Shown in pieces: positions 1-64,000 of a stretch of 64,000 nt of DNA (within the stretch, counting starts at the first letter, position 1; each line of letters starts with the position of its first letter). The stretch is from Glandiceps talaboti. Its lineage: Eukaryota > Hemichordata > Enteropneusta > Spengelidae. The position numbers were made by a program, and so were the translations under genes. The stretch is from contig NC_135561.1 of assembly GCF_964340395.1 (NCBI RefSeq), positions 24,498,986 to 24,562,985 on the forward strand, in the 5' to 3' direction. Below the pieces are notes generated by a model. That model was not told the origin of the DNA. It was given only the letters and a program-made list of their open reading frames with translations, and did not search any database.

Positions 1-487
1 CAAGCTTTAAATGACACATGCACTTCATTACCATCAACCATCAAAACATACAAAATTATCTGAAATTTAAAGTTTGCATTCTTAAGAAATAGCCTAGTTA
101 CCAAAAATCATTAATTATGCAAATTAGTCGTAAAATTAAAAATTATATCAACAGGCTTTAAAGGATGTGCACTTTATCATATGTGCCAAATTATGTGGAA
201 TTTGAAACATGCATTCCAAAGATATACCTTAATTACTGAAGATCATTAATTATTCAAATTACTCATCAAAAGTAAAGGCTATGTCAACAAACTTGTAGGC
301 ATTGGTTAGTATATGTAATAAATTCTATGAAATTTGAAGCTTGCATTCTTAAGATAAAGCTGAATTACCAAAGGCCATTAATTATGCAAATTATTCATTA
401 AATTGTAATCAACAAACTTTATAGGACATATATGCTTAGTTATGGTTAACGCATGTACTAAATTATATTGAAATTGAAGTATGCATT
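1..487 (-). repeat. Degenerate ~140-bp tandem repeat, reverse orientation
   Basis: Three to four degenerate units, each containing a 'cattaattatgcaaatta'-like core near 108, 244 and 384. The same unit occurs in the opposite orientation, better preserved, at about 8.64-9.6 kb. No coding potential seen. Confidence 0.7.
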
Positions 488-556
488 TTTAGCACAAGTG
501 AACTACAATGGTAGGTTCAGTAGTGCTGTAGGCATCGAGCTGTGTCTGTCCATCTG

Positions 557-633
<77 letters not shown>

Positions 634-1268
634 ACGATTGAAACTCAAAAATTGCCAACCCAATTCCCTTGGTATTTGGTGGGGACATTACTTGTGGGGT
701 CTAGTTGGGAAATTATTCAAATGAAAATGATCGCATCACAGATGTGTGATTTGGGTCAAATAATTTTATTTTTTGGTCAAAAAACTTAAACTCAAAAACT
801 ACTTGTCAGATTGGTGCAAAATTTGGTGGGATTATTCTTAAGGGGGTGTAAAGTAAGGTTGTTCATGACATGATCCCATCAGTAATATGCAAATTAGGGC
901 TAAAGGTGTGTCTTTTTGTTAAAAAATCTTTAATGTCAAAACTATTCAGCAGATTGGGCTGAAATTTAATGAGGATGCCTCTGGGGGTGTATAACTAAAG
1001 ACATTTTAAGCATATGATGATGTGAGGAATATGCAAATTAGGTGTAAAAATGTGAATTTTGGTCAAAAATGTTTATCTCAAAAGGTTCTTGGTCAGTGAG
1101 ACTGCAACATGGTCTGATGATTCTAGATATGTTATTCTGCAGATTTTGTTCAACACGTTCTGACCCAATTGGTCCTATTAACCATGTCCACACCCTTAGC
1201 AACAGCCAGATGGGAGTACATTTTGGTCAAATAACATCATCTGGTAGGCAAATGAGTAAACATTTAAA
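488..1268 (+). repeat. Modular repeat, TAGCAC-hairpin family, copy 1
   Basis: It begins with a decayed hairpin (agcacaagtgaac ... ggttcagtagtgct). A CT/GT microsatellite follows, then a body with 'caattcccttggtatttggtgggg' and 'tagttgggaaattattcaaat' blocks. The same order of parts recurs at 2.1 kb, 24.1 kb and, inverted, at 63.3-63.7 kb. Non-coding; probably a non-autonomous mobile element. Confidence 0.6.
559..631. repeat. Microsatellite (TC)n then (TG)n
   Basis: Uninterrupted CT run followed by a GT run. Open frames across it are low-complexity artefacts. Confidence 0.95.
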
Positions 1269-1620
1269 AAATGTATGCAAATATCCTTAACAACCATGAT
1301 CAAGCCATAGCAACAGCCAAACGGTGATGTATTTCACAAAGAATAACCACTGGGATTAATAGACAATTGAATAAATTCAAAAAATGTATGTAAATTTGCC
1401 TAGCAACAAGACCTCCATAGCAACAGCCAAATAATTGCATATTTTGCAATGATAACAGGAATTGATAGACAATTGAATAATCATGCAAAAAGTGTATGTA
1501 AATGTGCCTAGCAACAAGACTGCCCATAGCAACAGCCAAAGGTGGTGTATTTCGCAAAGATAACAACAGGAATTAATAGACAAGTTAATAGTCATTCAAA
1601 AAATGTATGTAAATATGCAA
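1269..1620 (+). repeat. Degenerate ~110-bp tandem units with TAGCAAC motifs
   Basis: About three units with 'cctagcaacaagac..ccatagcaacagcc', 'gatagacaattgaataa' and 'aaaatgtatgtaaat'. They are continuous in type with the better-preserved units at 2.56-3.33 kb. Confidence 0.75.
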
Positions 1621-2100
1621 ATGACCACCTATACCTAGAATGGCTCACCATATATTACATTTTAAAACTGTACAGTACAGTTGTGCTACATCGCCATTGG
1701 CACTATTTTTAAGATATAGCCTAATTACCTATACCGATAATCATTAATTATTCAAATTTTCATAAAAGCTTTAAGCTAAATCAACAAACTGTATAGGACA
1801 TATGTGCCTTGTTATGGTTAACATATGAACCAAATTATATTGACTTTGAAGGATACATTCCAAAGATATAGCCTAATTTCTCAAAACCATTAATTATGCA
1901 AATAACTAATTAATGTTCATTGGATGTTCACCAAAATCTAATCAGTTCGTGCCATTAGCATATGGAAGATGTGTAGCAAATTGCATTATAATTGAGCCAG
2001 CCGTTCTGGACTAATTGCAATAATATTTGGTGGGTGTGTTACATTTGGTTTCTAGTTTGAAAATTGTTGAAATCAAAACGATCTTCCCACAAGTGTGTGA
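1621..2100 (-). repeat. Reverse copies of the ~140-bp repeat
   Basis: 'gtataggacatatgtgcc..gttatggttaacatatgaacc' and 'ccattaattatgcaaataac' are reverse-complement matches to the units at 8.64-9.6 kb. No gene seen. Confidence 0.6.
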
Positions 2101-2560
2101 TTTTTAGCACAACTGAACTGATAAGGTTCAGTAGTGCTATAGGCATGACATGTCTGTCTGTGTGTGTTTGTGTAAACAACTTAAAGTCAAAAACCACTGG
2201 ACCAATTGCTATATTTGGTGAGTGTATTACCCAGGGTGTCTAGTTGGGAAATTGTTCAAATCAAAATGATCTTGCCACCAGTGAGAATTAAAGACTTTTG
2301 ATGAAAACATTTTTTGACCTAAATCACCAAAACTAGAGAGTAGATTGGACTGAAATTTAATGGGGATGCATCTGGAGGTTTATAGATGATGAAATATTAA
2401 GCATATAATGAGCTCATCAGTGATATGCAAATTAGGTGTAAAAATGTGAATTTTGGTAAAAAACTTTGGTCTCAAAAAGTACTTGGTCAATAAGACTGAA
2501 ACTTGGTAAGATGTTTCCAGAAGTGTTATTCTGCAGATTTTCGTCAAAACATTTTGACAC
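2101..2560 (+). repeat. Modular repeat, TAGCAC-hairpin family, copy 2
   Basis: Contains 'tagcacaactgaactgataaggttcagtagtgctataggcat' in two-part hairpin form (short quote of a family signature: TAGCACAACTGAAC / GTTCAGTAGTGCTA), a short TCTG/TG run and the 'tagttgggaaattgttcaaatc' block shared with copies at 0.5 and 24.1 kb. Confidence 0.65.
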
Positions 2561-3336
2561 AATTGGCCCTAGCAACCATGACCACCTCCTTAGCAACAAC
2601 CAAATGGCAGTATATTTTGATAACATATGATAAGCAAGTGACTAAATTCCAAAAACATATGCAAATATCCCTAGCAACCATGACCACGCCCATAGCAACA
2701 GTCAGATGGTGTATTTCACTTAGATAACAACAGGGATTCGTAGACAAGTGAATCAACATTCAAAAGTGTATCGAAGTATGCCTAGCAACAAGACCACGCC
2801 CATAGCAACAGCTAAATGATCACATATATTGCAGATAACAGGGATTAATAGACAAATGAATAAACATCCAAAAAATATATGCAAATGTGCCTAGCAACAA
2901 GACCACGCCCATAGCAACAGCCAAATGATCATGTATATTGCAAAGATAACAAGAGATTAATAGACAAATGAATAAACATTCAAAAAATGTATGCAAATGT
3001 ACCTAGCAACAAGACCACGCCCATAGCAACAGCCAAATGATCACATATATCGCAAAGATAACAGGGATTAATAGATAAATGAACAAACTGAAAAATGTAT
3101 GCAAATATACCTAGCAACAAGACCACGCCCATAGTAACAGCCATTTGATCAAGTATATATTGCAAAGTATCATAAAAAAGTGAACAAACATTCAAAAAAT
3201 GTATGCAAATATATCTAGCAACATAACTATGCCCATAGCGACAGCCATATGATCATGTATATTGCAGAGGTAATATTAGGGATTCATAGATAAGAGAACA
3301 AACATTCAAAAAAATGTATGTAAATAGGTTTAGCAA
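2561..3336 (+). repeat. ~110-bp tandem repeat with paired TAGCAAC and ATGCAAAT
   Basis: Units recur at about 2781, 2890, 3002 and 3110 (period 108-112 bp). Each holds 'cctagcaacaagaccacgcc', 'ccatagcaacagcc', 'gggattaatagacaaatgaa' and 'atgtatgcaaat'. The TAGCAAC and ATGCAAAT words resemble RFX half-sites and the octamer, but no function is shown. Confidence 0.8.
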
Positions 3337-6335
3337 TAGATGAAGGTGAATTCACTATATAGGGAATGGGGATGCATCTAGGGATGTGTAGATGAAGGTG
3401 AATTCACTATAAGGGGAATGGGGATGCATCTAGGGATGTGTAGATGAAGGTGAATTCACTATATGGGGAATGGGGATGCATCTAGGGATGTGTAGATGAA
3501 GGTGAATTCACTATATGGGGAATGGGGATGCATCTAGGGATGTGTAGATGAAGGTGAATTCACTATATGGGGAATGGGGATGCATCTAGGGATGTGTAGA
3601 TGAAGGTGAATTCACTATATGGGGAATGGGGATGCATCTAGGGATGTGTAGATGAAGGTGAATTCACTATATGGGGAATGGGGATGCATCTAGGGATGTG
3701 TAGATGAAGGTGAATTCACTATATGGGGAATGGGGATGCATCTAGGGATGTGTAGATGAAGGTGAATTCACAACATGGGGAATGGGGATGCATCTAGGGA
3801 TGTGTAGATGAAGGTGAATTCACTACATGGGGAATGGGGATGCATCTAGGGATGTGTAGATGAAGGTGAATTCACAACATGGGGAATGGGGATGCATGTG
3901 GGGATGTGTAGATGAAGGTGAATTCACTATATGGGGAATGGGGATGCATCTAGGGATGTGTAGATGAAGGTGAATTCACTATATGGGGAATGGGGATGCA
4001 TCTAGGGATGTGTAGATGAAGGTGAATTCACTATATGGGGAATGGGGATGCATCTAGGGATGTGTAGATGAAGGTGAATTCACTATATGGGGAATGGTGA
4101 TGCATCTAGGGATGTGTAGATGAAGGTGAATTCACAACATGGGGAATGGGGATGCATCTAGGGATGTGTAGATGAAGGTGAATTAACTATATGGGGAATG
4201 GGGATGCATCTAGGGATGTGTAGATGAAGGTGAATTCACTATATGGGGAATGGGGATGCATCTAGGGATGTGTAGATGAAGGTGAATTCACTATATGGGG
4301 AATGGGGATGCATCTAGGTATGTGTAGATGAAGGTGAATTCACTACATGTATATGGGGAATGGGGATGCATCTAGGGATGTGTAGATGAAGGTGAATTCA
4401 CTATATGGGGAATGGGGATGCATCTAGGGATGTGTAGATGAAGGTGAATTCACTATATGGGAAATGGGGATGCATCTAGGGATGTGTAGATGAAGGTGAA
4501 TTCACTATATGGGGAATGGGGATGCATCTAGGGATGTGTAGATGAAGGTGAATTCACTATATGGGGAATGGGGATGCATCTAGGGATGTGTAGATGAAGG
4601 TGAATTCACTATATGGGGAATGGGGATGCATCTAGGGATGTGTAGATGAAGGTGAATTCACTATATGGGGAATGGGGATGCATCTAGGGATGTGTAGATG
4701 AAGGTGAATTCACTATATAGGGAATGGGGATGCATCTGGGGATGTGTAGATGAAGGTGAATTCACTATATGGGGAATGGGGATGCATCTGGGGATGTGTA
4801 GATGAAGGTGAATTCACTATATGGGGAATGGGGATGCATCTAGGGATGTGTAGATGAAGGTGAATTCACTATATGGGGAATGGGGATGCATCTAGGGATG
4901 TGTAGATGAAGGTGAATTCACTATATGGGGAATGGGGATGCATCTAGGGATGTGTAGATGAAGGTGAATTCACTATATGGGGAATGGGGATGCATCTAGG
5001 GATGTGTAGATGAAGGTGAATTCACAACATGGGGAATGGGGATGCATCTAGGGATGTGTAGATGAAGGTGAATTCACTACATGGGGAATGGGGATGCATC
5101 TAGGGATGTGTAGATGAAGGTGAATTCACAACATGGGGAATGGGGATGCATGTGGGGATGTGTAGATGAAGGTGAATTCACTATATGGGGAATGGGGATG
5201 CATCTAGGGATGTGTAGATGAAGGTGAATTCACTATATGGGGAATGGGGATGCATCTAGGGATGTGTAGATGAAGGTGAATTAACTATATGGGGAATGGG
5301 GATGCATCTAGGGATGTGTAGATGAAGGTGAATTCACTATATGGGGAATGGGGATGCATCTAGGGATGTGTAGATGAAGGTGAATTCACTATATGGGGAA
5401 TGGGGATGCATCTAGGTATGTGTAGATGAAGGTGAATTCACTACATGTATATGGGGAATGGGGATGCATCTAGGGATGTGTAGATGAAGGTGAATTCACT
5501 ATATGGGGAATGGGGATGCATCTAGGGATGTGTAGATGAAGGTGAATTCACTATATGGGAAATGGGGATGCATCTAGGGATGTGTAGATGAAGGTGAATT
5601 CACTATATGGGGAATGGGGATGCATCTAGGGATGTGTAGATGAAGGTGAATTCACAACATGGGGAATGGGGATGCATCTAGGGATGTGTAGATGAAGGTG
5701 AATTCACTATATGGGGAATGGGGATGCATCTAGGGATGTGTAGATGAAGGTGAATTCACTATATGGGGAATGGGGATGCATCTAGGGATGTGTAGATGAA
5801 GGTGAATTCACTATATGGGGAATGGGGATGCATCTAGGGATGTGTAGATGAAGGTGAATTCACTATATGGGGAATGGGGATGCATCTAGGGATGTGTAGA
5901 TGAAGGTGAATTCACTATATGGGGAATGGGGATGCATCTAGGGATGTGTAGATGAAGGTGAATTCACTATATAGGGAATGGGGATGCATCTGGGGATGTG
6001 TAGATGAAGGTGAATTCACTATATGGGGAATGGGGACGCATCTGGGGATGTGTAGATGAAGGTGAATTCACTATATGGGGAATGGGGATGCATCTAGGGA
6101 TGTGTAGATGAAGGTGAATTCACTATATGGGGAATGGTGATGCATCTAGGGATGTGTAGATGAAGGTGAATTCACTATATGGGGAATGGTGATGCATCTA
6201 GGGATGTGTAGATGAAGGTGAATTCACTATATAGGGAATGGGGATGCATCTGGGGATGTGTAGATGAAGGTGAATTCACTATATGGGGAATGGGGATGCA
6301 TCTGGGGATGTGTAGATGAAGGTGATTTCACTACA
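3337..6335 (+). repeat. 52-bp satellite array, ~57 units, with higher-order structure
   Basis: The unit 'gatgaaggtgaattcact' recurs exactly every 52 bp (for example 3339 and 3391). Variant units (acaacat, actacat, 'gcatgtgggg', 'ctaggtatg', a +6 insertion 'ctacatgtatatgg', 'gggaaatgg', 'tatagggaat') occur in the same order twice. The two passages lie 1,098-1,254 bp apart, and the differences between offsets equal three whole units (156 bp). That shows block duplication plus unit gain or loss. No coding potential. Confidence 0.97.
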
Positions 6336-6747
6336 TGATGATCCCATCAGCAATATTTACATAGTCAGGTGGCTTTAATAGTAATTTTATTGTTAAATGC
6401 CAAATTCGGCAAAAGTGTTCGTGAGGACTTACCTATTGATTTTAGCTGAGGAGCCTGCTTGAATATTTGCATACATTTGCATAAATCATTAAAATTCAAG
6501 AATGTCTCTGTCAACCATGAAAATAACATATGTTTCAGCAAAATTACTCACTGAAAGACACTAATTTTGGCATGAATCATGCTTAAGATATATTTATTGG
6601 TTTTATCTTTGAAGCTTTTTTAGAAAAGTTGCATATATTATATGTTTGTATATCAATAATGAAATTGACAATGGCCATTATTACCATTGAAAACACCTTT
6701 AAGTCAGGAAAATAATTTACATAAAGGAGCCAAATTATCCCTTAGTA
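6336..6747. other. No gene seen
   Basis: AT-rich unique-looking sequence between the satellite and a LINE tail. No open frame, RNA gene or clear repeat recognised. Confidence 0.6.
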
Positions 6748-7670
6748 CCTTTTTTTTTTTCATTTATTAGTGTTATCCTACGGGAAATAAATCCCATTTA
6801 CAGGCTCCTAAAATTCAGGATATAAATAATCTACACAATACAGCAGGAAAACTACAAACACAATAAGACAGATAATAACAGAAAAAGATATATACAGGAA
6901 AGAACAGAGTTGATTAGTTGATTAATTGATTAAATTAGTTAACAATTGCATGTCGAATGCCAACCTAATAAACATTAATATTACTAAAAACTTCAATACC
7001 AGGAAAAGATCAAACTATTTCATTGAAAGTATTCATACATCTGTTAAGTGGAGAAAATTTAAAAACATTTATTCCATTTATTCTACACCAAGGGGCTGTA
7101 AATGTGGGACAGGAGCGCAAAATTTTTCTTGGCACATTTAAAGATAACTTAGATGATATAACAGGGACATCATAAAAACTGTTTACACATTTATTTTAAC
7201 AACACATCAAGGTAGCTTCGACGTTGAATCAAAGTTGATAATTTGAAAACACCGACAAAGTATCATACTGGCTGTAATTGTATGGTGTATGAGTTTTAAA
7301 ACTAAGAAATTTAATAAATTTATGTTGAACACCCTCTAATAAATTTATGTGTGTTTTGTGCCAGACATTCCAAGCAACAGAAGCATATTCGAGGCAACTT
7401 AACTACAAATCAGGGTAAAATATAAAGTTAATAAAGTACGTAACTGAGAAAAAGTGTGTGTGTCGCGTTGGACAAAACCTAACATTCTAGAAGCTTTATT
7501 TACAATAACAGAGATATGATCATAAAAACAAAAGTTAGAGGTTAAAATAATTCCTAAATCTTTAACATTCTTTACACGAGTAAGGTTAAAATCAGAAATA
7601 CAATAATTAAAAGTAATTGGCTCCTTATTGGTATAAGAAGTCACATTTCTCAAGATTTAAGTCCAACTTC
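6748..7670 (-). pseudogene. Decayed non-LTR retrotransposon (LINE) 3' fragment
   Basis: Read on the minus strand. The best frame (about 7653 to 7399) shows the conserved region just after the reverse transcriptase: 'VKDLGIILTSNFCFYDHI', 'VNKASRMLGFVQRDT' and 'LYFTLI'. Further toward 6.75 kb the frame is broken by stops, but related pieces (a Trp/Gln-rich arm, then 'RRSYLDVLLK') remain. The element ends with a poly(T) run near 6752-6761, equivalent to a 3' poly(A) tail. It is 5'-truncated, with no catalytic YADD region present, and clearly dead. CR1/Jockey-type affinity is inferred from the C-terminal pattern only. Confidence 0.75.
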
Positions 7671-7837
7671 CAAGTATTGCAAGATGCTATCCTGTTTAGA
7701 TCTGTTTGTAACTTGGAGCAGTCTAAATTGATTTTAGCCTAGATTTTAGCCTACTAATTGATTTTAGCCTTACAGGCCCTCTTGAAAATTGGAATCAATT
7801 TGCATATATAAGTCAGACTAAAAAGTATTATTTTTAT

Positions 7838-8287
7838 TAGCTCCTGTATGAGAGGTAATGTCTTGGCGATGTCTGTCTGTGTGTGTGTCTGTGCAGAAAT
7901 TTGTTCCACTGATACCTCAAAAAGGACTGAAGCAAATGTTTTGCAATTTATAATGTGGCATTGTCGGGCTGTAACTTAGAGCTGATTACTTTTTGGTGGG
8001 TGTGGCTTGCATAATTAATGATAATTTTTATAATTAATGACACATAGTGAAGCCTTATTAATAGGAGTCACCCAGTCAGGCCTAAACAGTCTTTGTATCT
8101 CACTTGTATTTGATCTTGAGGCAGACATTGGACTTGAAGGAAATGACACCATGTGTGTGTGTTGATCCAGTGAGCAATTCAACTACTTATTTTATTACAT
8201 ACTCATACAGATTTTTTGTACTCCCAAATATTGATATTTCCTTTCTAAAGGTATGGAAAGGCATACTAAAGATTCAAATTCGTTATT
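7838..8287 (+). repeat. Modular repeat with TCTG/TG microsatellite (third family)
   Basis: 'ttattagctcctgtatgagaggtaatg' is followed by 'gatgtctgtctgtgtgtgtg' and a body with 'ttttggtgggtgtggc'. This is the same architecture as the other hairpin families but a different sequence. No gene seen up to 8287. Confidence 0.45.
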
Positions 8288-8490
8288 AGTCCCCGCCGGA
8301 CGAAGTCCAGGACGGGGACTTATGGATTGGGTTCCGCCTGTCCGTCCGTCCGTCCGTCCGCAGCCATTTCTTGGAGATGCCTGGACCGATTTTTTTCAAA
8401 CATGGTACAGGGTCAACATACTATGGCATACATATGCACGTCAATTTGTTTCATGATACGATCCAATATGGCCGACTAGCACCCATTTTT
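8288..8490 (+). repeat. AGTCCCC-hairpin repeat with (TCCG)n, partial copy
   Basis: Starts with a hairpin at 8288-8320: outer stem AGTCCCCG/CGGGGACT, inner stem GGAC-GAA-GTCC. Then come (TCCG)4 and a body 'cttggagatgcctggaccgat' matching 12.8 kb. It is cut off by the next element at about 8490. Confidence 0.8.
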
Positions 8491-8531
8491 ACCTCCCGTA
8501 AGGGTACGGGAGATATTAAAAGGGGAATGTG

Positions 8532-8566
<35 letters not shown>

Positions 8567-9620
8567 GTCATCATTTTCTAAAAATTGGCTGGCTCAATTC
8601 TAATGAAATTTGGGATATATTATCTTTAGGGTAATAGCTAGACCTGATTAGGTTTTGAGCCAGATCTGTTAATGTTTAATTAGAGAAATTTGCATATTAA
8701 TGAAATCAACTAATTACACAATACCTTAAGACTGCATACTTCAATTTCAATATAATTTAGTATATTCGTTAAACATAACAACATACATTTGTCCTATAAA
8801 ATTCGTTGATGTATCTTACAGCGTTAATGAATAATATGCATAATTAATTATTTTTGGTAATTGAGCTATATCTTAAGAATACATACTTCAAATTCAACAT
8901 AATTTAGTACATACGTTAACCATAAGAAAAAACATATGTCCTATCAAGTTTGTTAATGCACTGTACAGTGTTAATGAATAATTTGCATAATTAATGATTT
9001 TCGGTAATTAGGCTATATCTTAAGAATACATACTTCAATTCCAATGTAATTCAGTACACACGTTAACCATAACAATCACATATGTCCTGTAAAGCTTGTT
9101 GGTGTACCTTTCAGTGTTAATGAATAATTTGCATAATTAATGATTCTTGGTAATTAGGCTATATCTTACGACTGCATACTTCAATTTCAATACAATTCAG
9201 TACATACATTAACCATAACAAATTGTGTATGTCCTATAAAGTTAGTTGATGTACCTTACAGTGTTAATGAATAATTTGCATAATTAATGATTTTCGGTAA
9301 TTAGGCTATATCTTAAGACTGCATACTTCAATTTCAATACAATTTAGTACATACGTTAACCATAACAAAGCGGATATGTCCTATAAAATCTTTTATATAG
9401 CTTAGTTTTAATGAAAAATTTGCATAATTAATGATTTTAGGTAACTAGGTTGTATCTTAAAAATGCAAGCTTCAAATTTCATATAATATGATTTGTACAT
9501 CAACCATAATAATACGCACCTGTCCTATGAAGTTTGTTGCTACAACTTTTTCCTGTAATGAGTATTTTGAATAATGAACGATATTCAGTAATTAAGCAGT
9601 ATCATACACTCTTACATACA
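8491..9620 (+). repeat. CTCCCGTA-hairpin repeat with ~146-bp tandem core
   Basis: A hairpin at 8493-8512 (CTCCCGTA-AGGG-TACGGGAG) is followed by (TCTG)n at about 8530-8566. Tandem units follow, marked by 'atttgcataattaatgat' at about 8981, 9127, 9274 and 9418 (period 144-147 bp). The design (hairpin, tetranucleotide run, tandem core) is that of Helentron-type non-autonomous elements; this assignment is inference. Confidence 0.75.
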
Positions 9621-9639
9621 TTAACCTAAGAAAGCATGC

Positions 9640-10200
9640 TTGTCCAAAAAACAAAGCCTGTTACCATTAGGACAGTGTTCTATGACATACATGTGCATAT
9701 CCATTTTTATCGTGATACGATCCAATATGGCTGTCTGGCAGCCAATTTGTTTGTGAATTGTCCATGTCCAAAGCCATAACTCAGACATGCTTGAACAGAT
9801 CTCCTTCAAAGTTGGTATTAGGACAGTGTTTTATGACATACATGTGCATATTCATTGTTGTTGTGATACGATCCAATATGGCCGCCTGGCAGCCATTTTG
9901 TTTGCGATTTTTCTATGTCCAAAGCCATAACTCAGACATGCTTGAACAGATCTCATTCAAAGTTGGTATTAGGACAGTGTTCTATGACATACATGTGCAT
10001 ATCCATTTTCTTCGTGATACGATCCCCCATACCCGACCCATCCTTTATTGTTGTAGGCATGTTCCATGTCCAACAAGCAGACACAACATATCTAAGTCTG
10101 TTTGATTTAGGTTCACAAGTGTTGTTGCGTAATCAGAGTAGTGATAATTCCTTAAAACCCAATCATAGTGGGGACTATGTCATTCTCAATGACTTGTTTA
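9640..10200 (+). repeat. 150-bp tandem core plus unique tail of the AGTCCCC family
   Basis: Just over two units of 'ccaatatggctgcctggcagcc..ttcaaagttggtattaggac..gatacgat' (about 151 bp apart). Then comes a tail, 'gatcccccatacccgaccc ... ttaggttcacaagtgttgttgcg ... tcattctcaatgacttgttt'. The same core and tail recur at 12.9-13.76 kb and 21.19-21.62 kb. Confidence 0.85.
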
Positions 10201-12037
10201 CTTACGGAATAACGAAGTTAGAGGTCTGTATTTATGAGAACAGGAATTTTTGCAACTTCTGCAGCTCTTTTTATGCAAAAAGAGAGCGACTAAACGTCAA
10301 TTGCAACAATTAGCAGGCAAGCTTAATTTGGCAGCGCAGGTGGTCCATGGGGGTAGAACTTTCCTTCAAAGGATCCTTGATGCGATTAGCAAGCTAAAAA
10401 GCAGTGATCATAAGTGTAGGCTCTCCAGTGAATTTGCTAAAGACATACACTGCACTGGTGGATTCATTTCCTATCCCATTTCAATGGCCGATCATTTTGG
10501 TTTAGCCCTATCCTTGAAACAGCTATGGGAATGGATGCTTCCAATACAGGGGCAGGGGTGCATGTTCTACCTGGGTGACTGGCAATACCTTAACTGGCAA
10601 GTCGATTGGCCAGCTACAGCAAACTTGCATATTAATTTATAAAGAAGTCTTGTCATTCCTTGTTGCAGCAAGGCATTGGGCTCCTTGTTGGTCTAACAAA
10701 CTTGTTCTAGTATACACTGATAGTACTACAGCTATGGCAATATTAAACAAAGGCACCTGTCGGAATTCTTTAGTCATGCAGGCCCTGAGGGACTTATTTT
10801 GGTTGTCAAATCAGTTCAATTTCAAGTTCAAGGCCATCCATATTCCAGGTGTTGATAACCATATCCCTAATGCAATCTCTCGTTTGAACGAACCCAACAA
10901 ATTTCTACAGTTGGAACATCTTTATATCCAGTACATGAGAAATGCCTATGGTTGGGACTTCTCTCTTGATATCCTTGGCCATGTCTCTGATGGCTGTCTC
11001 CAAACTTAATATCCACAGATCCTAAAGTGGCAGCTCGAGAGGCTTGTCTAGATCAATGTGTGGCCCAATTTCAAGCTGCAGTTTTAGCTGCATCCACAAA
11101 ACGTTCTTATCAGTCTGGAATTCTTATTTACAGTTTTGTACCTCCATAGGATACACACCTGTCCCAGTTAGCAACCAGGTCATTTGCTGCTACATAGCTT
11201 TTTTGTCTCAGAACTCTGTTTCATATCTATCCGGCAATATCTGAATATTATAAGGCTTATTCATTTAGAGTCTGGTTATTCCAAACCGTTTTCAGACAAT
11301 TGGGTTGTTAGTTCAATCTTAAAAGGGGCCCGTCCTACCCTTGGCGATGCACCCAAATGCAAACTTCCGATTACCCCAGACATTTTACTTAAGCTTCGTT
11401 GCCTTCTTAATTCAGTACCAGCAGATCAATTAGTTTGGGCAGTTTGTCTTTGTGCCTTTTTTTTGGCATGTTCCCCATTTCAATTTTACTCCCATCTAGT
11501 ACATGCAGTTTCCAACCCAACAAACATTTGTCCCGCAATGATTTCCTGCTCCACCCCAAAGGCTTGGTGCTCCGAATCAAGTGGTCTAAGACAATTCAAT
11601 TTCAACAACGTATTCTGTATGTCCCCCTCCCTCGCCTTTCTCCTCACCCGCTCTGTCTGTACAGCTGTCATCATGACCTTTTTGTCAACCTCTCAAGCAG
11701 CTCCTCAAGATCTCGCTTTTTGTCATCCCACTCCTCCTTTCTACCCCCCTCTTACCCTGTCTCAGTTCAAAACTAAGCTTCATTCATTATTTAACTCTAT
11801 GGGTTTCCCCCAATCACAGTACTCTGGCCACAGTTTCCGCCGTGGGGATGCCATAATTGGGCTCTTAATAGTGGAATCCCAGGGGAAGTAGTTCGCATCA
11901 TGGGTGACTGGAAGAGCATGGCCTACTTATCTTATTTGAACAGTTTCTCAGTAGATAGCAAATTTACCCATTTGAAGAAATTTTCACAACACCTACCATC
12001 CTACTAATCTACCGTCCTACGTTTGGGTTGTTTGGGG
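10201..12037 (+). pseudogene. DIRS-type retroelement remnant: RNase H then tyrosine recombinase
   Basis: Several frames, joined by frameshifts, read as one element. From about 10241: 'TKRQLQQLAGKLNLAAQVV' and 'GRTFLQRILDAI', the segment after the reverse transcriptase palm. About 10575-10910: 'INLKEVLSFLVAARHW', 'VYTDSTTAMAILNKGT' and 'IPGVDNHIPNAISR', an RNase H domain. From about 11044: a tyrosine recombinase with 'FLSVWNSYLQFCTSIGYTP', a 'GHSFRRGDA' box (H-x-x-R) near 11830 and 'IMGDWKSMAYLSYL' holding the nucleophilic Tyr near 11937. The reverse transcriptase catalytic box is missing upstream. The usual first Arg of the R-H-R-Y set appears as Pro ('FGMFPIS'). The order RH-YR is that of DIRS-like elements; Ngaro or PAT-like membership cannot be excluded. 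It is inactive. Confidence 0.85.
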
Positions 12038-12180
12038 TACTTTATGTACTCATTCCAGCCAGGTATTGGCACCACAGCAAGAAATAAACTTATGCAATGG
12101 CAGTCCCTTATTGCACAAATGAATAAACACTTGTTTGTTGTTGTTTTCTGTATCTGTATTTTTCTGTGAGAATGTTTAAG
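12038..12180 (+). repeat. 3'-terminal segment of the DIRS-type element
   Basis: 143 bp directly after the recombinase frame ('tttatgtactcattccagcc' to 'gtgagaatgtttaag'). It is repeated almost identically at 15670-15812, so it is probably a mobile 3' untranslated or terminal piece. Confidence 0.7.
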
Positions 12181-12558
12181 AGAACTATTAAGATAATAGT
12201 GTTTTAAACAGACCACCTTGCAAGGCACACCTGTAGTAACAAGCATATTTATTGACACCTTGCACTGTTTAGTTTACTATTTTATAGGAATCAGGTGTTA
12301 ATCCTTTATCATGTTTTTGTTGTACTACTTGTCTGGTTGGTGAGTGTGGGAAAGACAAGGCGACTAAGCTAGTTTATCTCTGTTAATATTGGTCTAACAC
12401 TTGTGCCTTTATATGGCCTGCTCTGGTCTGCTCTTAGAACTTGGCCAGGGAACAGCACAGCAGTTGCCTTACTCCCTGGCATGCAGAACTAGCTTTCTCT
12501 CTGTTTTGTACAATAGTAAGCACTTTCTTTTTACCCCTCCAACCCTCTCCTGCTTTTT
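12181..12558. other. No gene seen
   Basis: Between the DIRS 3' segment and the next composite element. No feature recognised. Confidence 0.5.
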
Positions 12559-15536
12559 AGCTCCGTTGTCAGCGAAAGCTGAAAGCGTAGCTTTAGGTAT
12601 AGGTGGGTATAGAGGTATAGAGCATATGTTAATCATAGGTGTCCGTCAACTTTTTATATTGTCATCATCTTCTCCGAAATTAACAGCCAGAATACTTCGA
12701 TATTTGGTGTGCATGTTCCCTGGGGGGAGGCTATTCAGATTTGTTCATGCCAAGTTGATCTGTGCCATTTTCAATTTTTTTTATGATTTTTAGTCCCCAC
12801 GGACGAAGTCCGGAACGGGGACTTATGGATTGGGTTCCGTCTGTCCATGCGTCCGTCCGTCCGTCCGCAGCCGTTTCTTGGAGATGCCTGGACCGATTTT
12901 TTTCAAACTTGGTACAGGGGCAACATGCTATGGCATACATATGCACCTCAATTTGTTTTATGATACGATCCAATATGGCCGCCTAGCAACCATTTTGTTT
13001 GCGAATTTTCCCTGTCTAAAGCCATAACTCGTACATGCTTGAACAGATCTCATTCAAAGTTGGTATTAGGACAGTGTTCTATGACATGCATGTGCATATC
13101 CATTTTCATTGTGATACGATCCAATATGGCTGCCTGGCAGCCATTTTGTTTGCGAATTTTCATGTCCAAAGCCATAACTCAGACATGCTTCAACAGATCT
13201 CATTCAAAGTTGGTATTAGGACAGTGTTCTATGACATACATGTGCATATCCATTTTCGTCGTGATATGATCCAATATGGCTGCCTGGCAGCCATTTTGTT
13301 TGTGAATTTTCCATGTCCAAAGCCATAACTCAGACATGCTTAAACAGATCTCATTCAAAGTTGGTATTAGGACAGTGTTCTATGACATACATGTGCATAT
13401 CCATTTTCGTCGTGATACGATCCAATATGGCTGCCTGGCAGCCATTTTGTTTGTGAATTTTCATGTCCAAAGCCATGACATGCTTGAACAGATCTCATTT
13501 AAAGTTGGTATTAGGACAGTGTTCTATGACATACATGTGCATATCCATTTTCGTCGTGATACGATCCAATATGGCTGCCTGGCAGCCATTTTGTTTGTGA
13601 ATTTTCCATGTCCAAAGCCATAACTCAGACTCCATTTTCATCGTGATATGATCCCCCATACCCAACCAATCCTTTATTGCTGGAGGCATATTCCATGTCC
13701 AACAAGCACACACAACATATCTAAGTCTGTTTGTTTTAGGTTCACAAATGTTGTGCACCCAAATGACAAGCGTTTGTTCAAAACAGGGTTGTAAACTTCA
13801 AATCCAAATTCTGCACCCCATCTACATAATCAGCCAGTCCGCAACATCCTCATTTGCATACATCTATCCTTCAGTTTGCGACCATTACACTTTGAATGGC
13901 TGCTCACAGGCCTTATTTTTGGGTATTTTCAACTCGCCGTAACTTTCACTAGAGTCCACCATTTTAGATACTGTAAACACCTAAACCTCAACTGACATCT
14001 CTTCTTTCGTACCAGCAAAACAAATTTTGGAATTACATTTAGGAATACCGATTTTCTGGTGAATTCAGGACGCATATTTGAGGCCCTGAAACTTCGACCC
14101 GGTTTTTCGCTCATAATTTCCTTAATACGGACCGCAAAGTTTTACAAATTTCACAAAAAAAGTGGATTTTTATGTGTTTTAAGTAACTATGGCACGTAAA
14201 TTTAGTAGGATCGTTGTGTAATGCTCTGTTCAAGAATGTTCGGTAGAAAACGACTGATTTGACCAGAAGCTGAAGCTGACCTCGTTTGACCATGCGATTT
14301 TCCACAGCAAGTAGCAACACGGGACATTCTTGGTACTCACTAAAATCACACTTCAGACCCACTATAAAAGTTTGATGTTTTCAGATAACATATAACTTGT
14401 GATTAATTCTATATTGTCGTGCAATTTGGAGTGACAGTGAACCAGAATGAAGACAACTCGCGTAAGGAAGGCATGCCTAGGCATGCGGTTGAAGTTATGC
14501 AAGAGCAGTCTCACTGCCGACTGTGAATCGACCAAACTTTGTATATTGGCCGACAGTTTACATGTAAAGTTAAACGACATGAACGTGTCTTACCATTTCC
14601 GAAATGCAAATATTTGGCAAGTAAAAATAATTAAAATAATTACAACTTTAATTTGGCTTCAGACTTTGCATTATGTTTTTCCCCGTTTTACATGTAAATC
14701 CGAAAAGGTTCTCTCTGGTCATGTCAGTGGTTAGCCCTGCTTACATACGACAGGCAGTGCACGAGTCTATATTACTGACTTGACTCTAAACAAATAGTAG
14801 GGACAATTGTCATAATCGAGTCCCGGATTACTCCGTATGCAAGCACGACTAGTCAGTGATCATAGAGGGACTGCTTTGAGTACGAGCGAGGTGAGGCATG
14901 TTGAGGTATTTTGTTGAGAAGTATAAATATTGCGAAATGTCAAGTACAAGGTTTAAATACAATGGAATGATGAAAAAAAATTGGCTGAGTATGCTGACAG
15001 GTGCCGGTCACAAGAAACTCCGTAAATTAAAATATCAGACGATGTTATATCTACTACAAGTAGTACAAGTTGAATGTTGTTGACTTGGTAAATTTGTTAG
15101 AAAATTGAAATTCGAATTGCCTCAAAATTATTTTAGATCCCTAGTTTATTTCATTCATCATTAAAATTTTCCAGGGTTAAAGCTGTAAGACACTGGAATT
15201 ATTTATAGCCAACCTCAAAATCCTCTTTTTTTCTTTTTCTTGTGTGCATTTCCCAGTCATTTTTTTTTTCTGAGATTTTGTGCAATTTTTCATAACAGTA
15301 GATTTTTGTTATAAATTGGTTATTATGGCATAAAAGTACAATATATTACCAACTTTCTGTGTAAAATGTGTTTTATAGTGAGACATCATATGAAACCACT
15401 AACCACTTTATTACATCGCTAAAACAAAACTGCATAGTGAAGAGCTGAACAATTAAACCACTTCTACATGTTACCAAAATAACAAATTAAATTTAAAAAA
15501 AAAAAAGCGGAGCTATTCTGACCGATAGGTCGCTTG
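12559..15536 (+). mobile_element. AGCTCCGC composite element, copy 1 (interrupted)
   Basis: Starts 'agctccgttgtcagcgaaagc' and ends 'agcggagctattctgaccgatagg'. The ends carry an AGCTCCGC/GCGGAGCT inverted repeat, with a GACC-GATA-GGTC hairpin just inside the 3' end. Colinear with 17454-19949 over most of its length (for example 'cccaaatgacaagcgtttgttc', 'gaccagaagctgaagctgacc', 'gtgaccagagag'-type blocks and the final 400 bp). It lacks the stretch equivalent to 17.69-18.0 kb, where another repeat sits (12792-13757). Subterminal inverted repeats plus a 3' hairpin suggest a Helentron-like non-autonomous element. No transposase frame seen. Confidence 0.65.
12792..13757 (+). mobile_element. AGTCCCC-hairpin element nested in the composite element
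   Basis: A hairpin at 12792-12823, then (TCCG)n, then five 150-bp tandem units ('gatacgatccaatatggc' at about 12963, 13113, 13263, 13413 and 13558). The family tail ('ttattgctggaggcatattcc ... ttaggttcacaaatgttgtg') completes it. This is the most complete copy in the window. Confidence 0.85.
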
Positions 15537-15669
15537 TTGTATTATTATTTTTTTAAGAAGACATTTTTGGTAGTTAGTTTCAGTAGCTAGGAACTTAATT
15601 GTAGTGTAATAGGAGAATTTCCTTCCTTTTTGAAGGGATGCAATGTAATTATTCCCCCAAGTAAGGTGG

Positions 15670-15812
15670 TATTTTATGTACTCATTCCAGCCAGGTATTG
15701 GCACCACAGCAAGAAATAAACTTATGCAATGGCAGTCCCTTATTGCACAAATGAATAAATACTTGTTTGTTGTTGTTTTCTGTATCTGTATTTTTCTGTG
15801 AGAATGTTTAAG
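15670..15812 (+). repeat. Second copy of the DIRS 3' segment
   Basis: Near-identical to 12038-12180 over 143 bp, here without any recombinase sequence in front. It is probably a solo terminal fragment or a transduced piece. Confidence 0.75.
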
Positions 15813-17453
<1,641 letters not shown>

Positions 17454-18587
17454 AGCTCCGCTGTCAGCGAAAGCTGAAAGCGTAGCTTTAGGTATAGGTG
17501 GGTATTGAGGTATAGAGAGTAGAGTGAATCATAGGTGTCCGTCAAACTTTTATATTTTTACTATCTACTCCATAAGTGACAGTCGGAATTCTTCGATATT
17601 TGGTGTGCATGTTCCCTGGGGGGAGGCTATTCAGATTTGTTCATGCCAAGTTGATCTGTGCCATTTTCAATTTTTTATGATTTTTTTTCATAAAATGTCA
17701 TTTTCATCAACTCCTTGAAAACCTCTTATTAGATTGCTTTGATATCTGGCGTGTTGATGCGCAGGGGGTAGCTTACTCAGATTTGTTAATTTCAAGTCAG
17801 CACATCCTCATTTTTATTTTTTATGATTTTTTTTTTGTAATTTGAAAAAAAAAATGAATATGTTAATGAGCATAATGACCGACGCCATATTGGAAATCAG
17901 TCGACGAGACTTTAAGTAAACTGCCACTTTTCAAAAGACACTATTGACGTCAAAACAAGCAATGTAATATGTGCTATAGTCATAATTCTACGCATTGGGC
18001 GCCCAAATGACAAGCGTTTGTTCGAAACAGGGTTGTAAACTTCAAATCCAATTCTGCACCCTTCTACATTATCAGCCAATCCGCAACATCCTCATTTACA
18101 TACTCTATCCCGATTCGACCAGAAGCTGAAGGTGACCTCATTCGACCGAGCGATTTTCCACAGCAAGTATCTTGAGTATCAACACAGGACGTTCTTAGTA
18201 CTCACTAAAATCACACTTCAGACCCACTATAAAAGTGTGATGTTTTCAGATAACATGTAACTTGTGGTTAATTCTATATTGTCGTGCAATTTGGAATGAC
18301 AGTGAACCAGAATTCAGACAACTTGCGTAAGGAAGGGCATGCCAGGCATGCGGTTGAAGTTTAAATATGGCCGACAGTTCACATGCCTTTCCAAAATGCA
18401 AATATTTGGCAAGTAAAAATAATTAAAATAATTACAACTTTAATTTGGCTTCAGACTTTGCATTATGTTTTGCGTATCTTTCCCCGTTTTACATGTAAAT
18501 CCGAAAAGGTTCTCTCTCATCATGTCATCAGTGTCAGTGATCATACCGCGCGGGGTACCCGGGTAGTCCTCGGGTGCACGAGTCTGT

Positions 18588-18633
18588 ATTACCATGGATG
18601 TATTAGTGATACACTAATACATCCATGGTATTA
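18588..18633. mobile_element. 38-bp perfect palindrome inserted with ATTA duplication
   Basis: ATTA (18588-18591), then a hairpin made of CCATGGATGTATTAGTG, loop ATAC-like centre and its exact complement, then ATTA (18630-18633). Copy 1 of the same composite element has only 'gtctatattactgac' at this place, so the insertion is clean relative to an empty site. Confidence 0.8.
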
Positions 18634-18926
18634 CTGACTTGACTCTAAACACCGGAGGGGGAGGGACAATTGTCAGAATCGAGTCCCGAATTCCTCCGTA
18701 TGCAAGCAGGACTACGTGCGGGGCTGCTTTGAGTACGAGCGAAGTGAGGCATGTTGAGGTATTTTGTTGAGAATTATAAATATTGCGAAATGTCAAGTAC
18801 AAGGTTTAAATACAATGGAATGATGAAAAAAATGGCAGAGTCTGCTGACAGGCGCCGGTCACAAAAAACACTGTGAATTAAAATATCAGACGATGTACAC
18901 AATCCACCCGTATGCACGAGGGACTA

Positions 18927-19398
18927 ACCCGGAAGCAAGTCGTTGTCAGCCATACGTTACAGTGGTAACATCGTCCGAGAAATCGCTGCGTTCAGAGTGT
19001 CATTATTCACAGAATTGTTGTTTTCGAGTGAAAACCCGTCTTGAATTGTATAACTCTAACAAATGAAGACATGTCAAGTTATATTTTGAAAGTTGTATCG
19101 CTAGTTTGAGACGATTTTCTCACGTACTATAGTACTATCGAGGCTTACTTGGAACATGGAAGTTTCCATGCTTGGAAGTAGTAGGACCTTCCAGTTCATC
19201 GGGAAGTTTAGCCAGTCCGATAATTCTTTCTGGTTTAGTTTACAACACTTTTGATCACGCAGATTTTGTTGTTGTGATGAAAAGAAATTAAAAAAAGATC
19301 ATTTCAACCATTTCGTTGTGTTTTCTTTGTGAAAGGTAACCGAACATGAACGAGTGTTACCACTGTAACGTATGGCTGAGAATGACTCTCTTCCGGGT
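18927..19398. mobile_element. 472-bp inverted-repeat element (MITE-like)
   Basis: The arms 18947-18970 and 19355-19378 are exact 24-bp inverted complements (CAGCCATACGTTACAGTGGT.. / ..ACCACTGTAACGTATGGCTG). With a few mismatches they extend outward to ACCCGGAAG/CTTCCGGGT. The element sits in an insertion absent from composite copy 1. No coding frame; target duplication not resolved. Confidence 0.75.
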
Positions 19399-19949
19399 AC
19401 TTGAGATTGTCGCCGTACGGAAACTAAGATGGCGATTAATACATTTCTTCCCTATATATATCTACCACAACTAGAACAAGTTGAATGTTGTTGACTTTGT
19501 AAATTTGTTAGAAAATTGAAATTAAAATTGCCTCAAAATTATTTTAGATCCCTAGTTTATTTCATTCATCATTAAAATTTTCCAGGGTTACAGCTGTAAG
19601 ACACTGGAATTACTTATAGCCAACCTCAAAATCCTCTTTTTTTCTTTTTCTTGTGTGCATTTCCCAGTCATTTTTTTCTGAGATTTTGTGCAATTTTTCA
19701 TAACAGTAGATTTTTGTTATAAAATGGTGACTATGGTATAAAAGTACAATACATTACCAACTTCTGTGTAAAATGTGTTTTATAGTGAGACATCATATGA
19801 AACCACTAACCACTTTATTGCATCGCTAAAACAAAACTGCATAGTGACTCGAAGAGCTGAAGACCTGAACCACTTCTACATGTCACCAAAATAAAAAATT
19901 AAATTTAAAAAAAAACAGCGGAGCTATTCTGACCGATAGGTCGCTTGTT

Positions 19950-21188
19950 TATTTTTTACTCTCTTTTTTTCTGAAATCAGCTGACTGACCAACCCATATT
20001 CACCATGAAAAAGTAATGAGAAACATTAAAAAAAATAGGATCTCCCTTATGTTTCCTCTGAAAGAGAATATTCAGCAATGTTTTGATATCAATTTATACA
20101 TATCAGAAGTGTTTTTTCAATTTGCATTGACAGTGGTAGAAATGCTCAAAATAAAGAAGTGTTGCTTGAAAAAATGTACATGTAGATTTAATTTTTCACT
20201 TTTAATCTTGAAGACAGTCAATCCTCATCGATATGGCCACTTTAAATGCTTGTCTATATAAAATAGAAATGTTATTTTAATCCATATAAGGAGGCTAAAT
20301 TTATTGGGAAGACTAGTTTAGCACTTGCGCATTCCCACAATAGCAGGAGTCGGTGGTGAAAGGGTTAAATTCTGATATATATTATTCAATATCCATATGA
20401 TATATGTGGTTGAACAAAATGTTGCCTAGCACTGGATCTAAACAGCGCCCTCTATGAGTCCCTTGTCCCTTTGAAATAATAGAAATATTTGTTTTCATGG
20501 AAGTCAACAAGTCTTCTATTTTCCATGGATTGAACACATTTACAGGAGCACATTTGATTTCGAAAGTGGGGTTATTTTTAATATAATTTTGACCTAAAAA
20601 AATTGCACAATGAGCCCCCAATTTTGTTAATTATTCAAACCAAGAATGAATATGTCAATGTGTTGTGTAATGATCATCAGAGTGGTTCTAAAAGAAAAAG
20701 GAGAGTTTTCTTGAACAAGTAACATAAGTTTTGACTTATTTCTGAGGTACATATGTGGATTTTTCCATCGGGCCGATGAAAAGTCACTGACCCCCCACCC
20801 CCATCCCATCTGTAAAACCAAAAGCAGGTTGAACCCCCATCACTTAATTCTAAAAAAAATAGTGACCACCCCACCACCCCTATTACATATTTGCATAGTG
20901 ACCCACTCCCATGTATCATATTTGCATGACAGGTATTTGATCATGACTCAGAGTGGACTGCTTGGCTAAATACTTTATAATAAGATACATTTAGCATTAT
21001 ACTAAATTATCAACTACACAGGGTAAATATATTGACAAAGGACTTCAATAGCATCTTGACTGAAAATAGTCTAACATCTAAAAATACAAAAGAAATACAG
21101 AAAGAAACAAGAGTAATACTTTTGGCCTGTACGGCTTATCATATGATTCAATAATTTTTGTTGCTATAACTAAGAAAAAGATGCAAAA
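19950..21188. other. No gene seen
   Basis: AT-rich. 'atcgatatggccactttaaatg' near 20228 resembles the end of the AGTGGCC MITE seen at 43.2 and 50.1 kb, but no partner arm was identified. No exon recognised. Confidence 0.45.
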
Positions 21189-21620
21189 TTGTCCATGTCC
21201 AAAGCCATAACTCAGACATGCTTGAACAGATCTCATTCAAAGTTGGTATTAGGACAGTGTTCTATGACATACATGTGCATATCCATTTTCGTTGTGATAC
21301 GATCCAATATGGCTGCCTGGCAGCCATTTTATTTGCAAATTTTCCATGTCCAAAGCCATAACTCAGACACGCTTGAACAGTCCCTCCCCCCCCCCCATAC
21401 CCGACCCATCCTTTATTGTTGAATGGTTTATTCCATCATGTCATCTTGAAAAGTAGGCATGTTCGATGTCCAACGAGCAGACACAACATATCTAAGTCTG
21501 TTTGATTTAGGTTCACATGTGTTGTTGCGTGATCAGAGTAGATCAAGAAAATGACAACATAAACTTCCAGTTCCTTAAAACCCAATCATAGCGGGGACTA
21601 TGTCATTCTCAATGACTTGT
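21189..21620 (+). repeat. AGTCCCC-family core and tail, partial copy
   Basis: About 1.3 of the 150-bp units, then the family tail ('catacccgacccatcc ... ttaggttcacatgtgttgttgcg ... tcattctcaatgacttgttt'). No hairpin start is present, so it is 5'-truncated. Confidence 0.8.
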
Positions 21621-23635
21621 TTTTTTCAAAATTAAGGATATTTCTTTATATTTTCTGAATAGTACACGTAACAATATACACTTGAGTCTATTCCAAATAA
21701 TATAATATCTTATATCAGTGGTTTACTTGGCTCTGATGTTGCATACAAGCATGAATTGAGATTCAATATCCAATGTGCACTAAAAAGAATTGAACAAAAG
21801 TTTGCGACCATTGGGCCATCACAAGTCTGAAAGTCTTGAAATGTTTTGCTCTTTATTCAGGATTTTTTGGAACCAAATTAAACTTCAGGAGAAATCATTT
21901 ACCATGTGCACATCCGCATAATATCTTTCAGCTTTGCCACAACAAAATACACTTCCAAATAATATGTAATGCATAACATAATTGTTTCAATTCTGGTATT
22001 TTATTATGTCTATGGTTTGATATTTTATGCTTCTAAATGGCCTCCTACACTGTCTTATTTTCAATTTTTTTCACCTTTGGAGTTGTCTCCTTCCAATGCA
22101 ACATTGTACCATATATGATTTTATATCTCCACTGTAGTGTAGGTGACAGAAGGGGTGGCTAAAATAATGCTTGAGTTTCAATTGGCGGGGCTTAACATTT
22201 TTTGAGAAGAGAGGATGAGAGGAACTACACCATTTGTTTAACCGTAAATTGTGTACATTTCCTAACTGTAGCTATGCAGACAAATTGCATGAGATAGTAT
22301 CAAGATGACTATCTAAACTCGACCTGAAATATTTTGCTATCATTATATGGTTTGTTTTATCCTTGTCAAGCATTGTGAAAAAATGAAATCGACCTAATTA
22401 CCCAATGTGATGGGTTAAGTTACGCGTTGACCAGCATTTTTGTATTTTTTCTGACCTTAAATATGATATGTAATTGCGTATGCTAAAATATATATTATGT
22501 AAATTGCATGTACATTTATGTAAATTAGCCCTTTTCTAAATTTTAAATGCAAAATTGCACCAAGACAAAGTTCTGCCCCCCTTGGCAATTTGGTCAGGCT
22601 ACGGCCCTGAGTGTGAAATGTAGCCAGTAACTATAGTATGGTCGTTCATATATCTGAATATACATTAACTGGGACCCCACCAGATAAGAGAGTTGATTCG
22701 TTGTTTGTAGTACAATGATAATACTGTCTTGTAAAACTGTTGCATATGACAATCAGAGTCAAACAGTCAAAAGTGCATGTGAGCAAGTAGAGTTTATTTT
22801 CGACAATTTACATTTCTTGAAACATTTACTTTCGTTGAAAAATTGGAAGAAAAGCTTGTAAATCACCAAAAATTTCAACAAAAAGGAAAACTTATCTGAA
22901 TAAAATAATGTTAACATGAAATAGAAAATGTGTATTCCTTCGAAATACTACAAATAAATAGTTAAAGGTCCAACCCTCTCCTCACATCACATCACAACTA
23001 ACAATTGCAGTGGTGGCAGTGGTGGGATGCCAAAAAATCATAAAAGAAATGCAATGAATAGATAATAGAAGATTGGTCATAGCAACATTTAACCCTCCCC
23101 TAATTCGATTTCATAAAATACTACACCCACACAAAATTAGTGAAGGAAAAGAATACTATTCTTAGCCTGTACGGCTTGGCATGGAGGAGTGGCTTGAAAT
23201 TTTAGTGATAGAGATTTAAATGAAAGTCAACGAAAATCCAAAATATCTTAATAATAAATCTAACTTCTGTTCCATTTGTATTTTTTAAAGGCTAAATCTC
23301 ACTTTTTTTATTAAACAAGCAAGCTAGAAGCGAAGATTTTACATAATCTTTATCAACGATGCGGGCGCTGTTCAATGTATGTTGAATACCCATAAACCTG
23401 TGCCCTACACTGGGAGACGTACTAATATGGTGAATTCCTAAATTATACAAATCCTGCTACTAGTACTACAGATGTATCAATATACGCTCTATACTAGAAG
23501 ACAATTTAAAGGTAGGGAAAATATATTCAAGACAAAGAATTGTAATATTTAGACTGTAGACAAGGAACACAACAAATTACGAAATACTACGCGGACATGA
23601 GCACTCCGTGACGACTGCCCGAACACATTGTATTA
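21621..23635. other. No gene seen
   Basis: About 2 kb of AT-rich DNA. No splice-bounded exon or repeat family recognised. Confidence 0.45.
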
Positions 23636-23908
23636 GTGTTCAAAGATCTTTTGAAAGTGACAGATGGCTGGCCTGACGTAACACTTTTCAAAGATGCCAG
23701 ACTGTTTCTTCAGGGCGAGACTCGGGGACTGCAATCCGTGGATACATATTCTTCAATTTCCAATGCGAAATGTAGCTATAAACTCCAAACGACAATACCG
23801 CAGGCAGCAATGGATAAAATTCTTCAAAAATATAACCTCTTTATGATTATGGTAACCCATATCTATGTTTTATTCTCGCCTCTCTCCAGGAAACCAGGAG
23901 ACAGTTGA
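23636..23908 (+). CDS. Unrecognised 90-residue open frame
   Basis: The frame reads 'LLKVTDGWPDVTLFKDARLF', then 'GETRGLQSVDTYSS' and 'IPQAAMDKILQKYN', with balanced composition and several Asp/Lys/Trp residues. It is open for about 20 codons upstream of the Met as well. 'atg|gtaaccc' could be a weak donor at about 23851. No domain is recognised and no neighbouring exon was found, so it may be a chance frame, an isolated exon or a relic. Confidence 0.2.
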   Translation: MFKDLLKVTDGWPDVTLFKDARLFLQGETRGLQSVDTYSSISNAKCSYKLQTTIPQAAMDKILQKYNLFMIMVTHIYVLFSPLSRKPGDS

Positions 23909-24117
23909 ACATTCCGTTCAGTCAACTGAAATGCACGATTGACTACGTAAGAGACCCAGGTCCATGATATTTGAAGACATCATCTGAGTAAAACCCAAAG
24001 TTGAAATGGATCATTGTGACAATAGGTCCATATAAATGGATACAGAAACATTTTAATATGTGTCTGTGAGATTAAAGCTACCATTTGTGGCTATTTTATA
24101 TAGTAACACAGAGAGGT
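23909..24117. other. No gene seen
   Basis: Short non-coding stretch. Confidence 0.4.
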
Positions 24118-24166
24118 TTTTAGCACAACTGAACTGAGGTTCAGTAGTGCTATAGGCATCGCCCGG

Positions 24167-24236
<70 letters not shown>

Positions 24237-24360
24237 TAAACAACTTAAAGTCAAAAACTGCTGAACCGATTGCCATGATATTTGGTGGGGCCATTACCTT
24301 GGGTGTCTAGTTGGGAAATTGTTCAAATCTAAATGATCGCATCACAGGTGTGTGATTTGG
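24118..24360 (+). repeat. TAGCAC-hairpin modular repeat, best-preserved copy
   Basis: A hairpin at 24121-24152 (TAGCACAACTGAAC-TGAG-GTTCAGTAGTGCTA) precedes (TCTG)n/(TG)n at about 24170-24236. 'aacaacttaaagtcaaaaac' and 'gggtgtctagttgggaaattg' follow. In the reverse direction the element would end hairpin-CTAA. Confidence 0.8.
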
Positions 24361-25270
24361 TGTATTTTCAGAAAATAATTTCCAAGCTTTACAAGACAGC
24401 ACCAACATGTAAAAATTTAAGCAACTACATAAGGTTGAAATATTTTTGAAATATAGTTTGATAGGATCTTGACAGTAAGATGTAGGGGGAAGATCTTGAG
24501 ACAGGGATGTGTACACCTCATGTGGGGGAGGGGGTCCTAGGAGGTCTCCCCCTAGAAGCCCTGGAGGTTTTTTTACTCTGAAAAGTCAATTTTGAGACTA
24601 TTCAGACCCTTTCAGACAATAATTTCCAAGCCTTACAAGGCAACACCAACATGTAAAAAAACAACTTCATAGGGTTGAAATATTTTTGAAATATATTTTG
24701 ATAGCATCTTGACAGTAAGAGGGCAAGAGCTTGAGACTGGAATATGTCCATCTTACGTGTGTGTGGGGGGGGGGGGGGGGGTCTGAGGAGGTCTCCCTCG
24801 AGAAGCCCTGGAGGATTTTTACTCTTATAGCCAATATTAAGCTTTTCAGACCCTTTCTTTATAACTTACATAGGGTTGAAATATGTTCTTAAAAAGTTAA
24901 ATGGTATCATTATATACATGTAGTAAAAGTCAGCACATTTAATGGTAGTATCATTCGTAGGGGAGAGTTGGAGTTTAAGGCAATTTTAGACTATCTTGGC
25001 AAACATTTCACATCTTGAAAAGATAATATCATCTCAAATTAGAATAGGGTGAAAACATTTAAGAAAAGTTTAATACCATTATGACAGTAAAAAGATTGTT
25101 GGTGCATCTGATTGTTGGTTGAATGCATGAGTGACCTCTGGGGGTGAGGGAGTCCTTGGGGTTTTTCCCCTGGCAGATCTGCAGTTTTTTGCTTGAGATA
25201 CTAAGGTAATGTTTAGGTTATTCATAACCTTTGAGGTAATATTTCCAAGCTTCAAAAAGCTAACATAAAT
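24361..25270 (+). repeat. Degenerate ~244-bp tandem repeat, about four units
   Basis: 'ataatttccaagc' marks units at about 24374 and 24618, with weaker units after. Each carries 'agggttgaaatatttttgaa', 'atcttgacagtaaga' and 'aggtctcccc..gaagccctgg'. The last partial unit has 'aatatttccaagcttc' near 25230. No gene. Confidence 0.75.
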
Positions 25271-25968
25271 GTACGTTTTAAATGAGTTTCCCATATCACA
25301 TAAAATGGACACGTAACATTAGAATAGGGGCATTAATATTGCATGCATGTATAGTAAAGTCACCAGTATGTTAGAGAACTTTAGGTGGTCATACCTAGTG
25401 TATAATAGAAACTGGAATCTGATGAGATGTGGTGATTTGTAGTGTCAATAACATGACGAGTAGAACAATTTAGATTAACTTCATTTATAAACTATCTATG
25501 AGAATTACCATTACGAAACCTTCAAGTTCACCTTCGCCCAAAACTGCAATTTAAGTGAAGCATTGATTGTGAAACAGCCAAGCATTTACATGACATGTTC
25601 TGTAACTAGTGTGGTAGGTAATACCGGTACATGTATATGAATATGTATCGTTATGCTTGAACTAATAAGTAATATTAAAGAATTCATGTAAGAAACAGGG
25701 ACAAGAACAAATATTGCCATGTACCACATTTCAGACAAGGCTATATGCCATTGAAGAAAGGATTTCTTTTCTTCCATCACAATCTAAAGCAGAATGACCC
25801 CCCCCCCCCTCCACAATTTTCAAAACAGCATATCCCCCCCCCCCACCCACCCACCCCCCACTGCCAATTTCAAATCTTCATTGATTATGCCAATTTTACA
25901 TAAATTATGCTGGAGAAGGTATAAATATGTTATTCTTCCATATTTTACTTCAATCAAAAGGAAAATAC
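25271..25968. other. No gene seen; C-rich runs at ~25798-25860
   Basis: Contains two C-rich tracts near 25798 and 25835. No plus-strand exon recognised. Confidence 0.45.
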
Positions 25969-26045
25969 TCATGAACCAAGAGTTTTGTCACTGGTCATCT
26001 TCAGACTCTTGACAAGGCCCCATAGGTCACTCATGTTTTCCTTGG
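25969..26045 (-). CDS. Probable terminal coding exon of an unrecognised gene
   Basis: On the minus strand an acceptor ('atttcttctttcag') precedes a 77-nt exon. In the only frame that stays open it reads 'KENMSDLWGLVKSLKMTSDK' followed by TLGS and TGA (25971-25969). The composition and the splice site look genuine. I do not recognise the protein. It enters in phase 1, which the nearest upstream candidate exon (27442-27545, phase 0 exit) does not supply, so an intervening exon is missing or the exons are unrelated. Confidence 0.4.
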
Positions 26046-27441
26046 CTGAAAGAAGAAATATGTGGGAAATAAATATCTAATTTTCCCATTTAAAATATTT
26101 ACATCTTGTTATCTGCAATACACAAACTTGAATCAACTTTGTCATTTACAGGAATTGATACAAGATATTTATCTAATCTTGAAGAAAAACATAAACCAAG
26201 AATGACATTTGTGCAAGTTTTAAATTTGTAAATTTTAGTTTAAATTAACAAATCATTTAAATAGCATTTTGATTATTTGAAATTGTATAGAATATGTTTG
26301 AATTATATCTGTGATCACCCTTTTATTAAATCATATTCATGGAACAATTATATGTGTAATATGCTGGTAAATCCATCTTATTTTTAGCTGCACTTCATGT
26401 ATATACATGCAGGTATGACTGAACACCAAGTTTGGATTCTGCAATTCAATTACTTGTATAGTAGTCGCATAGTATTATAGAGTGCTCTGGACACCTCCCT
26501 ACATGAGCATGCACCAAAAATTACCCCAACTGCACATGTACCTACAAAATGTTATAGAGACATAGAGTCAGTTTCATTATTTTCATCTATTAATTGCTAT
26601 TGAGTAGGACTCCCATGAGGCAATGCTTGCCCATCACAAGGAGCTAACGTGAACAGTGAATAAGGAGAAAGTTTCAAATATGTATTTCTAGGCAACTGTG
26701 CATAACATAAGTGATGTAAAATCATGAAGTGACTTGAGATTACAGTGTTTATATATAAAATGCCTTTATTTCCATTAGTAGTAACTTGCCCTTTCTTGCC
26801 CATTATAATGGGGCAGTACATTTGCAAACAGGACATTTGGTTATGAGGTGTACACATCATATTTATTATTGTTTTATAGTTTAAAGATAGTCAACCAAGT
26901 AGTGAAAAGGAGATAATACCGACTCCATCACATGGCATCTATACGGTAGATCTGGCTATAAGGGCAAAACTTTTTTCCAACAATGTTGCAATAGTGCAAT
27001 TGCTGGGTGCGAGTATTAAATTCCCACATTTCTTGTAGTAGTGCTATTACCGAGTGCTAGTATTCAATTTCCACATTTCTTGTAGTAGTGCTATTACCAG
27101 GGGCTAGTCAATAGCCATAGAGCCATATTTTAAGTACAATCATTATTTTGTTGGGACCAACTTTGTTGACATCTTCAAGACAATGGGTATTTTACTGTAT
27201 TTGGTCAAATAATAATAATAATATTTATTTCTTTAAAAAAATGCTTTCCATGTAAAAACATCTCAAAGCGCCTTACAGCACTAAGATACTATTAAAACAC
27301 AATACATCAGAGAAAGTGAATAAAGCAATCATACAGTAAAAAGGTATGTTTTAAGATTCGATTTAAAAATATTAAAATTGCACATGTCCATGTGTCTGTT
27401 TGTGTGTGCATGCATGCATCCCTCCATCATTGTATACTCAC
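26046..27441. other. No confident gene; small local duplication
   Basis: A roughly 50-bp direct duplication ('ttcccacatttcttgtagtagtgctattac') occurs near 27020 and 27070. No other feature seen. Confidence 0.45.
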
Positions 27442-30251
27442 CTGTATTTCATACAAAGGTGTGCAGCCCAAGTTGAAAACATCTACCAATCTACTTGATC
27501 AATTGTTAGGGGTTCCAGTCACAAACAGACCCATCTTGGGGAAATCTTCCGATTATTTACCTTTATTATGTTGATGTGAAGATTTGTCCAAAGCAATGCC
27601 ATGGGATGTTTCCTATGTGGTGATTTATAGGCCAAATTAAAAAAAGGTTCCGGTTACTGACCCCACCTAGTTTTTCACACCAACCCTTAACTTTTTTAAG
27701 TATTCAAGAAATCACAAAAATCGTGAAGTCTCGCAAGAAATAGAGGGTGCCGAAACTGATATCAACTTAAAAAGACAATGTGAAACTATTCTTTCAATCA
27801 GTGATGGCTGTACATCTGATGGGAAGAAATAAACAACACAGAGACCATTTGGAAAACAATGGAAAACCTGAACAAGACACTCTACCTACCTCACCTATTT
27901 TAAAATTGAATGTAATCGCAACCACACATTTTTTTTACGCCTTAGGGAACACAAAAAGACAAAGTTGACCCATGTTTAGGAATTTTTTTCATGAAAAAGT
28001 GACCCATTTGGATGGCACATACAATTCTATGGGAGCTCAGTCCCTTCCCCTCTCAGTCAATGGCAAGCTTTATAATGCATCCTCAAGGTCAAATAGCATA
28101 AATTAAAGTGTTGTAAAACTTCACATTTTGCCTGCTATTTAAACTATTAAAGTTTGATAGTGACCCAATTTGAGTGTTACATTTTCCATATCCATATTAT
28201 CAATAATGCAATGCCCCTTTCTGAGACCATGACCTTTGACCTCGACCTCTGTCTTCAAGGTCAAAGAGCCAAAAATTATAGTGCATAGTGCACAGCAGAG
28301 ATGATAGACCAATTTCAACCAAGCCTGCCACAAATGTCAGAAACAGTAATCCATATATGCAGGCTACTTTGACATTGGCAATAATGGTTGAATGGCGGCC
28401 ATATTTATTGTCAAATTTGACATTTTGTACACTAACTCAGACTGTACTAGTAGTTTAATACATAGAAATCTAAATTAAGTTACTTAACCAGTGTTATTTA
28501 TAAATGACCTTGACATTGCTTTTTTTTGGTGACCTTGCCAATGATGACAAAATTTTGATCATATTTGTCATAAAAAAATTCAGCATTAACTAGTAAGTTG
28601 AAATACTGGCGACTGTCTTTGATGAAGACTTATGAAAATTTGTCACTGTATCAATAACTTTCAGATGAATATTTGAGGCTACATCATTTTTCATCTGCAT
28701 TATTGACATTACAAATCAATTGTAGATGAACAACAAAAAGTTAGTGAAGAATTTATAGATAACACTTACCATTCATAGCTGTTAGGTGTAGGTGATGTAT
28801 ATTTGATATTCTGCAGACATACAATGTAATAGATATAGCCTTGAAATACACAGCCAGATACGATAGTACTTTCTCTTGGTCATTATGCCAACAATTATTT
28901 AAACTGTGAATGTAGCCATACTCGTATGGTATTTCTGGCAATATGGTCCCCTGGATTTGAAGAGCTTGATTTTTAATTTAATTTTATTACATAAATTTTG
29001 ATTTAATTTTAGCACATTTTGACTTCTGATGAAAAATTGGAAAATTTCTTGTTGATGTAAATAGTATCGAATTCACTTTATTTCTGTATGTTATTTTGGT
29101 ATGCTTTACCATGCTTACTATGGCATGTTGCTATGCAATCAAAATTGATTGACTGATTGATTGATTGATTGATTGATAGCTCTATGAGCTCAGTGGAATT
29201 TGGGCAGCATTCAAAATTGATTACTCTAAAATCCATATTATCTAGTCAATGCTAGGGGTATCATTGCAGCCAACGCAACTCATTGTCGCCAATTTGACTC
29301 ACCATACAAGCGGATACCTGATTCAATGTTTTTCTTTATTTTCATGGGAAGGGGTAACACACATACACATAATGCTTGACTGCAAATTATGAATAGAGTT
29401 ATAATGGAATGTGCCATTATAACTCTAAACCAAACATACAGAAAGTTAAAAGGGATGGGGACTTGATTGTATTGGTGTAATGTAACTTTTGAATGTGTAC
29501 GCGGAGCGAATAAAGGCGAAAACATGGTGGAAATTGAGACGGCGGCAAAACTGCGGAAGTGTGTGAGGTGTATGTGTGTTTGTTATGAGAGAAAGACCAT
29601 GAACAACAAATGAAAAATATAACCAACAGAAGGACTAACCAACAAACCATTGCCAACCAACCAACCAACAAACCATTGCCAACCGACAATCAACAAACCA
29701 TTGCCAACCAACCAACCAACCATTGCCAACAAACCGACAAACTAATCAACCATAGAGACCCACAGTAACAAACCAGACATACTGAAATGGGATAACAGAA
29801 AATCACTGGGGTGCTGTATGTATATGTCAATATGTAATGTGTAATCACGCGCAGCGACGACAACGGACCGAGATGCGAGGTAGATGATGACGCGAATATG
29901 ATGATTGGTGCCGGAGATGCAGAAAGTAGTGTTTTCAATGTATGTATGTTGGAAGGGGTGGGGTGGGGATGGGGGTGAGTTAAAAGAGCAATCATTCATG
30001 CAGGCATACATACTAAAACAACTCCTAAACTTACTTGGTGCTGATGTCTGAAACTTTTTCTGTTCTTCTAAACTTCTCCAACCTCCAGTTCTACTAATAA
30101 AATAACTTGAAAATACAATTTGATATATAAATTACACTTCAAAAGATAACATAACTGTAAAATACACCTCAGTATCGTAGTAATCAAATACATCAATCAG
30201 TCTTGGGTCTTCTTATCTTATCATTTGTCCATCTTTGCCGAGCCTGGCTTC
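27442..30251 (-). CDS. Possible unrecognised multi-exon gene (candidate exons, two carrying stops)
   Basis: Candidate exons in transcript order: 30251-30168 ('EARLGKDGQMIR', stop, 'EDPRLIDVFDYYDTE'), 30090-30035 ('NWRLEKFRRTEKVSDIST'), 29379-29303 ('QALCVCVLPLP', 'KKNIESGIRLY'), 28934-28770 ('EIPYEYGYIHSLNNCWHND' and a hydrophobic 'LSYLAVYFKAISITLYVC') and 27545-27442 ('DFPKMGLFVTGTPNN', stop, 'SRLVDVFNLGCTPLYEIQ'). All have AG before and GT after, and the phases chain (0, 2, 1, 1, 0). In-frame TAA and TGA in the first and last exons argue for a pseudogene, sequence errors or a wrong model. No family recognised. Confidence 0.3.
27642..27930 (+). repeat. Dispersed repeat shared with 42.1 kb
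   Basis: 'gaccccacctagtttttca', 'gatggctgtacatctgatgg' and 'aacacagagaccat' occur in the same order and orientation at about 42127-42455. Confidence 0.8.
29395..29430. repeat. Short hairpin
   Basis: AGAGTTATAATGG and CCATTATAACTCT flank a 6-nt loop. Possible mini-palindrome; no function inferred. Confidence 0.6.
29524..29939 (+). CDS. Possible two-exon 5' coding segment, unrecognised
   Basis: ATG at 29524 opens 'MVEIETAAKLRKCV', ending at GAG|gtgtat (29567). An AG at 29853-29854 precedes a second open piece, 29855-29939, 'DDNGPRCEVDDDANMMIGAG' and 'DAESSVFN', ending at AAT|gtatgt. The phases fit, with AG + C giving Ser. Composition is protein-like and locally GC-rich, but the acceptor lacks a good pyrimidine tract. 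It also lies inside the intron of the minus-strand candidate gene. No family recognised. Confidence 0.22.
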
Positions 30252-30704
30252 CTGAAAATAAACTTGCATGCAAATTTTATTAATACAGTTTTGTTAATGT
30301 TATGTTTTATTGATAAATAATGAAGAAATACATTCAATATAAATTACATTTACCAAAGTGCTCCCATATGGCTGACATCAAATTTTCAAGTTTCTAATTT
30401 GGAGACAATATTTTTTTATGAAACGGGTGAAAGGAAGAAAGGAAATCTTGACTATGGTACACTTGCACAGGTCTGGGAAACCGCTCTAAAGAAAGAACTG
30501 CATGTGTAAATTTGCATAAACTGTATAATTAATTGATTTCTTATTGTCTTACTGTTTCTCCCTGAAAAATCGATCAAGAATAAGTCAAGCGAAAGCATTT
30601 TTACACTATCAAACTATGACATAGCTTTGATTAAAGTTGTACAAAGTGGGTAGAATTTGTATGTGTTATCATGTGTATTTTTGGCCTATTTCAGAGAATC
30701 TAAA

Positions 30705-31360
30705 ATTATTTATTGCAGAGCAGGTGGGGGTGTGCAACTCCCATAGGTGACCACATGGGGAAGGTCTGCTAGAAAAGTGTATACTTTTGTGGGCTGGAAA
30801 ACTTTGGAAAACCTTGCTCAACTGGACCGATAGATTTTGCTTCAATTGCAGCTTAGAATAATTCTTTAATTTTCAAAAAGTTGTTACAATTCTTAAAAGT
30901 GAGATTTCATTTTCAAGAAGACAATTAATTTGGTCAGTGTTTAGCTATTTCATCATACAAACTGACTGTATCTATCATAGATCTGTACAGTATTTATTTT
31001 GTGCAATAAAGTTGGTATTAGAAAGTGTCTCCATTTTTGGGTATGTAGTTTGACAACAGTAAGGGCTTGGTGATCCCAGCAAAGCCCCCTAGTATCACTT
31101 CACACAGAGTTGTCCTCTTGATTTTTAATTTATTTTCTAAATAACTTCATTTAATGATGTCATATGAACATGTATAATGAGAGTAATCCATAATGCCAAT
31201 ACTATTTCAAATTCAAGTGCAATTAATTATGAAAGAAGAATTAGAAATTAATAGTCATTGGTGCCTAATTATGTGCCTATTTATTATATATTGGTATTTA
31301 TATATTAGTACTTATTACTTATTAGTGATTATTTATTATATGTATTTATTATTATTATTA

Positions 31361-31431
<71 letters not shown>

Positions 31432-31999
31432 GTTATTATTATTAAGATAGAATTTAATAGCAGGGCCGGCAAAGAAAATTTATGTTAAGTGTGCTTCTTT
31501 GAACTAGTATTGGCAAAATAAACCACTTTCATTAATGTTGTTCACATGACCATGTATCCCAGGATGAGGTGGGCAACTCTTTGTGAAATGACATAGGGAG
31601 GCTATGTTGAAACCCCCAAAACCCAAACTCTTGTCATAATACACACCCTAAAAAGGGTATGACCCTTCCTTATACCAACTGTATCACACAAAAAACATAC
31701 TATACAGGTCTATAATACATGCAGGCAGTAATTCATATGATGTAATACCTAAAAACTGATCAAAAGAATTATTTTTTTGAGAAATGAAATCTTACTTTTA
31801 GCAATTGTAAGAATTATTTTAAAAATTATATAATCATTTTCAGCTACAATTAAAATAAAATCAACCAGTCTAGACGGGTAGGGTATTCCAAAATCATCTG
31901 GCCCAGAAAAGTATATACCCTATGTCATACATTATGACATACAGACTTTCCAGCAGACCCTCCCCATATGGTTCATGGGAGTTGCCCCAGCTATTTATT
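30705..31999. mobile_element. Foldback-like element with ~230-bp inverted arms
   Basis: The left arm (about 30705-30940) includes 'gcaactcccat..catggggaaggtctgct' and 'aattcttaaaagtgagatttcat'. It matches the reverse complement of the right arm (about 31765-31999), with scattered mismatches. The spacer of about 0.8 kb is AT-rich and holds a (TTA)n run. No transposase frame. Confidence 0.7.
31340..31446. repeat. Microsatellite (TTA)n
   Basis: About 100 bp of TTA/ATT trinucleotides with two TTG interruptions. Confidence 0.97.
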
Positions 32000-32559
32000 C
32001 ATGAATGGTAATATTTGTAATTGCTCAAGGTAGGGTTTCAAAAGAAACCTAGTTTTTTAAATTAATTGTGCAGTAAATATAGATTTTTATATGGCCGCCA
32101 TTTGGTCACATTTGCATATGTCAAAAAAAAGAATGACATGCATATTTTCCATATGACATGTCACCTTTGTGCCAGTTTTGAAAGAAATCAGATATTACAA
32201 GTCTGAAAAATGACATATTATGGACAGATGGAAGCCCATTGTAATAGTCACACACTTTGGGGGACTAAAAATGCTTTTGCTGGACAAATTCTATTCCCTT
32301 TTCTAAACATTGTAATCTCTGCTTGACATAGAAACATAACCATAATATTTATGTTCAAAATTGCAATTGATAAATATTGAATCAAACTTTTCTGATAGGA
32401 ATACTTGTTTTAGTGATGTGCATAAATTTTAGTTTCGATAATTTGTAATAATTTGCTAAATTCAGTTTTGATTTAGCAAAACCAATTGCAACCTACAGGA
32501 GCATTTTGGTTTACACCAATTGTATTTAAGGTCCCATTGTAAAAATAATTATTCCAATG
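32000..32559. other. No gene seen
   Basis: AT-rich sequence without a recognised feature. Confidence 0.45.
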
Positions 32560-32960
32560 AAAAAAAAAAAAAAAAAACATCTTCCCATGGAATAAAAAAC
32601 TACTGATAAATGATGATAAAATAACTAGTCCTATATTTGAAAAAAATATTACATGAAATAATAACTACTCCCATGGTTAAAAAAAATACTACTCCCATGA
32701 TAAAAAAAAAAACTACTCCTATGGTAAAACTCTCATGATAAAAAAAACTACTATGGTAAAACAAATCTAAAATTATTTTCTAAAAAATTTGAAAATTTAA
32801 AAAAAATAAAAATAAAAATTTTTTTTTTTTTAAAATCTTCCCATGGAATAAAAACTACTCCCATGATAAAAATAACTAATCCTATATTTCATAAAAAAGT
32901 ATTACATGAAATGAAAACTACTCCCATGGTAAAAAAATACTTTTTTTTGTATGTTTTTTT
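32560..32960. repeat. A-rich local repeat, 'actactcccatgg' motif
   Basis: A block of about 115 bp ('cttcccatggaataaaaa ... tcctatattt ... attacatgaaat ... ctactcccatgg') occurs twice, near 32580 and 32838. Shorter copies lie between them. Confidence 0.75.
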
Positions 32961-33059
32961 TGTGTGTGTATTTTGTTTTTTTTAATAGTTTTATTTTGAG
33001 CGGGTATTTTGTATGATTTTGTTTGTTTGTTTTTGTTTGTATTTTCTTCAGGAATTTGT

Positions 33060-33547
33060 GTTTTGATTTTGATAACATGATACTTTTCTAAAAGAAACCC
33101 CCTCCCCTCAATTGCAAAACATTTTAATCCTAATTTTTCATCTGCCCACCCAATGCTATATTTTTGTCGACTTATTAACAATGGAACTGGCCAAACTGTC
33201 TTCCATTGTTCTCCTAACCAAACGTTTATAAAGTCCCCACATGCAAAAGACAAAAATAACAGATCACTTATCCCAACATAACAACAGGTAGACATCACTT
33301 CAGGCATTCTCCAAGTCCATCTTCTCAAGTCATCCATGGCAGTCCTTATATTCATCTTCCAGTCGTAGAGTTGACGTATACAGCGACAGACAACGACATG
33401 TAGTACAGACAGCAAATACACCCAGAAATACATAACCATCTTCTCTTCTAGCTTTCTTCCAACCAAACTTCTCAAACTGCAACAAACCTCTTCGACCAAA
33501 CCAAGCATACTCCAAGAAAATCTTCCATCCGTTCTTCTTTCTCTCAC
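33060..33547 (-). CDS. Unrecognised open frame, uncertain
   Basis: A minus-strand frame of about 160 codons. It reads 'SMLGLVEEVCCSLRSLVGRK', then two hydrophobic stretches ('MYFWVYLLSVLHVVVCRC' and 'ISDLLFLSFACGDFINVW'). A low-complexity Lys/Thr tail from an A/T-rich run follows. A second frame is also open over part of it. No family recognised; a chance frame or a non-coding transcript is as likely. Confidence 0.2.
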
Positions 33548-35852
33548 CAGGTCACGTATGTAGCACAGAACTAAGTAATACAGTGTCAGTAGGCAAAGGC
33601 ATCAGGCGTCCATCTTTTTGTAGCGGGAGCTGCGGTCAAAGACGGCTTTCACAACGGTATAACTCTATATATATATATATACACAACTCCAGGTGTTAAA
33701 TTCCAATTGTCAATGAGAACCAATCACAATAAAGGCATCCCCGAACCACCAGCTTTGAATTGACATTTTGGCGGGAAACCATTGTCTATGATATCCACTC
33801 ATAGTGACGCGAGGTATTGCACCTGTTGTAATGAGAAACAGCCAATCAAAGTGCACAGTACAAATTGTTTTCTTTTCTGTGAATTTACAAGCATTTCAAA
33901 AACACCCTTGCATAACATACACGGGGGTTCACACTACACTAATAAATTGTTTGTCTCGAAATGCAAATACGGAAATTGGGCAATATACGTTTGCGAAAGT
34001 GCTCAGAACGCAGAAGTCAGGATGTGTTTCCCCCGTTTGAATTACATTCCTTAAGTATAACATGTCATAGCCCAACAAATGTAAATATGATCAGTACGAT
34101 TTCACCGGTACCTGCAGCATTGAACCGGTATCTCTGAATATACCACCTGGGACCCGCTCAATATTATAGTTGGACTGATACTCTGAAATTTCCGGTATCT
34201 CTGTTGACCTGTATTAAAAGGGATTTTTTTGAGAATTTATACGCTGTCAGTCAGATTTACTGTCATTTTATGGTGACAGTTTTTTACATTATTGATTACT
34301 GAACGCGGCTTCAGACTTATTTGTTGTCGTCTAGCTTATATATAAGTTTCCATCCCATATCCATTGACTCCTCAACACGTCATCAATATAATTTAGTAAG
34401 CTTATTTATTTTTTTACAAAAAAGCTGACGCAAGTAATAATCCCAGAATGTAATGTGAAAATGTAGTCAATAAATAGTTCAGACATAAACGTAACTGCGA
34501 TTTTCCATATCTCTATGTCAACGTCGCAGTTTTTACAATCCGGGATACAAGAAAACATTTTTAATTGTATTTCAGCAATTGCATTATTTTCCTTCCGTTT
34601 AAAATCAGTTATAGTCTATATTCTATGTTTTCTTTTAATCCCAGAATGATTTACAAAATATACAATAAACTATTGTATATTATGTTAGTTTCAGTGCACA
34701 CATTTGAGGGCGTTCTACATAATTTAAGATAATTTATACAGGGGATTTCTTCAACATTCTATTATAGGTAATGCTAAATTGATAAGATGTCATCTAATTG
34801 TTTATGCATCAAATATTGGGCTTGCGTTATGAATACCAAGAGATGGTTAAGTTTCCTTGGTGGTATATATAATACTGTAAGTACCGTTTACATTGTAATA
34901 TACTGAGGAAAGATCTAAAAACGCAGATAACGACCGTTTAAAAGAGTTATACGTTACAATATAATAATAATGTCGCTATTTATTACGCGACTGAGTGCAC
35001 AATTTAACGCTTTGATTGATAATTCACGTTTATCAAGTCACTCTTTAGTATAGTCTGGTTTTCTTTGAGTTATGTTCAAATGTCTAGTATTTGTTTTTCA
35101 TTGAGCGATCTAAGATTGAAAATCACCAAAGTTGCGCATCTATTTGAACCGCCAGCAATTGTTATCACATCGCCACCGAGCGGCAGCGAAAATGAATGCT
35201 ACCGCATATCATATGTGTACTGTACACACATTAGTATATATCTGTGTAAGCTACACAGACTTAGGAGACGGGGCAGGTCACCGACACCATGGGCACTAAT
35301 TGCGGTTAAAACAAATGTTATAATAAATTACAATAGCCTACTCTGAATATGAGAGTGTAATCTCACTCGTCAACATAAATAAACAGTTGATACAAAACAT
35401 TTCAATACAAAAAGCAAACATGAATTGACTTTCAAAAAACACCACCGGATCAATTTCAAATAATTTACATGAATACAGTACGTTATTCTTAAATGAAATT
35501 ACGTCTCATTTTATCAAATACAAAATATGAACAGGCGATTTAAATCGACTGGATATAAAATGGGACGACTTTTTCTCAACAACAATAAATGTTACTGGCA
35601 AGTTTAGATAGAATATAACATAGCTATAATAAAACTGCCGTGGAGTTACCGTACACTGGAATAGAGAAAAGAAAGTTCACGTAGACAGAATAAACCCGAT
35701 AGCTTCAGACAAAAATACCCACACAATTCACAAATATTTGTTAACGATAACTAAGCAAATAGTTGAACTTGATAATTCACGGAAAGCAATGAATTCGCAA
35801 TTTGACGTAGAAATCCCTAGAAGGAGAGTCTTGTCCCTAGACGGACAAAGCT
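33548..35852. other. No confident gene
   Basis: Contains a short (TA)n at 33668-33682. Several short frames lack splice support or recognisable domains. Confidence 0.45.
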
Positions 35853-36058
35853 ATGTCCCTCCTCACAATTCTGGCAGACAAAAACACGAAGTTCGAGAGC
35901 AACGAATCGAAGGATGTCAGTGTTTATAGAACGTGGGAAATGTTGGCTGTTTTAGCAGTGATAGCAAACTTATGTGTCGTATATATCCACTTATATTACC
36001 TTGAAAATTATTTTCTCAAGACAAGCTTCTTTGTCAATGTTAACAACATGTACTCAAG
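35853..36058 (+). CDS. Possible first exon of a small membrane protein
   Basis: ATG at 35853 opens a frame with a polar start ('MSLLTILADKNTKFESNESK') and one strongly hydrophobic stretch ('EMLAVLAVIANLCVVYIHLYY'). The exon ends 'tactcaag|gtaagat', a good donor (phase 2). The last 100 nt (35959-36058) are duplicated without indels at 37486-37585. A type II membrane protein is an inference from the single hydrophobic segment after a short polar tail. A coiled-coil-like stretch at 36249-36371 ('EKIEELNKWKTELEQKQRG') follows an AG but does not join in phase. The model is therefore incomplete. Confidence 0.35.
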
Positions 36059-37485
36059 GTAAGATAGAAATTCTTTTCTTGTCAAATAAGATATCCAAAG
36101 GTATATATTTTCAATACTTTCGCTGATTTTATTCTCCAAAGTTGTGGAGCGTTGTTTGTACTATGTCTATACATAGAGTAACGTATCGCTGATCAAAAGA
36201 CAACCCATAAATTTATGTATGATTAATTTCTTTTTATCATTTCAACAGGGAATCGTGAAAAAATTGAAGAATTGAACAAATGGAAGACAGAACTTGAACA
36301 GAAACAGAGGGGGGTTTATGACAAACAAGACAGAGTAGAAGAGAAACTCGAAGATCATGAGAAAAGAAATTAAATACTTGACGGCACTCAACAACAGCTA
36401 CAAAATCCAAAAATGAACTCGTACAGAGAAAGAGATCTGAGATAAGAGAGATAACAGTCTTCATGAAAACAACCTCATCAATTACTTTAGTCCGATGGGT
36501 ATTGTTTCAAATGTTGTACTTGGTTTAATCAGGGTTCAGAAGTATTTGTCAGCAATTATTCAAAACTAGTGACCTTACGGACACGCGTACGTGAGCTTAA
36601 ATGTCATATGTGACTGGAAGTTTGTATCGCACTCCATCTCTACCTCAGTCGAAAATTTCAAGTCACGAATTTCACGTTTGTGTTTGGAACAAAAGCTTAA
36701 CATAATACATTGGTTCAACAACAAAGTTGTATTTAGCTTGTATCATATTTATGAATACACATATAGTATGTGGGCATATATATACTATATGGGATACCGA
36801 TAAGTGTGAACAATTATACTTACACAGTGTGTGGGTATACTATATACTGTTATGTATATGAACACATATATACGGAATATAGATATCCAAGTATATGGAT
36901 ACATATATGCATAGCCATGGTATGAAGGGCGCCCAAATTTGTTTTTACTTTACATTCTTGTTTTTATTCCAGTGGTTTACAATGTAATTACGTATGTGCC
37001 ATCTTTTGACTGTCAACTGCCACCTGTGATACAAAGGCCATCTCATGACACACAGATCTACATTTCATTCATTTGTCTTTGTAACTAAAACAATCAACTG
37101 GATTTCGATTGACAATGTAAACATACTTGTTATGTTGATAATGAGAAGAACTTCTAGAGTTTTCAATTAATCACTGACAACAGTGGCCGTTCTATTAAAT
37201 CGTAATCGTCGTGCGGGTGAAGTTTGTAAATCTGGTGCTGGAAGAGTCAGCCCGTGTTTTCCTCTCCTTAGAATGTCGTTGAGGGCTCCCTACTGTCGCC
37301 CTGGTGGACATAGCAATCACGGAGCCGCGCCTCTGGACCCAGCCTCTGGAGAGACAAGGCCCGTGCTGCGGAGAACGCGATGTGTTCGAATAGCAACTCA
37401 CTTTCAGAAGTCGAACATAGTTACTATGCACAACGAAAGTTGTCAATGTAAATAGAACTGTGTAAGTCTCTGACTGTTTTTGCAG
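36059..37485. other. Intron-like or intergenic, no confident exon
   Basis: Holds the 36249-36371 coiled-coil-like frame. A GC-richer stretch at 37200-37440 is open in two frames and unrecognised. Confidence 0.4.
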
Positions 37486-37585
37486 TGATAGCAAACTTAC
37501 ATGTCGTATATATCCACTTTTATTACCTTGAAAATGATTTTCTCCAGACGAGCTTCTTTGTCCATATTGACGACACGTACTCAAG
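37486..37585 (+). CDS. Duplicated exon, second copy
   Basis: Preceded by 'tctgactgtttttgcag' and followed by 'gtaagatagaaa'. It reads 'IANLHVVYIHFYYLENDFLQ' then 'TSFFVHIDDTYSR', open throughout, the same length (100 nt) and phase as 35959-36058. The similarity continues about 100 bp into the downstream intron. Here it has its own acceptor, so it could be an alternative exon. Confidence 0.4.
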
Positions 37586-38030
37586 GTAAGATAGAAAGTC
37601 TTTTCTTGTCAAATAAGATATCCAAATCTATATCTATTTCAAGACTGAATTTACTCATGTTATTCTCCAAACTTGAGGTGCGTTGTTTGTAATATGCATT
37701 CGTTTGATCATACGGGTAATTAGTAATACCATTTATTGAGTTATTGATGACAAAGAGAAGTAGACTAAAGATTTACACACTCGTCATTCTTAGTTGAAAG
37801 TAAATATAAGAATTTTCAACGGCATTGCGAACACCTCATTACGAAAATACATGACTAAAGTGATCTCTGGTCTGAATTTTTCATATGTATTTTTTTAAAG
37901 CGATTGTCAAAGAACAATTATAAGAATTACACTTCTTACATCGAGAAGCGAAATTAAACATTTTCCTTCGCCGCAAGTAGTTCTGAAGCATACATGTATA
38001 TTGGCATGAGAACGTGTTTGTGTGTGTCAT
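37586..38030. other. No gene seen
   Basis: The first 100 bp are duplicated intron; the rest is AT-rich. Confidence 0.45.
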
Positions 38031-38091
38031 TGTCTCTGTCTCTCTCCCTCTGTCTGTCTGTCTGTCTGTCTCTGTCTCTGTCTGTCTGTCT

Positions 38092-38165
<74 letters not shown>
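38031..38165. repeat. Microsatellite (CTGT)n/(CT)n
   Basis: Tetranucleotide CTGT copies followed by a pure CT run of about 75 bp. Confidence 0.97.
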
Positions 38166-38168
<3 letters not shown>

Positions 38169-38300
38169 GAGTTACATTATTAAACAGACAAAGGTTATTG
38201 CTACCGACGACTTTGTTCGATCGTGTAGAAATACGGTATCATAGTAACTGGTTTGCTGACGTTATGCCACGTCCTGGCTAAGAAGCTAGCAGAAGGAAAT

Positions 38301-38955
38301 GTTAGACATACAGGATTCTGGTTATACATTGTAAACATATATAGGACACTTAGACATACAGGATTCTGGTGATACATTGTAAACATATATAGCGCACTTA
38401 AACATACAGGATTCAGGTGATACATTATAAACATATATAGGGCACTTAGACATACAGGATTCTGGTGATACATTGTAAACATATATAGGACAGTTAGACA
38501 TACAGGATTCTGGTGATACATTGTAAACATATATAGGACAGTTAGACATACAGGATTCTGGTAATACATTGTAAACATATATAGGGCAGTTAGACATACA
38601 GGATTCTGGTGATACATTGTAAACATATATAGGACAGTTAGACATACAGGATTCTGGTAATACATTGTAAACATATATAGGACACTTAGACATACAGGAT
38701 TCTGGTGATACATTGTAAACATATATAGGACACATAGACATACAGGATTCTGGTGATACATTGTAAACATATATAGGACACTTAGACATACAGGATTCTG
38801 GTAATACATTGTAAACATATATAGGACACATAGACATACAGGATTCTGGTAATACATTGTAAACATATATAGGACACATAGACATACAGGATTCTGGTGA
38901 TACATTGTAAACATATATAGGACACTTAGACATACAGGATTCTGGTAATACATTG
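38301..38955 (+). repeat. 48-bp satellite, left block (~13.6 units)
   Basis: The unit 'ttagacatacaggattctgg' plus 'tgatacattgtaaacatatataggacac' repeats every 48 bp. Since 48 is a multiple of three, several frames stay open for hundreds of codons on the minus strand. These are artefacts. Confidence 0.97.
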
Positions 38956-39726
38956 CAACATAATTATAAAATGGGAGACAATATTCTCAGAATTGTAAAG
39001 CAGCACTCCTACTTGGGCATTGAACTGTCACATGACCTGGAATGGAAGCACCACATATCAAATATCACATCTAAAGCATCAAGGATCCTAGGACTACTAC
39101 AGAGACATCTACATGACTGTCCTCCCAGTACCAAACAAACTGCATATATGTCCCTTGTACGACCGCGTTTGGAGTATTGTGCAAGTATATGGGACCCTTA
39201 CACCAAAGTTGGCAAAAATGCTGTTGAAAAAATTCAACGCAAAGCAGCTCGATTTGTCACCGGAAACTACAAGAGGGAGGCCAGTGTATCCGATATGCTA
39301 CGGAAGCTCCAATGGCAATGCCTTGAAAATCGCAGAGCAGTTAGCAGACTAACTTTCCTATACAAAGCTACAAAAAATCTAGTTGCTTTTCAAGATGATA
39401 AACTACCAGAATCATCATCACGTTCTACTAGGGGAAGTGTACCTGGTTCTTCTTTCATATCGATCATCGCTAAGAAAAACTGTTACAAATATTCACTTAT
39501 TCCTCGGACAATTCCAGAATGGAATCTCTTACCATTATCCATTCAACAAGCAAAGACAATAGACAGTTTCAAATCTGCCCTCTCCAGCATTGATATCACC
39601 GATCTCATAGATCGTGCTCACCTGAACACGGGTGAGATCTAAAGGACGCCGCCAGCGTTACGCCTGTGTGATGATAATCCTTTTTAGGATGTTTACACAG
39701 TATAGAAGTAGAAGTAGAAGTAGAAG
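38956..39726 (+). mobile_element. 5'-truncated non-LTR retrotransposon inserted in the 48-bp satellite
   Basis: One open frame, about 38962-39642, covers the region after the reverse transcriptase: 'HSYLGIELSHDLEWKHHISN', 'ASRILGLLQRHLHDCP', 'LVRPRLEYCASIWDPYTK', 'VEKIQRKAARFVTGNYKR', 'LQWQCLENRRAVSRL' and a final 'IPEWNLLPLSI' block. This is the conserved C-terminal arm of CR1/Jockey-like LINE proteins. The catalytic part is absent. The 3' end is a (TAGAAG)n tail at about 39703-39726. The flanks ('acattg' | 'taaacatat') reconstruct one satellite unit exactly, so the insertion has no target duplication. Confidence 0.9.
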
Positions 39727-41786
39727 TAAACATATATAGGGCACTTAGACATACAGGATTCTGGTGATACATTGTAAACATATATAGGACAGTTAGACAT
39801 ACAGGATTCTGGTAATACATTGTAAACATATATAGGACACTTAGACATACAGGATTCTGGTAATACATTGTAAACATATATAGGACACTTAGACATATAG
39901 GATTCTGGCAATACATTGTAAACATATATAGGGCAGTTAAACATACAGGATTCTGGTAATACATTGTAAACATATATAGGACAGTTAGACATACAGGATT
40001 CTGGTAATACATTGTAAACATATATAGGACAGTTAGACATACAGGATTCTGGTAATACATTGTAAACATATATAGGGCACTTAGACATACAGGATTCTGG
40101 TAATACATTGTAAACATATATAGGACACTTAGACATACAGGATTCTGGTAATACATTGTAAACATATATAGGACAGTTAGACATACAGGATTCTGGTGAT
40201 ACATTGTAAACATATATAGGACAGTTAGACATACAGGATTCTGGTGATACATTGTAAACATATATAGGACAGTTAGACATACAGGATTCTGGTGATACAT
40301 TGTAAACATATATAGGGCACTTAGACATACAGGATTCTGGTAATACATTGTAAACATATACAGGACAGTTAGACATACAGGATTCTGGTAATACATTGTA
40401 AACATATATAGGACAGTTAGACATACAGGATTCTGGTAATACATTGTAAACATATATAGGACACTTAGACATACAGGATTCTGGTGATACATTGTAAACA
40501 TATATAGGGCACTTAGACATACAGGATTCTGGTAATACATTGTAAACATATACAGGACAGTTAGACATACAGGATTCTGGTAATACATTGTAAACATATA
40601 TAGGGCACTTAGACATACAGGATTCTGGTAATACATTGTAAACATATATAGGACAGTTAGACATACAGGATTCTGGTAATACATTGTAAACATATATAGG
40701 GCACTTAGACATACAGGATTCTGGTAATACATTGTAAACATATATAGGACACTTAAACATACAGGATTCTGGTAATACATTGTAAACATATATAGGGCAC
40801 TTAGACATACAGGATTCTGGTAATACATTGTAAACATATATAGGACACTTAAACATACAGGATTCTGGTAATACATTGTAAACATATATAGGGCACTTAG
40901 ACATACAGGATTCTGGTGATACATTGTAAACATATATAGGACAGTTAGACATACAGGATTCTGGTAATACATTGTAAACATATATAGGGCACTTAGACAT
41001 ACAGGATTCTGGTAATACATTGTAAACATATATAGGACAGTTAGACATACAGGATTCTGGTAATACATTGTAAACATATATAGGGCACTTAGACATACAG
41101 GATTCTGGTAATTCATTGTAAACATATATAGGACACATAGACATACAGGATTCTGGTGATACATTGTAAACATATATAGGACACTTAGACATACAGGATT
41201 CTGGTAATACATTGTAAACATATATAGGACACTTAGACATACAGGATTCTGGTGATACATTGTAAACATATATAGGGCACTTAGACATACAGGATTCTGG
41301 TAATACATTGTAAACATATATAGGACACTTAGACATACAGGATTCTGGTGATACATTGTAAACATATATAGGGCAGTTAGACATACAGGATTCTGGTAAT
41401 ACATTGTAAACATATATAGGGCACTTAGACATACAGGATTCTGGTAATACACTGTAAACATATATAGGACACTTAGACATATAGGATTCTGGTGATACAT
41501 TGTAAACATATATAGGGCACTTAGACATACAGGATTCTGGTGATACATTGTAAACATATATAGGGCAGTTAGACATACAGGATTCTGGTAATACATTGTA
41601 AACATATATAGGGCAGTTAGACATACAGGATTCTGGTAATACATTGTAAACATATATAGGACACTTAGACATACAGGATTCTGGTAATACATTGTAAACA
41701 TATATAGGACACTTAGACATACAGGATTCTGGTAATACATTGTAAACATATATAGGGCACTTAGACATACAGGATTCTGGTGATAC
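39727..41786 (+). repeat. 48-bp satellite, right block (~43 units)
   Basis: Continuation of the array interrupted at 38955. Units differ at a few fixed places (aca/gca, ctt/gtt/cat, gtgat/gtaat). The apparent 690-714-codon minus-strand frames are products of the repeat. Confidence 0.97.
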
Positions 41787-42615
41787 TTTTAATACAGTAT
41801 AACTGTAAGAATTTACATCAGCTATGTAACATAGTAATATTAAAAATAACTTAATTTGACAAAGAATATGGATTCAAACAAGTTTCCAAATAAATATAAA
41901 TTATTTATAAAAAAAACCCCCAACAATTGCTAATTAAAAATTATGAGGGTATATCACGTATTTAAATGATTATGTAAATTTGTTGTTGTGATGCCAACAG
42001 TCAAATTAGGAATGTATATGCAAAGATTCTATGCCAACAACTTAAGACAGTGCAAAAAGCTTCAAAGTTTGCTGCTTAACTGTATTAAAAAAAACTTCAA
42101 CCCATTCTAAGGCATAAAGAATATTTGGTTCCAGTTACTTGACCCCACCTAGTTTTTCATTACTGACCCTAAACTTTTTTTTACATATTTGAGAAAAAAA
42201 TAATAAAATCGTGACAATTGTTAAGTCTCGTCAGAAATATTTAATGGATGCGGAAACTGACATCATCTTAAAAAGACAATATAATAAAACTGTTCTTCCA
42301 ATCTGTAATGGCTGTACATCTGATGGGAAGAAACCAATAACACAGAGACCATATAGAAAACAATGGAAAACATAACTACCTGAACTAGACACTCACATAT
42401 GAAAAAAAAAATCTACCTTCCCCACCTATTCTAAAATTTAGTGTAATTGGAACCACACTAATATTTTTAGGACTAAGTTAAAATCAAGAAAAAAATACAA
42501 CTTTTAAAAATAGAAATTTTAAATCATATAAAAATTAAGCCCTGCAGCTTTTAGAATCAAACACGGCTGAGTACTTTGTTAACGCAAAGTACAGATTGCA
42601 GATTGTCAATTCCTT

Positions 42616-42649
<34 letters not shown>

Positions 42650-43245
42650 CAAGTATGGGAGGAAGGAAATAATAAACAACTAGTAAATGGCAATGAGAGC
42701 TATATAAACAGTTATCTTATCCCTTATTGCTAATTCGGTTCATCAAATCTTAAAATCTCTTTTAAGATACCATGTTGACATCCAGACTATCTTTATCCCC
42801 TGTTACAAGTATGGTTTAGATGTAACATTATGACCACACACTTAGGAATGATTCGACAACCAACGATATATTCACTAAAACTTGTTAAAATACATTGTAC
42901 ACATTACTTAGTGGTTGGTAGTGTTCATAAGTTGTACACTGAAAATATGTAATAATGTACATTAGAACACTGATTTTAGGGTGCAGATCCATAAATCTAT
43001 TTTTGAATAAAGGATTTTACGTCTCATTCCAGATCTCGCAAGATATGCAAATATGCCTAGCTACACATAATTGTCTACCTATAGGTGATTCTATACAGTT
43101 CATGTATGACAGGTAAATCGATTACATTTAATAAAATCCATTTAAAATATCACATTCCAGTTAGAGCTAGAACAGTTTTAATATAAACTGTAAATGTTAT
43201 GTAATGGAAATCCGATATAAAACAATTTCCTGAGTAAATTAATTA
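41787..43245. other. No gene seen; one dispersed repeat and a (CAA)n run
   Basis: AT-rich. (CAA)n lies at about 42617-42648. The dispersed repeat is listed separately. Confidence 0.5.
42127..42455 (+). repeat. Dispersed repeat shared with 27.6 kb
   Basis: Same orientation and block order as 27642-27930; moderately diverged. Confidence 0.8.
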
Positions 43246-43598
43246 TAAAGTGGCCATATGGATGAGGACTGGCTATTTATTTTGGATTTTTTCATTTATA
43301 AACAATTTTATCATATGGCTTTGTACTTGAAAATAAATGTGAAACAACATATAGCAAGTCCTTGTTTGTAACTAAATAAATTGCAAAAGATTAATAAATG
43401 TGTAAAATGTCCGTTATTATATGTACAATAACATTTTATACACTTTTTGAATAGCTTTTTGCAATGTATGACATTACAAACACAGATTTGGTCACTGTTA
43501 TTTGACATTGATTTTTCAAGTAGGAAGCCATGATAAAATTGTTTTATAAACTAAAAATCAAAAATAAATGCCAAATCTTCATCCATATAGCCACTTAA
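43246..43598. mobile_element. AGTGGCC MITE, copy outside the P-like element
   Basis: Terminal inverted repeats of about 70 bp: 'taaagtggccatatggatga' and 'tatttattttggatttt' at the left, with the imperfect complement at the right ending 'atagccactta'. Same family as 50095-50424. No coding frame. Confidence 0.75.
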
Positions 43599-43677
43599 TA
43601 CAAAGTATATAAATCAAAATCCAATATAGTGTCCTGAGTAAACATATTGAAATTGAATCAGTTAATTGATTCTAGAA

Positions 43678-44186
43678 TCACGCATTGATTGCATCTTTAC
43701 TGTGGGGCAAACTATTCTCTTTTATCCAATTTATTAATGGGTCATGTTCACTCTCATCTCCTTCTCCTGTTTGCAGACATTGCAAACATACACCTCTCTT
43801 TCTCAGAAATGGTGTAAATATGATGTCATTATATATACATTGGCCACAAATCAATAGTACGAAGCCGAGTACTTCCAGAGCAAGGAAATTCTCCCACCGT
43901 AGTAAACAACTGATTCCCCAGATAACAACTGTACGGACACTATCTAGAACCATACGTGTTGTAGCACTGATTTCCTTTGTAACGCTGATACCGGCAAAGT
44001 TGAAGAAAGCGATGCTGACCATGTTACCAAGAAATGCTAGAATCAACAGGTGGTTGTTTGCCATCTGGTAAAATGCATCTATGGCGTCTTCAAGTCGATG
44101 ACCTGGGCTGTCCAGTCTTAGATCACCAGCATTGATATAGTAGAATGGTATAAGCAGCAAACTTAGAAACATAAATCCAAAAAAAC
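43678..44186 (-). CDS. SLC35F6: SLC35F6-like transporter, last coding exon
   Basis: Minus strand, starting just after an acceptor ('caattatttgtag', exon from 44186, entering in phase 1) and ending with a stop at 43680-43678. About 169 residues follow the SLC35F6 pattern: 'GFFGFMFLSLLLIPFYYI', an acidic amphipathic 'RLEDAIDAFYQM', then 'LAFLGNMVSIAFFNFAGISV', 'TKEISATTRMVLDSVRTVVI', 'FLALEVLGFVLLICGQCIYN' and a Cys/Glu-rich cytosolic tail. Several membrane helices are visible. SLC35F6 belongs to the drug/metabolite transporter superfamily; substrate not established. Earlier exons were not found. They should lie to the right, beyond the P-like transposon, and may be outside the window or lost, in which case this is a fragment. 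Confidence 0.88.
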
Positions 44187-44538
44187 CTACAAATAATTGA
44201 AATATTGGTAAGTAATAAGATGTAATTCCCCCAATTTTACTTTGTTCAGCCAAGGAAAACACGGGTGACGTAGGGGCCTTTGTCACTACAAGCCATTAGA
44301 CAAGTATTTTCTGAAGAAAAATATTGGAGAATAACATAATTATACCAGTACCAGTAATATCAAAGAAAAATCAGGGAAAGTAATGACAATTTTGAATGTT
44401 TTGACTCATATTTTGAACAAAGGAGAACCAGTGATGTAGACACAAGTTGTCGTGACATAGATGTACATTGTTGTGACATAGAATGACCAGTCTGGGTGGA
44501 TATATTCTATATTCTTTGTTAAACTTGGCTTGCGCATG
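44187..44538. other. Probable intron of the SLC35F6-like gene
   Basis: About 350 bp between the exon acceptor and the P-like transposon; no other exon seen. Confidence 0.5.
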
Positions 44539-44545
44539 GTATAAT

Positions 44546-44581
44546 CATAGACAGTGGAGGGGAGAAGGACAGGAAAGCCGG
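44546..44581 (+). repeat. P-like transposon left terminal inverted repeat
   Basis: 36 bp, exactly complementary to 53964-53999; begins CATAGACAGTGG and ends AAAGCCGG. Divergence starts at the next base. Confidence 0.97.
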
Positions 44582-44829
44582 CAAAACTTCAAAGAGTAAT
44601 CTTTGTTTATCTTTGCGAGCTTGTCTGGAATATAACAGTTGGCGCTGCCTAATCTCGCGCGTGTGTAAATACGGGAAATGACGTCATCTGACGCTACCAG
44701 CACAACCAGCCTGACGCGATAACTCACAACGTGTGGTTCGAGGTGCAAAAGAAATCGTGTTTTCTCAATCTTTTCGAAGATATTTCGTCCGAATTTGGAG
44801 TTTGTCTCTTCTGTCATTAGGTTCTAACG
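44582..44829 (+). promoter_or_regulatory. Probable 5' non-coding exon and promoter of the transposase
   Basis: No plus-strand coding frame, but 'gttctaacg|gtaagtttc' at 44829/44830 is a strong donor. Its likely partner is the acceptor at 46441-46442. A full TGACGTCA (CRE/ATF-type palindrome) lies at 44679-44686 inside GC-richer sequence. The transcription start is not defined. Confidence 0.5.
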
Positions 44830-45898
44830 GTAAGTTTCTTTTGCCATTCTCAGTTAATTTTCTATACGTACACTTTCAGTCAAGACAATGAAATGCTTCG
44901 ATGTCTAATTGTTGTCTGTAAATTGTATCAATGTGTCACTTCAAGTTATGGATTTTGTCCCCGTATTACTATTTTCTGGTCATGTTTTTATGGAAACCAC
45001 ATGCATGAAGTCGTTCTTGTGTTACTAAACAAGTGCACCGTGCAATTTGCCGTTGTCGAGTGTATACTGACGTCGTATAAAAATAAATCAAAAAATGCCC
45101 GACCACAGGTTATGACTTATGTTCTCATGTTCATATGTTGTTTACTGCTAAAACTTTACCGTTGTTGTCTTTGTATTAGTTTGTAAAGTTTTTGAACTAA
45201 AATTTCTCCGTCGGTTTTTTTGTGTGTGTAAAGACATGCACGAAGTCTTTCTGCCAGAGGCAAAACGTGTACTTTGACATTTTCTGTGGACAAGGGGTAT
45301 CATGTCATACAATTACTCGACATTCGAATGCCACGATTGTCCCTGTACAGCTCGTAACTGACGTACCGATTTGCTAAATTAGTCTAATTTTGTCCCCCTT
45401 TTACAATTTTGTCGTTAAATATCCTTCGAAAAAACATGGACCATGTCGTTCCGATTGAGGTTTATCATGTCACCACGTAAACAGTACTCAATGAACTTGT
45501 CATGGCGTCGTGTAATAAAAGCTACAAAAATCCAAGGTTTAGGGTACCCGGGGCCCTTTTTATGGCTGATGACATATGGTTTCTCTCATATTCCTTCTCG
45601 TACCCCCTTTCTGAGAGTGTACGGTTAATATTGTCGCTCGACAACTGAGGAGATGTCGGTTTCCGGAGTCTCCGTACGTAGCTTTGTCTATCACTTCCGG
45701 GAAGCAAAACAGCTGTATGCGTTCACGTAGTTGAGTATAGCCGGCCATGTATCAGCGTTAAAAAATTGCAAAATATATTACGAGTATAATCATAATGGTA
45801 TAATCATAACCATCGATACCACAACTCTAAGGTGTGCATGTAGCATTTGTAATCACCCCGTCATGCAATGGCGTCAAACAACAACAACAACAACAACA

Positions 45899-45962
<64 letters not shown>

Positions 45963-46442
45963 TCATGTCCTTGAGTATCAATAATACAATAATAGTATCA
46001 TTGCCTCCAGATAACAATTTGTGTTGTTTTGGTTGGTGTGCAAATTGAGTGATATTACTAGTCCGGTCAAAATTATCAGTACTAATAGTAATATATCAAC
46101 ATAATTTTCTTTCTCAAGGTTCTGTTCATAACTTGGGTTCATACTGTCACATTTACTATGAATAGTATCAGTATTTTTATTGATAATTAATAAAAAGTCA
46201 AAAGTAAAACTGAAGAGGCATAATATTCTACAACACCATGAAGATGTTATTTTGTTTTGGTTCACATCCCTGGAAGTCTCCATATGTTCTCCATGACATT
46301 TTCTACATTAAAACTAATTGAGCTATTAATTTTCTATATTAATTTTTGTTGATATGGATAACATGTACTTCAGATATTCTATGGTATTCCACAATGCTAA
46401 CAATTGCTTTTTTCATTTGTGATTTTTTTTTACTCACATCAG
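44830..46442 (+). other. Putative first intron of the transposase gene
   Basis: About 1.6 kb ending in a long pyrimidine tract and 'tactcacatcag'. Contains (CAA)n/(TAA)n at about 45880-45962. No THAP-type zinc-binding frame found here. Confidence 0.6.
45880..45962. repeat. Microsatellite (CAA)n then (TAA)n
   Basis: Trinucleotide run in the transposase intron. Confidence 0.95.
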
Positions 46443-46447
46443 ACATC

Positions 46448-49400
46448 ATGCCTTACAAATGGGGTGTGTCCCAACACAGGAAAAATTATAAGAGAAAAAG
46501 ACAAACAAAGGCTGCAGAAAAGAAGGAAGTGCAAACAAACAAAGACCAAACAGAACATGAAGAACATTCAAGTCTATTGGTATGTGACAACATTCCAAAC
46601 AGCACACAACAGCCAGATGTATACGACAACCTGCCAAACTTGCAACAGACACACAGGCAATCACAACAGCCAAGTATTGGTCTTTTGAATGAAATACAAC
46701 TGCCGTCAGTCAGTCACCTGCCAAATAGCACAGTCTACTCTTATCCAGTGCCACAATCAACTCTACAGTATCCCCTCACTCCTGCTATATACAACCAGTC
46801 AGTTGTTAAAGTCTGTAATGAAGTTCCTCACTGCTTCAGTCAAGGTCATCCAGTTACATGTACACACAAACATACATCATGCTCAAACAACTTTGATATT
46901 ATCCAGACCAGAGTTCATTCACATTGTTTACCGAAGGGATGGGTGAAGCAGTTCAGTGAAGACATGTTGCATTTTCTTTATATAATGGCGGAGGGTAGTG
47001 AAGACCCTGAGATACTGAAATCAGTTTTGTTAGCTAGAGATGGGACATGGAATGTAAAGGTTCACCAGTGTGACGTATCAAGTCAACCAGTCCTAGATGA
47101 GTTTCCTAGAATGATCACATCAGCATCAACTCTCCTGTCCCTTTTAGATAAAGTGCACCAAAGCAGTTTATGCATTGGCAACCCAGATGACAAATTTGAA
47201 GAAATTGCCAGCTGTAGAAATGGTGTTTTCATTGGTGTAGGCACTGGTAAATCTGCAGTGACAGTAGGTCAGAGACAAAGAAGGAATGTCATAGACAGGC
47301 ATGGTGTGAAGCACAAGTACTCACTATTTTCAGTCGACTGCCAGGCACTTCTTCCACAGGGGAAGAAAAGGTGTAGTGCTTGTTACAATTTCCGCAACAA
47401 ATTATTCGCGATTTTATCAAAGGAGAAAAGACGGTCAAATGAAGAAGACAAACCCTTTTCCAGGACTGATGCAAGCAGTACTGTACCACTATCAAGGTTG
47501 AATGAAAGTGAACTTCATTTAAGGACATTGAATATTATTAAGGCAAAGAGAAGAATAGAGTCAAGGGAGGCAAGGCTGCGCAATAAACTAAACATGAATA
47601 TCAGAGAAGAAGGTGTTCCACTTGATAGTGGCCTCTCAGATGGTTTAGAGCAAGTGGTACAGCAGTACACAGAAGTTATTGAAAGAGAACACAGGGAGGG
47701 TTCTTTTGAAAGACTGTTTTGGGAACAGCAGTTAAAGGCCATACAATGTCAGGATAAGCGGGCCTGTAGGTGGCATCCAATGTTTATTAAATGGTGCCTA
47801 AACTTACGTTTACGGTCTGGTGCTGCTTACAGGGCACTGAAAGACAGTGGGGTTATTGAACTTCCAAATGAAAGAACTTTAAGAGACTATACACAATGGA
47901 CTAAACCATCAACAGGCTTTACATGTGACATATTAGAGCAACTGTACAGGGAGTGTAACTTTCTTCAATTAGAAGACTACCAGAAGTATGTAGTGCTGCT
48001 ACATGATGAGTTGCGAATTAAATCTGATCTGGTGTACGAGAAGAGCAGTGGCACGCTTGTTGGCTTCATCAACATGGGTAATTTTTGCAATGTTCTGGCA
48101 GATTACGAAGGGCATTTGGATGGAAACAGTTCCAAAACACCAGACATTGCCAATTATATTCTGGCATTTATGGTCCGTGGCATTACCATTAATTTGCAAT
48201 ATCCAATAGCCCATTTCCCGACAAAGACCATTACATCAGACTTTCTTTGGATACTTGTTTGGGAGGCCATCGCCTACTTAGAATTAATTGGATTCAAAGT
48301 AATGGCCTCAACTGCAGATGGAGCATCAGCAAATCGAAGATTCTGCAGGCTGCACAGTGCTGATAGAAATTCCAGGGAGGTGGTCTATCGTACCAATAAC
48401 CCATACGCAATGGATGAGAGATATATTTACTTTTTCTCTGATGTTCCCCATCTAATGAAAACTACCAGGAACTGTTGGTCTAACTCTGGTTCTCACAGTA
48501 AAAAGAGAATTCTTTGGGTAAGTCAATTTAAAGTGTTTTCACTGCTGATGGAAAATACTGGTAACTCGTCTGCTACTATTATTTTCCTCAATAGATAGCA
48601 TGATCAACCAAATTTATCGTACCTGACAAAGTAATAAATAGTTTGAAAGCAACAGATATGTAATTTTTTATAGATTTTTTTTAATCATTGCAAATGTGTG
48701 TACATGCGTATACATGAAGTGGCCATTGAATTGACCATGCAAACTAGTTTGCATCAGATACAGATACGATTCTGAAAAGCTATGATGTTAGCAAACTGAC
48801 ATAAATTGTTTTAAATTTGTTTTTAGAATGGTGACAACATCAGTTGGAAAACTCTTGAAGGCATATACAGGGCAGATCTTGAGCGAGGTGGTCTTTTCTT
48901 GTGCTACAAGCTAAAGTATGAACACATATACCTAACATCATTTTCCAGAATGAAAGTCAAGTATGCAGTTCAGGTAAGAATGGAAATATAGGGTATATCT
49001 TTGCTGATCAAGCATGATACAATTCTCGAATGGCAAAATTAAGTGTTATTCATAACATTAATCTATTTACAAAGCACCCAGAAATATCTTGAGGCATGTA
49101 ATTGCTTTCGACACTGTCCATGAAAACATGTACAAAGATAAATGTTAAAAAGAATTCATTTCATTCCTACAACAGGTTCTCAGCTCCACAGTAGCCAATG
49201 CAATTGAGACATTTTATGGAAATGGGAACAGGGCTACCATACAGTTCATTTGCCATTTTGATAAATTCTTTGATTGCTTAAATGTGCGGAGTGTGAAGGA
49301 GGGCAAACTGAAGAGGAAACCAGATTTGTTACCATATAGATCACCTGATGATGCAAGGTTAAAGGTCAGTGGTCTCGCTGTATTTACCATGAGTTCAATA

Positions 49401-50815
49401 TGTAGTGTAAAAACATTATAGTGCAAAAATTTCACAATTACACTTATAAATTACTAAAGATTATGGAAAAGTATTTTGAATACTCTTGATGGTTTCCAAG
49501 AATAATCTGTAGTGGTTAAACAACTTGCAGTTCTTGTGTGCTATGACAAAGCCAGATGTTTAAATCTTGGGAGAAGTTAATCTAAACTAACAACAGTCAC
49601 CATTATCCTTTCCTTCGTTAATTTGTAGTGTTTGTAGTGAACTACTGAACATGCTAAACTCTGCGCAAAATGATTACTGGCATATATACAAACTATGACC
49701 TTCCATTTCAGTGGCTAGAGAATGACTTTTTGAAGTACCTCAGCGATTGGGATGAGGTTGTTGATGCCAGACATGAGTTATCTCCTAAAGAGAGGAACAA
49801 AATGAAGCTCAGCAGAGAAACGCTAGAAGGACTCCGCATGTCAGGTATGAAATTATTCAACTTTTTTTGTAATGACAATTGGCTAGATGTCACCAGCCAA
49901 AGATGTGTCAGTTTGATTAGCCGAGAAAGTTTTTTTCTTTATTTATTCATGTGTGATTTATAGTGAAAGCAAAACACACTGCACTGATGTTGTGCTACTA
50001 GTATGTATATATATATTTATGTATGTGTTCAGGTCACAACACTTTTGCTAATTGGTATTTTACATGTGTATTCCTTTCTGCATTGTCAACTTAAAGTGGC
50101 CATGTAGATGAGAACTGGGTATTTATTTTGGATTTTAATTTATGAAAAAGTAATGTTTTTCTACTTGAAAAAACAATGTGAAACAATATATACAAAGTCC
50201 TTGTTTGTAACTCAATGAATTGCAAAACACTAAAATATGTGTAAAATGTTTGTTATTGTACGTACAATAACAAACTTTGCATGTTGTTGTTTTAAATTGA
50301 GAAACAAACAAGGTCTTGGTATATGTTATTTCACATTGTTTTTTCAAATAGGAAAACATACTATAACCTTTTTATAAAATTAAAAATCCAAAATAAATAC
50401 CCAAATCTAATGCATATGGCCACTTTAAGTTTCAAAAGTGACTTATTCCTAGTACTAGTAGGTAAAACAAAACCTTTGGTCAGTCAGTAGTTTTAACTAA
50501 GTGAATCTATTTTTTCTTGATGCAGTGAAATCGGCAGTAGAACTGACGCGCTACCTACTATCACAGCCAGGTGTACAGATGGTTTTAACTGAGAAATTTA
50601 ACCAGGATCCACTGGAATCCTATTTTGGAAACCAAAGGCAGATGAAAGGTGGTAATGAAGCCCCTTCAGTCCAGCAGTTCAGTCAGAATGCAAATGCTTT
50701 GAGACTTAAATCATCAAACATGTTGAAGATAAAGAGTGGGAATGTCATGACTGATGCGGCTTTTGAACTTGACCACAGACCATTACCTCATCGACGCAGA
50801 CCATACTCAATGTAG
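46448..50815 (+). CDS. P-element-type transposase, five coding exons, 942 residues
   Basis: Coding exons 46448-48517, 48827-48973, 49176-49364, 49712-49844 and 50526-50815, all GT/AG and in phase. The ATG (MPYKWGVSQHRKN) is six bases after the acceptor at 46441-46442. The N-terminus is basic, then Gln/Pro/Asn-rich to about residue 150. No THAP domain is visible. A C-x2-C motif (Cys309, Cys312) precedes an R/K-rich helix. 'WHPMFIKWCLNLRLRSGAAY' (from 442) is the THAP9/P-type helix-turn-helix. The RNase H-fold catalytic acids appear as Asp520 in 'LLHDELRIKSDLVY', Asp624 in 'STADGASANRRF' and Glu877 in 'NQDPLESYFGNQR'. 'FFSDVPHLMKTTRNCW' and the exon 3-4 segments match the insertion domain. It should cut and join the element ends in the nucleus. 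Confidence 0.93.
48518..48826 (+). other. Transposase intron 2
   Basis: gtaagt ... ttttag; reading through it gives a stop at about 48598, so an unspliced transcript would encode a truncated protein of about 716 residues. Confidence 0.8.
49845..50525 (+). other. Last transposase intron, carrying a MITE
   Basis: gtatga ... cttgatgcag; retention would end the protein at a stop near 49963, before the catalytic Glu877. Most of its length is the AGTGGCC MITE. Confidence 0.75.
50091..50428. mobile_element. AGTGGCC MITE nested in the transposase intron
   Basis: AGTGGCCAT...ATGGCCACT at 50095-50424 is flanked by TTAA on both sides (50091-50094 and 50425-50428). The arms of about 60 bp are imperfect inverted repeats containing 'gggtatttattttggatttt'. 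A relative lies at 43246-43598. Confidence 0.82.
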
Positions 50816-50832
50816 GAAAGGGAAATACTAGC

Positions 50833-50868
50833 CATAGACAATAGTGGGGGGTCCCTTCATTGTCTATG
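50833..50868. repeat. Internal CATAGACA inverted repeat between the two transposon genes
   Basis: CATAGACAAT (50833-50842) and ATTGTCTATG (50859-50868) flank a G-rich loop. The left half resembles the terminal sequence CATAGACAGTGGAGGGG. It lies 18 bp after the transposase stop. Confidence 0.7.
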
Positions 50869-50889
50869 TTCTAACATGGCTAAATAATT

Positions 50890-50895
50890 AATAAA
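50890..50895 (+). terminator. Poly(A) signal of the transposase gene
   Basis: AATAAA 75 bp after the stop codon. Confidence 0.55.
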
Positions 50896-50957
50896 ATCTC
50901 ATCAACATCACAAATATATGAAAGACTCTAACTAAATGTATGTGTAGCTCCTTATAA

Positions 50958-50963
50958 TTTATT
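50958..50963 (-). terminator. Poly(A) signal of the zinc-finger gene
   Basis: AATAAA on the minus strand, about 360 bp after its stop; the two 3' ends converge within about 70 bp. Confidence 0.5.
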
Positions 50964-51325
50964 TAAGGTTATTAATTTGTTGGTACATAAAATGAAAAAC
51001 TTGTAAATTGTACAATGATTGACAGAAATAACACTCTCTCATATCTGTAAGTACCAAGTATCACAGTCATGATTACAATGTACATGTACACGGTGTTAAC
51101 AAGCACACAACAGTTAATTTTTAAAAATGCATGTTTGTATTTGTAATGCCAAGTGGTACTCACATCCTGAACAGTAAAACCCTTTTTTATCATGTTTACA
51201 GGGTATCTTAAAAATAAAATTAAGTAAATATTCAGTTGTTTGTATAAAGTAGTAGTGGCAGACTTGAAAAGTTGAAGGGTTACCACATTCAGGTCAATGT
51301 ATTGACATGACTTAAAATACATGGT

Positions 51326-53818
51326 TCACTTGTCATGTAATTGTTTCAACTCTTTTCTTAGTGCTTTAGAATGCTGCTTTTTCAATTCCTTGACCTTGTG
51401 TTCTTGGAGTAATTTACGAGCTGTTGAATGCCCTCTTATGTTAACCCATAATTTTATACACATGAACATAAGCTGAAGTGCAGAGTCTTCTGACAAACCC
51501 TTAGACAATTCTGACCAATGCTGCAAACTTGCATTATCTGACATTACACTATCAGTAACTAGTTTGTGAATATTACTGTCCTGACCTGAAAGCTGAATAA
51601 AATTGCCAGCAAGCTTTCTTACAAAGTATTCAATTCTACGGAAAAATAAGTATAATGTATCATTTACTTGGTACAGACCACCCCTGTTCTCACACAGTAC
51701 CCAATGTGTTGTATAACAAAGAAATGAAGATGCTTCCTGGTTAGTAGTTTGCATGTTCCTAAGACATTCTACAACATTTCTAAATTTGGGGCCACGTTGT
51801 TCAAGTTGTTTAATAAGCGCCATAGGTATGTAGCCACAAGCATATCGTAGTATGTTTTCTTCAACTGTATCCATGTCAACTTTAAAATGAAACTCTGATG
51901 ACTCTACTTTTTCTCTCCATGAAACTAGGGCTTGGAAAATGTACCTTGTTAATGTCATTAATACTGGGACAGAAACACTTAACCCAGCCTTTGCACATAA
52001 AGAGTTCATAGAACACCTTAATTCTGAACCTTGAAGAACACTGTGGAATACACGAAACATTTCCTCTCTTCGAGATGAATTGAGACGTTGTTTGTCGCCT
52101 CCCACTACTGCTGGCCACAATACATCAATAACACGTGTAACTTCTTGATCGAGTGATTGTGGGCTTTCTTGTAGTACCTCTGTAAGTTTCTTGGCAGTCT
52201 TCAAAACTTCTGTCACACCCAAAAGTAACTTGCTTTTGAAAATATCATTTGACAATACGTACTGGAGTGCATCAAGAAATATGCTTACAGACACACTTAC
52301 AGCTTGTGTTTGGTTAGGTAAGTTTGGCCCTGTAATAAGAAATAACAAATGTGCAAGATGTCAATACCTAGTACAAATACTTAAATACAAAACATTAAGA
52401 TAGTGATAACCATGTAAAATTGTAGAACACTGTCTAAGTTATGTTTAAAAGAAAAAGTACGCAAAATCAAGGGCTGACTTTGTAGTATGGCACAAACTAT
52501 GTTACATGGGTAGTGAGTAATAATTTGTCTATATATCTTCAAAGGGAATCATTAGTACGTGAATGTGTCATTAACTGTTCTTTACAACAGACTAAGAGCT
52601 CAAATGGATATTTTAATGGTGTACACAACATTTTCAGAGATCAAACTGTAGTGTTCTCTACAAGGGTTTTCAGATGGAAATTTAACAGGACCCTGATCTG
52701 TGATTTAAATCAACATTTCTTACACTTGTAAATATTTCCTATCTCTGATACATCACAATATATAATGTTCACTCTATTAGTATATGAAGAGGTTGCCATT
52801 CTAGACTTTATTCATGTCATTCCACTGAGATACAAAAAATGCTATACATTCTCAGATTTTACTTTAGTCCGCTCATTGAATGATAGTATACATGTAGTAT
52901 GTGTTTTACAATTATTGAATTAAAAAGTGAATTTTCTATACCTGTAACCTTGTTTATTCTCCCTTTTTTCTTCTTCTTTGATTCTTCATTGTGGTTATCA
53001 CTGCTGGGTGGGTAATCTGGAAGAGATAGTACATTCAAGTTTTATCACTTTATAATACTACTGACGTATGTGGATTTCACTTCACATTTCAATTCAATAA
53101 TTACCAGCTAGCAGCTGACACATCTTATGCCGAAATCTATCAAATCATGGAAACGTGTGTGATGGTAACATCCCTTTCAATTAGTTATATACGTACTCTT
53201 ACTTTCTCTACTTCATTATTAACTTTGCCTGTCAACAATATTTCAGTTATATGAGTGAAAAAAACGTCTATTGTGGACGTACCAAAATTTAACCGTCAGT
53301 AAAGATATCAACAGATCGCCAATAATTCAAAATGATCTCGAGTCGGGCATTTCCACAATACAGTCAATGTCAATTTCTGGTACAGTCTGAAACATCTACG
53401 ACGTCTTTATACTCTATCACTCTTATAGCCACCTTAGTAAGAAAATTCACTTACCTAATATATCATGAGCCTTCATAAGATGACTTTTACAGGCCTGCTT
53501 GTTTTTATATGATTTGTCACATACATCGCATCGAAACTGATTTCCTCCTTCCATTTCAACCACGATAATATAGCGATCGAGATAACGAAGGTTGCGACGC
53601 TTTGGCCCCCTGGTTTGTTTGACATCATTCTCTGTGTCCTCCTCGTTCTTAACATATTCGTCGTCATCATTTTCGTCACAACTGTCTTCAAATTCTGATA
53701 AATCAGAAAAATTGACGTCGGCAAACTCGTCGTACGCGTTACTGTCAGCCATGATGAAATGACGCAATGACGATTCTCGCGAAATAACATCACTCAAACT
53801 GCGAGAATTGAGGCTCAT
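51326..53818 (-). CDS. Transposon-encoded C2H2 zinc-finger accessory protein, three exons
   Basis: Exons 53818-53455, 53016-52942 and 52329-51326, GT/AG, in phase. The first ATG (53818) gives 480 residues. An in-frame ATG at 53752 (context atcATGG, 'MADSNAYDEF') gives 458 and is numbered here. Residues 1-45 are acidic. One C2H2 finger follows (Cys75, Cys78, His91, His96; 'FRCDVCDKSYKNKQACKSHL'). A Lys-rich patch 'ESKKKKKGR' may be a nuclear signal. A helical region of about 330 residues contains 'ENILRYACGYIPMALIKQLE' (near 284), 'ENRGGLYQVND' (near 342) and 'IKLWVNIRGHSTARKLLQ' (near 418), ending in a basic tail. From memory, proteins with this C-terminal pattern occur beside P-like transposases in other invertebrates. 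A role in DNA binding, targeting or regulation is inferred. Confidence 0.82.
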
Positions 53819-53963
53819 TTACATAGTATCGTTACTGTTAACGCGAGGAAGCGTGAGATTATGCTAAACCGTCAGTCGAGGATCGTTGAGTTAATCTTGT
53901 TCCCGATGATCGGATTAAGAAGGTGATAATATATTCCAGACAACCCTGCTTGAAAGGAAAATA
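53819..53963 (-). promoter_or_regulatory. Subterminal promoter region of the zinc-finger gene
   Basis: 145 bp between the right inverted repeat and the first ATG. Transcription must start here or in the repeat. No TATA box seen. Confidence 0.4.
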
Positions 53964-53999
53964 CCGGCTTTCCTGTCCTTCTCCCCTCCACTGTCTATG
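53964..53999 (-). repeat. P-like transposon right terminal inverted repeat
   Basis: Exact reverse complement of the left 36 bp, followed directly by GTATAAT. Confidence 0.97.
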
Positions 54000-54168
54000 G
54001 TATAATAAATACTTAATTATAATCTTTATTGATACTCAACAGTTCTAGATTATCCAAAGATATCGAGTGAGGGCTGAACTGTGATGGAAACCAGTGTACT
54101 CTGGGAATTTAAAGCCTGACTGTGTTGTTTAATAGAGTCAAACTGAATTACACTCTCTTTGTGTACAG

Positions 54169-54224
54169 CAGATGGTAAAATTAATCAAACCATGACCTTG
54201 AAGGCTCAAATCCATATAGTACTG
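54169..54224 (+). CDS. Probable internal exon, possibly of the TMED6-like gene
   Basis: Acceptor 'cactctctttgtgtacag', 56 nt, donor 'ctg|gtaagac'. Only one frame is open: 'DGKINQTMTLKAQIHIVL', entering in phase 1 and leaving in phase 0. The phase fits the exon at 59771. The last strand-like segment could match the end of a GOLD domain. If spliced directly to 59771 about 20 residues of the usual p24 linker would be missing, so another exon may lie between or the link may be wrong. Confidence 0.4.
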
Positions 54225-54620
54225 GTAAGACACAAGTGGTTTAAACCACTCAGCGGGCCATTGACCCAAACAAGAGGTGTATGAAGACATGCAAAATGAG
54301 ACAAAGAGAAAACTGTTGCAATACAGCTGTTAGTAATAGGGAACTTGTAAACCCACCATGTTGAATGTTGCATTATGGGAAATGTGATCATAAATACAAA
54401 TCAATTAGTATTGTAAACAATGTTGATACATTGTTTGCAACCACAAATAATCAATACATAGTTACCCTGACCATTGTGGGAGAATAATTTTATCAGTAGC
54501 TCCAGATTAGGTATTACAATAACCACAGATAATCCCATAGTTCTTTGCATCTGAGCATGCTCAGTCTAGATTGCAAGTTCCCTATTATATCCAAGCCAAT
54601 AGTCAGGATGACCAATACAT
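54225..54620. other. No gene seen
   Basis: Intron-like sequence between a probable exon and the 29-bp satellite. Confidence 0.5.
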
Positions 54621-57600
54621 GGACCCCTAAAACTAATAAACTACAACCAGGACCCCTATAATGAATAGATCACAACCAGGACCCCTATAATGAATAGATC
54701 ACAACCAGGACCCCTATAATGAATAGATCACAACCAGACCCCTATAATGAATAGATCACAACCAGGACCCCTATAATGAATAGATCACAACCAGGACCCC
54801 TGTAATGAATAGATCACAACCAGGACCCCTATAATGAATAGATAACGACCAGGACCCCTATAATGAATAGATCCCAACCAGGACCCCTATATTGAATAGA
54901 TCACAACCAGGACCCCTACAATGAATAGATCACAACCAGGACCCCTACAATGAATAGATCACAACCAGACCCCTATAATGAATAGATCACAACCAGGACC
55001 CCTACAATGAATAGATCACAACCAGGACCCCTATAATGAAAAGATCACAACCAGGACCCCTAAAATGAATAGATCACAACCAGGACCCCCATAATGAATA
55101 GATCACAACCAGGACCCCTACAATGAATAGATCACAACCAGGACCCCTATAATGAATAGATCACAACCAGGACCCCTATAATGAATAGATCACAACCAGG
55201 ACCCCTATAATGAATAGATCACAACCAGACCCCTATAATGAATAGATCACAACCAGGACCCCTACAATGAATAGATCACAACCAGGACCCCTATAATGAA
55301 TAGATCACAACCAGGACCCCATAATGAATAGATCACAACCAGGACCCCTACAATGAATAGATCACAACCAGGACCCCTACAATGAATAGATCACAACCAG
55401 GATCCTTGAAACTAATAAACTACAACCAGGACCCCTATAATGAATAGATCACAACCAGGACCCCTATAATGAATATATCACAACCAGGACCCCATAATGA
55501 ATATATCACAACCAGGACCCCTAAAATGAATAGATCACAACCAGGACCCGTATAATGAATAGATCACAACCAGGACCCCTACAATGAATAGATCACAACC
55601 AGGACCCCGAAAACTAATAAACTACAACCAGGACCCCTATAATGAATAGATCACAACCAGGACCCCTATAATGAATATATCACAACCAGGATCCCTAAAA
55701 CTAATAAACTACAACCAGGACCCCTATAATGAATAGATCACAACCAGGACCCCTATAAAGACTAGATCACAACCAGGACCCCTACAATGAATAGATCACA
55801 ACCAGGACCCCTATAATGAATAGATCACAACCAGGACCCCTATAATGAATAGATCACAACCAGGACCCCTATAATGAATAGATCCCAACCAGGACCCCTA
55901 TAATGAATAGATCACAACCAGGACCCCTATAATGAATAGATCACAACCAGGACCCCTAAAACTAATGAACTACAACCAGGACCCCTATAATGAGTAGATC
56001 ACAACCAGGACCCCTATAATGAATAGATCACAACCAGGACCCCTATAATGAATAGATCACAACCAGGACCCCTAAAACTAATAAACTACAACCAGGACCC
56101 CTATAATGAATAGATCACAACCAGGACCCCAACAATGAATAGATCACAACCAGGACCCCTATAATGAATAGATCACAACCAGGACCCCTAAAATGAATAG
56201 ATCAAAACCAGGACCCCAATAATGAATAGATCACAACCAGGACCCCTATAATGAATAGATCACAACCAGGACCCCTAAAATGAATAGATCAAAACCAGGA
56301 CCCCAATAATGAATAGATCACAACCAGGACCCCTATAATGAATAGATCACAACCAGGACCCCTAAAATGAATAGATCAAAACCAGGACCCCAATAATGAA
56401 TAGATCACAACCAGGACCCCTACAATGAATAGATCACAACCAGGACTCTTATAATGAATAGATCACAACCAGGACCCCTACAATGAATAGATCACAACCA
56501 GGACCCCTATAATGAATAGATCACAACCAGGACCCCTATAATGAATAGATCACAACCAGGACCCCTATAATGAATAGATCACAACCAGGACCCCCATAAT
56601 GAATAGATCACAACCAGGACCCCTATAATGAATAGATCACAACCAGGACCCCTACAATGAATAGATCACAACCAGGACCCCTACAATGAATAGATCACAA
56701 CCAGGACCCCTAAAACTAATAAACTAAAACCAGGACCCCTACAATGAATAGATCACAACCAGGACCCCTATAATGAATAGATCACAACCAGGACCCCTAC
56801 AATGAATAGATCACAACCAGGACCCCTAAAACTAATAAACTACAACCAGGACCCCTATAATGAATAGATCACAACCAGGACCCCTATAAAGACTAGATCA
56901 CAACCAGGACCCCTACAATGAATAGATCACAACCAGGACCCCTAAAATGAATAGATCAAAACCAGGACCCCAATAATGAATAGATCACAACCAGGACCCC
57001 TACAATGAATAGATCACAACCAGGGCTCTTATAATGAATAGATCACAACCAGGACCCCTACAATGAATAGATCACAACCAGGACCCCTATAATGAATAGA
57101 TCACAACCAGACCCCTATAATGAATAGATCACAACCAGGACCCCTATAATGAATAGATCACAACCAGGACCCCCATAATGAATAGATCACAACCAGGACC
57201 CCTATAATGAATAGATCACAACCAGGACCCCTACAATGAATAGATCACAACCAGGACCCCTACAATGAATAGATCACAACCAGGACCCCTAAAACTAATA
57301 AACTAAAACCAGGACCCCTAAAATGAATAGATCACAACCAGGACCCCTACAATGAATAGATCACAACCAGGACCCCTATAATGAATAGATCACAACCAGG
57401 ACCCCTACAATGAATAGATCACAACCAGGACCCCTAAAACTAATAAACTACAACCAGGACCCCTATAATGAATAGATCACAACCAGGACCCCTACAATGA
57501 ATAGATCACAACCAGGACCCCTACAATGAATAGATCACAACCAGGACCCCTATAATGAATAGATCACAACCAGGACCCCTATAATGAATAGATCACAACC

Positions 57601-58107
57601 AGGACCCCTATAATGAATAGATCCCAACCAGGACCCCTATAATGAATAGATCACAACCAAGACCCCTATAATGAATAGATCACAACCAGGACCCCTACAA
57701 TGAATAGATCACAACCAGGACCCCTATAATGAATAGATCACAACCAGGACCCCTACAATGAATAGATCACAACCAGGACCCCTATAATGAATAGATCACA
57801 ACCAGGACCCCTAAAATGAATAGATCACAACCAGGACCCCTATAATGAATAGATCACAACCAGGACCCCTAAAATGAATAGATCACAACCAGGACCCCTA
57901 TAATGAATAGATCACAACCAGGACCCCTACAATGAATAGATCACAACCAGGACCCCTACAATGAATAGATCACAACCAGGACCCCTATAATGAATAGATC
58001 ACAACCAGACCCCTATAATGAATAGATCACAACCAGGACCCCTATAATGAATAGATCACAACCAGGACCCCTACAATGAATAGATCACAACCAGGACCCC
58101 TATAATG
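54621..58107 (+). repeat. 29-bp satellite array, ~120 units
   Basis: The unit 'aatagatcacaaccagg' + 'acccctataatg' repeats every 29 bp. A variant unit ('aaactaataaactacaacc') is interspersed. A block of about 580 bp (20 units) is duplicated: the markers 'atcaaaaccaggaccccaat' at 56375/56955 and 'ctcttataatg' at 56443/57023 share this spacing. No spacers and no cas genes, so not a CRISPR array. Confidence 0.97.
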
Positions 58108-59731
58108 TGTCTGTATTGAGTATTGTTTCAAAGGTGTTTGAAAGAGTGGTGTACAATCAAATTAATGATTATCTTGTCCAAAATAGTTTACTGTATGAAT
58201 TCCAGTCTGGTTTTAGGCCCTCTTATTCTACCGATACATGTCTAATTCACCTGTCAGACTATATCAAACAAGAAAATGATAAAGGGAACCTCACCGGTAT
58301 GGTTATGTTAGATCTCCAAAAGGCTTTCGATACGGTACATCATGATATACTATTAACTAAACTTAAATATTTAGGGATTAATGAATTATCGGTAAAGTGG
58401 TTCAAATCGTATCTAACTGGTAGGTCACAAGTCGTTGATGTCCATGGTGTTCGTTCTGGATCTAAAGAAATTGCATGTGGGGTCCCCCAAGGCTCCATTC
58501 TCGGGCCTCTTCTGTTTCTGATATATGTGAATGATATGAAGGCTGCAGTTAAGTGCAAACTTATGCTGTATGCTGACGACTCAGCATTGTTGGTATCAGG
58601 GAAGGATATATCAGAGATAGAGGAGACCCTGAGTATGGAGTTGACATCCGTTAGTGAATGGTTAACAGACAATAAGCTATCTTTACATCTGGGTAAAACT
58701 GAGTCTATTTTATTTGCCTCCAAGAAACGTTTGCATACAACAAATAAAGTAAATGTGCGTTGTAACGGGAATGAGATTGAATCTAAGGCGAGTGTGTCAT
58801 ACTTGGGGGTTTCATTGGATCAGTCTTTATCTGGTGAGATTATAGCTTCTAGCGTGCTATCAAAATGCACAAACAAACTTAAATTTTTATACCGTAATAC
58901 TCGATCTTTTAATCTGAAAACAAAGAAATTACTTGTCTCGGCTTTGATTCAGTGTCATTTCGACTATGCCTGTTCATCGTGGTACAGTGGTCTCACAAAG
59001 AAGTTGAAGGGTAGACTACAAGTTCTGCAAAATAACATCATAAGATACATACTTAGTGCTGCTCCTAGAACACACATTGGATATAATCAATTTAAACTTG
59101 TAGGTATGTTTCCTGGAGAATTGAGGGTTGAGCAATTAAAACTCAATCATATGTTCAACATCATAAATCGTTGTGCTCCTGAGTACTTAAATTGCAATAT
59201 AGAAATGGTCCGTAATCGGCACAGTTATAGAACAAGAGCGAGTGAACTGTCATGTGTAGTTCCAAGAGTCAGTGGTATGGGTAAGAGTTCATTCGCTTAC
59301 ACAGGCATTGGTCTTTGGAATAGTCTCCCACTCTCAGTGAAACAATCTCATACAAAACATAGTTTTAAAAACCATGTCAAATCTTTTTTATGGAACAAAT
59401 TAGAGGTTAAAGAACATAGTATTTTGTAACTTTTTAGTCCTTCCTTTTTAAATTGAGGGTGTAGTCTGTGTATTTTATAATTTTTTTGTGCTCTGTCATC
59501 TGTATTTCATTTAAATTTTTTTATATTTTGTTTGTTTGTTTGTTTGTTTGTTTGTTTGTTGTTGTTGTAACACTGTTGCCATGGCGTTTTGAATACCTCT
59601 ATGAGGACCACATTGGAAATAAGTGTTTTTAAAAATACTTTTATGTGTTATCCTCGGTGATTTTTTATCCTTGTATTTTAATATGTACTTGTATAAATTT
59701 TTACCCAAATAAAATCATATCATATCATATC
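58108..59731 (+). mobile_element. Non-LTR retrotransposon (LINE), 5'-truncated, with open RT frame
   Basis: The reading frame 58110-59429 is uninterrupted. It holds most of a reverse transcriptase: 'FQSGFRPSYSTDTC', 'VMLDLQKAFDTVHHDIL', 'GVPQGSILGPLLFLIYVND' and 'LMLYADDSALLV' (catalytic Asp-Asp at residues 156-158). The C-terminal arm follows ('VSYLGVSLDQSL', 'FDYACSSWYSGL', 'GIGLWNSLPLSV'). The endonuclease and the first RT motif are missing. The element abuts the satellite directly at 58107/58108. The 3' end carries a short (ATCAT)n tail at about 59713-59731. CR1/L2/Rex1-like by pattern. The intact frame suggests a young but immobile copy. Confidence 0.92.
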
Positions 59732-59770
59732 AAGTTTAAACAGTTAACATTTTATTTTTATTTTCTGCAG

Positions 59771-60016
59771 GATGGTATGTATGATCGACTGGACGTCATT
59801 TCAGAAAACCTAGATGAAGTGTTACAAGGACAGGCATTCGGTCGACGAAATGCTATACGTGACTGGTACCTCAGTCAATCAAACAATCTCTATGTACAAA
59901 GGTGGTCTATAACCCAGTGTATCGTTATTGTAGCTGCTTCGTTTTGTCAGGCTTTCTTTGTGAGAAGAATGTTCAGAGTGAGCAATGTTACACCCAATCA
60001 AAAACCAAGGGCATGA
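59771..60016 (+). CDS. TMED6: TMED6-like p24 family protein, last exon
   Basis: Acceptor 'tttatttttattttctgcag', then 81 codons and TGA (60014-60016). The sequence has a short coiled segment ('MYDRLDVISENLDEVLQ'), a linker with 'RNAIRDWYLSQSNNLYVQRW', one membrane helix ('ITQCIVIVAASFCQAFFV') and a basic cytosolic tail ('RRMFRVSNVTPNQKPRA'). This is the layout of p24/TMED proteins, which carry cargo between ER and Golgi. The tail ending K-P-R-x and the 'QSN..YV.wWS..Q' pattern resemble TMED6 more than other members. The upstream GOLD domain is not found, apart from a possible exon at 54169. A LINE and a satellite lie in the preceding intron. Confidence 0.72.
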   Translation, partial: DGMYDRLDVISENLDEVLQGQAFGRRNAIRDWYLSQSNNLYVQRWSITQCIVIVAASFCQAFFVRRMFRVSNVTPNQKPRA

Positions 60017-60623
60017 TTTCATCTTCATAGTCAGTTCAGTTTGAAAAAACTGTATATTTTGCAAATGGTGTGACATCTTGATGTTGAGATATGTAATATT
60101 GGTATGAGTTCTTCTGTCTTCGTCTCCCTCGTTTTTACCCCCCCCCCCCCCCCCCCTCCCCTGTTACCTTCTTACACGTCCCCTCTCTATGGGTATATTA
60201 CTGGAGACTTACATTCCAAGTATGATATCATAGGCTAAACAAATTTTCGATTAAAAATATTAAGTTTTGATTTGAACATATTTGATAAATTTGATAGATA
60301 ATGTTCATACACGATTCTTGGAGGCCGTTCCTTTAATACAGATTAATACACATCAATTAGTAAGCAAATATTTTTGAGGTGCCTTAAATTCAGATATACA
60401 CGTGTAGACCAGAGTGTAGATTTAATGATCCGTCGTTATCAGCGCTCTTGCCGTAACCATTTGCAAGTAACGAATGATTCAGGGAGTGACCCAATAAGCG
60501 ACGAATCGGAGACGAATCAAGTATAGCGTGTTATATTTATGCCTTAATTCAAAGTCAACAAGTGATAAGTGCAAGACTAGAATGGCTTGTTAGGAATACA
60601 AAATACATCCGTATCTTTATAGT
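60017..60623. other. 3' flank, no gene seen; (C)n at 60139-60158
   Basis: Probable 3' untranslated sequence of the TMED6-like gene, then AT-rich DNA with a poly(C) tract. Confidence 0.45.
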
Positions 60624-61288
60624 CATGGCACAGGAAGCCCAGGAACCATGTTACAAGTAAGCAAACAAACAAACAAACAAACGAACAAACGAACGGACAC
60701 ACAAACATACATACATGCATACATACATACATACATACATACATACATACATACAAACAAACAAACATACATACAAACAAACAAACATTACACAAACAAA
60801 CAAATAAACAAACAAACATACAAACAAACAAACAAACATACAAACAAATATACATGGGTAAAATGTCATTTTATATTCATTGATAACTATCCATTAACAT
60901 AACTCGCCGTAGAGGGCGGTGATGTATGACGATGGTATATATGTATATACTTGTCTGTATACCATTGGAATAATATACTCTATGTTTCTATATCTACTCA
61001 TCCATACAAACACACTTGTATGGATGAGTAGATATAGAGACATAGATTATATTATTTCAATGGTATACAGGCAAGTATATACATATATACATGTTAATGA
61101 ATAGTTAACCATGAATATCAAATGACATTTCATTTACCCATGTATACTTGTTTGTTTGATTGCTGTTTATTTATTTATGTCTTTATTTGTTTATTTATTT
61201 ATTTGTTTGTTTGTGTTTGTTTGTTTGTTTGTGTGTGTGTGTTTGTTTGTTTGTTTGTAACATGATTCCTGGGCTCCCTGTGGTCATG
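60624..61288. mobile_element. 665-bp foldback palindrome
   Basis: The left arm starts 'catggcacaggaagcccagg' and the right arm ends with its imperfect complement 'cctgggctccctgtggtcatg'. The arms include (CAAA)n/(CATA)n on the left and (GTTT)n on the right. They meet at an exact hairpin 'ctactcatccatacaa'/'ttgtatggatgagtag' near 60994-61030. The left arm has about 33 extra bases ('ctcgccgtagagggcggtga' region). No coding frame. Confidence 0.82.
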
Positions 61289-61677
61289 CATCTAGAATGA
61301 ACTGTTAACTGTCTATAGTGAATTATATCGTTTATGCACGTTCCCAATTATTACTTGTGCAAGCTGCACGAGCTGAAAATGTTTTGTTGGGTTCAATATC
61401 TTACTTGTAAGTTATGCAATAATGTTCAACGTTAACCCTATTGCATCACCTGTGGGTAAACGTCTTTTTGTAGTTATATACATTATATACGATCAAATCA
61501 AAATGATTGTTGGGTCTGCACCCAAGAATTAGTGCCTCGACGACAATCATGATTTCAGCCAGTTTGTAATTGATAAATTTATTAGTGAATTTATAATATA
61601 TTTATCTTTGGTCATTTGATGAAAAGAATGTCCCATGCCATTGCAGCTAGTGCAGTTTATAAGTTTATGATAGGTAG
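61289..61677. other. No gene seen
   Basis: AT-rich spacer between two palindromic elements. Confidence 0.5.
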
Positions 61678-61863
61678 ATGGTGATATAGTCTCGCTGCCA
61701 GACTCGTGACTATCGTCCCTAATCTGTTTATGTATACCGAGCGGCGCAGCCGCGAGAAGAGAGGGACCAGTCCCTTTCTTCTCTCTCGCCGCTGCGCCGC
61801 ACGGTATACATAAACAGATTAGGGACGATAGTCACGAGTCTGGCAGCGAGACTAATGGTGATA
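61678..61863. mobile_element. 168-bp MULE-like MITE with 9-bp target duplication
   Basis: The element 61687-61854 is flanked by ATGGTGATA at 61678-61686 and 61855-61863. Its ends are inverted repeats: 53 bp perfect from TAGTCTCGCTGCCAGACTCG, then over 20 more with mismatches, leaving almost no unique centre. The 9-bp duplication and long arms suit Mutator-like elements. The centre is GC-rich, unlike its surroundings. Confidence 0.9.
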
Positions 61864-62959
61864 GTGATGGGAGTGGACTCTTTGGTGGCCTGACGACTAG
61901 CTGTTGGTGAGAAATGTCATTACCTTAAAGGAAGTGCACTATTGAAAATAAATATAGAATTTCATATCGACTGCAGATTGCTTGTTAGCTTTCTGAATGT
62001 TTTTGTCATTTATTGCCTATATGATTGGACACATTACACACACCATCAACTTGAAGTCAGAAGTCATGGAATGAAATTTATTTTGAGGAGACAGGAACTA
62101 TGTACGATTATCCATTGTTTACTTGAATTCAAAATAATCCACTGTCTGCCTTGCCAGCCTCCCCCATCCTCCTGGGTATATTCACGAAAAACCCTTTTTA
62201 GAACAAGTGTAGAGAAACGTAGGTAAAACATTCCCCCGTGGGGTGTAACTTCATGAGTAACGTTACAGGGAGGCCCCCTCACAAACATTGAAACCCAAAT
62301 TGTTGTGATACCAATTTTATGTAAAGAGTATACCCTCTATGATACCTGTTCCCAATGGGATTTGAACCCAAGACGTGAATCTAAGTGTTGCGTTTCATCG
62401 TCGGATCAAATTCAATTTTTCATTCATTTATATACACACTGCCTTCATTAATTATTTTGTATGGGCATGGTATTTCTGTTATTGTACATGTTGATTTTGT
62501 GTCAGGTGACACGTTTTTTTGGCACCCTACTATTTTTGTCACCCAAAGTTATACATTTAGCACAGCCTTTTCACCACAAGATGATGTTTGCTGATACACA
62601 CACAGACACAGACACACACACACAGACAGACACACACATACACACACACAGACACATTATTGAACCTGAGATGTTCAGTTAATAACAATAACTTTATTTA
62701 CAACAAAAAATAACAAATAATAATTTGAATAATAACAAAAATAATAATAATATTAATATAATAATACAATTTAATAGTATAAGTACAAAGTATTCCAGGT
62801 GAAGAAAGTTTAATCTAAGGTATTATCAAAAGCTGTCACTGACCTTACAAGTTACAAACTTTGACCACATTTTCATGAAATAGTATCACAGTAGGAATGA
62901 GTTGACTGATTCATCTCATAGCATCAGAAACTTGGTAAACTATGAGGCCTTTGAACAAG
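61864..62959. other. No gene seen; (CA)n-rich run at ~62596-62655
   Basis: AT-rich DNA with a CACAGA microsatellite and a TAA-rich stretch at about 62690-62770. Short frames lack splice support. Confidence 0.45.
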
Positions 62960-63195
62960 TGACCTAACGGCCTGAATAGAACCACTTTTTTTTTTTTTTT
63001 CATGACTGTGTAAAAGTGGTTCTGCTGTTCAGCTCTTCCACTGTGCAGTTTCATTTTAGCAGTGTAATAAAATAGTTAGTGGTATCACACTATAGAACAC
63101 ATTTCACACAGAAAGTTGATAAAATATTGTACATTTATATTACAGTCACCATGTTAAAAAAATTCTATTTTAACCCTAATTTTGCATATCTAAAA
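62960..63195 (-). repeat. Tail segment of the composite element, reverse copy
   Basis: Reverse complement of the segment near 15.30-15.47 and 19.72-19.88 kb (shared order of 'tgtgtgaaatgtgttctatagtg', 'accactaac', 'gaagagctgaac', 'accactt'). Confidence 0.7.
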
Positions 63196-63605
63196 TAGTG
63201 CCAATGTGTTGTAGCACAACTGTAGTTTTTACATTTTTTACATTTTTGGAATGTTTATACACTTGTCTGTTAAGTCTGTTTAGTCCTTTTGGAATTAAAG
63301 GTTTTTGACCAAAAGTACACATTTTCTGTACCTAATTTGCATATCACAGCCACTGGTAATATTATCATGTAATGAAAAATTTGTAATCTGAACACCAGCG
63401 AGAATGTTCCAATCAAATTTCAACCCAACCTGCACAGTACTTTTTGAGTCTATATTTTCTGACCAAAAATCACCTTTTTGACCCATTAAATCACTAATCG
63501 ATGGTAAGATCATATTTATTTCAAAAATTTTCCAACTAGACACCCAACGTAATATATCCATCAAATATCATGGTAATTGGATCAGTGGTGTTTGACTTTA
63601 AGTTG

Positions 63606-63654
<49 letters not shown>

Positions 63655-63700
63655 TGCCATGTCTATAGCATTACTTAACATAAGAAGTTTAGTTATGCTA
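63196..63700 (-). repeat. TAGCAC-hairpin modular repeat, reverse copy with (CA)n
   Basis: 'gactttaagttgtttacacac' and 'caactagacacccaacgtaat' are reverse complements of the body at 24.23-24.33 kb. (CA)n at 63608-63651 replaces the TCTG run. The hairpin end near 63660-63700 is decayed. Confidence 0.7.
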
Positions 63701-64000
63701 AACAATTACTTATTTGTTGGGTGTGTGTCATAGTCTTCTACACAATATACTAATAACCAATGTTGACAATCGGTTGATCTTAACGCAAATTTGAAAATGA
63801 CAAAATTTATAGTTGATGCATGACGGAAATATTTCAGCATGGGGTACACATTAGTCCGTGTTTTTGACAGAATAATGTAATTTGGCTACAAACTAACTTC
63901 ACAATCACAACTCCAAACTACAGTGTTAGTCTGAGTACCACACTTCTAGTATGGATTGACTCACTCTACTTTACATGCATGCAGTAGATGTATACTTCCA
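63701..64000. other. No gene seen
   Basis: AT-rich; nothing recognised. Confidence 0.5.

What the first reader, a model, noticed from the sequence alone, without database searches (positions are those of the whole stretch)
44539..54006. Complete two-gene P-superfamily transposon with intact ends
Perfect 36-bp inverted ends, a 7-bp identical target duplication, and two convergent spliced genes, both open. P elements are usually described with one transposase gene carrying a THAP domain. Here the transposase has none visible, and a second gene supplies a zinc finger. Intact parts suggest recent or current mobility.
Basis: partly seen in the sequence, partly recalled or inferred. Interest (0 to 1): 0.9.

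Follow-up and report, generated by a model that had tools for sequence, protein, structure and literature searches.

The report
P-type transposon with split transposase
This is an intact jumping gene of the P-element kind in an acorn worm whose DNA-cutting enzyme appears to be made by two separate genes instead of one, the second carrying a zinc finger plus a piece that fruit-fly P elements keep inside their single enzyme.

Summary
Window 44546-53999 is a 9,454-bp transposon with perfect 36-bp inverted ends, a 7-bp duplication (GTATAAT) and two convergent, spliced, open genes. The host is the acorn worm Glandiceps talaboti. A near-identical copy and a diverged element (about 45% protein identity) keep both genes, perfect ends and 7-bp duplications, so the pair is a conserved unit. 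Gene 1 is a P-superfamily transposase core without a detectable THAP domain; a relative's model covers 440 of 442 residues of the Drosophila P transposase core, and the gene stops where that core stops. Gene 2 is a C2H2 finger plus a helical domain. A model of its Saccoglossus relative matches the C-terminal domain of Drosophila P transposase over 115 of 118 residues, and profile comparison supports homology (E 8e-9). Best reading: a split P transposase, its C-terminal domain and a zinc finger moved to a second protein. Homology is well supported; joint action is inferred. Of 63 transposases whose match reaches the C-terminus, 61 lack an attached C-terminal domain, so the arrangement may be widespread. 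Nine literature searches listed no such system. New variant of a known kind.

The parts
44539..44545 (.). target-site duplication GTATAAT, left
54000..54006 (.). target-site duplication GTATAAT, right
44546..44581 (+). left terminal inverted repeat, 36 bp, perfect
   Evidence: I3
53964..53999 (-). right terminal inverted repeat, 36 bp, perfect
   Evidence: I3
44621..44634 (+). subterminal inverted repeat TTGTCTGGAATATA, 76 bp from the left tip; candidate protein-binding site (inferred)
   Evidence: (I24)
53930..53943 (-). subterminal inverted repeat TTGTCTGGAATATA, 57 bp from the right tip; candidate protein-binding site (inferred)
   Evidence: (I24)
44546..44829 (+). possible non-coding first exon of the transposase gene (donor GTAAGT at 44830, acceptor before 46443); read by eye, no RNA support
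   Evidence: sequence
46448..48517 (+). transposase coding exon 1: N-terminal domain, helix-turn-helix region, most of RNase H and start of the GTP-binding insertion; D520, D624 and D665-x2-H668
48827..48973 (+). transposase coding exon 2
49176..49364 (+). transposase coding exon 3
49712..49844 (+). transposase coding exon 4
50526..50815 (+). transposase coding exon 5 with catalytic E877; stop 65 residues later
53455..53752 (-). gene 2 exon 1: acidic N-terminus and C2H2 zinc finger (aa 73-96)
52942..53016 (-). gene 2 exon 2
51326..52329 (-). gene 2 exon 3: helical region and the domain resembling the P transposase C-terminal domain

Best explanation
An intact, recently mobile cut-and-paste transposon of the P superfamily that works with a two-polypeptide transposase. 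Gene 1 makes the catalytic core (helix-turn-helix, RNase H with GTP-binding insertion) but neither a THAP domain nor the C-terminal domain. Gene 2 makes a zinc-finger protein ending in that C-terminal domain, which in Drosophila P transposase hangs on a flexible linker and touches the single-stranded transposon end and the target DNA. Proposed action: the gene 2 protein docks on the core where the C-terminal domain sits, and its finger, in place of THAP, reads the subterminal site TTGTCTGGAATATA, so pairing left and right ends that carry the site at different spacings (76 and 57 bp from the tip). Cutting and insertion then proceed P-style, with a 7-bp stagger at targets that mostly begin with GT. 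Shown: anatomy, copies, duplications, P-type core, conservation of the pair, resemblance of gene 2 to the C-terminal domain. Inferred: complex formation, DNA reading by the finger, need for gene 2, and a staggered cut inside the repeat.
Confidence: 0.7

Rival explanations
1. Gene 2 is an accessory protein with its own role (repressor, targeting or transcription factor), and the transposase works alone, reading its ends with its own N-terminal domain (about aa 155-345). The helical domain of gene 2 may still descend from a P transposase.
For: The N-terminal region of gene 1 is conserved among THAP-less relatives and holds Cys motifs. Nothing shows that gene 2 is needed for transposition. Drosophila P elements make repressors from truncated transposase (recalled).
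Against: Gene 1 and 61 of 63 transposases with complete C-termini lack the very domain that gene 2 resembles, which an accessory of unrelated role does not explain. The pair is kept across a diverged family.
Confidence: 0.22
2. The match of gene 2 to the P C-terminal domain is a chance likeness of helical folds, and gene 2 is a captured host or other gene of unrelated origin.
For: Moderate Z in a helical fold; no significant Foldseek or Pfam hit.
Against: The top hit out of 997 chains aligned is exactly the missing part of the same enzyme, covering 115 of 118 residues, and an independent sequence-profile comparison agrees far above 60 shuffles and 120 fragments.
Confidence: 0.05
3. Ordinary one-piece P element: the THAP and C-terminal exons of gene 1 exist but were missed, or transcripts join the parts.
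For: Exon models have no RNA support, and small exons can be missed in the 5' leader 44546-46447.
Against: The frame ends in a stop 65 residues past the catalytic E, as in relatives from many sources. No THAP at E up to 10. NCBI's own model of the C24 gene (P0016) carries no THAP label and ends 60 residues past the E. The C-terminal-like domain lies on the opposite strand.
Confidence: 0.03

Closest known systems
Drosophila melanogaster P element (PMC7776569, passages read)
   Different: P has one gene, a THAP domain, the C-terminal domain in the same chain and an 8-bp duplication; here two convergent genes, no THAP found, a C2H2 finger on gene 2, 7-bp duplication, 9.4 kb instead of 2.9 kb
Galileo and zebrafish Pdre2 (P superfamily; PMC4168063, PMC10983969, passages read)
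   Same: Galileo: usually 7-bp duplications, consensus GTATTAC. Pdre2: terminal repeats starting CATA and 12-bp subterminal repeats
   Different: Transposase with THAP; Galileo has very long inverted repeats; Pdre2 has an 8-bp duplication; no second gene mentioned in the passages read
RAG-like (RAG1L-RAG2L) transposons (start of abstract of PMC7204232 in a listing)
   Same: Two convergent genes between inverted ends; two-subunit recombinase; RNase H core related at a distance
PIF/Harbinger transposons (recalled)
   Same: A second gene supplying DNA binding beside a transposase gene
   Different: Myb-like second protein, 3-bp duplication and an unrelated transposase family (recalled)

Membership tests
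[quoted passage not shown]
P superfamily (by transposase core) | Catalytic D, D, E and the D(2)H motif | tested here: met
   D520, D624, E877 and D665-x2-H668; aligned to the Drosophila motifs; D(2)H as a feature from PMC4168063
P superfamily (by transposase core) | Terminal inverted repeats and 7- or 8-bp target duplications | tested here: met
   9 of 9 elements with 7 bp; 7-8 bp known in the superfamily
Canonical P element | N-terminal THAP domain | tested here: not met
   No Pfam THAP at E up to 10 in the modelled protein; relative P0016 has no THAP label and its residues 1-150 are unstructured in the model
Canonical P element | C-terminal domain in the same polypeptide | tested here: not met
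   Stop 65 residues after the catalytic E; a similar domain is on gene 2
Canonical P element | 8-bp target duplication | tested here: not met
   7 bp in 9 of 9
Split P transposase (proposed) | Gene 2 homologous to the P transposase C-terminal domain | tested here: met
   fold of a relative; profiles; Pfam's THAP9 C-terminal model did not score
Split P transposase (proposed) | The two proteins act as one enzyme | not testable with these tools
   No complex was modelled or assayed
RAG-like transposon | RAG1-like transposase | tested here: not met

The most novel reading that the evidence does not exclude
A large clade of animal P-superfamily transposons runs on a split transposase: the C-terminal domain that handles the transposon's single strand and the target DNA is encoded by a separate, convergent zinc-finger gene. 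P elements would then have a two-subunit, RAG1/RAG2-like layout reached independently, with THAP replaced by a C2H2 finger on the other subunit.
Probability: 0.5. Interest if true: 0.87.

Novelty: new variant of a known kind. Interest (0 to 1): 0.78.

Why it matters
P elements are described as one-gene transposons whose enzyme starts with a THAP domain (PMC1562414, passages). An intact element whose enzyme is divided between two genes, at the linker that the solved structure shows to be flexible, would show how transposase subunits arise and are swapped. It would be a second case beside RAG1/RAG2 of a two-gene transposase in deuterostomes. It would also make the role of the P C-terminal domain directly testable, because here the domain can be added or left out in trans.

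Tried and rejected
Rejected: an 8-bp duplication (GGTATAAT) for the window element; it would need unequal ends, and 9 of 9 elements fit 7 bp. Rejected: gene 2 as a known accessory protein; Pfam gives only weak C2H2 scores on the window protein and nothing convincing on homologs (the C-terminal family Tnp_P_element_C scored on P0119 at E 0.11, below its cut-off). Foldseek of the gene 2 model against PDB and viral models gave nothing at E <= 0.001; only the VIA re-alignment of Foldseek's candidates brought out 6p5a_B. Sequence search of PDB with the gene 2 alignment found nothing (best E 0.69). The gene 2 profile found no fused protein among the 96 transposase hits. No relatives were confirmed in viral contigs or prokaryote genome contigs. 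A counterpart of the subterminal motif in C24 was tried: best match 5 mismatches, and 612 of 2000 shuffles of the window's right end reach 5 or fewer, so it is not claimed. An offset of 19 bp between left and right inner repeats appears in both families, but the C24 repeat is only 9 bp and may be chance. Truncated relatives at C15, C5 (two), C7, C2 and C1 show no gene 2 in the fetched stretches but also no match to the last transposase exons, so they say little.

Caveats on counts: only the 7,993 candidates sharing most words with the query were scored, within a length limit, so one-piece proteins are under-sampled. 34 of 97 proteins (96 relatives plus the window's) did not reach the C-terminus and were left out of the tail count. 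The tree used 50 of these 97 (the window's and 49 relatives of 680 aa or more): 48 tail-less rows, the window's included, stand apart from P0110 and P0111 with support 100/100, but those two have very long branches.

Full report
1. What is there. The element runs from 44546 to 53999 (9,454 bp). Its first and last 36 bp are perfect inverted repeats and it is flanked by GTATAAT on both sides. Inside the ends lies a 14-bp perfect inverted repeat, TTGTCTGGAATATA, 76 bp from the left tip and 57 bp from the right tip. The transposase gene reads rightward in five coding exons (942 aa), the second gene leftward in three (458 aa). All introns are GT-AG and both frames are open. The exon models come from sequence alone.

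2. Host. The window lies in a 590-Mb assembly of 47 contigs. NCBI proteins P0016 and P0113, named as Glandiceps talaboti, lie on a contig of 18,482,504 bp, exactly the length of contig C24 here, and P0113 reads like the C24 frames. So the host is this acorn worm, a hemichordate.

3. Copies. Searches with the left end and right end point to 8 elements of this family. Two are full length: the window's and C19:16466610-16476276 (9,667 bp). They differ by 14 substitutions and 4 indels, one of them a 236-bp insertion outside the coding exons; the proteins differ by one residue in the transposase and none in gene 2. The other six are deleted copies of 128 to 1,616 bp. With the diverged C24 element, 9 of 9 have identical 7-bp duplications. 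8 of the 9 duplications start with GT or end with AC (expected share 0.115 each from window dinucleotides, binomial tail 2.5e-7); Galileo's consensus is GTATTAC (PMC4168063, passages).

4. Deleted copies. Each of the six keeps one end with its subterminal site at 57 or 76 bp, with 0-2 mismatches, and only a stub of the other terminal repeat, exact for 21, 13, 13, 18, 9 and 17 nt. In two copies the kept end itself has an early mismatch (exact for 13 and 11 nt), so stub and kept end were told apart by the rest of the sequence; two copies (C11:3.48M, C19:20.1M) are only about 78% alike. Drosophila P transposase cuts 17 bp inside the repeat on one strand (PMC7776569), which would leave such stubs at the donor site; repair broken off after copying one side would give this pattern. 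That is inference, but it fits P-type chemistry.

5. A second two-gene family. C24:18349274-18358452 (L046+L047 2775-11953) is a 9,179-bp element with perfect 37-bp ends (CATAGACCC...), duplication GTTACAT, and both genes in convergent order (transposase 45% in exon 1, gene 2 40% in exon 3). NCBI numbers the two as neighbouring loci, LOC144452207 and LOC144452208. A search with its gene-2-side end listed 40 places (40 of 85 candidates scored): 16 start exactly at the element's first base, 19 belong to one set that starts 5 bases outside, the other 5, the query's own place included, start elsewhere near the end.

8. Complementarity. Of 63 transposases whose match reaches the C-terminus (window's included), 61 stop within 40 residues of the core; only P0110 and P0111 go on. 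So gene 1 lacks the domain that gene 2 resembles. In Drosophila this domain hangs on a disordered linker, contacts the single-stranded transposon end and points a basic helix at the target DNA (PMC7776569, passages). A break at that linker is where a split would be tolerated. The C-terminus of gene 2 is basic (12 K/R against 4 D/E in the last 40).

9. Reach. Gene 2 homologs number 41; the named ones come from Ptychodera, Saccoglossus, Glandiceps and the octocoral Paramuricea. Tail-less transposases include ones named from Branchiostoma, Ylistrum, Amphiura, Clytia and Holothuria. Whether the pair sits together outside Glandiceps could not be tested. In Glandiceps, 3 of 3 full-length transposases of this clade found have gene 2 beside them. 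Two more distant full-length P-like frames (C13, C23) show no gene 2 in 9.9 kb. Further gene 2 pieces lie at C17 (65% identity, two stops) and C2 (30%); their surroundings were not seen.

10. Literature. Searches listed nothing that I could recognise as a two-gene P transposon or a separate P C-terminal-domain protein. The library lacks most subscription papers, and I searched no Repbase entries. PMC1562414 (passages) states that all known P proteins have THAP. RAG-like transposons also have two convergent genes (start of the abstract of PMC7204232 in the listing).

11. Verdict. The element and its place in the P superfamily are near certain. Gene 2 as the displaced C-terminal domain is likely (about 0.85). 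That the two act as one enzyme is the best inference (about 0.7). The two full copies keep both frames and are nearly identical, so movement was recent on the genomic time scale; activity today is unproven.

Noticed in passing
window 58080-59429 (+): 449-aa open frame with a reverse transcriptase domain (Pfam RVT_1, E 2.4e-31), probably a LINE-type element.
   Followed up: partly
window 43678-44295 (-): 205-aa open frame next to the insertion that looks by eye like the end of an SLC35F6-type transporter (recalled likeness; no Pfam hit at 0.001).
   Followed up: partly
window 50088-50431: Long imperfect inverted repeat (arms 50088-50216 and 50296-50431, 82-88% complementary) inside transposase intron 4, probably a small nested element.
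   Followed up: no
window 3337-6337, 38302-38962, 39726-41786, 54621-58107: Large satellite-like arrays with units of 52, 48, 48 and 29 bp; the last begins about 600 bp right of the transposon.
   Followed up: no
G000 C17:14244013-14244994 and C2:333894-334220: Gene 2 relatives elsewhere in the genome (65% identity with two stops; 30% identity, partial), so at least one more family of the gene exists.
   Followed up: partly
L053 4374-6755 and L054 5058-7403: Two open P-like frames of about 780-790 aa from another family (about 25% identity) without a detectable gene 2 nearby.
   Followed up: partly
P0022 (Branchiostoma transposase), residues 27-112: This tail-less P-type transposase scores with Pfam RAG1 importin-binding (E 1.2e-7), an odd domain for a P-type transposase.
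   Followed up: no
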